Below are positions 1-45,541 of a stretch of 45,541 nt of DNA, piece after piece. The notes beneath the pieces are model-generated. The model searched no databases and had not been told where the DNA came from. It worked only from the letters and a program-made list of their open reading frames with translations. The translations under genes were made by a program, and so were the position numbers. Location: the NCBI GenBank assembly GCA_027620815.1, contig JAQCDH010000002.1, forward strand, positions 1 to 45,541, in the 5' to 3' direction. Positions within the stretch are counted from its first letter, which is position 1. Each line of letters starts with the position of its first letter. This DNA is from Bacillota bacterium (lineage in GTDB: Bacteria > Bacillota_I > Bacilli_A > Acholeplasmatales > Acholeplasmataceae).

Positions 1-973
1 CTAAATTATAAGTTGCAAGCGGATCTTTTCTCAATGATGCTTGATGTAATAACTCATAAATACGCAAATGATCTTTTGGTGTTTCTTTCATCAGTGACAT
101 GGCAAGTTGATTCATGGATACAACATGACTCAATGTAACTGCTTTTTCTAAATAAAATCTTGATTTGTCTAGGTCTTTTAAGGTTCCTTTTCCATTTGCA
201 TACGCAAGACTTAACATATATAGTGCGTGCGGGTGATCAAATGAGGCTGCTTTCTCCATTAAAGTAAATGCGTTATCGTGTTGTTTTTGTTTGATGTAGA
301 TGTTAGCTAAAGCAAAACTTGCATGCGACAACTCTAAGTCAGAACTTTTTTGTAAATAATAAATCGATTCCATGTCTTCTTTCTTAGAGAGATGCATCAT
401 CGCTTTCTTAAATAATAATAGGGCATCATTTGCCTGAATGCCTTTTTCCATAAATGACACGCTTAAAGATTGATTAAAATATTTCCCTTTTTTTTGAAAT
501 AACTGATAAAGCGTGTCATAACTTTCAAGAAGGTGTTGTTCGGATGCGATTTGAAAATAGTGGATGGCTTCTTCTTGGTTGGTTTTCATAAACATGCCTT
601 GGTATAACAAGCTACCATACAGGTGACATGCAAAAGGATCTTTTGCATGAACATATCTCATTAATAAGGGTTGTGCTTCAAGAAAGATTTGATACGCTTT
701 GACTGGATGATAATAAGGTAATTTTTCTACTTGTAAATATTTTGCATATAGTGTCATTGAAAGTGGGTCTTTTTTATCATACCCTTTTTCTAATTGCTCC
801 ATGATTCTTATTAAATGACTTTGATCCACATTAAGTCGTTCTAATAGTTTTGCATAATAAAAATGATACTCACCTTCATATGTATGAAGGTGTTGATTGA
901 TTTCATAGAGTGCTTCATTCATAGATAGTTGTTGATTTGACTCAAAAAAATAATGTTTTAATAACGGGGTCAT
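1..973 (-). CDS. Sel1/TPR-like repeat protein, C-terminus cut by window edge
   Basis: Open minus frame from ATG at 973..971 to the window edge (missing from ORF track because it is open): [34 protein letters not shown]...; contains Sel1-like units (YYLQKSSDLELSHASFALANIYIKQKQHDNAFTLMEKAASFDHPHALYMLSLAYANGKGTLKDLDKSRFYLEKAV). Start overlaps the stop of the next gene (ATGA). Confidence 0.75.
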   Translation of the reverse strand, partial: MTPLLKHYFFESNQQLSMNEALYEINQHLHTYEGEYHFYYAKLLERLNVDQSHLIRIMEQLEKGYDKKDPLSMTLYAKYLQVEKLPYYHPVKAYQIFLEAQPLLMRYVHAKDPFACHLYGSLLYQGMFMKTNQEEAIHYFQIASEQHLLESYDTLYQLFQKKGKYFNQSLSVSFMEKGIQANDALLLFKKAMMHLSKKEDMESIYYLQKSSDLELSHASFALANIYIKQKQHDNAFTLMEKAASFDHPHALYMLSLAYANGKGTLKDLDKSRFYLEKAVTLSHVVSMNQLAMSLMKETPKDHLRIYELLHQASLRKDPLATYNL

Positions 974-1551
974 AAATAAGCCTTTATCAAACGTTCGTAA
1001 ATATCATAACCTTGTTGATTTAAATGAAGTCCATCAATATGAAGTGATTGACATAAGACATCTCCACATAAAAACGCATCATACATATTAATGATAATTG
1101 CATTTGAAATGTTATTTTTCATCTTTTCTTTTAATTCAAATACGCGTTTAGATGTTCTTGGTTGATCTTGGATTTCAAAATAAGAAGGGTCAATTGGAAG
1201 CGGTAAAATCACATGTACATCATACATGGATAGCGCGTCAACAATTCGTTGAATTCTTGATACAATTGTGTCGTCATCATCATTTGTAAAGACGATATCA
1301 TTGGTGCCTATATGAATAAATACACGGTGAGGTTGCCACATATGAATCGCATCTAATCGTTTCATTAAACCTTCTGTGGTATCACCAGCAATCCCTTGTT
1401 TATGAATATCAATGGTAGGTTTATAATACGCAACCATGGAATCACCAACAAGAATGTTATTCACTTTTTTTGGATACGCATGGAAATGTTTTACTTTAGT
1501 TTCATAATCTTTTTGAATGACATCCCATATGGGTTTGAATTTTGGATTCAT
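970..1551 (-). CDS. SGNH/GDSL-type hydrolase family protein
   Basis: VGDSMVAYY (GDS block), GTND block, and C-terminal [10 protein letters not shown] (DxxH) motif; start overlaps uvrB stop. Confidence 0.85.
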
Positions 1552-3497
1552 GAACTTTTCAACTCCATTAATGCATCTCTTAATTCAGCGGCACGTTCAA
1601 AATCAAGTGCTTTTGCTGCATCTAACATCGCTTTCTCTATTTCTCTAATCAGTTTCTTTTTATTTTCTTTATTCATGACTTTTTTAACTTTGTCTTCACC
1701 AATCACTTGACGAATGGAGATATCATCACGAATCGCTTTTTGAATGGTAATCGGTTCTGTCCCATGTGTTTCATTAAAGTCTTGTTGCTTCTTGCGTCTT
1801 CTATCTGTTTCTTTGATTGCGTAATCCATTGCTGAACTCATTGAATCTGCATATAAAATAACACGTCCATTTTGGTTCCTAGCGGCACGACCAATCGTTT
1901 GAACAAGTGAGCGTTCACTTCTTAAAAACCCTTGTTTATCCGCATCTAGTATCGCAACCAAACTAACCTCAGGTAAATCAAGACCTTCTCTAAGTAAGTT
2001 AATGCCGATTAACACATCATAAATACCTTTTCGTAAATCAGTTAATATTTGAATACGCTCAAGTGACTTAATTTCACTATGTAAATAGGCGACTTTTAGA
2101 CCCATCTTTTTAAAATAAGCCGTTAAATCTTCACTCATACGAATCGTTAACGTTGTGACTAAAACGCGTTCATTTTTCTTTGTTCTTTCTTGAATTTCAA
2201 AAAAGAGATCATCCATTTGACCCATTGTTTTTCTTACTTCAACAATTGGATCTAGTAAATAGGTTGGACGAATGATTTGTTCAACGACTGGGAGTTTTTT
2301 CTCTAATTCATAATCTCCAGGTGTCGCTGATAAATAAACCACTTTATCAACTTTGTGTTCAAACTCTTCAAATTGTAAAGGCCTGTTATCAAGAGCAGAT
2401 GGTAATCGAAAGCCGTGATCAACAAGTGTTGTTTTTCTTGAACGGTCACCAAAATACATCCCTCTAATTTGAGGCATCGTGACATGTGATTCATCAATGA
2501 TCATTAAAAAATCTTTCCCGAAGAAATCAATTAAAGTAGAAGGTGTTTCACCAGCTTCACGAAGTGCTAAGTGTCTTGCATAGTTTTCAATCCCGCTACA
2601 AAAGCCGATTTCAGTCATCATTTCAATATCATATTTCGTACGTTGTTCGATACGTTGCGCTTCTAGTAATAAATTACGTTCTTTAAAATATAAAATTTGA
2701 TCTTGCAGTTCGTTTTTAATACGACGAATCGATTCTTGAAGTTTTTCTTTATCCGTAACAAAGTGTGATGCAGGAAACAAGGTCATCATTTCCATTTGAT
2801 CGATGGTCTGTCCTGTTAAGACATCAAACCGTTTAATCGAATCAATTTCTTTTCCAAATAAAGAAACGCGAATACCATGTGCATGCTCATATGCAGGAAT
2901 GATTTCTATGACATCCCCTCTGACACGAAAGGTGCCTCTATGAAAATCAATATCATTACGTTCATACGTCATGTGAACAAGTTCGTTTAAAATACCATCT
3001 CGTCCAATCTTATCACCTTTACGTAACACGAGCATGGAACCTTGGTAATCTTCAGGATCACCAATTCCATAAATACAAGATACTGATGCAACAACAATCA
3101 CATCATCCCGCTCTAATAACGAAGAGGTTGCACTATGTCTAAGTTCATCAATTTCATCATTAATAGACGCATCTTTTTCAATATATAAATCTTTTCCGAC
3201 GACATACGCTTCTGGTTGATAATAATCATAATATGAAATAAAATATTCAACGCGATTATTTGGAAAAAACGCTTTTAATTCAGCGTATAATTGTCCAGCT
3301 AATGTTTTATTTGGCGCGAGTACAAGTGTTTTTTTACCTAATGTTTGAATGATGTTTGCCATTGTATAGGTTTTACCTGTTCCTGTTGCACCAAGTAAGA
3401 CTTGTTGTTTGTGTGTATTAAAATTTTGAACGAGTATTTTAATTGCCTCAATTTGATCACCGCGTGGTTCAAAAGGGGCTTGTAAGTTAAATATCAT
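1548..3497 (-). CDS. uvrB: Excinuclease ABC subunit B
   Basis: [17 protein letters not shown] Walker [12 protein letters not shown], helicase motifs, C-terminal UVR-like segment [27 protein letters not shown]. Confidence 0.97.
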
Positions 3498-3531
3498 ATG
3501 ATCACCACTTCTATTATATCAAGAGAATGAA

Positions 3532-3554
3532 AAAACGCCGAATATCGGCGTTTT
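3532..3554 (-). terminator. Intrinsic terminator downstream of ppdK on the plus-coordinate left side (ends in T6 on minus strand)
   Basis: AAAACGCCGA-ATA-TCGGCGTTTT inverted repeat, 10-bp stem, T run on minus strand, right after ppdK stop. Confidence 0.85.
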
Positions 3555-3559
3555 ATGTG

Positions 3560-6184
3560 TTATCTTGGGTTTTTGATTTGTGCATGTGCGGCTGCAAGTC
3601 TTGCAATCGGCACTCTAAATGGAGAACATGACACGTAAGATAATCCAATATTGTGGCAGAATTCAACGGATGATGGGTCACCACCGTGTTCACCACAAAT
3701 TCCTAATTTAAGATTTGGACGTGCTTCTTTACCTAACGTCGATGCCATTTTCATAAGTTTACCAACACCACGTTGATCGATATGTTGGAATGGATCTTCT
3801 TCAAATATTTTCTGTTCGTAGTAATCGCCTAAGAATGTTGCTGCATCATCACGAGAAAATCCAAACGTCATTTGCGTTAAGTCGTTCGTACCGAAACTGA
3901 AGAATTCAGCTTCTTTTGCAATTTCATCTGCAAGTAATGCCGCACGAGGAATTTCAATCATGGTACCTACTAAGTACTTAAGATCAATCCCAGATGTTTT
4001 AATAATTGCATCTGCGGTTTCAACAACCACTTTTTTAATTGCTTTTAATTCACGGACTTCACCAACAAGTGGAATCATGATTTCTGGAATGACAGTAAGT
4101 CCTTCTTTCGTCACTTCAATGGCTGCTTCAATGACAGCTTGTGTTTGCATACGTGCAATTTCTGGATAGGTTACAGATAAACGTACACCACGGTGTCCTA
4201 ACATTGGGTTTGTTTCATGTAAGGAATCAATGACTTGTTGTAAGTCTTTAAATGACATATTCATTTCTTTTGCAAGTGCTTCAATGTCATCTTTTTGTGT
4301 TGGTAAGAATTCATGTAGTGGTGGATCCAAGTAACGAATGGTTACGGCGTACCCTTTCATTGCTTTGTATAATCCTTTGAAGTCTTCTCTTTGCATTGGA
4401 AGTAATTTTGCAAGTGCTTTTTCTCTTGCTTCTACATTTGGTGCAACGATCATTTCACGCATTGCTGCAATTCTTGATTCTTCAAAGAACATATGTTCTG
4501 TTCGACATAAACCAATGCCTTGTGCACCAAAGTCATATGCGACCGTTGCATCATGTGGATTGTCAGCATTGGCACGAACATCTAGTTTACGAATTTCATC
4601 TGCCCAACCCATGATGACGCCAAAGTTTCCTGAGACCGTTGCATCTACAGTTTTGACTTCTTTGTTATATACTTTACCAGTTGACCCATCTAATGAAATC
4701 CAGTCGCCTTCTTTAAATGTTTGACCATTGACTGTGAATGTTTTGTTGTGTTCATCAATACGTAATTGGGATGCACCTGATACACAGCATTTACCCATAC
4801 CACGGGCAACGACTGCTGCGTGAGATGTCATACCCCCACGTGCTGTTAAAATTCCTGATGCAACAATCATTCCTTCGATATCTTCAGGTGATGTTTCAAC
4901 TCGTACTAAAATCACAGGTTGTTTTGTTTCAGCAACCATTTCTCTTGCACGGTCTGCATCAAATGCAACACGTCCTGTCGCTGCTCCTGGAGATGCATTT
5001 AGACCTGTTGTTAAGACTTCAGCATTTGCTAAATCTTCAGCATCAAATTGTGGATGTAATAATGTATCTAATTGGTTTGGTTCTACTTTGAGTAATGCTT
5101 GTTCTTTTGTAAGGACACCTTCATTGACTAAATCAATGGCGATTTGTAAAGCTGCTTGTGAGGTACGTTTACCATTACGTGTTTGTAAGAAATAAAGTTT
5201 TCCTTGTTCGATGGTAAATTCCATATCTTGCATGTCTTTATAATGTGCTTCTAAAATATCAACAAGTCTAACGAATTCGTTATAAACAGCTGGGTTATCT
5301 GTTGCAAGTTCAACAATTGGTTTTGGTGTACGAATCCCGGCAACAACGTCTTCACCTTGTGCATTAAATAAGTATTCACCATATAATTCTTTTTCACCAG
5401 TTGATGGGTTTCTAGAAAATGCAACCCCTGTTCCTGATGTTTCGCCCATGTTACCAAAGACCATGCCTTGAACGTTAACAGCAGTTCCCCAGTTATAAGG
5501 AATTTGGTGTAAACGACGGTATGTGTTTGCACGTGGGTTATCCCATGAACGGAAAACCGCAGTAATGGATTCAATGAGATGTTCTTTTGGGTCTTGTGGG
5601 AAAGGTTGACCTTTTAATTGTTCGTATTTTGTTAAAAATTGAGAAACAAGTTCTTTTAAGTCGTTTGCATCTAAATCTGTATCTGCTTCAACGCCTTTTG
5701 CTTCTTTCATTTTTTCTAATAAGTGTTCGTAATTTGATTTTGGAATGTCCATGACAACATCACTAAACATTTGAATAAAACGACGATATGAGTCATATGC
5801 AAAACGTGGATTATTTGTTTTTTTAGCAAGTCCTTCAACAGAAATATTATTTAAACCTAAGTTTAAAATGGTATCCATCATCCCTGGCATTGACGCACGA
5901 GATCCCGAACGCACTGAAACTAAAAATGGTTCATTCGCATCGCCAAATTTTTTTCCACTTTCTTTTTCAGTTGCAGTTAATGCTGCAAAAATTTGATCTA
6001 TGATGTCTTGAGAAATAGTTTTTCCTGCATCATAATAAGCATTACATGCTTCTGTCGTCACTGTAAATCCTTGTGGAACTGGTAATCCTAAACGAGACAT
6101 CTCTGCTAAGTTTGCACCTTTACCTCCAAGGAGGTTACGCATGGATTGATCGCCATCTTTGAATAAGTATACGTATTTACTCAT
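3560..6184 (-). CDS. ppdK: Pyruvate, phosphate dikinase
   Basis: GGKGANLAEM N-terminus, GGMTSHAAVVARGMG catalytic His region, FSFGTNDLTQMTFGFSRDD, GICGEHGGDP motifs; 874 aa. Confidence 0.97.
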   Translation of the reverse strand: MSKYVYLFKDGDQSMRNLLGGKGANLAEMSRLGLPVPQGFTVTTEACNAYYDAGKTISQDIIDQIFAALTATEKESGKKFGDANEPFLVSVRSGSRASMPGMMDTILNLGLNNISVEGLAKKTNNPRFAYDSYRRFIQMFSDVVMDIPKSNYEHLLEKMKEAKGVEADTDLDANDLKELVSQFLTKYEQLKGQPFPQDPKEHLIESITAVFRSWDNPRANTYRRLHQIPYNWGTAVNVQGMVFGNMGETSGTGVAFSRNPSTGEKELYGEYLFNAQGEDVVAGIRTPKPIVELATDNPAVYNEFVRLVDILEAHYKDMQDMEFTIEQGKLYFLQTRNGKRTSQAALQIAIDLVNEGVLTKEQALLKVEPNQLDTLLHPQFDAEDLANAEVLTTGLNASPGAATGRVAFDADRAREMVAETKQPVILVRVETSPEDIEGMIVASGILTARGGMTSHAAVVARGMGKCCVSGASQLRIDEHNKTFTVNGQTFKEGDWISLDGSTGKVYNKEVKTVDATVSGNFGVIMGWADEIRKLDVRANADNPHDATVAYDFGAQGIGLCRTEHMFFEESRIAAMREMIVAPNVEAREKALAKLLPMQREDFKGLYKAMKGYAVTIRYLDPPLHEFLPTQKDDIEALAKEMNMSFKDLQQVIDSLHETNPMLGHRGVRLSVTYPEIARMQTQAVIEAAIEVTKEGLTVIPEIMIPLVGEVRELKAIKKVVVETADAIIKTSGIDLKYLVGTMIEIPRAALLADEIAKEAEFFSFGTNDLTQMTFGFSRDDAATFLGDYYEQKIFEEDPFQHIDQRGVGKLMKMASTLGKEARPNLKLGICGEHGGDPSSVEFCHNIGLSYVSCSPFRVPIARLAAAHAQIKNPR

Positions 6185-6202
6185 TGTATTTCCTTTCTTT
6201 TA

Positions 6203-7153
6203 TTAAGCTATTTTTTTATATAATTTATAAAGTGGATTTTTAGGTCGTGGGAAGCCAACGACATTGGCAAATGGTAAATGCACCATTTGTGAATCACGAA
6301 TACCTACAACAACACCATGGATGCCATCATTAAGTATTTCTGTGGCATATGTTCCCATACGCGATGCTAAAATTCTATCTTCACTATCTGGATGACCACC
6401 ACGTTGAATATACCCTAATACGGTTGCACGTGATGCAAACCCAGATAATTCTGTAATTTCTTTGGCAAGTGCATGGACATCAAACATGTTTTCAGTAACA
6501 ACGATAATCGCATGTCTTCTGCCTTTTTCTTTGTGTTTTTTTAATGTTTCAATAATATCTTCTTTTTTTACAGGATTTTCAGGTGTCACAATGAATTCTG
6601 CACCCCCACAAATCCCTGCAAACAACGCTAAATCACCACAACTTCTCCCCATCACTTCAACAATCGAACAACGTTGATGAGATTGAGAGGTATCTCTTAA
6701 TTTATCTAAAGCATCCACAATCGTTTCAACAGCAGTTGAAAATCCAATGGTATAATCTGTGCCTGCAATATCATTATCAATCGTACCAGGAAGTCCAATG
6801 ACTTTAAATCCTAACTTTGATAAATCCATCGCACCTCGGTATGTACCATCTCCACCAATAGCAATGAGTGCTTCGATGTTTCTATTTTTCATATTTTCAA
6901 TGGCTTTTTTTTGATAAGCGACATCATGAAATTCAGGGACTCTTGCAGTGCCTAAAAACGTTCCACCTGAACTTAACATACCAGAGACACTTTGATGATC
7001 AAGTAAAACCATATCATCATCAATGAGCCCTTGATAACCGTCTTTTACACCATAAACATGGTGCCCTAAAGATTCTGCTGAACGTACGACTGCACGGACA
7101 GCTGCATTCATGCCTGGTGCATCGCCACCAGAGGTTAAAACAGCAATATTCAT
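6203..7153 (-). CDS. pfkA: ATP-dependent 6-phosphofructokinase
   Basis: [24 protein letters not shown] and PGTIDNDI (Gly residues typical of ATP-type PFK); 316 aa. Confidence 0.95.
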
Positions 7154-7184
7154 AATGTTCCTTTCAATACAAAATACCTTAAAT

Positions 7185-7198
7185 ATTATAACATATAA
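7185..7198 (-). promoter_or_regulatory. Candidate pfkA promoter -10 region (TTATATGTTATAAT, extended -10 TGTTATAAT)
   Basis: Consensus TATAAT with TGn extension, in the divergent intergenic region upstream of pfkA; same 14-mer occurs upstream of plsX. Confidence 0.6.
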
Positions 7199-7286
7199 TC
7201 ACCATGCACATACGCAAAACCCTTTAATTTTTATCTTTTTACTAAAGATATCTCATTTATGATAAAATAAAAGAAAAACGAAAGAG

Positions 7287-8540
7287 ATGTCAACCATGAA
7301 AAATTTAGTTGGAAATGCATTGTTAGGACAATCCGGAGGTCCAACTTCAGTCATTAATGCCAGTGCCGCTGGTGTTTTTATTGAAGCACTCAACCAAGAA
7401 AACATCACGGGTGTTTTTGGAGCAGTTCACGGAATTAAAGGAATTTTAGAAGAAGATTTTATTGATATTTCTAAAGAAGATTTAGACGAGTTAAAACGTC
7501 TTAAAAATACACCTTCTTCATCCATCGGTAGCGTCCGTTATAAATTAAAAGATCCTAAAAAAGATGATTCAGAATATAAACGTTTACTTGAAGTCTTTAG
7601 AAAATATAACATCCGTTATTTCTTTTATAACGGTGGTAATGATTCCATGGATACCTGTAATAAAATCTCTAAATTCTTTAAAAAAGAAGGCTTTGATTGC
7701 AATGTCATGGGGGTTCCTAAAACCATTGATAATGACTTAAATGTGACCGATCACTCACCAGGATACGGGAGTGCTGCGAAATATGTTGCAACCACATTTA
7801 TGGAATTATTTCATGATGCAACCGTTTATGATCAACCGATGATTACCGTGGTTGAAGTCATGGGTCGTAATGCAGGATGGTTAACAGCTGCTGCTGCGCT
7901 TGCTCAGTATAAAGGTCAAGGACCTGACTTATTGTATTTACCAGAAAAAACATTTGATCCAGAAGTTTTCTTCAGTGATGTTGATAAAGTCTTAAAACAA
8001 AAAGGAAAAGTGATAGTTGCCGTTTCTGAAGGCATTAAAACTAAAGATGGTAAATATGTTCCTGAACTGTATCAAGAACTTAAAAAAGATGCGTTTGGAC
8101 ATGCGCAATTAGGTGGAACAGCACAAGCACTTGTTTCAGAACTAGGAAACCGTTTCAATGTTAAATTACGTGCCATTGAATTTTCATTGATGCAACGAAG
8201 TGCCGCACATCTAGCTTCTAAAGTGGATGTCACAGAAGCATATAATGCAGGACGTAAAGCGGTACAAGCTGCGGTCGCTGGTGTCACAGATAAAATGATT
8301 GGATTTAAACGTGTGTCATCTCATCCTTATAAAATTAAGTATGTCAGAATCCCACTTCAAAAAGCAGCCAATGAAGAACAAAAAGTCCCTCTCCATTGGA
8401 TTAAAGAAGATAACACAGGACTCACACAAGACTATATTGATTATGCCTTACCTTTAATACAAGGTGATGAAAAAGCAAAACTAGAAGATGGACTTCCAAG
8501 ATTTGCAAAACTTAAAAAAATTAGAGTACAAAAAAAATAA
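7287..8540 (+). CDS. PPi-dependent (PPi-type) 6-phosphofructokinase
   Basis: GQSGGPTSVINASAAG N-terminus, GGNDSMDT and PKTIDNDL (Asp and Lys at the positions separating PPi-type from ATP-type PFKs), VVEVMGRNAGWL; 417 aa. Start could be the ATG three codons downstream. Confidence 0.88.
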   Translation: MSTMKNLVGNALLGQSGGPTSVINASAAGVFIEALNQENITGVFGAVHGIKGILEEDFIDISKEDLDELKRLKNTPSSSIGSVRYKLKDPKKDDSEYKRLLEVFRKYNIRYFFYNGGNDSMDTCNKISKFFKKEGFDCNVMGVPKTIDNDLNVTDHSPGYGSAAKYVATTFMELFHDATVYDQPMITVVEVMGRNAGWLTAAAALAQYKGQGPDLLYLPEKTFDPEVFFSDVDKVLKQKGKVIVAVSEGIKTKDGKYVPELYQELKKDAFGHAQLGGTAQALVSELGNRFNVKLRAIEFSLMQRSAAHLASKVDVTEAYNAGRKAVQAAVAGVTDKMIGFKRVSSHPYKIKYVRIPLQKAANEEQKVPLHWIKEDNTGLTQDYIDYALPLIQGDEKAKLEDGLPRFAKLKKIRVQKK

Positions 8541-8541
8541 C

Positions 8542-8573
8542 AAAACAGGTCATCTCTTTAGATGACCTGTTTT
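8542..8573 (+). terminator. Intrinsic terminator after PPi-PFK
   Basis: AAAACAGGTCATC-TCTTTA-GATGACCTGTTTT, 13-bp perfect stem. Confidence 0.9.
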
Positions 8574-8583
8574 TATTTATAAA

Positions 8584-8611
8584 AAAACACTTCCTAATAA
8601 AGGAAGTGTTT
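8584..8611 (-). terminator. Intrinsic terminator of the giant CvpA-like gene
   Basis: Minus strand AAACACTTCC-TTTATTA-GGAAGTGTTTTTTT, immediately after the gene's stop. Confidence 0.8.
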
Positions 8612-8620
8612 AACAATCAA

Positions 8621-11600
8621 TTATGGTAACAATCCGAGTAAACTATCAATAATACCAGAATCTAATTCTTCAAGTAGTTGTAGAATTGCTGCATCATTCA
8701 CATCATTTTCATCAAGTCCTGTTATAACAGCTTGTAGACTTGTCACATCTGTAATGTTAAGTAATTCAACTGCTTCTATCACTGCTAAAATTTCTTCTTG
8801 AGTAATTTCACCAGTTACTGCTAATACTTCATTAGGAATCGCAACAGATTGTTGATTTTGAATGAGACCATCAATAACAGCGTATAAGTATGCTGAGGCT
8901 AAGACAGTTTCTCTTTCAGCAGGAGTTAATGCTGTAAAGACTTCAAATGAGAAATCAAGTTCATCTATTGTTGTAATTTCAAGGACAGCAAACGCTTCAA
9001 CAAGATTTCTTAATTCTTCAGCAGTTAATCTTCTTTGACCATCCACAACAACAAAGCTATCTGATGGTAAGTTAAATGACTCTGGTGTTTCACTAAATAA
9101 GTCTAATACTGCTTCAGATAAGAAGAGTCTTGAAAGTTTTTCTCTTAAGTAACTTGATGCTAAGAAACGATCTAAGTCATCTTCGTTTGTATCTGCATTG
9201 ATGTTTTCACCAATTAAATCAGTAATGAAATTAAAGACATTTTCATCAAGTGCTGTTGGATCAACTGGAACATACGTCACTGCAGTTAATAATGCTTTAA
9301 GTTCTGCTCTTGAAATATATTCGACACTAAATCCTTCGTCAGCTTTAAGATCACTTGGAACGCCTAAATCAACATTACCAAATAAATCTACAAGCGCTTC
9401 TGGTAAGAAAGGTAATAAGACATCATCTAAGTTTTCATTATCTAAGTATTGACCAATCACTGTGTATACAATATTTGAATTTAAGATGACATCAATACGT
9501 TGATTTTCAAAATCATCTGTGACTGCATAGCCTCTTAATAATCCGAGTGCAGTTGTAATACTTGGTGATTCTACTAAGTCTGCCATCATCTGTCTTACTG
9601 TGTCTATATCCATGAGTCCTAAGACATACAAGACATCTGCAAGTGCTTCAAGTTCAGAAACAAGAACAAATCCATTTGCATCTAATAATGTAGCATCAAG
9701 TTCAACGAATGTTGAAGGGACAGTTGCGATATCTTGACGATCATTTGCAACTTTAATTGCGTATGCTTGTAGTGCTTCATTTTGAATGGCATTCGATGCA
9801 TAACTCATTAAGATATTAGAATCAAATAAGACATCTAACTCTCCAGCTGCATATAAATCATCTAATGTATTAAAGGTAAATAATCCATTAGAGTTTAAGA
9901 AAACATCTGCAATATCTCTTAACGTTAATAATTCTGAAGCAAGTAATACTTTATTTGCATCAAGTGCATTTTCACTTAATACGAATAATGAACTTTCAAG
10001 TGGAACGTTATTGAGTAAATCGCTATCAATTGCAACAAATTCTCTTGCAATTTCAATGACTGTGTCAAGCACACTATATGGCTGGTAAGAGACATTGAGT
10101 AATTTATCAGCAACAGCAACAATAAAGTCTGATTCTAAAATAAATTCTAAGTTTGTTTTTCCATCAGTTCCTACCAAGTCTAAAACTTCAATGAAGTCAT
10201 TTAATCCTGCTAAATCTAATGTGTATTGATTTTCTGAGAAATCAATTCTTAAACCAGCAAGTATCAATGCTTCCAAGTCATCACTGTTCATAATAAACAT
10301 ATCATATTCAGTACTGAACGTAAATAATCCATATTTAGGAGATGTGAAGTCTAAGAAACGACCATCGATATCAAGTGATGCTTCAAAGAGTGTAACTGCG
10401 AAATCATTTGCAACGTTTGCTAACATGTTTCTATTGAGTGAACTTGTTAAGAAGTTAGATACAACGCCTAATACGATTTCAGATTCAGCAAGTAATGCAA
10501 CATCTGCTGGATCTACTGCTCTAACGAGACCAGCAAATTCTGCGACTTCTTCAACAGTTCTTTCTAGGAATAAATCTCTAACAATATTTAAACCAGAAGC
10601 ATCTTTAACATCAACTAAGATCGAAATAAGAGGTTTTAATAACGCTTGTAACGAATTATTTTTTAACGTATTATTTTCTATAATATTTGCAGGTAATTCT
10701 AATTCATATCCATAGACATTTTCAACAATGAGTTGTCCTAGTTCAAATAATTTTAATGCAGATGCTCTAAAGATTTCAGAATCATCTAATACACCAAATG
10801 TTTGATTAAATACAACTGGATCATTAAATGGATCAATCACATCTAGTGATAATGTTCTAAAGCTTGAATTTGTAAATTCAGTGACTTTGTTTGAAGAAAG
10901 TTCAATATTTTCATTGAGTGCACCCGCAAATGCAATGACAAACTTCACAAGTCTGTTATATTCTGCTGTCCATGCAACACCAGATGCAAATTGTACTTCA
11001 AGTGATGCTGGTACATCAAAATACAATCTTAATGCTGGCATATCTTCTACCATTAACATGAGTTGTTTAAAGTTTGCTACAAGTAATTTAGAATATGTAT
11101 TGCCTTCTTCAGCAACCATGAAGTTTTCAAATGCAGCACTTGTTAATAGTGGACCAAAATCTAATCCTTCAACGCCTAAAACTTCATTTGTTTCTTCATG
11201 TAAATAATGTGAAGTTGCATACACAAGATTTAAGGCAACACCTAATTCATAAGCTGCATCAAAATCTTGTGGAACAACAACATTCGCTGCTCCTAAATTA
11301 TTAAGTGCTTCTAAGAACAATGAACGGTCTAACGCTTGAACGAGTTGTAATGATGTTAATCTTTGTACAACAATTGTTGCATCCGCAGCTGATAAGCTAC
11401 CAAATGCATTTCCTGCTGCAGCTAAGTTTTCTAAGCTTAAATCTTGAGAAATGGTATATAGTCCTTCAAGCGATGTAAATTTGTACCCAACTTCAACAAC
11501 ATCGAGTAAGGTTAGGATTTCTTGAATGACATTAATACTTACTTCAGTTCCTAAAATAGGTTCAACAAGTGTATTTAATGTATGGTCTGCAGTAGCGACT

Positions 11601-14600
11601 AAAATTTGTGAGTTTGCAACAATTCCACCAACCACAAGTTTCAATGTACCAACGTTTGGTCCTAAAATATCATCAACAAGGGCAAGTGTGTCAACTAGTT
11701 CTCCACCTGTAGATGCGAGTGCATCTTCAAGTCCCCAGAATGATAACTCATAATAGCCTGCTGCGAGTTCAGCTACTGTTAAAAATAATGTTACAAGTAC
11801 ATTATATTCAGCAGCCCACGCGGCACTTTCAGGACTTGATGCAAGTAATACTTCAGGAACAATAATCGTTTCATCTAAGCCTGCTTCAATAAGTGCAGAT
11901 TCAATAGAGTATGCTAAATTTGGAACGAGTAATTGTGAGTTTAATGTGCCCTCTTGAACAAGTAATAATCCTGCAAGTGCATCACTCAATAATAACTCCG
12001 TAAAATCAACATCTTCAATTGGCGTTAATCCTGGTTCCATGTTTTCATGTAAGTATGCAGACATTCCGTATACTAAATTAAATAAGAATTCAACTTCAAG
12101 TGCAGCATCAAAACTTGCAGGAACATAAACGTTTTCAACACCTAAGAAAGCAAGAAGACTTTCTGTGTTTGCTTGATCAAGTGCTCCTAAAAGTTGTAAA
12201 TCTTTAAGTGCTGCAATGAGTGTTCCAAATTCAGTTGGTGTTAATGAACCAAATGCATAACCAAGGTTTGCTGATCCTCTTAAGTCTAATGCCTCAGTTG
12301 CACCTAGAAGTCCTTCTAATGTTGTAAATTCCGAAGTCACAACAAGAATATCAAGTAACGTATCAACCTCAGCTGCAAGATCAAGTGCGAGTGCACCTGT
12401 GTTATCTGCAAGTAATGTTAACAATAACGCTTGAGTATCTGCGTCTTCAACAACAAAAGGTAGGACATCTTCGAAGTTGTTTCCAACTTGTTCAATGAGT
12501 TGAGACTCAGAAAGTAAGGTATTAAGTGCGCTTCTTAATGATGCAAGATCTGCTTCATTTGCTAGAACATCGTCTATGAATGCAACTGCATCTGTTTCAC
12601 CAGATGTAAGATCTAAAATATCTTGAAGTGTTGCAAAATCATAAACATCTTCTAAAACATCAAGTAATGTATTAAGTTCTTGACCTAAGTCAATGGTCAA
12701 TCCATTTTCATCAAATAATAATGTGTCTAATAAATCTTTTGTTTCTTGATCTTCAACAAATGCATCAAGTAATACAGGTGCTGCTTCATTGAGTGCTGCA
12801 TTGACTAAAACTGAATCGTCAAATACATATCCAACAAGTAGGCGTACAGTTGGTAGGTTATTTTGAGCGACACGGTCTACAAATTCAATCACATCTTCGT
12901 TACCAGCAAGTAATTCATTCGCTGTTAACGTAACAAGTGCTCCAAAGATTTGTCCAAAGGTATCAAATTCAGCATCAAAATCTAAATTATTAACAGTCTC
13001 ATTTAAAGCTTCATCAAGTTCAGCTGCAACATCAGCGTCAAATGCACTGTATAATGCAAAGTCAACTGCTGTAGGAAGTAATGCTGAAACGATTTCAACT
13101 TGTGTGACTTCATCTAATGTTGCATTTAAGAAATCTTCACCATCTTCAGTGAGTAATGCATCAAGTGCGTCTTCTTCAAGAAGTTGAGCAACACTAAATG
13201 AACCATACTGAGATAATACAACTTCTAATAAGTCTGCAATATTGTAAAGATCACCATTTTCTCCATAGAAGAATTCTGTGTCGTTTAAAACTTCAGCGAG
13301 TGCATCTTTTAAATATGCTTCGCGTTCAGCAACTGGTAACCATTCGATATTTGCTTGAACATCTTCAAGTTCTAAGACGTATTCTAAACCTACGTTTGCA
13401 ACTTTAATGAGTTGTAAGTCAGCAAGTGCTCTTAAGACATCAGCAAGTGCAGTTGCTTGTGCATTGGTTAAATCAGCAAGTGCTTGAGTATCTTCAGCAA
13501 GTGCCAAGACGTCTTCTAAGTCTCCTACTGCAACAACTTTTTCAAAAATAATACCTAATGCTGCAAGTTCTAACTTCCAGTCAATGTCAGCAAGTTCAGC
13601 AAGTGCTGCTTGTGTTGCTGCACCATCAGATAACTCTAATCCAGTAAGCTCTTCGAGTAAACCATCCGCTGCAAGATCAGATCCCACTTCTAAGAATGAA
13701 ATAAGAACACCTGAATCACCAACAAGTCCTAAAATGTCTTGAACGGCTTCAACATCATCACTACTTAAAGTGTTGACATCAAAATTCTCTGATAAATAAC
13801 CAGCTTCATAAGCACTTTGTACAATATCAGTAACAACATTTAGCTCATCGCGTAAATTAAAGTTTTGAGTTTCTGTTAACTCTGTCTCAAATACCCAATC
13901 AAATAATCCTTCTTGAATTCCAGCAAATACCGGTCTCACTTGTAGTGGTTCAATAAGTTCATGTGCATCTACTTCACCAAAAACATCCCCACCATCTTCG
14001 AAATTTAAATTATTGGTAGTGGATGCTAAAACGACAAGTGGTAATAATAAGAAAATCGCAGTAATAAATCCACGGACAGCACCAAATGCTCCACCGATTA
14101 AACGATCGGTAGATTTTTTAATGACTTTCGCATGAATAACAGGATTTTTAATGGTTTCAGCACCATTATTTTCTTTATCTTTTTCAGTCGCAAACGTAAC
14201 ACTTTCAACTTTGAATACTTTTTGTACATGTTTTTCTAAAACATATTTGTAAAGTAATCCAAACCCAACGAAGGAAATAAACCAACGTACGACAGTGTAT
14301 AAAACTAAGAATGTAACAATTCTTACAAAGACATCAACAAGTCCATAAAGTAATGTAATCACTTCTGTTCTTGTTAAATAAGCAAGTAGTTCTGTTGATA
14401 CAGTACCTGATAAGTTTGCTTCAATTTGAGCAATCAAATCTGCTTGTGGTAATGAATTCACAACAGAAACTCCTGATACAATCCATAAAATGATAAATGA
14501 TAAAATAATGTTGACGAGTGTAAAATATCCTGATTTTGCCGCTCCTCTAAAATATCCAAGAGCAAAATGTAGCAATACAAAAAGGATAATCACACCCCAT

Positions 14601-14614
14601 TGAAATAATTGCAT
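8621..14614 (-). CDS. Giant (1997 aa) CvpA-like membrane-anchored acidic repeat protein
   Basis: Residues ~1-205 have several hydrophobic helices and a CvpA-like pattern (LGYFRGAAKSGYFTLVNIILSFII...; STDRLIGGAFGAVRGFITAIFLLLPLVV); the remainder is an Ala/Leu/Asp/Glu-rich degenerate repeat region. SD-like AGGAAAGG upstream. Confidence 0.8.
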   Translation of the reverse strand: MQLFQWGVIILFVLLHFALGYFRGAAKSGYFTLVNIILSFIILWIVSGVSVVNSLPQADLIAQIEANLSGTVSTELLAYLTRTEVITLLYGLVDVFVRIVTFLVLYTVVRWFISFVGFGLLYKYVLEKHVQKVFKVESVTFATEKDKENNGAETIKNPVIHAKVIKKSTDRLIGGAFGAVRGFITAIFLLLPLVVLASTTNNLNFEDGGDVFGEVDAHELIEPLQVRPVFAGIQEGLFDWVFETELTETQNFNLRDELNVVTDIVQSAYEAGYLSENFDVNTLSSDDVEAVQDILGLVGDSGVLISFLEVGSDLAADGLLEELTGLELSDGAATQAALAELADIDWKLELAALGIIFEKVVAVGDLEDVLALAEDTQALADLTNAQATALADVLRALADLQLIKVANVGLEYVLELEDVQANIEWLPVAEREAYLKDALAEVLNDTEFFYGENGDLYNIADLLEVVLSQYGSFSVAQLLEEDALDALLTEDGEDFLNATLDEVTQVEIVSALLPTAVDFALYSAFDADVAAELDEALNETVNNLDFDAEFDTFGQIFGALVTLTANELLAGNEDVIEFVDRVAQNNLPTVRLLVGYVFDDSVLVNAALNEAAPVLLDAFVEDQETKDLLDTLLFDENGLTIDLGQELNTLLDVLEDVYDFATLQDILDLTSGETDAVAFIDDVLANEADLASLRSALNTLLSESQLIEQVGNNFEDVLPFVVEDADTQALLLTLLADNTGALALDLAAEVDTLLDILVVTSEFTTLEGLLGATEALDLRGSANLGYAFGSLTPTEFGTLIAALKDLQLLGALDQANTESLLAFLGVENVYVPASFDAALEVEFLFNLVYGMSAYLHENMEPGLTPIEDVDFTELLLSDALAGLLLVQEGTLNSQLLVPNLAYSIESALIEAGLDETIIVPEVLLASSPESAAWAAEYNVLVTLFLTVAELAAGYYELSFWGLEDALASTGGELVDTLALVDDILGPNVGTLKLVVGGIVANSQILVATADHTLNTLVEPILGTEVSINVIQEILTLLDVVEVGYKFTSLEGLYTISQDLSLENLAAAGNAFGSLSAADATIVVQRLTSLQLVQALDRSLFLEALNNLGAANVVVPQDFDAAYELGVALNLVYATSHYLHEETNEVLGVEGLDFGPLLTSAAFENFMVAEEGNTYSKLLVANFKQLMLMVEDMPALRLYFDVPASLEVQFASGVAWTAEYNRLVKFVIAFAGALNENIELSSNKVTEFTNSSFRTLSLDVIDPFNDPVVFNQTFGVLDDSEIFRASALKLFELGQLIVENVYGYELELPANIIENNTLKNNSLQALLKPLISILVDVKDASGLNIVRDLFLERTVEEVAEFAGLVRAVDPADVALLAESEIVLGVVSNFLTSSLNRNMLANVANDFAVTLFEASLDIDGRFLDFTSPKYGLFTFSTEYDMFIMNSDDLEALILAGLRIDFSENQYTLDLAGLNDFIEVLDLVGTDGKTNLEFILESDFIVAVADKLLNVSYQPYSVLDTVIEIAREFVAIDSDLLNNVPLESSLFVLSENALDANKVLLASELLTLRDIADVFLNSNGLFTFNTLDDLYAAGELDVLFDSNILMSYASNAIQNEALQAYAIKVANDRQDIATVPSTFVELDATLLDANGFVLVSELEALADVLYVLGLMDIDTVRQMMADLVESPSITTALGLLRGYAVTDDFENQRIDVILNSNIVYTVIGQYLDNENLDDVLLPFLPEALVDLFGNVDLGVPSDLKADEGFSVEYISRAELKALLTAVTYVPVDPTALDENVFNFITDLIGENINADTNEDDLDRFLASSYLREKLSRLFLSEAVLDLFSETPESFNLPSDSFVVVDGQRRLTAEELRNLVEAFAVLEITTIDELDFSFEVFTALTPAERETVLASAYLYAVIDGLIQNQQSVAIPNEVLAVTGEITQEEILAVIEAVELLNITDVTSLQAVITGLDENDVNDAAILQLLEELDSGIIDSLLGLLP

Positions 14615-14631
14615 AAACGCCTACCTTTCCT

Positions 14632-14645
14632 CGCGCATGTGCGCG
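14632..14645 (-). promoter_or_regulatory. GC-rich hairpin in the 5' leader of the giant gene
   Basis: CGCGC-(ACAT)-GCGCG immediately 5' of the SD-like AGGAAAGG; unusually GC-rich for the local context. Confidence 0.4.
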
Positions 14646-14745
14646 TCTTAATAAATAACACTAATATTAATCGTATCTAATTTTAACATATTTTTATGTT
14701 TTTGATATGATTTTAGTTCATTTTTTTTAATACTTATCTGAAATT

Positions 14746-17667
14746 TTACGTTTTTTTAACATTTAAAAATGATTGACCAACAAATGACGTTTTTTCTTTA
14801 TAAATTTGCTTTAAAAGGCGCACCTTAAATAGCCCATTTTTGATGATGTGTTTATACAATTCTAATGTCTTCGGAAAAACAGTCATTTCAAATGCTTCTT
14901 TACCATCATGACAGTTTAAAAAGGCCATATCTTCATTGTTTTTTGTTTTGATGATTTTCATTGAAACAATGCGTATGTAAAGGTCTTGGGTTGACGTGAT
15001 ATCACTAATATAAATCGTTTGTATTTTTTGAAGGTATACATTTGGATCATAAAGTATTTGAAACCCTAATGCTTCTTGCTCTAATTTGGCAAGTGTTTCT
15101 AAATCATATTCGTCATGTTCTGTCATTTTGACTTGATCCAAATAAAGCATATATTCTATGTCACTTAAGCTCACATGCTCAACAAGTGTCTGTCTCGTAT
15201 GTCCTAAATCATCAAAACAACCTGCATGTATCATTTGAAGCATTTGACGCTCAGAAACATAATCTTTTAGCCACGTCTTCATTGTTATCCATGAATTTAG
15301 GTCACCTTCTTTTCGATGACTTAAAATATTTGCAACTGTTTTTTGACCAATGGATTTTACTATGGTAAGTGGAGGTAATAAATGACGGGCATCGATTATT
15401 TGAAACGCGTCTGTACTCGTTTTAATATTTGGCGGTAACAGTGTAATGCCTTGTGTTTTTAAATCTTTCATATAGTCATCAATCGCTGTTTCACTACCAA
15501 TCACAGAATTCATAAGCGCTTGCATAAAATAAATATAATAGTTGGCTTTTAAATAGGCCATTTGATAAGCAACCATGGCATAAGAAACACTATGGCTACG
15601 GTTAAATCCGTAATCAGAAAAACGAACAATTAACTCATAAACATCCGTGGCATCTTTTTCGCTTTGTCCATGTTGTATTGCTTTAGAGATGAAGCGAGTT
15701 GCTTCACTTTTTAACAATGCTTCATCTTTTTTAGAAATACCACGACGTAATAAATCTGCTTCAGCTAAACTATACCCTGCAAAGGCTTGCGCGATTTGCA
15801 TGATTTGTTCTTGATAAATAATGATGCCAAACGTTGATGTTAAAAAAGGAATAAATGAAGGATGCATATGTTCATATGATTGACCATGACGTCTTTCAAC
15901 ATACGTATCTATAAACGCCATAGGTCCTGGTCGATATAAGGCAAGTAATGCGACAATATCTTCAAAATGAGTAGGCTTTAGTTGTCTTAAGACTTGTCTC
16001 ATCCCATACGATTCTAATTGGAAAATACCATCCGTTTTTGCATCTGTTAGTAAGTTGTATGTTTTTATATCGTCATAAGGAATCGTTGATAAAGAAAAGT
16101 TTGGATCCGTTTTTTGAATTTCTTTTTTTACATCATCAATGATTTTTAAATTTCTAATGCCTAAAAAATCCATTTTAAGTAACCCAATGGATTCTAATTC
16201 TTTTGCTTCAAATTGTGTTTGATAAAAAGGATAAGGTCCTTTTGTGAGTGGGATATATTGATCGAGTAGTTCTTTAGATAAAATCACACCCGCAGCATGC
16301 GTCCCTGTTTGTCTAGGAAGTCCCTCAATTTGATTGACTGCTTCATAAAATGTTACCATTTCATGATCAAGGGGATCGATCTCATCTTTCGTAATGGCTT
16401 CAGTAAAGCCTTTAATACGAGATGCAGAAAGTCCGTATATTTTAGCTAAATCACGAATAGCAGACTTCTTACCAAATGTTTGATAGGTCACAATGGATGC
16501 AATATGTTCACTCCCAAATCTTTTTTGCGCATACAAAATGACATCATCTCGTTTATCATCTGGAAAATCCATATCGATATCAGGCATCGATGCGCGTTCA
16601 GGATTTAAAAATCTTTCAAAGAGTAAATCATAATGAATCGGATCGACTTCAGTAATACCTAAAACATAAGCTACTAAAGATCCAGCAACACTTCCTCGTC
16701 CTGGACCAACATAAATATCATGTGTTTTTGCATATTTAATGATGTCATACACAACAAGAAAATAATCTTCAAATCCTAATGAAAAAATGACGGATAATTC
16801 AAACTTAAGCCGTGATTGATACTCTTCATTAAGTACTTTATCTTTGTTTTTAAAACGTTTTTCAAGACCGACAGATGCGAGTGACTCTAAGTATTCTTTA
16901 GAAGTTACGCCTTCATCTAGAGGAATTTGAGGTAACTTGAACTTAGGAAACTTTAAATCAAATTGGTGGTGACTAATAAATGCTTCCATATGACTCTGAA
17001 GTTCTGGATACGATTGATAGATGGTTTTTAATTCTTGTTGAGAAAGAAGATGAAACTTTCCTTCTTTTATTGGATGATTCCCAATTTGATGGAGATTTTT
17101 TGACATCGTAACATCAGTATCATTCACATGATGACTAAGATGTACTAAAATCGCAGGTATGAGATATTCTTGACTCAATTTTAGATGCAAAGACTTATAA
17201 AATGTGTCATCATCTTCTGATTGAAACGAGACCCCTATTAAAAAATGTCTAAATTTATTTTTAAAAGCAAGCACAAGTGATTCGTAACGATCTTCATCAT
17301 ACACATTGTTCACACGATATAACGTGACACTTAATCCTTCTTGATAGCGCTCTAAAATTTCTAAAGAAACATGTTGATCTTGCATCAGTTGATTGATTAA
17401 AATTAAATGTTGATACCCAGTTTGATTCATCACCCCAAGAAACACGTCATACTCAATATCTTCATGGTGAATCATGATGTGTTGCGTTACAATTGGATGG
17501 AGGTTTTGTTTTTTAGCAGTTTCAAAAAAGGACAACATCCCATGAAGATTTTCATCTGCCAAGATAACGGTTTTAAATTGTCTACTTTTCGTTTCTTTAA
17601 TGATGGTTTCAATTGTAAGTGTGCTTTTCAGAAATGAAAAGACACTTTGAATTCCTAAATAACTCAA
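14746..17667 (-). CDS. dnaE: DNA polymerase III alpha subunit, DnaE type
   Basis: YVGPGRGSVAGSLVAYVLGITEVDPIHYDLLFERFLNPERASMPDIDMDFPD, LYRPGPMAFIDTYVERRHG, FNRSHSVSYAMVAYQMAYLKA; no exonuclease insertion. Confidence 0.96.
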   Translation of the reverse strand: MSYLGIQSVFSFLKSTLTIETIIKETKSRQFKTVILADENLHGMLSFFETAKKQNLHPIVTQHIMIHHEDIEYDVFLGVMNQTGYQHLILINQLMQDQHVSLEILERYQEGLSVTLYRVNNVYDEDRYESLVLAFKNKFRHFLIGVSFQSEDDDTFYKSLHLKLSQEYLIPAILVHLSHHVNDTDVTMSKNLHQIGNHPIKEGKFHLLSQQELKTIYQSYPELQSHMEAFISHHQFDLKFPKFKLPQIPLDEGVTSKEYLESLASVGLEKRFKNKDKVLNEEYQSRLKFELSVIFSLGFEDYFLVVYDIIKYAKTHDIYVGPGRGSVAGSLVAYVLGITEVDPIHYDLLFERFLNPERASMPDIDMDFPDDKRDDVILYAQKRFGSEHIASIVTYQTFGKKSAIRDLAKIYGLSASRIKGFTEAITKDEIDPLDHEMVTFYEAVNQIEGLPRQTGTHAAGVILSKELLDQYIPLTKGPYPFYQTQFEAKELESIGLLKMDFLGIRNLKIIDDVKKEIQKTDPNFSLSTIPYDDIKTYNLLTDAKTDGIFQLESYGMRQVLRQLKPTHFEDIVALLALYRPGPMAFIDTYVERRHGQSYEHMHPSFIPFLTSTFGIIIYQEQIMQIAQAFAGYSLAEADLLRRGISKKDEALLKSEATRFISKAIQHGQSEKDATDVYELIVRFSDYGFNRSHSVSYAMVAYQMAYLKANYYIYFMQALMNSVIGSETAIDDYMKDLKTQGITLLPPNIKTSTDAFQIIDARHLLPPLTIVKSIGQKTVANILSHRKEGDLNSWITMKTWLKDYVSERQMLQMIHAGCFDDLGHTRQTLVEHVSLSDIEYMLYLDQVKMTEHDEYDLETLAKLEQEALGFQILYDPNVYLQKIQTIYISDITSTQDLYIRIVSMKIIKTKNNEDMAFLNCHDGKEAFEMTVFPKTLELYKHIIKNGLFKVRLLKQIYKEKTSFVGQSFLNVKKT

Positions 17668-17684
17668 TATGACAACTCCATAAC

Positions 17685-17708
17685 AAAAAAGTGCAGGCGC
17701 ACTTTTTT
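17685..17708 (-). terminator. Intrinsic terminator at end of flavodoxin gene
   Basis: AAAAAAGTGC-AGGC-GCACTTTTTT perfect stem overlapping the flavodoxin stop codon. Confidence 0.85.
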
Positions 17709-18135
17709 ATAGTTTTGCAAATGCCTCACCAAAAGCGACACATAATTCGTCATCTTCTTCAGTGGGTGTATAGTTCACTATCAATCCTTTTTGAAATAAA
17801 TTTGCACCTGTTACATTAAGTCGATTTTCCCATAATGTCATCCACTCACCTTCGCCCCACCCATAAGAACCAAAAAGGCCAACATGTTTACCAACGATTA
17901 AACCTGTAATTTCTTCAAAAAAAGGTTCAAATTCAGTGTCCTCTAATTCATCTTCACCCATAGAAGGACATCCTAATAAAATTTTATTATAGTTAGAAAC
18001 TTCAGATGGATCAACTTCATCAACAGTTGCCATTTTAACAACTACATGATTGTTTTCTAATCCTTCTTTAATTTTTTCAGCCATCATCTCAGTATTTCCT
18101 GTGCCGCTCCAATAGACTATTAATACATCTGCCAT
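17707..18135 (-). CDS. Flavodoxin
   Basis: IVYWSGTGNTEMMAEKI FMN-phosphate loop, GCPSMGEDELED, FGSYGWGEGEWM; 142 aa. Confidence 0.95.
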   Translation of the reverse strand: MADVLIVYWSGTGNTEMMAEKIKEGLENNHVVVKMATVDEVDPSEVSNYNKILLGCPSMGEDELEDTEFEPFFEEITGLIVGKHVGLFGSYGWGEGEWMTLWENRLNVTGANLFQKGLIVNYTPTEEDDELCVAFGEAFAKL

Positions 18136-18169
18136 GATTTAATTCTCCTCATTGTGATCGCTAGAATCA

Positions 18170-18198
18170 TTATAAATGAATTGTTGGTGTTTGTCAAA
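18170..18198 (-). promoter_or_regulatory. Perfect consensus sigma-A-type promoter for flavodoxin
   Basis: Minus strand TTGACA (18198..18193) - 17 nt - TATAAT (18175..18170). Confidence 0.85.
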
Positions 18199-18262
18199 GC
18201 GGTCAACTGAGAAATATGTCTTTAAAATAAAACTAATATTAGAAGGAAACATGTTTTTTTAC

Positions 18263-20098
18263 TTATGTTTTTAACCAATCTTCAATGAGACCTTGTTGAC
18301 TGAAAAATTGATTTTTATAGAGTTGATAATAATGACCTTTTTTAGCAATGAGCTCTTCATGCGTCCCTTTTTCAATGATTTTTCCCATTTCAAGCATCAC
18401 GATGATATCTGCTTCAACAATCGTTGATAATCTGTGTGCAACAATAAAACTTGTTCTGTCTTTTAAAATTGTTTTCGTTGCCTCTTGAATGATGAGTTCA
18501 GACTCTGAATCAATTGAGGAGGTAGCTTCATCTAATATTAAAATACGTGGGTTTGCAATGAGTGCTCTTGCAAAAGAAATTAATTGTTTTTGTCCAATCG
18601 ATAATAAATTCCCGCCTTCACCAACTTCACTATCATATCCTTTTTCAAGCGTCATAATAAATGGATGGAGTCCAATCGCTTTAGACGCTACGATGACTTC
18701 TTCATCAGTGGCATCTAAACGTCCATATAAAATATTTTCTTTGATACTTGTTGAAAATAATTGCGGACTTTGAAGGACATATCCAAGTTGTTGATGTAAC
18801 CACTGAAGACTTCTTTCTCTGTAGTCCTTGCCATCAATTTCAATACGTCCACTTTTTGGCTCATAAAATCTAGATAATAAATTAATCAGAGTTGTTTTAC
18901 CAGATCCAGTGTGACCCACTAAGGCAACACTTTGACCTTTTTTAACATCTAAATTAAAATGATCTAAGATGATTTCGTCATCTTTATAATAAAAGGTTAA
19001 ATCTTTGAAAGAAACTTGTCCTTGAATCGTTTCCCAGTTGTCTTTTTTTGTGTGCAGTAATGATCCATATGCATCTTCAACTTCTTTTTTATCAACGATT
19101 TCTGGTTGCGTCTCAATGAGTTCAACAATACGTTCAGCAGATGCTTGCGCATTTTGTAAATCCGCAATTTTTTCTGAAATCACAAGCATTGGTTCAAAAA
19201 AGTTAATGGTATACGCAATAATAAGTTGTAGCGTCCCAACTGTAATGATTTGATCAAGTACAGCAATACTTCCTGTTACCATCGTTACTGAAACTGCGAC
19301 ATATGCAATCACAAGTAATACCGATGTATACACAGCTGAAAGCATAATTGATTTAATACCTGCACGTTTTAAGTTTCCCGTTGACTGATAAAAATCAGTA
19401 AAATTTTCTGTTTCAATCACTAAACTTTTGGTTGTTTTTGCACCTAAAAAGGCTTCACTAAATTGTGCGGTGACATGTGAATTATGTTTTTTTGATAAAC
19501 GTTCTTGCGTCAAAATTCTTTTTCTAAAAAACTGAGAAATTAAAAACATAATTGGAATAATCGTAACAATAATCAGTCCTAAGCGAATATTGGTAGCAAG
19601 TAAAGCAACCGTAATAAAGATCATGGAAAAAAACGCCCAAAGCATATCTAGTAAACCCCATGATATGACCTCAGATAACCTGGATGCATCAGAAGTCATG
19701 CGCGCCATCACCCAGCCTTGAGGTGTTTTATCAAAATAACTAAAAGATAATCGTTGTAAGTTATCAAAGGCTTGTCTTCTCAGTTCATGAGATACCGTTG
19801 CTTCAATTAAAATGGCTTGTTTAATAAAGGCCCAGACGAGAAGTCCAAATCCACTTGCAACAAGGACACTGATGATAATAAATGGAATGAGTGTTTCCAT
19901 GTTTTTTTCAATGAAAAAAACATCGATCGCATACCGATTGAGCTGCGGGAAAATAATGTCTAAAACAGTAATTCCAGCCATAAATAAACCCAATTTCACT
20001 AAATGAGATTTGTTTTGAAAAACGATATCAATGACACGCTTCCAAGTAGAAAGTTGGACTTTTTTTAATCCATCAAATTCATCTTGCATCTTCGTCAC
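18263..20098 (-). CDS. ABC exporter half-transporter (permease + NBD), heterodimer subunit
   Basis: Six-TM region then VGHTGSGKTTLINLL Walker A, degenerate signature LSIGQKQ, Walker B ILILDEATSSID, H-loop VAHRLST. Confidence 0.93.
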   Translation of the reverse strand: MTKMQDEFDGLKKVQLSTWKRVIDIVFQNKSHLVKLGLFMAGITVLDIIFPQLNRYAIDVFFIEKNMETLIPFIIISVLVASGFGLLVWAFIKQAILIEATVSHELRRQAFDNLQRLSFSYFDKTPQGWVMARMTSDASRLSEVISWGLLDMLWAFFSMIFITVALLATNIRLGLIIVTIIPIMFLISQFFRKRILTQERLSKKHNSHVTAQFSEAFLGAKTTKSLVIETENFTDFYQSTGNLKRAGIKSIMLSAVYTSVLLVIAYVAVSVTMVTGSIAVLDQIITVGTLQLIIAYTINFFEPMLVISEKIADLQNAQASAERIVELIETQPEIVDKKEVEDAYGSLLHTKKDNWETIQGQVSFKDLTFYYKDDEIILDHFNLDVKKGQSVALVGHTGSGKTTLINLLSRFYEPKSGRIEIDGKDYRERSLQWLHQQLGYVLQSPQLFSTSIKENILYGRLDATDEEVIVASKAIGLHPFIMTLEKGYDSEVGEGGNLLSIGQKQLISFARALIANPRILILDEATSSIDSESELIIQEATKTILKDRTSFIVAHRLSTIVEADIIVMLEMGKIIEKGTHEELIAKKGHYYQLYKNQFFSQQGLIEDWLKT

Positions 20099-21920
20099 CT
20101 CCCTCTAATGTTTTAAGGAAGTCTTCTTCAAGCTTACCTTGTATTTTCCAAAGTTCTTGATAAAGTCCAGCTTGTTTAGATAGTACTTCATGATTACCCA
20201 CAGCCTGAACAAAACCTTGATCAATGACGATGATTTTATCTGCTTCTTTTGCAGTTGTCATACGGTGTGTAATAATAAGTGTGGTTTGTTTTTTGTTCAT
20301 TTTTGATAATGCTTCACGAATCAATAAATCGGTTTGTGTATCGACTGCTGAAAGTGCATCATCAAAAATTAAAACGGGTTTTTCAGAAACTAAGATGCGT
20401 GCAATTGCAACACGTTGTTTTTGACCACCAGATAATGTCGTTCCTTTTTCTCCCACAAGCGTATCATAACCTTGCTGGAACGTTTTAATATCTTTTTCAA
20501 GGGAAGCCGCTTGTGCTGCCATCATAATTTTTGAACGGTCTGCTTTTCTATTGGCGATCGCGATATTATCATACACGGTTTTAGAAAATAAAAATGGTTC
20601 TTGTAAGACCACACCTAAATGTGAGCGTAAATATGTTTTTTCTATATCTCTTAGTTCGACCCCATCTAGATAGATATGACCAGATTGATATTCATACATT
20701 CGCATAAGCATGTTCATCAGGGTTGATTTACCACTACCTGTTCGTCCAATAAATGCAACGGTTTCTCCTGGTAAGATTTCAAAACTTAAATCTTTGAATA
20801 AGATATTTTCGGTATCATCAAATTTAAAGCTAACATGTTCAAAAACAAGATGACCTTTTATTTCAGGTGTCATTGTTCCGTTTTTTACATATTCGGTTTC
20901 TAAATTCAAAATCTCATAAATACGTTTGGAGGCAGCAAGTGCTTTCGCATAATCATTCAAGATATGTCCTAATCCTCGAATCGGCCAAATAAGCATCCCT
21001 ACAAGACCTAAAGCTGCTGCAATTTGAGCAGCATCCATTTGATTTTGATTCATAAAATAAATCCCTAAACCAATCACAAGGACGTATTGAGAAATACCAA
21101 TAAAATCCATGGTACCCCAAAATTTAGACACAATTTTACCTGTTCTTAATCGCATATCTCTATGATGATCATTTTTAATACGTAACTTTTCGATTTCATA
21201 TGCTTCATTACCAAATGCACGAACAATACGTGCACTTGATAAGTTTTCTTGAATGACTGTCATCATTTTTGATTCAGCTTCTTCGACATCGTGATACATT
21301 TTATCGTTTTTTCTAAAATACCACACAGATGCAACCCCAACAAAAGGAATAATTGTAAGTAAAATGATAGTAAGTGTACCGTTAAGTACGTAAAGTTGAT
21401 ACGCACCAAACACCAATGTGGATAGTAAGAAAATCATATCCATTAACGTTCTTGATAAAAAATTAACTGAGGTTTCGATATCAGAAGTCGAACGTTGAAT
21501 TAAATCGCCTGAATCTGTATTGTTATGAAATTTATATGGTAATTTTTGAATGTGTTCATATATCTTAAGTCTTAAATTTTGACCCATCGTATGGCGAACA
21601 AAGCCTCGTATTGATAATTCAATAAATCTAAATAAGAAGCGAACAACTTGTAGCGACATCAAAATAATAGCAACATATAAAATCTCATTTAAAAACGAAT
21701 TTGCAGACTCAAAAAACCGGATAAAAATCTCCGGTAAATTGACCTGATTATAAACTTCTGTATCACCAATACCTGGTTGTTCTAAAAGTCTTTTTAAGAC
21801 ATATTGTGTAAAAAGTGGAATCATGGAATACGTGATTCTACTAAAAATAAGTAAGACGATCGCAAGGAGAATATAATGATATAATCCTTTGCCTAATATA
21901 ATTAATTGTTTTAACCTCAT
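20079..21920 (-). CDS. ABC exporter half-transporter (permease + NBD), heterodimer partner
   Basis: IGRTGSGKSTLMNML, LSGGQKQRVAIARIL, Walker B LIFDDALSAVD (Asp in catalytic-Glu position), ITHRMTT; overlaps start of downstream partner. Confidence 0.93.
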   Translation of the reverse strand: MRLKQLIILGKGLYHYILLAIVLLIFSRITYSMIPLFTQYVLKRLLEQPGIGDTEVYNQVNLPEIFIRFFESANSFLNEILYVAIILMSLQVVRFLFRFIELSIRGFVRHTMGQNLRLKIYEHIQKLPYKFHNNTDSGDLIQRSTSDIETSVNFLSRTLMDMIFLLSTLVFGAYQLYVLNGTLTIILLTIIPFVGVASVWYFRKNDKMYHDVEEAESKMMTVIQENLSSARIVRAFGNEAYEIEKLRIKNDHHRDMRLRTGKIVSKFWGTMDFIGISQYVLVIGLGIYFMNQNQMDAAQIAAALGLVGMLIWPIRGLGHILNDYAKALAASKRIYEILNLETEYVKNGTMTPEIKGHLVFEHVSFKFDDTENILFKDLSFEILPGETVAFIGRTGSGKSTLMNMLMRMYEYQSGHIYLDGVELRDIEKTYLRSHLGVVLQEPFLFSKTVYDNIAIANRKADRSKIMMAAQAASLEKDIKTFQQGYDTLVGEKGTTLSGGQKQRVAIARILVSEKPVLIFDDALSAVDTQTDLLIREALSKMNKKQTTLIITHRMTTAKEADKIIVIDQGFVQAVGNHEVLSKQAGLYQELWKIQGKLEEDFLKTLEGGDEDAR

Positions 21921-21961
21921 GTTTTTGTCCTGTAAGATCGCTCTTACCCATCTAATAAAAC

Positions 21962-22702
21962 TTAACTACGTTGCATTTGACTGGTATACAAATATAGTTG
22001 TTTATATGTTCTTGCAGCATCCTTATAATAATTCAATTTATTAAAAAATTGATACGCCTCTTGATGCAAAAAATGCATCGTAAGATAATCATATTTCATT
22101 AAAGATTGTTTTAAAACATATGTTTTAAAGAAATCTTCTGTAATAGAGAGGTCATTTAACATTAAGATTTTAAAATATTGAATGACAATATGACTTTGAT
22201 TAAAAAATGATGTTTGTAATGATTGAAATGCATCATCTTTCTTCAAATACGCAAGGATGACTGAAATAATATCTTTTGTTTTTTCAAACGGTTCTAAACG
22301 ATATGATTGAAAATAATAACTGACATAAAACTTTGAAACAACATCAAGTGGTTTTGATTCAAAATCAAGTGATGTCATTTGTTGGCGTCTGTCTACGTAG
22401 TTTTTAACCTTTTTAATTTTATCATAAATTCCTAAAGTTAATGCGAGTTCATATACTTTTTCACTATGATGCATAATTAAGTAATCTTTATGGGTGTGAA
22501 CCCCAATTTCTACAAATAATTCATGAAGTAGAATATGTTGTAAATCATTGTGAATAAGTGATTGTAATGTTGGCACAATCATATCATATGCTTCTTGATA
22601 ATACCCATGTTTGATTGCAGCTCCAAAAGACTGATACTTTGACTCCATCAAATGTTTTCTTTGTTTGATGAAATGCTTCATTGTAAAAACATTGAATTCC
22701 AT
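21962..22702 (-). CDS. Hypothetical protein, predominantly helical, Y/F/H/K-rich
   Basis: Track ORF starts at 22750, but ATG at 22702..22700 (MEFNVFTMKHFIKQRKHLM) has a GGAG SD directly upstream; no family recognised. Confidence 0.65.
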   Translation of the reverse strand: MEFNVFTMKHFIKQRKHLMESKYQSFGAAIKHGYYQEAYDMIVPTLQSLIHNDLQHILLHELFVEIGVHTHKDYLIMHHSEKVYELALTLGIYDKIKKVKNYVDRRQQMTSLDFESKPLDVVSKFYVSYYFQSYRLEPFEKTKDIISVILAYLKKDDAFQSLQTSFFNQSHIVIQYFKILMLNDLSITEDFFKTYVLKQSLMKYDYLTMHFLHQEAYQFFNKLNYYKDAARTYKQLYLYTSQMQRS

Positions 22703-22788
22703 AGGGAATACTCCTTTATTTTTTAATTCTATTTTATAAAGGGTATCCATTTAAAATCCATCATTTTTTTTCTACAATTAAGTTTTTT

Positions 22789-23421
22789 TTAATTTTTAGT
22801 CTTTTTTGGATACACACACATGTCATAAAGTGGACATGTGTTGCACTGTGGATTTTTAGCAGTACAGTGATATCTTCCAAAAAATATGAGTTGATGGTGG
22901 AGTTTTGTCCAATGCTCTTTTGGAAATTTTTTCATTAATTTTTGTTCAACAACAAGCACACTATCTGTTTTTTTAGCGAGTCTTAACCGTTTTGACACTC
23001 GGTCTACGTGCGTGTCTACAGCAAGCGCAGGTATATTAAATGCATTACTTAATACAACGTTTGCTGTTTTTCTTCCAACCCCAGGTAACGCTTCTAGAGA
23101 GGCACGATCTGAGGGTACGTCTCCATGAAACTTTTCAACTAATTCTTTTGCAAGTGCAATGATATTTTTAGCTTTATTGTGATATAAGCCAATGGATTGA
23201 ATGAAAGGTTTCACCTCATCAACATCTGCTTTTGAGAGTGCATGCGCATCTGGAAATTGATGAAATAATGCTGGTGTTGCTTTATTCACTGCTTTATCTG
23301 TTGTTTGGGCACTCAATGCAACTGCAACAAGTAATTGGAAATGACTTTGATGATCAAGTTCAACATGAGCATTAGGAAACATCGAATCTAATGTTGATAA
23401 AATGATATCAATTTTATTCAT
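22789..23421 (-). CDS. nth: Endonuclease III
   Basis: LPGVGRKTANVVLSNAF HhH, VDTHVDRVSKRLRL, C-terminal FeS ligands CTAKNPQCNTCPLYDMC. Confidence 0.95.
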   Translation of the reverse strand: MNKIDIILSTLDSMFPNAHVELDHQSHFQLLVAVALSAQTTDKAVNKATPALFHQFPDAHALSKADVDEVKPFIQSIGLYHNKAKNIIALAKELVEKFHGDVPSDRASLEALPGVGRKTANVVLSNAFNIPALAVDTHVDRVSKRLRLAKKTDSVLVVEQKLMKKFPKEHWTKLHHQLIFFGRYHCTAKNPQCNTCPLYDMCVYPKKTKN

Positions 23422-24035
23422 TTCATCGCCTTGTATAAATTATCTAGTGCTTGATCTACTTTTTCATCAACAACGACTTTTGGCATGTTTTTAGTAATCA
23501 TTATCATTTTTTCAATGTTTTTTAATGAAACACGATCGTTAAGTTGCTCAATGATGTCACTTAATGATTCTAATGTTACTTGATGCGTTTCGATTAAGAG
23601 TCTGAGTGTTTGAAGTTCAGTTGAAGTTAAGAGTCGATTAAGTTTTTGTTCCAACAACACAATCACTTTTTTTAAACCTTCATCATTTGGTTTTGATTTA
23701 ATTAGTTCTTTTGTATCAATAAGGTGTTCAAGTTTAGAAAATAAACCATCTAAATGAAATAACTCTTTTGCTTTAGATTGGGCTTGATCATCTAAATAGG
23801 TGTGTAAATACGTTTTTGTTATAAGCGCATCAATGATTGCACCTAAATCTTTTTGAACAATTGTAATACGTTTTTGTAAAGCACTCAGTGAAAAAGAATT
23901 TCTTTTTTTATAAATATCAAGCAAACCAAAAATAACCATCATTTCATCTGAAGTGAGATCGAGTTCTTTATGATGTACGTAAATGAGTTGTTCGAAAACG
24001 ATGGATTGTGACTCAAAGAGTTTCTTTAATTTCAT
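23418..24035 (-). CDS. DnaD-like replication protein
   Basis: Overlaps nth start as in the Firmicutes dnaD-nth arrangement; N-terminal wHTH-like region (LDLTSDEMMVIFGLLDIYKKRNSFSLSALQKRI); call depends largely on synteny. Confidence 0.6.
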   Translation of the reverse strand: MKLKKLFESQSIVFEQLIYVHHKELDLTSDEMMVIFGLLDIYKKRNSFSLSALQKRITIVQKDLGAIIDALITKTYLHTYLDDQAQSKAKELFHLDGLFSKLEHLIDTKELIKSKPNDEGLKKVIVLLEQKLNRLLTSTELQTLRLLIETHQVTLESLSDIIEQLNDRVSLKNIEKMIMITKNMPKVVVDEKVDQALDNLYKAMK

Positions 24036-24687
24036 AATTCCCTTTTTCTAAAGCATCTTTTGCTGCAAATTGTTCAGCTTCTTTTTTTGTTGAACCCTCA
24101 CCATATCCTAAGTTAATCACACGGTCTAATTTGACAGAAACTTTAAAATGCTTTTGGTGGGCTGGTCCACTTTCTTCTAACACGTGATAACTAATGTTAC
24201 GCTTGTCTCCACTTTGGATGAGTTCTTGAAGCATCGACTTATAATCTTTAAGGACATGTGTTTCTTTAATATGTGGAATCACGATACGTGAAAATACTTT
24301 TTCAACTTCTAAAAAACCTAAGTCTAAGTAAATGGCTGCAAGTAATGCTTCAAAAGCATCTGCGATCATCGCATCATTTGCTCCTTTTTGCATTTCACCT
24401 TTACCAAGACGCATATATGTTTTTAAATTGATGTGTGTGGCATATAAAACAAGTGCTTCTTCTGAAACTGCTTTTGCTTTACGTTTTGACATTTCTCCTT
24501 CATTTTCATCTAACTGATGAAATAAATGATGCGTCATAAGTAAGCCTAATACAGCATCTCCTAAAAATTCAAGTCGTTCGTTTTTTAATGTTTGATGCTC
24601 ATTTGCATACGATGAATGTGTGAGTGCACGTTCATACAATTCAATATTGTTAGGTTGAATGTTTAGTGTATCAAATAGTGCTTTCAT
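24013..24687 (-). CDS. rnc: Ribonuclease III
   Basis: ERLEFLGDAVLGLLMTHHLF signature, C-terminal dsRBD; track start is 24714, but MKALFDTL at 24687 is likelier. Confidence 0.95.
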   Translation of the reverse strand: MKALFDTLNIQPNNIELYERALTHSSYANEHQTLKNERLEFLGDAVLGLLMTHHLFHQLDENEGEMSKRKAKAVSEEALVLYATHINLKTYMRLGKGEMQKGANDAMIADAFEALLAAIYLDLGFLEVEKVFSRIVIPHIKETHVLKDYKSMLQELIQSGDKRNISYHVLEESGPAHQKHFKVSVKLDRVINLGYGEGSTKKEAEQFAAKDALEKGNYEIKETL

Positions 24688-25693
24688 TATTTTCTTGATA
24701 TGCATCAAGTGCATCTTTCACTTTTTGTATGACTTGAGCTTCTGCCATTTCTTTTGCTTGACGAATTGCATTTTTAAATGCAAAGCCATCTGAAGACCCG
24801 TGTGCTTTAATCACAATATGATCAAATCCCATCAATAATGCACCACCAATTTCAGAGGCATCCAATGATTTTTTAAGATTTTTAAGTGCTTTTCTCATAA
24901 AAATCGCACCAATAGAAAATAGACTCGATTTAATTTCACGTTTTAACACCATCGACATCCCTTTTGCGGTACCTTCCATGGTTTTCATGACGATATTTCC
25001 TGTAAAACCATCTGTTAAAAAGATATCAGCTTCTGAGGTGACCACATCTTTAGGTTCCATGTTGCCATAAAAGTTTAAAGTTGGATGGTTTTTTAATAAT
25101 TTATACACCTCAACATCAAATTCACGACCTTTTTTATCTTCGGTTCCAATGTTAATGAGTGCCACTGTTGGTTTGTCTCTTTTTAAAACTTCTTTCACAA
25201 CAACAGAAGCATACATCGCAAACTCTACTAAATGTTCAGGTTTAAAATCAGTGTTCGCGCCACCATCTAATAAAACTCTTCCTTTTTGATCATATGAAGG
25301 TATGATTGGTGCAATCGCAACACGTTTCATATGTTTCATACGGCGAATGATAAAATGACCACCAACAACAACTGCTTGAGTTGGTCCAGCTGTTACAAAT
25401 CCATCGGCATGACCATCTTTAACATATTGCATCGCCATAAACATCGACATCTCTTTGTTGGTTCGATAGACTTTAATGACATCTTTTTCAGCCATGTCTA
25501 ACGCATATGGCGTATGGATGATTTTTAGTCGATCATGTGGTTTTAAAAATGGTGCCATTTTATCTTGATCACCAAATATCGTTACCTCAATGTTTTGATA
25601 AGCTTGAAGCGCTTGCATGACACCTTCACATATTGGTTTTGGTGCTGCATCGCCACCCATCCCATCGACTGAAATTCTTATCATTTCCATCAC
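24671..25693 (-). CDS. plsX: Phosphate acyltransferase PlsX
   Basis: ISVDGMGGDAAPKPICEGV, GANTDFKPEHLVEFA, DGFTGNIVMKTMEG; SD AAGAAGGTGATGG near the N-terminal ATGs. Confidence 0.95.
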   Translation of the reverse strand: MMEMIRISVDGMGGDAAPKPICEGVMQALQAYQNIEVTIFGDQDKMAPFLKPHDRLKIIHTPYALDMAEKDVIKVYRTNKEMSMFMAMQYVKDGHADGFVTAGPTQAVVVGGHFIIRRMKHMKRVAIAPIIPSYDQKGRVLLDGGANTDFKPEHLVEFAMYASVVVKEVLKRDKPTVALINIGTEDKKGREFDVEVYKLLKNHPTLNFYGNMEPKDVVTSEADIFLTDGFTGNIVMKTMEGTAKGMSMVLKREIKSSLFSIGAIFMRKALKNLKKSLDASEIGGALLMGFDHIVIKAHGSSDGFAFKNAIRQAKEMAEAQVIQKVKDALDAYQENNESTI

Positions 25694-25708
25694 CTTCTTT
25701 CATTTTTA

Positions 25709-25722
25709 ATTATAACATATAA
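25709..25722 (-). promoter_or_regulatory. Candidate internal promoter -10 region for plsX (TTATATGTTATAAT)
   Basis: Extended -10 TGTTATAAT in the 35-nt gap between recG stop and plsX start; 14-mer identical to that upstream of pfkA. Confidence 0.55.
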
Positions 25723-25728
25723 CACTTT

Positions 25729-27597
25729 TCAAACGCTCTTATCTTTGTTTTTCACTTCATTGTAAACCTGATACGCTTCTTGTATCAATGGTAAGTTTTC
25801 AATATAGTCAATATGCTTAAAAGGTGGTTGTCCACTTTGTATAAGACCTAGCATATCACCAGGACCTCTTGTATATAAATCATGTTCACTAATTTCAAAA
25901 CCACTCGATGTATTTTCTAAGATGATAAATCGTTGATCTTGAGGTTTTTTTGAAATGAGATAACAAATACCTTTTAATTGGCCTCTTCCAAGTCGACCTC
26001 TTAATTGATGAAGTTGAGATAATCCAAAATATTCAGCTTCTAAAATTAGCATAAACGTTGCTGTTTTTATATCGACACCTACTTCAATCATTTGTGTCGA
26101 GATCAAAATGCCTTTGTTTTGTTTTCTAAACGTATCCATAACACGTTGTTGTTCTAATTTTGACATTTGCCCATGTAAAACATACACATCTTCTTGAAAT
26201 CTTTCTTTAAAAACATGATAGGTATGCATGATGTTATACGTCACTTTATCGCTATCAATGGCAGGAACAACGATAAAGATATGTTGATGATGTTCTAGTG
26301 CAAGTTGAAGTTGGTCCATGATCTTTAAGAGTGCATCATAAGAAACACTAATGGTTTTAATGGTTTGTTTTCCTTTGGGTTGTGAATGAAGAGTATATAT
26401 TTTTGCATCCCCTAAAATACTTCTAAGTAATGTTCTTGGAATCGGAGTTGCAGTTAGATACACCACATCTTGATCTAATGCTTTTTCAATGAGACTTTTT
26501 CTAATGTCAACGCCAAACTTTTGTTGCTCATCAATGATAACGAGTCCGAGTTTATGAAATGAAACAGAGGGAGACGCTAAGATATGTGTCCCAATAATAA
26601 GATCAACTTGACCTTGTGCAATATCATTTTCAACTTCTTTTTTAAGTTCAATAGTAGAAGTAATGAACGTGACTTTGATTTCTTTAAATAGTGATCTAAC
26701 TGTTTCTAAATGTTGTCTAGCAAGAATTTCTGTCGGTACCATAAATGCAACTTGATAACCTTGCGCAATATAATAGTAGGCAATGAGTAATGCTACGACG
26801 GTTTTCCCTGAACCGACATCACCTTGAATGAGATGTTTAAGTGGAACATCCTCTTTTGCATCTTTTAAAACATTTAAAATGATACTTTCTTGATCTTCTG
26901 TGAGTTGAAAAGGAAGACTTGATGATTGATCTTTGATTGAAAATGGTTGATTGAAATGAAGGTGTTGTCTTTTCTTTTGTTTTGAAACACCTTCAAAAAG
27001 ATGAAACAATTCTTCAAGTTTAAATCGCTTTAATGAGGCTTCAACTTCTTCTTCGTTTTTAGGGAAGTGAATTCCTTGATACGCTTGATGGATTGGGATG
27101 ATCTTAAGTTTGTCTAAAACTTCTTTAGAAATGGTTTCTTTAATAGGTGATTCTAGTAGTGTTTGTAAAATATTTTGAAGTCGATAATTGGGAAGATCGT
27201 TTAAATCATAATCCGCAACCATTTGATTTTCTAATCGAACTGGTTTGAGTTGTGATACAATAAATATCTTTTTTTTAGCATCAAAATTTCCTTTTACAAG
27301 ATAAGACGCGCCAACTTCTAAAACATGTTTTAAATAAGGTTGTTGATAGGCAATACAAGACAAAATTTGACCTTCTACTTCTAATTTAAAACTTATTTTA
27401 AGGACTTGGTGTCGTGATAAAAGAGGAGGTTTCATCAACTTCCCCTTTTTAATATGCTCGATATCATCTAAAAAATAGTGAACATATCTTTTAGGAAATA
27501 TTTGTAGGATATGGTCACTTGTTGTAACACCATGGCGTTGAAGTGCTTCTAATGTTTTAGGTCCAACACCTTTGATGTCTTTAATGTTGATTGTCAT
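25729..27597 (-). CDS. recG: ATP-dependent DNA helicase RecG
   Basis: MTINIKDIKGVGPKTLEAL start at 27597; LIQGDVGSGKTVVALL, IIDEQQKFGV, LTATPIPRTLLRSI, QLRGRLGRGQ. Confidence 0.95.
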   Translation of the reverse strand: MTINIKDIKGVGPKTLEALQRHGVTTSDHILQIFPKRYVHYFLDDIEHIKKGKLMKPPLLSRHQVLKISFKLEVEGQILSCIAYQQPYLKHVLEVGASYLVKGNFDAKKKIFIVSQLKPVRLENQMVADYDLNDLPNYRLQNILQTLLESPIKETISKEVLDKLKIIPIHQAYQGIHFPKNEEEVEASLKRFKLEELFHLFEGVSKQKKRQHLHFNQPFSIKDQSSSLPFQLTEDQESIILNVLKDAKEDVPLKHLIQGDVGSGKTVVALLIAYYYIAQGYQVAFMVPTEILARQHLETVRSLFKEIKVTFITSTIELKKEVENDIAQGQVDLIIGTHILASPSVSFHKLGLVIIDEQQKFGVDIRKSLIEKALDQDVVYLTATPIPRTLLRSILGDAKIYTLHSQPKGKQTIKTISVSYDALLKIMDQLQLALEHHQHIFIVVPAIDSDKVTYNIMHTYHVFKERFQEDVYVLHGQMSKLEQQRVMDTFRKQNKGILISTQMIEVGVDIKTATFMLILEAEYFGLSQLHQLRGRLGRGQLKGICYLISKKPQDQRFIILENTSSGFEISEHDLYTRGPGDMLGLIQSGQPPFKHIDYIENLPLIQEAYQVYNEVKNKDKSV

Positions 27598-28576
27598 ACA
27601 TCCTTTGAAGTAAATACATGTCTGCAAGGACACATGCAACTGTATTTTCTATCACGATACCTACGCGTCTCGCAATAGCAACATCGTGTCTTCCGTTTGC
27701 TTTTAGTGGTTCAATTGTACCTTCATTAAATTGATAGGTTTCTTGAGTTTTTTGTATGGATGATGTTGGTTTAACGAAAACATGAATGACTAATGGATTC
27801 CCATTAGAAATGCCACCAGTCACACCACCGCTATGGTTGGTTTTTGTTGTTCCTAAATCATCAATAATCACATCATTAAAAGCACTGCCTTTCGCTTCTA
27901 TTAAATCAAGGGTATCTCCAAAGCTTACAAGTTTCACCGCTGGAATTGACATGAGTAGTTGGGTGATGGTTGCATCTAATTTATAAAACATCGGTTCACC
28001 GAGTCCTACCGGAATATGATCGATGGTAAGTTTAATCATCCCACCAACAGAATCACCTTCTTCTCCAATTGACGTTAAATACGCGTCAAATTTCTTTGGA
28101 TCTTTACACGTTCCTAATGATACAAGCTCATGTTTCATACTAAAAGGAATCATCATTTTAGCAACCGATCCCGCTGCAACAAGGGCTGCTGTTAATCGTC
28201 CTGAAAAACGACCTCCACCTCTATAGTCATGAAATCCATTGTATTTTTTCATAGCAACAAAATCGGCATGACCAGGTCTAGGATGTGTTTTTAAATGTTC
28301 GTAATCTTTTGAAATGACATCTTTATTTTCAATCATGATGTGAACGGGTGACCCAGTAGCAACTCCAGAAAATACACCTGACGTGATCTTAAATTCATCT
28401 TTTTCTTGTCTTGCTGTTGTTCCTATTGCACCTGGACGTCTTAATGTTAAATCGTCTTGAATGCGTTTTTCATCAATTTTAGTACCAGGTAACACACCAT
28501 CAACAACAACACCAATCGCATCTTGATGGGATTCACCATATAATGTAACTTGAAATATTTTTCCAAAAGTATTCAT
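27581..28576 (-). CDS. aroC: Chorismate synthase
   Basis: YGESHQDAIGVVVDGVLPG, RPGHADFVAMKKY, RGGGRFSGRLTAALVAAGS, SGGVTGGISNGNP. Confidence 0.96.
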   Translation of the reverse strand: MNTFGKIFQVTLYGESHQDAIGVVVDGVLPGTKIDEKRIQDDLTLRRPGAIGTTARQEKDEFKITSGVFSGVATGSPVHIMIENKDVISKDYEHLKTHPRPGHADFVAMKKYNGFHDYRGGGRFSGRLTAALVAAGSVAKMMIPFSMKHELVSLGTCKDPKKFDAYLTSIGEEGDSVGGMIKLTIDHIPVGLGEPMFYKLDATITQLLMSIPAVKLVSFGDTLDLIEAKGSAFNDVIIDDLGTTKTNHSGGVTGGISNGNPLVIHVFVKPTSSIQKTQETYQFNEGTIEPLKANGRHDVAIARRVGIVIENTVACVLADMYLLQRMYDNQH

Positions 28577-29344
28577 TTATAATACTCCTTTCATCTTTTC
28601 AACGAGGATTTCTACATGCTTAATTTTTTGATTTAAAAATAATTCAAAACTTTGTATCGCTTGAAAAATTAACATGAGTTTTCCATCATAAGCATGTTTA
28701 CCTAATGACATCACATGTGTTTTTTGATGATACATCAAATCAATTACCACTTCAGGTTGACACCCTTGGTCTTTTAAACGAGAGATAAATGCTTCATCAA
28801 AATCGTGACTTGTTGCTTGAATGATGATGTTACATTTAAGAAGTGCATCATCACTATAATTCTTTTCAATTGGTGAAATAGACTCTTTAAGTGAGTTTGA
28901 CCTTTTGAATATGGTAGGTGTGATGTGTTGGTTTTGACAAACATGATATACAGATTTTGCAGCGCCACCATTTCCTAAAATACAGACGTGTTGATGATTT
29001 AAGGTAATTGAAGCATGTTTTAGTAATTGCAAAAACCCGTAAGCATCGGTGTTATCTCCAATCATTTTTTGATCCCTTACATAAATCGTATTAACGGATC
29101 CAATTTTTTTCGCAGTTTCTGTGAGTTCATCACAAAAATCCATCACAACTTCTTTGTAGGGTTTAGTAACTTGAAGTCCATCAAGTAAGCCCTCTTTAAG
29201 AAGCAGAATATAGTTGTTGATTTCATCTTTTTCAATATCAAAAAGGTCATAAGAAAGTTCAATTCCTGTATGTTCTTTTATGCGTTTAAAGATCATTGGT
29301 GACTTACTATAACTAATATCTTTTCCTAATAATCCATATTTCAT
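28577..29344 (-). CDS. aroE: Shikimate dehydrogenase
   Basis: GLLGKDISYSKSPMIF, GLQVTKPYKE, NTDAYGFLQLL, ILGNGGAAKSVYHV. Confidence 0.94.
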   Translation of the reverse strand: MKYGLLGKDISYSKSPMIFKRIKEHTGIELSYDLFDIEKDEINNYILLLKEGLLDGLQVTKPYKEVVMDFCDELTETAKKIGSVNTIYVRDQKMIGDNTDAYGFLQLLKHASITLNHQHVCILGNGGAAKSVYHVCQNQHITPTIFKRSNSLKESISPIEKNYSDDALLKCNIIIQATSHDFDEAFISRLKDQGCQPEVVIDLMYHQKTHVMSLGKHAYDGKLMLIFQAIQSFELFLNQKIKHVEILVEKMKGVL

Positions 29345-29595
29345 TTTTGATAATCCTTAGAAACACGCATGAGTGTCTCAAAAAGTTCAATGATATAAGG
29401 CTCAAGCTTTTTATTGTGAAGCCGGTCTTTGACACGTGAAAACACAATCGCTTCTCTATTGGTATCTAAGACATGGATATGATTGTGTTTTTTTAACTCC
29501 CCAATGTCTTTAACAAGCGCCATGCGTGATTCAAAGAGCGCAATGATTTGATCATCAATAGCATCAATTTTTGATCTTAACGTTTCAAGATTCAT
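29341..29595 (-). CDS. Chorismate mutase, AroQ class (monofunctional, 84 aa)
   Basis: LRSKIDAIDDQIIALFESRMALVKDIGELKK typical N-terminal helix; located inside the aromatic cluster. Confidence 0.9.
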   Translation of the reverse strand: MNLETLRSKIDAIDDQIIALFESRMALVKDIGELKKHNHIHVLDTNREAIVFSRVKDRLHNKKLEPYIIELFETLMRVSKDYQK

Positions 29596-30826
29596 GAATA
29601 TGTCCTCCTAAAGACTTGAATACATCATAAAATTCAGGATATGATTTTCTAACTGCTTCTGCTTGCGTTAATGTAATAGTTCCTTCTGCACGTATGGATG
29701 CGATAGCGATTGCCATTGCGATGCGGTGATCATCTTCACTCGATAGGATGATATTACCTTTAAATGAACGAACGCCTTCAATTTCTAATATATGATTTTC
29801 ATATATGGTTTTCACGCCTAATTGATGAAGAATATGAATCATGATTTGAAGACGGTCAGATTCTTTATATTTGAGTCTTTCAACATTAGAAAACCGTGTT
29901 TTTCCTTTCGATAATGCTGCAAGTATCATAAGGATTGGTCCTAAATCAGGAATGTCTTTTAAATCGATGTGAATACCTGAAGTATCCGATGGTGATGAGA
30001 AAATCCCTTCTTCAGACCATGTGAGATTCCCACCCATTTCAAGAAGGATATCAATGATTTTTTGATCACCTTGTTTAGAATGTGGTTGGATTCCTTTTAC
30101 ATAAACCTGTTTTCCAATGAGACCTGCGACTAAAAAAAATGCTGCTTGTGAGTAATCACCCTCAATCGTGATTGAAGAAGCTTGATACTGTTGACCTTGA
30201 GAAATGAGATAAGAATTGTTATGTTTCTTTACTAAAACACCAAAATGTTTCATCACGTCAATCGTCATCTCAATATAAGATTCTGAGGTGATTTCATTCA
30301 TCACCTTGATTTCAACATCTTTATTTAAAAGCGGACTCATCATTAATAACCCTGATATAAATTGGGAGCTTTTAGAACCATCGACATGAAAGATTTGATC
30401 TTTGATGGGACCACTCACTTCAATTTGTTCATGATTAAGACGCTTCAATTGATTTTCAAATAATGTTTCATAAACATCTAATGGACGTTCAAATAACCTT
30501 TTAATACCACTAAAAATCACACGATCAAATAACGCCATCGCAATTGGAATGAGCATACGAAGTGTTGACCCTGACGCGTAACAATGAATCGGTGTTTGAT
30601 CATATATCCACTGTTCTGTCTCTACAACATGATTGTTTATGGTGACGCCAAAATGTTTCAAAGCTTCTTGAGTTGCATACACATCTTCAGAATATGGCAT
30701 ATTGATGATTTGAGAGTACCCTTTTGCAAGACTTGAAACAATAAGTGCACGATGTGCATACGATTTAGAGGTAATGATATCAAGTTCACCTGTCAGTGGT
30801 GTTGGTTTAAATACAACTGTTTTCAT
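29585..30826 (-). CDS. aroA: 3-phosphoshikimate 1-carboxyvinyltransferase (EPSP synthase)
   Basis: SKSYAHRALIVSSLAKG, SGSTLRMLIPIA, DIPDLGPILMILAALSKG, ERLKYKESDRLQ, DDHRIAMAIAIASI. Confidence 0.94.
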   Translation of the reverse strand: MKTVVFKPTPLTGELDIITSKSYAHRALIVSSLAKGYSQIINMPYSEDVYATQEALKHFGVTINNHVVETEQWIYDQTPIHCYASGSTLRMLIPIAMALFDRVIFSGIKRLFERPLDVYETLFENQLKRLNHEQIEVSGPIKDQIFHVDGSKSSQFISGLLMMSPLLNKDVEIKVMNEITSESYIEMTIDVMKHFGVLVKKHNNSYLISQGQQYQASSITIEGDYSQAAFFLVAGLIGKQVYVKGIQPHSKQGDQKIIDILLEMGGNLTWSEEGIFSSPSDTSGIHIDLKDIPDLGPILMILAALSKGKTRFSNVERLKYKESDRLQIMIHILHQLGVKTIYENHILEIEGVRSFKGNIILSSEDDHRIAMAIAIASIRAEGTITLTQAEAVRKSYPEFYDVFKSLGGHIHES

Positions 30827-31806
30827 AATCGGTGAATAACAGGTATTCCGATATCTTTAATACAAACAAATCGTAACCCATCTTTCCGTTGTTTTTTATC
30901 TATACGCATATATGTTTCATAAACAGAAACATCTTCAATGTTAATATCTAATAACTGATACTTATGAAGGATATGAGAAACCTCAACTTTTACATATGGT
31001 GCTGTGATATTGAGCTCAATTCCTTTATCAACTGCATATAACATGCCATGACTAATGGCTTCACCATGTTTGATACCTTTATAGTTCGTGTGTTTTTCAA
31101 TAGCATGTCCAAGTGTATGACCGAAATTTAAAAACATACGTTCATTGTTTTCAAATGGATCTTTTTTAACAATATCTATTTTGACTTTTAAAGCTTTAGA
31201 AATCACTTCAATATGGTCATGATCGTTGAGTTTTAATAATTCAAACAAGGTTTTATCCCCAATAAGAGCAGCTTTAATGATCTCGGCATACCCATTATTA
31301 AGTTCTCTTTTTGATAATGTCGTTAAAAACTTTAAATGAATAAACACATATGTTGGCTCATAAAATTGACCAATTAAATTTTTACCTTGTTTTGTATTAA
31401 TCCCTACTTTAGAGCCAATTGAACTATCTACCATCGAAAGAAGGGTGGTTGGAACTTGGATCAAATCAATTCCGCGTAGTAACGTAGATGCAACAAACCC
31501 TGTAAGGTCACCGACAACACCACCACCTAACGCAACAATGACATCATCTCTTTTGATGTGTTGGCTTAAAAAGTCATCACACACCTTTTCATACGTTTCA
31601 AGGGATTTTGACGTTTCGCCAGGTTGAATGATATGTATATAAACGTCAAATTCCTTTTTTAAACTCATGAAAACATCGTTATGTAAATCATATACATGTG
31701 TATCTGTAACAACAAAAACACGTGAATACTCACGTAACTTTTCATAAAGAGGTAAAAAATCTCCTTTAGAAAGATGAATATCATAATTAAGATCATGAAG
31801 GGTCAT
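30823..31806 (-). CDS. aroB: 3-dehydroquinate synthase
   Basis: DVIVALGGGVVGDLTGFVASTLLRGIDLIQVPTTLLSMVDSSIGSKVGINTKQGKNLIGQFYEP; track start at 31830 is a GTG, ATG at 31806 has a nearby GAAAGG. Confidence 0.95.
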   Translation of the reverse strand: MTLHDLNYDIHLSKGDFLPLYEKLREYSRVFVVTDTHVYDLHNDVFMSLKKEFDVYIHIIQPGETSKSLETYEKVCDDFLSQHIKRDDVIVALGGGVVGDLTGFVASTLLRGIDLIQVPTTLLSMVDSSIGSKVGINTKQGKNLIGQFYEPTYVFIHLKFLTTLSKRELNNGYAEIIKAALIGDKTLFELLKLNDHDHIEVISKALKVKIDIVKKDPFENNERMFLNFGHTLGHAIEKHTNYKGIKHGEAISHGMLYAVDKGIELNITAPYVKVEVSHILHKYQLLDINIEDVSVYETYMRIDKKQRKDGLRFVCIKDIGIPVIHRL

Positions 31807-32626
31807 GTTCAAATGCCTTTCTTTTTTCACGAGATGTTTTAAGTAATTCTTCTAATGTTTTGGTGTCTTGATTGATAATTGCATCTTCGATTTTTAAAAG
31901 TTGATCTTTAAACTGTTGAATAGCTTCTAATAAATACGTTTGATTACTTAAAAAAAGTTCCGACCAAAGCGTTTCATTGATATGAGCAATGCGTGTTAAA
32001 TCTCTAAATGAGTCACCAGTAAACTCACGTGAAACATCTTCATGTCCTAGCATCAGACTAACCGCGATGACGTGTGTGAGTTGAGACGTGTATGCAATCA
32101 TTTGATCATGTTTTTCTGCAGATATTTTAGTGATGGTTTTAAATCCTAGTTGTTTTCCGATAATTTCTAAAAGTTCATAATCTGAAAGGGTTGCACGTTT
32201 GGATTCAATAATTAAAAAGTGATTGTTTAAAAACATATTTGGGTCTCTAAAATCATATCCTTTTTTTGCGCGTCCAGCCATAGGGTGATGAGAAACAAAA
32301 TGAATATTTTCTCTTATTAATGATTCAATTTGAGAAACGATCGTTTCTTTAACACCAGAAATATCAGTTAAAAGCACCCCTTTTTTAAAAAGGTGAAGGT
32401 GATCTTTCACAAAAGTGACATTTTGCTTAGGATACATTGCTAAAATAACAACATCAGCGAGTGATAGTAGTGACAAATTCGATGTTTCTAAAATGACACC
32501 ATCTTTTTCAGCTTGAAAGACGTTTGCTTTATTCACATCATAGCCATACACTTGATGACCTTTTAATGTTAATTTTTCAGCATAAGATGCACCCATTAAC
32601 CCTAAACCAACAACAAATATTTTCAT
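31793..32626 (-). CDS. tyrA: Prephenate dehydrogenase (no obvious ACT domain)
   Basis: IFVVGLGLMGASYAEKLTLKGHQVYGYD, HHPMAGRAKKGYDFRDPNMFLNNHFLI, LTHVIAVSLM. Confidence 0.93.
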   Translation of the reverse strand: MKIFVVGLGLMGASYAEKLTLKGHQVYGYDVNKANVFQAEKDGVILETSNLSLLSLADVVILAMYPKQNVTFVKDHLHLFKKGVLLTDISGVKETIVSQIESLIRENIHFVSHHPMAGRAKKGYDFRDPNMFLNNHFLIIESKRATLSDYELLEIIGKQLGFKTITKISAEKHDQMIAYTSQLTHVIAVSLMLGHEDVSREFTGDSFRDLTRIAHINETLWSELFLSNQTYLLEAIQQFKDQLLKIEDAIINQDTKTLEELLKTSREKRKAFEHDPS

Positions 32627-33642
32627 TGCTTTAATGTATCTATTAATGTTTTTAATTGATGAATTTTATGCATCATTGAAAGATATTTATCGAGTTTTAA
32701 TGATTGCGCACCGTCACTGTAGGCAATTTCTGGTTGTGGATGAATTTCTACAATTAGTCCATCTGAACCGACTGCAACACTTGCGAGTGATAAATCTTCA
32801 ATCATTGAGTATTTACCAGCTGCATGTGAAGGGTCTACAATAATTGGTAAATGTGAAAGTTCTTTAACAGCTAAAACTGAACTAATATCTAATGTATTTC
32901 TTGTATATTTTTCAAATGTACGAATGCCACGTTCACATAAAATGACAGCTTCATTCCCACCAGCCATAATGTATTCTGCTGACATTAACCATTCTTCAAT
33001 GGTTGCTGATAATCCTCTTTTTAATAATACTGGTTTTCTAGATTTACCTAGTGCTTTAAGTAGCTGAAAGTTTTGCATGTTTCTTGCACCAATTTGAATA
33101 ATATCTACATATTTTTCAAAATCTGCTAAATCTTCTGAAGACATGATTTCACTAACAACTTTTAATCCGACTTGATCGGCAACACGTCTAAGCATTTTAA
33201 GTCCTTCTAATCCATGTCCTTGAAAACTATATGGAGATGTTCTAGGTTTAAAAGCACCACCTCTTAAAATCGTTCCACCACCTTCTTTGACTACAATTGC
33301 AGTTTGAAGGAGTAGTGGTTCAGTTTCAACTGAACATGGACCTGCCATCATTTGAAAATGCCCACCACCGATTTTAATACCATCGCCTAAATCTACAATC
33401 GTATCTTCTTTTTTAAAACTTCTACTTGCTTTTTTAAAAGGTGTTTGAACACGAGTCACTCTGTAAACACCATCATAAGCATACATGTCGCGTTCGTCTA
33501 AAATTGCGGTATCACCAAGTACACCAAAAACAATGACTTTATCAGAGGAAACATCTTTAATTTCATAGCCTTTTTTGATTAAATCTTGGGTGATTTTATT
33601 GTATTGTTCTTTGGTTGCACCTTGTTTTAACTGGATAATCAT
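32623..33642 (-). CDS. aroF: 3-deoxy-7-phosphoheptulonate (DAHP) synthase with N-terminal ferredoxin-like domain
   Basis: N-terminal ~90 aa FL domain, MMAGPCSVETEPLLLQTA, RGGAFKPRTSPYSFQGHGLEGL, IVDPSHAAGKYSMI. Confidence 0.95.
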   Translation of the reverse strand: MIIQLKQGATKEQYNKITQDLIKKGYEIKDVSSDKVIVFGVLGDTAILDERDMYAYDGVYRVTRVQTPFKKASRSFKKEDTIVDLGDGIKIGGGHFQMMAGPCSVETEPLLLQTAIVVKEGGGTILRGGAFKPRTSPYSFQGHGLEGLKMLRRVADQVGLKVVSEIMSSEDLADFEKYVDIIQIGARNMQNFQLLKALGKSRKPVLLKRGLSATIEEWLMSAEYIMAGGNEAVILCERGIRTFEKYTRNTLDISSVLAVKELSHLPIIVDPSHAAGKYSMIEDLSLASVAVGSDGLIVEIHPQPEIAYSDGAQSLKLDKYLSMMHKIHQLKTLIDTLKQ

Positions 33643-33663
33643 TGTTTTTCTCCTTTTTTATAT

Positions 33664-33692
33664 AAAAAAATTCCTGGACCATCCAAGAATTT
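33664..33692 (-). terminator. Attenuator terminator in the aroF leader
   Basis: Minus strand AAATTCTTGGA-TGG-TCCAGGAATTT + T run: 11-bp stem (one G.U), located between leader peptide and aroF SD. Confidence 0.85.
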
Positions 33693-33728
33693 ATTGTCAT
33701 TTTTGGCGTCCTTTGTATATCAACATAA

Positions 33729-33756
33729 AAGGAATGCCTCGTTTAGACAATTCCTT
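33729..33756 (-). promoter_or_regulatory. Leader hairpin (putative 1:2 segment) of the aromatic attenuator
   Basis: AAGGAAT ... ATTCCTT, 7-bp stem, beginning within the leader-peptide stop codon. Confidence 0.6.
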
Positions 33757-33796
33757 ACATAAAATATGCGTAATAATAAGTTTGTTTTGTTGACAT
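33755..33796 (-). CDS. Tyrosine-rich attenuation leader peptide MSTKQTYYYAYFM
   Basis: ATG TCA ACA AAA CAA ACT TAT TAT TAC GCA TAT TTT ATG TAA; SD GAGG at 33808..33805, 8-nt spacer; precedes hairpins and terminator upstream of aroF/tyrA. Confidence 0.85.
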   Translation of the reverse strand: MSTKQTYYYAYFM

Positions 33797-33825
33797 AAAA
33801 ACGACCTCATATGGTGTTTGTTTAA

Positions 33826-33854
33826 ATCTTATCACAATCCTGAATGAAATACAA
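33826..33854 (-). promoter_or_regulatory. Candidate promoter of the aromatic operon leader
   Basis: Minus strand TTGTAT (33854..33849) - 17 nt - TAAGAT (33831..33826) with TGn extension; ~30 nt upstream of the leader ATG. Confidence 0.6.
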
Positions 33855-33864
33855 TATCATTTGC

Positions 33865-34275
33865 TTATTTATGATAAGGGTGATTTTGTTTAATTTTTTC
33901 ACATCTAAAAATTTGCTCAATTAAGATTAATCGAGCAAGTTGATGAGGAAACGTCATTTTTGAAAAAGAAATCTGTTGATGTGCACTCTTTTTGATTTGA
34001 TCATCTAATCCATGAGATCCACCAATCACAAAGGTAGTTTCTACATGATCTTCAAAGACTTTACAAAACGAATGTGTGTCTAAAATAGTTGATTCAATGA
34101 CACAAGCGATGATGTGTTTTTCGTCTTTTAAAAGTTTTAATATCTCTATCGATTCTTTTTCAAGTGTTGATTCTTTAATTTCAATCATATCAATATGTTT
34201 GAGTTGTTTATGATAATGTTGAAAACTGTCTTTTAGCCCTGCTGTTTGAAGTTTTCCAACTGCGATGATTTTCAT
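33865..34275 (-). CDS. rlmH: 23S rRNA pseudouridine-1915 N3-methyltransferase RlmH
   Basis: MKIIAVGKLQ N-terminus, FVIGGSHGLDDQIKKSAHQQISFSKMTFPHQLARLILIEQIFRCEKIKQNHPYHK. Confidence 0.93.
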   Translation of the reverse strand: MKIIAVGKLQTAGLKDSFQHYHKQLKHIDMIEIKESTLEKESIEILKLLKDEKHIIACVIESTILDTHSFCKVFEDHVETTFVIGGSHGLDDQIKKSAHQQISFSKMTFPHQLARLILIEQIFRCEKIKQNHPYHK

Positions 34276-35042
34276 AAACTCACCTTAACAATCTCATGTT
34301 GACTTGCGTAAATGATTTCTAAATCAAGTGGTCTTTCAATATGTTTAACAATTGCTTTTTCGATGTCTAGATTTGAATTACAATCTTCAGATATGTGTGT
34401 GATCATCCAATAGGTTTTAAAGGGTCCCATCCATGAATTGATGAGTTTTGCTGCATCATCATTAGATAAATGCCCTTTTTCGCCTAATATGCGTCTTTTT
34501 AATTGCATCGGTCTTGGTGACTGAAGTAACTTCTCTGGATGATGGTTGGATTCAATAAGATACACATGTGCATGTTTAAGTAGTTCTTGATAAGATTGAT
34601 CAATATAACCTGTGTCAGCACCATGTACAATTTTATAGTGCTGATCTTCTATCACAAATCCTATCGGTTCTTTTGCATCATGTGATAATAAAAAAGGTGT
34701 GATTTTAAAGTGCTCTATATAAAAAGGAATTTCAGATTGAATGATGTGAAGTTTAGGGTTGATCACATGTTGAATATCACGATCTAAATTGTCATACGTA
34801 CCTTGCGTCATATAGAGGGTTGGAAGTTGTTTCTCTAAGAGTTTTTTAAGTCCTAATGTATGGTCACTATGTTCGTGAGTAATAAGTAAATGTTGAATCG
34901 ATTGAAATGAAAAATCTAAAGAATTTAATTTGTCTTGCATCTTATTTTTAGATATTCCAATATCGACACATAAGAGCATTTTTTGGCTCTCTATAAGTGT
35001 CATGTTACCTTTAGATCCACTTGCTAAACTGTAAATATTCAT
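34272..35042 (-). CDS. MBL-fold metallohydrolase, YycJ/WalJ-like
   Basis: SLASGSKGNMTLIESQ start, LLITHEHSDHTLGL (HxHxDH), neighbouring rlmH. Confidence 0.88.
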   Translation of the reverse strand: MNIYSLASGSKGNMTLIESQKMLLCVDIGISKNKMQDKLNSLDFSFQSIQHLLITHEHSDHTLGLKKLLEKQLPTLYMTQGTYDNLDRDIQHVINPKLHIIQSEIPFYIEHFKITPFLLSHDAKEPIGFVIEDQHYKIVHGADTGYIDQSYQELLKHAHVYLIESNHHPEKLLQSPRPMQLKRRILGEKGHLSNDDAAKLINSWMGPFKTYWMITHISEDCNSNLDIEKAIVKHIERPLDLEIIYASQHEIVKVSL

Positions 35043-35104
35043 GAAATCACCTAGAAGTATTTTAGCACACTATTATGTGATTTAAACTTATCAGATGAAA
35101 GTGG

Positions 35105-35133
35105 TTGCATAAGAAATGAAATCATGCTATATT
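35105..35133 (+). promoter_or_regulatory. Promoter for the PrsA-like lipoprotein
   Basis: TTGCAT - 17 nt - TATATT with TGn extended -10 (TGCTATATT). Confidence 0.65.
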
Positions 35134-35172
35134 ATACGTGCTTGTATTGAGATTGAAGGAGTGAATAAAACA

Positions 35173-38154
35173 ATGATAAATCATAACAAAAATATAAAGC
35201 GAGTGATGACTCTTATTTTTATTTTAGGTCTCACATTCACATTGGTTGCTTGTGGCAATCAAAATGCAGTACCGTACGGAAATGTTTCAGATGAAGCATA
35301 TGTTACTTTTGGTGATGTTAATGTTACTGAAAAAGAACTATATGACAAATTAAGATTCCAATCTGCTGATCTTTTATCAACAATGATTGATGAAGTTGTT
35401 TTTGCAGAAGCAATGAATGATGTTCGCCAGTTAATTATTAACGGTGATGTTTTTTATAATGAGTTTCTTGATGAAACCATTAATAATGCAATCTTTCAAC
35501 AAACAGATTTAGAGGCATTAGATAATTTACTTAATAACAACGAAACGCGTTTACTTAGAAGCGTTGAACAATATGTTGATTCACTTTATTTAATTGATCC
35601 TTCTGTGAACAGAGATACGTTGTATCAAGATATCGTAAACATGGATCCTATGTTTGAAGATTATGCGTCCATTCCAGAATTATTAGATCGTTATATTTTG
35701 CGTGCTGGTCAACGTTATTATGCATACAACAATTTACTCTTAGAAGTTGAAGATTCAGAATCTACACAATTTGTTGAAGAATCTGATGTTGTTGCATACT
35801 ACAAATCAAACAACGAAGGACGTTATGATGTCGAAGTTTTAGTTGTACGTTTTATTAATTTAAACGAAGCAAATGCGGCATTGTATGAAGTTGGATTAAA
35901 ATCAGATGCGCGTGGAAATTGGTATCAAGTTCCTGATGTGCGTATTGCTGATCCTAACAACCCAGGTTATGTTGACTTAGACGATACTTCTTCTGAAGGA
36001 TATCAACATGTTGTTGATATTTTAACGGATTTAGATTTATTAGATGATGTCATCGCATCAAGAGTTGAAGAAGAAAACTTATTAAGTTCTCAAGAATTTG
36101 CTGATTATTATGCGCGTTATTCGATTTCAACAACAAGAACGTCAGGGGCATCTGATGTTGCATTACCTAATAATAACGTAAAAGTTAAATTTGTTGAAAT
36201 TTATAATTTATTAAATCCAGCAACTCAAATACAAATTAATAATGATGGTACCATTTCAGGGGTATCAACTGAATTCAAGACCACCTACACGTATGATGAA
36301 CTTAATGATTTAAATTCAACGTTAAGATCACATGTTTATACAACTTTAACTTCTGAAAATCGTCAAGATGAAGAAGACGCAAATAATCCATATTCTTCTC
36401 GTGTTCAAACATTTGGTTCATCTCGTTACTTAATATTTAAATTAAGTGATGATGGTGCATCACAAGAAGGTATCTTAGTTGATGATCTAGAAACTGAAGA
36501 TGAAGATGAAATCTTTAGCGACACTGCAACAGAATTATACGATGAATTAAGAGCTGAAATCATTGACAATAGACTTACAGATAGTTATGTAACAAGTCAA
36601 GTTGAAGCACGTTATGAAGAATTAACCGTTGATATTTATGACCCAATCATTCGTGCCTTTTTTGATCAAACATTCAACTACAATGGTAGTGATGATAACA
36701 AAGATGGTAATGTTGTTGCAACCATTAAAGATTCCTCTGATGTATTAGATGATTCAGATATTTTAGTTGATGATTTATTCCAACGATTATCAGACCGTTT
36801 CGGTGTCAACTTATCATTAGATGTTGTGATTAATAAATATTTTGAAGCTCAAGAGACATACGCTATTACAGATGAAGAATTTGCAGAATTTGAAGAACAA
36901 TTTGAAGAAATTATTAGACAATTCTCTGCAGACCAATTTGTTTCAAACGGTTTTCCAGCTTCAATGGGTCGCGAACAATTCTTGATGTTGGCATTTGGTG
37001 TGACTTCTAATGCTCAAGCAGTGAAAGAACTTTATGTCTATCCAGAATTACGTGCACAATATTTAGAAGATTACGAAGCACACTTTACAAACATTTATCA
37101 AGCATTTACTGATTTAGCTGCATTACAATATGATGCGTATAAATCTACACGTGTGTCACACTTACTTGTTTATTTTGATCAAGATGGGAATGGTTCTCCT
37201 GACAATCCTCAAGACTATTTAGATACACTTGATGAAGCAACAGTCACTGATATCAAAGAAGGACTTGCTGAACTCATCGCAGATGTTTATGCACAAGTTG
37301 GAGATTTTAGAAGTGAAGCTGAAGCATTCACGACATTAGCAGAATTATTTAATTCATCCGGTCGTATTGAACGTGGTTCAAATACTGCACCATATGACTT
37401 ACAAATCGAATTAGATTATGCAAAATATCGTCAACTTGGTTTCTACTTAAAATATGAAAACATATCTTCAGCAATTACAAACAAATCAAACTTTATTACC
37501 AACTCTTCAACACTCGATCCTGTTTTCTATAACCGTGCGATTCAACTCCATGATTTCATCGTTGGAGATGGTATTCAAGATCAAGTCGAACTTCCTTATA
37601 TCGATATGTATGATGACTTCACATTCAATGCATTAGATATTGCAGCACAATTAGATGATGTACAATCTAGTTTTGGATGGCATTTCATTGTTACAACATC
37701 TGTCACTGATGCACCATCAGCAGTTTATGAAGCGTCTTCAGATACTGATGAACGTTATACATTTGAGTTAGATGGCGTCACCTACAACGTATACAATGAA
37801 GGTCCAGAAAATGGAGGCTCAGATACACTCACACGTAACCAAGTTGAGTATTATGTACGTCAAAGTTTAACAGACGAAGGTCCATCCGTTCCAAGTGCTG
37901 TTTCTACTGCAATTACGAATTACTTATCACCAGTATTATCAAGATATCAAAATACATTCATGCAACGTGAACTCATCTTTAGATTACTAGAGGCTGACTT
38001 AAACTTTGCAAGCGAAGCAAATAACATACGTTTTGATATTATTAGAAACATCAACGATAGCCAACTTAATGAATACTTACTTTCAGATCTTGCCTATTTT
38101 GATGAAAACTATGAAGCACTCTTTGCAACATGGTTTGACTTACTAGAACAATAA
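35173..38154 (+). CDS. Large PrsA/parvulin-like foldase lipoprotein
   Basis: ATG at 35173 (MINHNKNIKRVMTLIFILGLTFTLVACGN) gives a signal peptide with lipobox LVAC; parvulin-like RVSHLLVYF ... FGWHFIVTT pair; TDxAyVTFGDVNVTEKELYDKL PrsA-like start. Track ORF starts upstream at 35116. Confidence 0.75.
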   Translation: MINHNKNIKRVMTLIFILGLTFTLVACGNQNAVPYGNVSDEAYVTFGDVNVTEKELYDKLRFQSADLLSTMIDEVVFAEAMNDVRQLIINGDVFYNEFLDETINNAIFQQTDLEALDNLLNNNETRLLRSVEQYVDSLYLIDPSVNRDTLYQDIVNMDPMFEDYASIPELLDRYILRAGQRYYAYNNLLLEVEDSESTQFVEESDVVAYYKSNNEGRYDVEVLVVRFINLNEANAALYEVGLKSDARGNWYQVPDVRIADPNNPGYVDLDDTSSEGYQHVVDILTDLDLLDDVIASRVEEENLLSSQEFADYYARYSISTTRTSGASDVALPNNNVKVKFVEIYNLLNPATQIQINNDGTISGVSTEFKTTYTYDELNDLNSTLRSHVYTTLTSENRQDEEDANNPYSSRVQTFGSSRYLIFKLSDDGASQEGILVDDLETEDEDEIFSDTATELYDELRAEIIDNRLTDSYVTSQVEARYEELTVDIYDPIIRAFFDQTFNYNGSDDNKDGNVVATIKDSSDVLDDSDILVDDLFQRLSDRFGVNLSLDVVINKYFEAQETYAITDEEFAEFEEQFEEIIRQFSADQFVSNGFPASMGREQFLMLAFGVTSNAQAVKELYVYPELRAQYLEDYEAHFTNIYQAFTDLAALQYDAYKSTRVSHLLVYFDQDGNGSPDNPQDYLDTLDEATVTDIKEGLAELIADVYAQVGDFRSEAEAFTTLAELFNSSGRIERGSNTAPYDLQIELDYAKYRQLGFYLKYENISSAITNKSNFITNSSTLDPVFYNRAIQLHDFIVGDGIQDQVELPYIDMYDDFTFNALDIAAQLDDVQSSFGWHFIVTTSVTDAPSAVYEASSDTDERYTFELDGVTYNVYNEGPENGGSDTLTRNQVEYYVRQSLTDEGPSVPSAVSTAITNYLSPVLSRYQNTFMQRELIFRLLEADLNFASEANNIRFDIIRNINDSQLNEYLLSDLAYFDENYEALFATWFDLLEQ

Positions 38155-38160
38155 AAATAA

Positions 38161-38191
38161 AAAAAACATCCTAAACCATAGGATGTTTTTT
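38161..38191. terminator. Bidirectional intrinsic terminator between convergent genes
   Basis: AAAAAACATCCTA-AACCA-TAGGATGTTTTTT. Confidence 0.9.
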
Positions 38192-39109
38192 TTATTTCTT
38201 TTTATAAAAACGCATTTTATCTAATACATTAAGTGCATTGGTCCAATGTCCATCTTTTGTTTTTTCTAGTTCTTCTCCTAATACAGTAAACTTAGAATCA
38301 ATGGTATCGATGTACCATAGTAATAAAGCTTCAGGTATTTGAGGTTTTTTCGCTGCACCAAAATTAGGTAAACCGTGGTGAGATAACATCATATGTTTGA
38401 GTAACATTACCGATTCATGATCTTCTATTTCTAAAAGATCTGCTGTTTTATCAATATCAATGGCTTGCATCACAAGATGTCCTATTAAAAGTCCTTCTGT
38501 TGTATATTCACCATCCACGCCTGTCATTTCATCGATCTTAGACATATCATGTAAAAGTGTTCCAGCAATCATTAAATCTTGATCTAAATACGGATAAATA
38601 TCAAAGAATTTCTCTGCAATTTCAAGCATTGTTAAAGTATGATAACTAAGTCCTCCAACATACGCGTGATGAAATTTCGTTGCAGCTGGGTGGGTATAAA
38701 ACGGATGCTGAAATTTATAATAAATGTGCTCTACAATTTGTTTAATGGAAGGCTTTTTAATACGTTTAATGAAAGATTCAATCCCTTTTTTAATTTCAGA
38801 TGTTTTCTTAGGTGCCACTTCATAAAAGACATCATAAAGTCGATCAATTTCAATCGCATCACTTATGTCTTCTATCGCTTGATACGATTGACATTGTAAG
38901 AAAGTATCTGTTTCATTTTTTAATTCAGTCGTTACGATAAATTGATAAATACAGCCCAACACCAGTTTAGATTCATCTACCAAATCAAGTTTAATATTAA
39001 CAAGTTTTTGATCTTCTAACTTAAGTGTCACATTTTTAAAATGCTCACCACGATTTAAATTATCAATTTTACCAATATATGTTATGACTTGTGGTTGTTT
39101 TTCACTCAT
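38192..39109 (-). CDS. YhaM-like 3'-5' exoribonuclease / HD-domain protein
   Basis: N-terminal OB-like part and HD region HHAYVGGLSYHTLTMLEIAEKF...AGTLLHDMSKI...LMLSHHG. Confidence 0.85.
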   Translation of the reverse strand: MSEKQPQVITYIGKIDNLNRGEHFKNVTLKLEDQKLVNIKLDLVDESKLVLGCIYQFIVTTELKNETDTFLQCQSYQAIEDISDAIEIDRLYDVFYEVAPKKTSEIKKGIESFIKRIKKPSIKQIVEHIYYKFQHPFYTHPAATKFHHAYVGGLSYHTLTMLEIAEKFFDIYPYLDQDLMIAGTLLHDMSKIDEMTGVDGEYTTEGLLIGHLVMQAIDIDKTADLLEIEDHESVMLLKHMMLSHHGLPNFGAAKKPQIPEALLLWYIDTIDSKFTVLGEELEKTKDGHWTNALNVLDKMRFYKKK

Positions 39110-40283
39110 GTTTTAGTCCTTTCACATACGTCTCTCTAAAATAAAGAAAAAGTTCTGTTCGTTCATTTTTTAATTCGTGACTTAATATTTTTTTAACCAT
39201 ATCATCTTGTACATCTTTAATCCAAGCACCAGCCTTTTTGTGTGTAAGTGCCATCATTTCTGTTGATTTCATTTTTAAATCAACTGCACTTTTAATCGGC
39301 AAGTGTTCATACATATATTCAAGTTTATTCATGGCATAACTTGTATCAAATAAATAGGCTTGTGTTCGTGCCGCTAGTTTTACAATTTCAAGCCCGTAAT
39401 CAAATAAATGTTGAGCAGACAGTTTAACATGCTCTTTTGATAATTGGGCTGCAGTATGATATTTATGCTTGAGTTTATTTGAAAATGTCCAATGAGACAT
39501 GTTTTTTTCATCAAAATAGTATGCGACTGTAAAGAACGTTTCTGGTGTAATTGATTTTTTCTTTTTAACAATCACGTCAATCGTTTCTTCAATGCCTTTT
39601 ATATGATGATGTAAATTCAGTGTATGTAATGTATCAATTGCTTTGAGTTGATGATCTGTTTTAATGATTTTTGAAAGTTCTGCAATTAGACGTTCATTAG
39701 AAAGTGTCGTTAGTAATCCAGCCATTTTTTTCATGGCTTCATATGTTTCATCTTCAATCGAAAAGTTAAGTTTCCCTTGAAAATAGATGGCTCTTAAAAT
39801 ACGAAGTGCATCTTCTGAAAATCGTAAATACGGTTCACCAATGGTTTTTATGGTTTTTTGTTTAAGATCATCTTGTCCTGAAACATAATCCGTAATTTCA
39901 CCATGCTCATCCATCAACATACCGTTGATGGTAAAGTCTCTACGCAAGACATCTTCTTCTACCGATGTACCAAAAAAAACATAATCTGGATGTCTTTGAT
40001 CTTCAGAAGGACCATCTGTTCTGTATGTCGTCACTTCATAAGTGAATTGATCCATAAGAACTGTAATGGTTCCGTATTTAAAGCCAGTTGCACGTGATTC
40101 AAATAGTTTCATGACTTGATTGGGTTTTGCACTTGTTGTAAGATCAAAATCAACGGGTTTTAATCCCAAAAGATGATCCCTTACAGCACCACCTACAATA
40201 TACGCTTCATGGCCTTCAGATTTTAATTTTTTAATAATTTGATTTGCGTGGTTGATGGTTCCCATGTCGATTTCCTTCATCAT
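39102..40283 (-). CDS. cca: CCA tRNA nucleotidyltransferase
   Basis: EAYIVGGAVRDHLLGLKPVDFDLTTSA, RRDFTINGMLMDEHGEITDYVSGQDDLKQKTIKTIG, FSEDALRILRAIYF. Confidence 0.95.
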   Translation of the reverse strand: MMKEIDMGTINHANQIIKKLKSEGHEAYIVGGAVRDHLLGLKPVDFDLTTSAKPNQVMKLFESRATGFKYGTITVLMDQFTYEVTTYRTDGPSEDQRHPDYVFFGTSVEEDVLRRDFTINGMLMDEHGEITDYVSGQDDLKQKTIKTIGEPYLRFSEDALRILRAIYFQGKLNFSIEDETYEAMKKMAGLLTTLSNERLIAELSKIIKTDHQLKAIDTLHTLNLHHHIKGIEETIDVIVKKKKSITPETFFTVAYYFDEKNMSHWTFSNKLKHKYHTAAQLSKEHVKLSAQHLFDYGLEIVKLAARTQAYLFDTSYAMNKLEYMYEHLPIKSAVDLKMKSTEMMALTHKKAGAWIKDVQDDMVKKILSHELKNERTELFLYFRETYVKGLKHE

Positions 40284-40343
40284 AATGAACGCATGTATTG
40301 ATATCGTCCTTACCTATGATATCATAGATTTAAAGAGGTGTCT

Positions 40344-40928
40344 ATGATTCGAATGAAAGACAATCCTACATTTGAACTGATCATTTCAAAATCTAAGTTT
40401 GTTGGCCAATGTTTTGATATTAGTCATAAGAATGATATTGAACTTATTTTGCATGATTTAAAAAAAATGCATCCAAAAGCAAGTCATTTTTGTTACGGAT
40501 ATGTCATTGATGATAACCATCAAGGAAGTGGTGACAATGGTGAACCAAAACATACCGCTGGAAAACCTATACTTGAAGCGTTATTAAAATCGCAATTAAC
40601 ACATACGTTATGTGTTGTCATAAGATATTATGGCGGTGTCATGCTTGGTGCGTCTGGTCTAACAAAAGCATATCGTGATACAGCTTATCACACTATTGAG
40701 CATACTGTTTTTGAAACACTAACGTTATATGATTTATATGACATTGAGTTTTCTTATGACCTTTACCAAAAAAAGAAAGTTGATATCGAAAAACTTGGTG
40801 TCATTACACGTGAACAATTTCTTGAAAGTATTACGGTAACCCTTCAAACAACCTATGACTTAAAAACGATTAAAACATTGTTGTATGGGTATAAAAAGAT
40901 TCACTTCATTCAACAGTTATATGCATAA
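40344..40928 (+). CDS. YigZ/IMPACT family protein
   Basis: SKSKFVGQCF..., HFCYGYVIDDNHQGSGDNGEPKHTAGKPILEAL, VVIRYYGGVMLGASGLTKAYRD; ATG at 40344 with AGAGG SD. Confidence 0.92.
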   Translation: MIRMKDNPTFELIISKSKFVGQCFDISHKNDIELILHDLKKMHPKASHFCYGYVIDDNHQGSGDNGEPKHTAGKPILEALLKSQLTHTLCVVIRYYGGVMLGASGLTKAYRDTAYHTIEHTVFETLTLYDLYDIEFSYDLYQKKKVDIEKLGVITREQFLESITVTLQTTYDLKTIKTLLYGYKKIHFIQQLYA

Positions 40929-40950
40929 ATAAAGCCCATATGGGCTTTAT
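40929..40950. terminator. Bidirectional terminator between convergent genes
   Basis: Perfect palindrome ATAAAGCCCATATGGGCTTTAT. Confidence 0.8.
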
Positions 40951-41651
40951 TAGTTGTAAAGATATGGTTTTAAAAGTTCTGAAAGTTTCACATACCCTAA
41001 ATGATTTAAATGTAATCCATCGTATGTCAATGACTTAAATAATCTATTGTCATCATCAACAAATGTTTGATAAGCATTAATAAAATTTACATTACTTATT
41101 GTTTCTAATTGTTTATTTAAGGCTTCAATATCATGGTTATTTCTAATACCAACTGTCTTTGGATTTAATTTGTGATTTACTGGAAGAACAGATATTAAGT
41201 AAATCTCGACATTTTGATTATTTTGGTATATTTTTACAACAATTTCTTTAATATTGTCTCTAATGCTCTCAATTTTGTGCTTTAGCAATACAAAATCGTT
41301 CGTACCTATTAACAATACAACCTTATTAGGGTTTAAATCATCAACGCTTACCTTTAAACGTTTTAATAAACCTATTGATGTATCTCCACCGATACCACGA
41401 TTGTAGACAACTAATCCTGGAAAAAATTCATAAATATTATAATCTTGCGTTATTGAATCCCCTATAAATACGATACCATTGTCTTTGTGATTTTTGTTGA
41501 GAGTGTTAAACATCTGCGTTTTCAGATCGTATACACTTTTTAAAAACATTAATAATAAATCATTAGATCCTTTCTGATATTGTTTTTTATTTATTATCAA
41601 AAGTACTATGATTACAAAAATAGCACTTCCTAATAAGATTGCTTCGACCAC
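40950..41651 (-). CDS. Membrane-anchored SGNH/GDSL hydrolase
   Basis: N-terminal TM (ILLGSAIFVIIVLLIINKK), FIGDSITQDY, RGIGGDTSIGLLKRL, LIGTNDF, DGLHLNHLGY. Confidence 0.88.
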   Translation of the reverse strand: MVEAILLGSAIFVIIVLLIINKKQYQKGSNDLLLMFLKSVYDLKTQMFNTLNKNHKDNGIVFIGDSITQDYNIYEFFPGLVVYNRGIGGDTSIGLLKRLKVSVDDLNPNKVVLLIGTNDFVLLKHKIESIRDNIKEIVVKIYQNNQNVEIYLISVLPVNHKLNPKTVGIRNNHDIEALNKQLETISNVNFINAYQTFVDDDNRLFKSLTYDGLHLNHLGYVKLSELLKPYLYN

Positions 41652-43339
41652 TCTGATTTCACCTCTGCATACATAATTTTACAATGTTCTTCCATACATG
41701 AAAACTTAACATTTTCAACATTAGCTGGTATTACAAATGTTTCCGCATAATGAATGATTATATCATCAAATGATGCATCCAATGAAGATACAATCATACT
41801 TTTACCTTCTACTAAATTTGCCATTTGAACGGTTTTTTTAAAAGTATAATGAAGTTGTTGATCGATTGATATCCTATAAGCATCTAAAAATGTACCATGA
41901 TCTATACCTGATTTTTCTAGATAATTATTTACAACTTTAAATGGATTTATATAATTTGCTTTAACAAAGTTTGTCGATCGAGAATACTCCAGATTTTTTA
42001 AACCATGCTCATGATAAACGGGTCTAGGTTTTCCATCTAAACCAACTCTATCCCAATCCCACAATTTAAATGTAAAGATATATGCTGCTGAACTTATCTC
42101 TAAAACAAGTGTATTTCTACCACTACAATGAATCGTACCCGCAGGTATAAGTAAATGGTCATGCTTTTTAACAGGAAACGTATTAATGAACTTTTCTGCT
42201 TGAAATGATTTTGTTTTCAATGAGGCTTTTAATTCGTTTTCAAATATGTTCCTATCAACATTTTCTTTAAATCCGAGAAAAACTTGACTGTCATCTCCAG
42301 CATCCAAAATATAATAGGATTCATCTTGTGTATAAGGCATCCCAAAAACTTCTTTTATGTAATCACTTTTTGGGTGGACTTGTAAAGACAAGTGTTGACC
42401 TTCCATCGTATCAAGTAAATCAAAGCGAATTGGCAAATGATACTTAAAATGTTTAAAAACATGCTTGCCTAAAACTTCCAATGGAAATTCATAAATCAAT
42501 TCTTGTGCTTGAAATTCAAATTCAATATCATGAACTTTAAATATGATTGAATTTTCTTCTGCCACGCCATCAAAAGACCAAGCATAATTTTCTTTAGATT
42601 TGTCTAATTGACAAACTTCTTTAAGCCATTGACCACCCCATACTCCTGGGTCAAAATATGGTACCATTCGAAAAGGTCTTTTAGTAAAATACCTAAGCGC
42701 TTTTTGATAATGTTGATAGTTAATCAACTTTGGATTTATAATATCATTCCAATCTATTATATAATCGATTTTATCAATAAGATGAACTCTGTTTTTATCT
42801 GCAATAACCCATTCAACAAAATAAGAACGTTTGTATTTTGTAAGTGGATCTTCATCATGATTTAGCATCATATAATTCGGCATAGCTCTTCTCATTCTTA
42901 ACTGATGCTCAAAACGCTTAATAGATGCATAATATAATACATCATGTGGAAATAATGATGCCCCAAAACCAATAATGATTGTTGGATTGTGATACTTTAA
43001 ATTTTCAGGAATGTTAAAAAGATCTTGAATTGACTTTGATGTCTTAAATCCAAAAACTCTATCTTCAGTAAATTCTTTTTCAAAAAAATCTTTGTATGCA
43101 TCATAACCGATACTGTATTCAGATGTGTTTATAACATCATGTTTTAAATCTATGTTTTCAAATGCATGAATCAACTCTGATGTATCGACACCAGGGTATG
43201 TTTCAATCGCAATATGCTTATCGTGATGACTTAGAATATGTCTTACAATCATATCTATTCCATGTGTGATTTCAAAATTTTCATTAATTCTCACACTTGG
43301 AAATTTATCATAGTTTGGTTTAAATGTTATGTATTTCAT
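41630..43339 (-). CDS. Class I mannose-6-phosphate isomerase-like protein with N-terminal degenerate nucleotide-binding-like domain
   Basis: C-terminal cupin region: VWGGQWLKEV, GQHLSLQVHPKSDY, KHDHLLIPAGTIHCSGRNTLVLEIS, TFKLWDWDR; N-terminal ~200 aa resembles a kinase-like fold without intact P-loop. Confidence 0.85.
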   Translation of the reverse strand: MKYITFKPNYDKFPSVRINENFEITHGIDMIVRHILSHHDKHIAIETYPGVDTSELIHAFENIDLKHDVINTSEYSIGYDAYKDFFEKEFTEDRVFGFKTSKSIQDLFNIPENLKYHNPTIIIGFGASLFPHDVLYYASIKRFEHQLRMRRAMPNYMMLNHDEDPLTKYKRSYFVEWVIADKNRVHLIDKIDYIIDWNDIINPKLINYQHYQKALRYFTKRPFRMVPYFDPGVWGGQWLKEVCQLDKSKENYAWSFDGVAEENSIIFKVHDIEFEFQAQELIYEFPLEVLGKHVFKHFKYHLPIRFDLLDTMEGQHLSLQVHPKSDYIKEVFGMPYTQDESYYILDAGDDSQVFLGFKENVDRNIFENELKASLKTKSFQAEKFINTFPVKKHDHLLIPAGTIHCSGRNTLVLEISSAAYIFTFKLWDWDRVGLDGKPRPVYHEHGLKNLEYSRSTNFVKANYINPFKVVNNYLEKSGIDHGTFLDAYRISIDQQLHYTFKKTVQMANLVEGKSMIVSSLDASFDDIIIHYAETFVIPANVENVKFSCMEEHCKIMYAEVKSEWSKQSY

Positions 43340-43351
43340 GCGATACCCTTT

Positions 43352-43945
43352 TCATGATAAAAACTTAACTAATGATTTTTTCAATATCACCAACTGTAAC
43401 CATATACATAAACTTATTGTAAAAAATATCGTGGTTGGGTGGATATAGAAAAAAGCAAAAATTAATACAATAACTGGCGCTAACAACTGAATATTACGCC
43501 AAATATTTTGATGCATTAATATAAAGATGATCACGATGAAGGACTGATCATTTTTAATTATAAATAGTGTAATAACTCCTAATGAATAAATCGTACCAAT
43601 CAAAAATTCGTATGTGATAACAATTAATAGGATGATAAGCCATGTTATATTGCGTTGAATCGCATATTGAAATGCTATGAATAATCCGAAAACATCAATA
43701 ACAACCATCACTGATATCAGTACACGTTTAAAGAAATGACGTTTAAATTCGTCTATAAATGTATGAATTACATACGTTTGTTTTTTTATATTGGACAATG
43801 ATGAAATAACCTTATATAACGCGAGTGTTGCACTCCCTAGGGATAATAAAATCCCTAGGAATGATGCAACAAACCATATTAACGTGACATAAATAAAATC
43901 TAAGTATGTCTTAATGCCCTCCTTGATTGTATAGGAGGATGTCAC
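43352..43945 (-). CDS. YesL/DUF624-like membrane protein
   Basis: Multiple TM helices; GIKTYLDFIYVTLIWFVASFLGILLSLGSATLALYKVI resembles the DUF624 N-terminus; sugar-transport neighbourhood. Confidence 0.7.
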   Translation of the reverse strand: MTSSYTIKEGIKTYLDFIYVTLIWFVASFLGILLSLGSATLALYKVISSLSNIKKQTYVIHTFIDEFKRHFFKRVLISVMVVIDVFGLFIAFQYAIQRNITWLIILLIVITYEFLIGTIYSLGVITLFIIKNDQSFIVIIFILMHQNIWRNIQLLAPVIVLIFAFFYIHPTTIFFTISLCIWLQLVILKKSLVKFLS

Positions 43946-44760
43946 ACTTTTTTCTTAGTTAATGCGATTGCTAATCCTGCAACAGCAACAACGCCTACAC
44001 CAATAGCTACAAATAAAACTGTATTGTTTGTAGGTGTTTCATAACTATAGGTAAGAGTAAATGAATCTTGATCTATAAAAACAACTGCACCTGTTGTTTC
44101 ATCATATTCTGAAGTAATCTCTAAAGTTTCATCACCAAGCATTGTCTTGTATGTTGCAAATTTTGTAAGGGATGCCTTATCAACAAATCCAGCTAAATCA
44201 GCTGCATCAAAAATTGAGTTGAATATACCATCAATAGCCCAATCAAAAGATGCTTCTAGAAGAACTTTAGATTCAGTAAGTGACATATACGTCATCCCTT
44301 CCTCTTCTGAAGTTGTAAATGAAGGTTTTTCAGCATCAGTAAAATCATCCCAACTTAAATTTGGTGATAAATTTACAAGTTGCTCATATTTTATTAAGAA
44401 GTCTTCAAATGAATCAAATGTCATTCTTAATGTGAAAATACGTTGATTTCCTTCTGTTTCCATTGGTAAAACTTCCATAAATGATGGTGCATTGGTCTCA
44501 AACCAATCTTGTAAAGCTTCTACTCCGCCTGTAATATGTTTATCATTAAGCACAGGTCCATTCCCTTTAGTTCCATCCGGATCATCAGGATTTATTATTG
44601 GAGTTTGGCTTAATGAATCGTCATATACAACGACAAAATAATCACGATGTCCCATACCGTTTTCATCCATTACGGTATCCACCCCTATTTCACCTGGCCA
44701 GCAGGCAGTCAATAATAATGTAAGCACAATGATGACGAATAATGTAAAATTTCTTTTCAT
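43942..44760 (-). CDS. Lipoprotein with C-terminal transmembrane helix (LppM-like architecture)
   Basis: Signal peptide with lipobox LLTAC, acidic ectodomain, C-terminal TM NTVLFVAIGVGVVAVAGLAIALTKKKV. Confidence 0.75.
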   Translation of the reverse strand: MKRNFTLFVIIVLTLLLTACWPGEIGVDTVMDENGMGHRDYFVVVYDDSLSQTPIINPDDPDGTKGNGPVLNDKHITGGVEALQDWFETNAPSFMEVLPMETEGNQRIFTLRMTFDSFEDFLIKYEQLVNLSPNLSWDDFTDAEKPSFTTSEEEGMTYMSLTESKVLLEASFDWAIDGIFNSIFDAADLAGFVDKASLTKFATYKTMLGDETLEITSEYDETTGAVVFIDQDSFTLTYSYETPTNNTVLFVAIGVGVVAVAGLAIALTKKKV

Positions 44761-44791
44761 TATTTTAATTCTCCTTTTTTTTTTATTATGT

Positions 44792-44809
44792 CGTTTGGAA
44801 ATCCAAACG
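44792..44809. promoter_or_regulatory. Inverted repeat CGTTTGGA-AA-TCCAAACG, candidate operator or weak hairpin
   Basis: 8-bp perfect arms in the gap between the ABC permease and the lipoprotein; not followed by a T run. Confidence 0.4.
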
Positions 44810-44822
44810 TTTATAACCTTTT

Positions 44823-45515
44823 TTATGTTTCTTCACCCAAATAAATGACATATTTATTGAGTTTTAATCCACCAACTGTAATCATTAAAACAATGAATAA
44901 TAATACCCAAGCCATGGCACTTGCCATCCCCATATTTTGATCATTAATCATCTTATCAAATAAATAATATGCGTAATAATATGTTGAACGCGATGGTCCT
45001 CCACCTGTAACAATATATGCTAATGTAAATACCTGAAAACTACCGATAATACCGATAATAAAATTGAAAAATATAGAGGGTGTCATTAAAGGTAACGTAA
45101 TATACATAGTTTTTTTTAACCACCCTGCTCCATCAATTTCTGCAGATTCATACAAACTATTTGGAATGTCCTGCATTTGAGCTAAGTAAATGATCATTGA
45201 TCCTCCAACAGTCCATAAACCCATAAAAATTAATGTAATTTTTGAAGTTTCTTCTGCTTGATGCCAACGCAGAGGTTCCATATTTAAAAGATTATAAATT
45301 GGATCTAAGATTTCATTTACAAGTCCAAGCGAAGGCTGAAATAACCATAACCATAATAAAGAAAGTGCTACAATAGACACAACATTAGGTAAAAAAAACA
45401 TCGTACGATATATACTCATACCTCTAATTTTATTGTTTAATAATAATGCTATTAGTACTCCTAATATAATTCCAAGAGGAACTGCTATTAAAACATGATA
45501 AGCCTTTGGTGAAAA
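44823..45515 (-). CDS. ABC sugar transporter permease (MalF/UgpA-like), 5' end disrupted near window edge
   Basis: Frame open to 45515 (upstream of the track's ATG): ...AYHVLIAVPLGIILGVLIALLLNNKIRGMSIYRTMFFLPN; EAA-like loop ESAEIDGAGWLKKTMYITLPLMTPS. Confidence 0.85.
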   Translation of the reverse strand, partial: FSPKAYHVLIAVPLGIILGVLIALLLNNKIRGMSIYRTMFFLPNVVSIVALSLLWLWLFQPSLGLVNEILDPIYNLLNMEPLRWHQAEETSKITLIFMGLWTVGGSMIIYLAQMQDIPNSLYESAEIDGAGWLKKTMYITLPLMTPSIFFNFIIGIIGSFQVFTLAYIVTGGGPSRSTYYYAYYLFDKMINDQNMGMASAMAWVLLFIVLMITVGGLKLNKYVIYLGEET

Positions 45516-45541
45516 TTACGCCCAAGAAATGCAGGAAAAAG

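Follow-up and report, generated by a model that had tools for sequence, protein, structure and literature searches.

A giant protein with a CvpA-like membrane anchor, encoded beside dnaE in Acholeplasmataceae and predicted to extend outside the cell

A sequence-only reading of the 45,541-nucleotide stretch of DNA analyzed here (the window), from an uncultured, wall-less Bacillota bacterium of the family Acholeplasmataceae, had singled out one 6-kb gene that joins a multispanning N terminus to a long acidic region, raising the question of whether such a gene is real and what kind of protein it encodes. The gene is indeed a single intact open reading frame, which starts with ATG, runs for 1,997 amino acids without an internal stop, and begins with four transmembrane (TM) helices (Table 1). 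Compared with its nearest relative, most of its segments have dN/dS values of 0.06 to 0.20, indicating a translated gene under purifying selection, and we conclude that it is a genuine, intact, and conserved gene. We consider it fairly probable that the product is a single-copy, membrane-tethered cell-surface protein, in which a CvpA-type anchor would hold a length-variable arm acting in adhesion, as a fringe, or as a scaffold.

The source assembly is fragmented (863 kb, 85% complete, with the window as its contig 100). A misassembly or fusion artifact joining two genes, a danger that the earlier reading had itself named, is excluded: synteny is conserved across independent genomes, and other genomes have an intact locus from which the gene is cleanly missing. 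Most genomes of the family that have a homologue carry it immediately, or almost immediately, downstream of dnaE, with a phosphofructokinase gene on its far side wherever the contig extends so far, while dnaE and the phosphofructokinase gene are adjacent or nearly so where the giant gene is absent (L139, L140, and L142). Some genera carry the gene elsewhere, for example g11 (A. laidlawii-like genomes). A functional link with the upstream genes was considered and set aside: the extra adjoining gene of several relatives encodes an ordinary cation-efflux transporter and is absent at the corresponding place in the window. At positions 18135 to 18263, the window also lacks a gene of ~709 amino acids present in two congeners (L027, 1927 to 4056; L028, 6967 to 9096), whose positional counterpart in L034 encodes bacterial-surface Ig-like domains.

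Table 1. Features of the giant gene and its immediate neighbors (positions in the window)
Feature	Position	Strand	Remark
Complete gene, giant CvpA-anchored protein, 1,997 aa	8621..14614	-	
dnaE (DNA polymerase III alpha), upstream neighbor	14746..17667	-	Synteny kept
Phosphofructokinase, downstream, convergent	7287..8540	+	Synteny kept
CvpA-like four-TM anchor, residues 1-212	13979..14614	-	
TM1, residues 2-23	14546..14611	-	AlphaFold2 helix and hydropathy
TM2, residues 25-48	14471..14542	-	AlphaFold2 and hydropathy
TM3 hydrophobic stretch, residues 84-122	14249..14365	-	AlphaFold2 and hydropathy
TM4 with DRLIGGAFGAVRG motif, residues 168-202	14009..14113	-	AlphaFold2 and hydropathy
Conserved membrane-proximal all-helical domain, residues 213-690, predicted extracellular	12545..13978	-	
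Internal repeat copy 1, residues 567-672	12599..12916	-	hhalign self-comparison, Prob 88-89, E about 2e-6
Internal repeat copy 2, residues 668-775	12290..12613	-	hhalign self-comparison
Large duplicated block copy 1, residues 749-973	11696..12370	-	hhalign, Prob 99.3, E 2.8e-20
Large duplicated block copy 2, residues 1032-1255	10850..11521	-	hhalign self-comparison
Extra stretch, residues about 1406-1516, ~one repeat length, relative to sister protein (1,887 aa)	10067..10399	-	
C-terminal repeat unit 1, residues 1598-1693	9536..9823	-	Repeat HMM
C-terminal repeat unit 2, residues 1712-1816	9167..9481	-	Repeat HMM
C-terminal repeat unit 3, residues 1826-1910	8885..9139	-	Repeat HMM
C-terminal repeat unit 4, residues 1906-1987	8654..8899	-	Repeat HMM

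Hydropathy places four strong TM stretches within residues 1 to 203; two weaker hydrophobic stretches farther on fall within acidic leucine-rich helices and are unconvincing as membrane spans. The N terminus had been called CvpA-like, a call that stands as a remote relationship and falls short of Pfam membership. Against Pfam Colicin_V (PF02674; gathering cutoff of 29.3 bits), the N-terminal domain scored 17.5 bits (E of 0.0042) and the full protein 13.5 bits, both below the cutoff, with weak matches in 12 of 23 homologues (best E of 0.0013) and a match of the TM4 region to Colicin_V positions 92 to 124. A profile-profile comparison by hhalign of 24 members with 28 ordinary CvpA proteins from relatives aligned TM1 to TM4 collinearly over 126 columns (Prob 96.3, E of 1.8e-9). 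Giant and ordinary forms have four TM helices in identical order, with a conserved RG after TM1 and a DRxxGxxxG motif before TM4. On this profile evidence, the anchor is a remote relative of the CvpA/Colicin_V family rather than a Pfam-grade member. Ordinary CvpA proteins, however, are characteristically small and free of a large extra domain (about 140 to 295 amino acids in relatives), whereas the giant has 1,997 amino acids with an 1,800-residue arm. In other families of the class, we observed mid-sized proteins (563 to 583 amino acids in L112, L113, L116, and L119; >650 in L126 and L128) with CvpA domains above the Pfam cutoff and C-terminal domains. Adjacent large CvpA-like reading frames (1,840 and 846 amino acids in L150, 1 to 8319; 2,960 and 998 in L152, 1 to 12160) suggest duplicated family members in other lineages.

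The TM part of MarP (Rv3671c), a mycobacterial membrane serine protease, belongs to the CvpA family. Like the giant, MarP has four N-terminal TM helices and then a domain outside the membrane, in its case a periplasmic protease (PMC4992679). MarP is a trypsin-like protease of about 400 amino acids, whereas the giant has an all-helical, partly repetitive arm; Pfam and NCBIfam scans found no MarP-type trypsin-like domain after TM4 and no enzyme family, in line with the absence of a recognized enzyme motif reported earlier.

The main rival to a surface arm is a reading in which the CvpA-like TM domain does the work, as an exporter of small solutes or a module for stress resistance, with the arm serving it as a sensor, a lid, or a receptor of some partner outside the cell. 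Between sister species, no part of the protein varies less than the TM domain (96.7% identity, dN/dS of 0.064), which has eight invariant residues (Q5, G20, G24, R171, G174, G178, G182, and P192), including those of a glycine-rich RxxGGxxGxxRG motif, but an anchor would equally need conserved glycine packing. Export of a limited set of substrates has been proposed for E. coli CvpA, which has weak similarity to transporters (PMC6705877), and most family genomes have no ordinary CvpA above the cutoff. However, transport by CvpA is itself a hypothesis, and the need of a transporter for a variable arm of 1,000 to 4,000 residues is unexplained. We therefore consider this reading unlikely and prefer the CvpA-type domain as the anchor of a surface protein.

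How far this arrangement extends was addressed by surveying relatives. Matches were found in 27 of 61 genomes (that of the window and 60 related ones). In a survey for CvpA-giant fusions of the kind suggested by the sequence-only reading, 75 of the 160 genomes searched across the order matched the anchor profile, including 46 from the family of the window, mostly in frames longer than 1,000 amino acids. Among the genomes listed, none of the g8 group (0.5 to 0.9 Mb, probably phytoplasmas) had an anchor-profile match. Genome G063, which we take to be probably Acholeplasma laidlawii PG-8A, carries a member of 1,477 amino acids. Named carriers include Mycoplasmatota bacterium zrk7, Tenericutes bacterium MO-XQ, and Peloplasma aerotolerans M4Ah, a coccus that lacks a cell wall and is in culture (PMC11122141). 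In a phylum-wide sample searched with anchor plus proximal domain, 36 of 295 genomes matched, including remote giants in other families. Our literature search found no paper on a giant CvpA-anchored family, which is widespread and apparently undescribed.

The families whose homologues are strongest (f1 and f5) have no penicillin-binding transpeptidases, and the giant is of very large size and encoded by one gene copy, as might be expected if it were an envelope-stabilizing scaffold in place of the missing cell wall. However, remote giants occur in transpeptidase-bearing genomes (G045, G039, G132, G376, G357, G382, and G177), so loss of the wall does not by itself account for the giant. The gene is also missing from many wall-less genomes of the family, in several of them from an intact dnaE-phosphofructokinase locus. 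We regard a wall substitute as quite improbable.

For a protein that meets the cell's surroundings, the long region should lie outside the membrane. Residues 201 to 1997 (1,797 amino acids) contain 17.8% D+E and 3.2% K+R, for a net charge of -261, and are rich in L (17.3%), A (10.8%), V (9.6%), E (9.0%), and D (8.8%), with little K (1.3%) or R (1.9%). Loop 1 (after TM1) and loop 3 (TM3 to TM4) carry a net positive charge in all 24 members, and loop 2 (TM2 to TM3) and the segment that follows TM4 carry a net negative charge in 23 of 24; by the positive-inside rule, the N terminus and everything after TM4 are therefore predicted to be outside. This is the CvpA-type pattern of positive loops inside and C terminus outside, shared by the giant family as a predicted topology. 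The whole window protein is devoid of cysteine, as had been noticed for the long region. Cysteine makes up 13 of 57,643 residues (0.023%) in 25 giants versus 139 of 30,879 (0.45%) in homologues of other window genes at the same loci, a 20-fold deficit. Cysteine exclusion has been described for exported proteins of Gram-positive bacteria, with which this deficit agrees. Loop charges and cysteine deficit, taken together, predict that the long region lies outside the cell and put that part of the sequence-only reading on a wider footing than the single motif first cited. That the region is instead a cytoplasmic scaffold with inverted topology, as the lack of a cleavable signal peptide and the frequency of helical-repeat proteins inside cells might allow, is very improbable given the charge distribution in essentially all 24 members, the exclusion of cysteine, and the periplasmic domain that follows four N-terminal TM helices in MarP (PMC4992679).

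An acidic composition may characterize this organism's exported proteins and not the giant family as such, because two predicted lipoproteins of the window are likewise acid-rich and K/R-poor (D+E/K+R of 18.2/6.4% at 35116 to 38154 and 16.2/5.9% at 43942 to 44760), while most cytoplasmic neighbors are balanced; the homologues in L039 and L051 are much less acidic. The first of these lipoproteins (forward strand, 1,012 amino acids) has a signal like that of lipoproteins (LTFTLVACGN) and matches nothing in Pfam; to the eye, its beginning looks similar to that of foldase lipoproteins of the PrsA/SurA type. The second (reverse strand, 272 amino acids) has an acidic middle and a C-terminal TM helix and was assigned to no family. 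No LPXTG sorting signal, as in wall-anchored surface proteins, was found in the window protein, and one LPSTG was found among 24 homologues.

The extracytoplasmic region had been described as a repeat ectodomain, which is accurate for its internal repeat pair, its duplicated blocks, and its four C-terminal units (Table 1) but not for residues 213 to 566, a conserved domain that is not repetitive. Residues 234 to 690 are conserved across the family, with D518 and E549 invariant and F238, D239, F242, E257, S301, W425, Y434, P514, D580, F598, and E646 nearly so. This conservation suggests a specific partner and is not explained by a mere stalk. Farther out, an iterated profile recognized repeats of ~80 to 105 amino acids, 4 in the window protein and 17 to 23 in several homologues; counts range from 3 to 23 among repeat-bearing members, and none was recognized in a few homologues. 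Stretches of four repeats were aligned in 19 rows. Homologue lengths range from about 1,100 (1,123) to more than 4,450 amino acids, the longest ending at a contig end, and the duplicated blocks and repeats help explain this range.

AlphaFold2 models of residues 1 to 690 (with 23 homologues; mean pLDDT of 79, pTM of 0.66) show helices nearly throughout, four in the membrane and 29 further ones, and residues 1590 to 1997 are likewise mostly helical (mean pLDDT of 73, pTM of 0.71). The arm is thus predicted to be all-helical and solenoid-like, where "solenoid" describes a model of moderate confidence. A match of the long region to a described family would have counted against the sequence-only reading, and none was found: no Pfam or NCBIfam model matches the arm, a sequence search of the PDB gave chance-level hits only, and Foldseek searches with the models found no significant match in the PDB (best E of 2.0 and 1.2) or among viral models. 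Helical solenoids were frequent in the chance-level Foldseek list, as would fit a solenoid without proving one. Known helical-repeat families (HEAT, ARM, TPR, Puf, and others in Pfam/PDB) gave no profile or fold match, and we found no known adhesion domain or enzymatic motif in the giant. Pfam matches of repeat-rich homologues to DUF7779, McpB_HAMP, and Haem_bd were rejected as sums over repeats in which no single stretch passes.

We asked whether core and arm share a history. Identity over residues 1 to 690 tracks dnaE identity (Spearman of 0.88; 105 pairs from 15 genomes), and trees of the two recover the same small clades; the core is therefore mainly vertically inherited. Within the genus, the gene is a mosaic. 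Between the window and its sister L027, DNA identity is 85 to 96% over residues 1 to 975 and 52 to 88% over the rest, with synonymous divergence of 0.27 to 0.36 before residue 975 and 0.67 to 1.03 after it. L027 and L028 are 91 to 95% identical in DNA over residues 1276 to 1997 but only 67% identical in dnaE, while L028 and L029 are 63% identical over residues 1 to 75 and 90 to 96% over residues 376 to 1125. Exchange of modules between species is the simplest reading of these sequences; they come from metagenome assemblies, in which chimeras at repeats are possible, and several homologues end at contig ends inside the giant gene. Such a within-genus mosaic is as expected of an exposed, diversifying protein, and the differences in the arm from species to species suggest that it meets the outside world. 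The window dnaE is 63% identical in amino acids to those of L028 and L029, and the neighboring ABC transporter 89%, which may point to rapid evolution of dnaE, or to its replacement, within the genus. Because dnaE is so divergent relative to the adjoining transporter, it may overstate species distance in this genus.

Very large extracellular proteins with rod-like alpha-helical repeats and sequence exchange between lineages have been described as Giant1 to Giant3 of Apilactobacillus kunkeei (PMC12863079). Compared by description only, they resemble the present family in size, helical repeat regions, and interlineage exchange but differ in having N-terminal beta-solenoid domains, other C-terminal domains, and lengths of 3,000 to 8,000 amino acids.

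Altogether, we propose that four CvpA-type TM helices, with the N terminus outside, would enter the membrane with no signal peptide being cleaved, so that the whole of the protein beyond TM4 would lie outside the cell. Next to the membrane would sit a conserved domain, all-helical and about 480 residues long, followed by a modular helical arm of duplicated blocks and ~80- to 105-residue repeats whose modules would be gained, lost, and exchanged between species. The extended arm could then contact substrates, other cells, or neighboring envelope molecules, as an adhesin, fringe, or scaffold. More tentatively, the family may represent an ancient kind of surface protein found in Acholeplasmatales and in relatives that branch deeply, in which a CvpA anchor carries a giant solenoid arm of a new repeat fold and the distal modules are shuffled like those of a receptor driven by phages or predators. 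Use of a CvpA module as the anchor of a giant arm would bear on what CvpA domains do, and since carriers are in culture (Peloplasma aerotolerans and probably Acholeplasma laidlawii), location and function are directly testable. If the proposal is true, few surface proteins of free-living wall-less bacteria, a group with poorly known cell surfaces, would be larger or more conserved than these.

Follow-up and report, generated by a model that had tools for sequence, protein, structure and literature searches.

The stretch of DNA analysed here (the window, 45,541 nucleotides from a bacterium of the order Acholeplasmatales) carries ahead of aroF, on the minus strand, what is probably a transcription attenuator of the ribosome-mediated kind, with charged tRNA-Tyr as its signal and with aroF-tyrA and the shikimate genes under its control. 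The support is direct for the open reading frame (ORF) of the leader, the conservation of its Tyr codons, the spacing between codons and helices, the covariation that links B with C, C with E and D with E, and the upkeep of A:B. What appears to be new is that the amino acid sensed by a published motif should be corrected to tyrosine, and that the switch seems to be wired differently from the textbook one.

The leader and its distribution

The promoter, Shine-Dalgarno sequence, Tyr-rich ORF, early hairpin, terminator and aroF start described in the first-pass annotation were all located in the sequence as claimed. The features of the leader and operon are as follows.

33854-33849, minus strand: putative -35 element TTGTAT; a similar TTGTA/TTGT...TGTGATAnnnT spacing is seen in relatives
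33831-33826, minus strand: putative extended -10 element TGA-TAAGAT; a -10 of the TGTGATA type recurs in relatives
33808-33805, minus strand: leader Shine-Dalgarno GAGG; an SD-like AGG is present in nearly all of 54 leaders
33796-33755, minus strand: leader ORF MSTKQTYYYAYFM*, 13 codons
33745..33756, minus strand: segment A, AAGGAATTGTCT, overlapping the leader stop; pairs with B
33728..33738, minus strand: segment B, GGCATTCCTTT, nearly invariant across relatives; pairs with A or C
33705..33714, minus strand: segment C, AAAGGACGCC; partner of B or, as antiterminator, of the loop and 3' arm of the terminator
33682..33692, minus strand: segment D, the terminator 5' arm
33668..33678, minus strand: segment E, the terminator 3' arm; its first bases and the loop (33681-33676) pair with C
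33670-33664, minus strand: terminator U-run (T7)
32623..33642, minus strand: aroF, DAHP synthase, first gene of the operon, with its ATG at 33642
31793..32626, minus strand: tyrA, prephenate dehydrogenase-like, overlapping aroF (function from sequence inspection and gene order)
27581..31830, minus strand: aroB, aroA, a chorismate mutase domain, aroE and aroC (names from sequence inspection)

The candidate promoter has a spacer of 17 nt between -35 and -10 and starts 11 nt from the end of rlmH (33865). The codons of the leader are ATG TCA ACA AAA CAA ACT TAT TAT TAC GCA TAT TTT ATG TAA, with the Tyr codons at 33778-33770 and 33766-33764 and a single Phe codon, TTT. The early hairpin, AAGGAATTGTCT/GAGGCATTCCTT, begins in the leader stop codon and extends from 33756 to about 33728, and the intrinsic terminator, AAATTCTTGGA-TGG-TCCAGGAATTT, occupies 33692-33668. 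Stretches of six codons with at least four Tyr occurred 12 times among the 61,207 scanned in six frames, so the Tyr cluster in one sequence alone is not decisive; its conservation is.

A covariance model of the leader (R1) gave matches in 57 of 160 genomes of the order. Leaving out a weak match in G081 and second matches in G078 and G079, the true element is present in about 50 genomes of the order, always upstream of aroF, while some members carry aroF without it. The weak matches read outside aroF were mostly T-box terminators (L126-L130, L138); L131 is a tRNA region and L139 an unrelated terminator. Among those from the order, six proved to be a T-box terminator or a tRNA region. A class-wide sample of 395 genomes added four true elements upstream of aroF, L134-L137, all from one other family (f16), which show the same Tyr-leader architecture outside the order. 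In the resulting collection of 54 distinct leaders the mini-ORF, the hairpins and the terminator recur without exception. The comparison of aroF leaders proposed earlier as a check shows the Tyr run in every one of the 54. A second ORF, starting from an ATG after C, was rejected as its frame is not conserved.

Helices, spacing and the proposed switch

We compared the strength of each duplex within one leader with its strength between leaders, using 28 representatives with distinct terminators and 5000 permutations. These swap tests are alignment-free; they replaced column-based pair counting because C and E of divergent leaders were shifted out of their columns in the model alignment. The terminator, D:E, gave a z of -11.9. 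Pairing of C with the terminator loop and 3' arm (C:E) gave -5.2 (0 of 5000), and -5.3 with about one leader per genus, with covarying cores that include GGAAC:GUUCC, GGAC:GUCC, GGAGAU:AUCUCC, GGAAG:CUUCC, GGAAU:AUUCC, GGAAA:UUUCC and GGGGA:UCCCC. The leader therefore has both a terminator and a mutually exclusive antiterminator, as a leader-peptide attenuator should. The pairing of GGCATTCCTTT with AAAGGACGCC (B:C), noticed earlier as a competitor, is backed by a z of -4.2 (0 of 5000; -2.7 with about one leader per genus). Control pairings were not significant (C:D +0.3, A:C +0.3, A:LE -1.2, B:D -1.0). The complementarity of A and B is kept in 28 of 28 representatives, with a Stouffer z of -17.9 against shuffled A; the swap test (z -0.6) has no power here, as B is nearly invariant, and A:B therefore rests on this maintained complementarity.

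Two other pairings were considered and rejected. The first-pass annotation had also seen AGGAATT:AATTCTT (A:D) as a competitor, but it has a z of +1.5 and we rejected it as the antiterminator, the swap tests identifying C:E in that role. C:D has no swap support either, though L137 may use it. A small hairpin of the AUGA...UCAU type lies between C and D (33704-33693 in the window; swap z -3.6) and abuts the terminator in many relatives, where it would perhaps bring C near E.

As A:B excludes B:C, B:C excludes C:E and C:E excludes D:E, the leader has two states: A:B with C:E, which is read through, and B:C with D:E, which terminates. The spacing suggests which ribosome position goes with which state. 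Counting downstream from the first Tyr codon, the pairing of A begins after 19-26 nt in 53 of 54 leaders, and the leader stop comes after 15-24 nt in 51. Assuming that the edge of the ribosome reaches about 13 nt past the A-site codon (edges of 10-16 nt change the results little), a ribosome stalled at Tyr leaves A exposed, while one at the stop hides it.

Partition-function folding of the 54 leaders with ribosome masking gave a similar picture. With a ribosome at the stop, B:C passed 0.5 in 50 leaders, and A:B never did so. With a ribosome at the first Tyr codon, A:B formed in all 54 before C was transcribed, and at equilibrium with C present A:B remained above B:C in 39. With no ribosome, A:B was computed to be above B:C in 49. 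The trp-like masking by a stalled ribosome that the first-pass annotation had in mind was not recovered, A being left free at the first Tyr codon. In the window A:B and B:C are nearly balanced (-9.9 and -9.8 kcal/mol), and the equilibrium with C present and a ribosome at the first Tyr codon favours B:C (0.73, against 0.04 for A:B), so the model depends on A:B forming first, as the RNA is being made. Similarly, C:E (-8.0 kcal/mol) is weaker than D:E (-10.3 kcal/mol) and must win kinetically.

When tyrosine is ample, the leading ribosome would pass the Tyr run and sit at the leader stop, covering A, so that B would pair with C, the terminator D:E would form and transcription would end. When tyrosine is short, the ribosome would stall at the first Tyr codons, well upstream of A, which would be free to pair with B and leave C unpaired; C would then capture the loop of the terminator and the start of E as they emerge, blocking D:E and allowing the operon to be transcribed. 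In this scheme it is an inference that the leader is translated, that transcription and translation are coupled, that C:E and D:E compete kinetically and that the operon responds to tyrosine.

The overall anatomy resembles that of E. coli trpL and pheL, where a short translated leader carrying cognate codons likewise controls a terminator. There the first segment is covered when the ribosome stalls, and RNA that is not being translated terminates. The first-pass annotation had assumed this logic, with a stalled ribosome masking the 5' segment and freeing an antiterminator formed by A:D or B:C, but we consider it improbable here. Although AGGAATT can pair with AATTCTT in the genus of the window, A:D lacks swap support, B:C overlaps neither D nor E and so cannot be the antiterminator, and the covarying competitor of D:E is C:E. 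By the spacing and the masked folding, stalling would occur at too great a distance upstream for the ribosome to cover either stem, and an untranslated leader is predicted to read through rather than terminate. We therefore favour, on balance, an inverted wiring of a Tyr-only attenuator, in which it is the finishing ribosome that masks the first of four alternating helices and an untranslated leader leaves the operon on. The more general part of the earlier reading, a Tyr-rich leader of the translated type that precedes aroF-tyrA and combines a terminator with alternative RNA structures, seems sound, being supported by conservation and swap tests.

Three of the four f16 leaders (L134, L135 and L136) have displaced stops and fit the inverted wiring only partly. 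In L135 and L136 the ORF extends across A and B, and its stop immediately precedes C; a finishing ribosome would cover C directly, which would still lead to termination. The stop of L134, within the A:B loop, is left unaccounted for by the model.

Tyrosine as the probable sensed amino acid

Over the nine codons that start with the first Tyr, 53 of 54 leaders have at least three Tyr codons; the remaining leader has two. Tyr makes up 30.5% of all leader residues. Phe is absent from these nine codons in 43 of 54 leaders, and Trp was not found in the first 26 leader tails examined. The number and order of the Tyr codons vary (YAYTY, YRYH, YSYY, YYYYY) and the peptide is otherwise not conserved. 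A short ORF with a Shine-Dalgarno sequence and a run of codons for the amino acid of its own pathway is what characterises a leader-peptide attenuator, and on the basis of its codons the element is very probably a tyrosine leader that does not sense phenylalanine. The first-pass annotation had allowed for both amino acids; its tyrosine part is upheld in all 54 leaders, its phenylalanine part is not.

The element had been called hidden, but it seems to have been in print since 2021 as uORFC-13-1, a motif of 24 sequences found upstream of aroF only and suggested to have a role with phenylalanine (PMC8632094). Like that motif, it lies upstream of aroF in Acholeplasma-type bacteria and has a promoter, a Shine-Dalgarno sequence and a uORF directly before an intrinsic terminator. 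Judged by gene, clade and layout, it is very probably a member. Phe codons were a suggestion about function in that report, not a sequence criterion, and they are missing from the run in most of our leaders.

That the uORF senses phenylalanine, or aromatic amino acids generally, as suggested for uORFC-13-1, seems very unlikely. The published description has a U-run encoding at least one Phe (PMC8632094), and the leader in the window has its one TTT. The invariant U-run is, however, segment B; in 52 of 54 leaders it comes after the stop codon of the leader, and it may be the source of the published phenylalanine reading. In Corynebacterium glutamicum the Phe-Tyr-Phe leader of aroR-aroF (Neshat 2014) answers to phenylalanine and not tyrosine, according to a review (PMC11802643), but in our set it is Phe that is usually absent from the run and Tyr that is always present.

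The pathway context also points to tyrosine. The gene downstream of aroF is tyrA in 29 of 30 loci checked. A corresponding Phe leader on pheA, a separate gene for prephenate dehydratase, was considered and rejected, as 20 upstream regions read held no comparable leader. Several near-complete genomes that bear the leader, such as G006, G012, G019 and G030, lack prephenate dehydratase, which argues against phenylalanine sensing and suggests that their pathway ends at tyrosine. A missing phenylalanine branch is valid as an explanation for some relatives only, and was rejected as a general one because the genome of the window encodes prephenate dehydratase (G000:C30).

In a sister family a T-box seems to play the corresponding part for phenylalanine. 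In three of its genomes (G042, G053 and G049, with leaders L040, L041 and L042 in that order) a copy of aroF is preceded by a T-box and followed by prephenate dehydratase. The specifier region of the two T-boxes that could be aligned (L040 and L041) is GAA-UUC-A, in which we read a Phe codon. With a Tyr leader on aroF-tyrA and a Phe-type T-box on aroF-prephenate dehydratase, each branch would seem to have a sensor of its own. The leader in the window is not itself explained by a T-box or another riboswitch, a possibility raised by the first-pass annotation: Rfam 15 gave no match in the window at gathering score, including to the T-box model RF00230, which also failed to match leaders L002, L005, L010 and L024. 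As the genome of the window has three T-box matches, the leader is not a substitute forced by a lack of T-boxes. A T-box-like leader below the Rfam cut-off (L128, G028:C77) stands before an apparent tyrS, so the tyrosine genes of one clade may use both a T-box and a leader peptide.

The leader is short, and its C-terminal Tyr cluster is conserved and keeps a constant distance from the stop. This could also recall nascent-peptide arrest, in which, as with TnaC or SpeFL, a peptide containing YYY would detect free tyrosine inside the ribosome tunnel, but such arrest is highly improbable, because the peptide outside the Tyr run is unconserved and the varied number and order of Tyr are what codon counting predicts.

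Relation to known systems

The likeness to uORFC-13-1 lies in the clade (Acholeplasma), the gene and a uORF with promoter and Shine-Dalgarno sequence at an intrinsic terminator. In the published description (PMC8632094) the motif has one extra unnamed stem, whereas we find, in 54 leaders, tyrosine codons, four mutually exclusive helices, a spacing logic and a second family outside the order. We found no further mention of uORFC-13-1 in the literature searched beyond that report. The nearest experimental case is the C. glutamicum aroR-aroF leader, which shares leader-peptide attenuation of a DAHP synthase gene but belongs to an actinobacterium and responds to phenylalanine only (PMC11802643); we do not claim homology. 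Candidate his leader-peptide attenuators have been described in Firmicutes (PMC9413887), in low-GC Gram-positive relatives that also use T-boxes, but these concern histidine and other orders.

T-boxes themselves likewise place amino-acid genes of the same genomes under the control of tRNA charging, but the element in the window is an ORF-bearing leader and not a tRNA-binding RNA. We know of no leader-peptide attenuator dedicated to tyrosine that has been shown experimentally, and our literature searches found none. The analysis thus gives an orphan motif a corrected amino acid and a concrete, testable mechanism. That mechanism implies that leading ribosomes closely trail RNA polymerase in this Mollicutes lineage, which matters because transcription-translation coupling is disputed in Gram-positive relatives and these cells have T-boxes as well.

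Elsewhere in the window, positions 8621-14614 of the minus strand encode an acidic, repetitive protein of 1997 amino acids with an N-terminal membrane segment.
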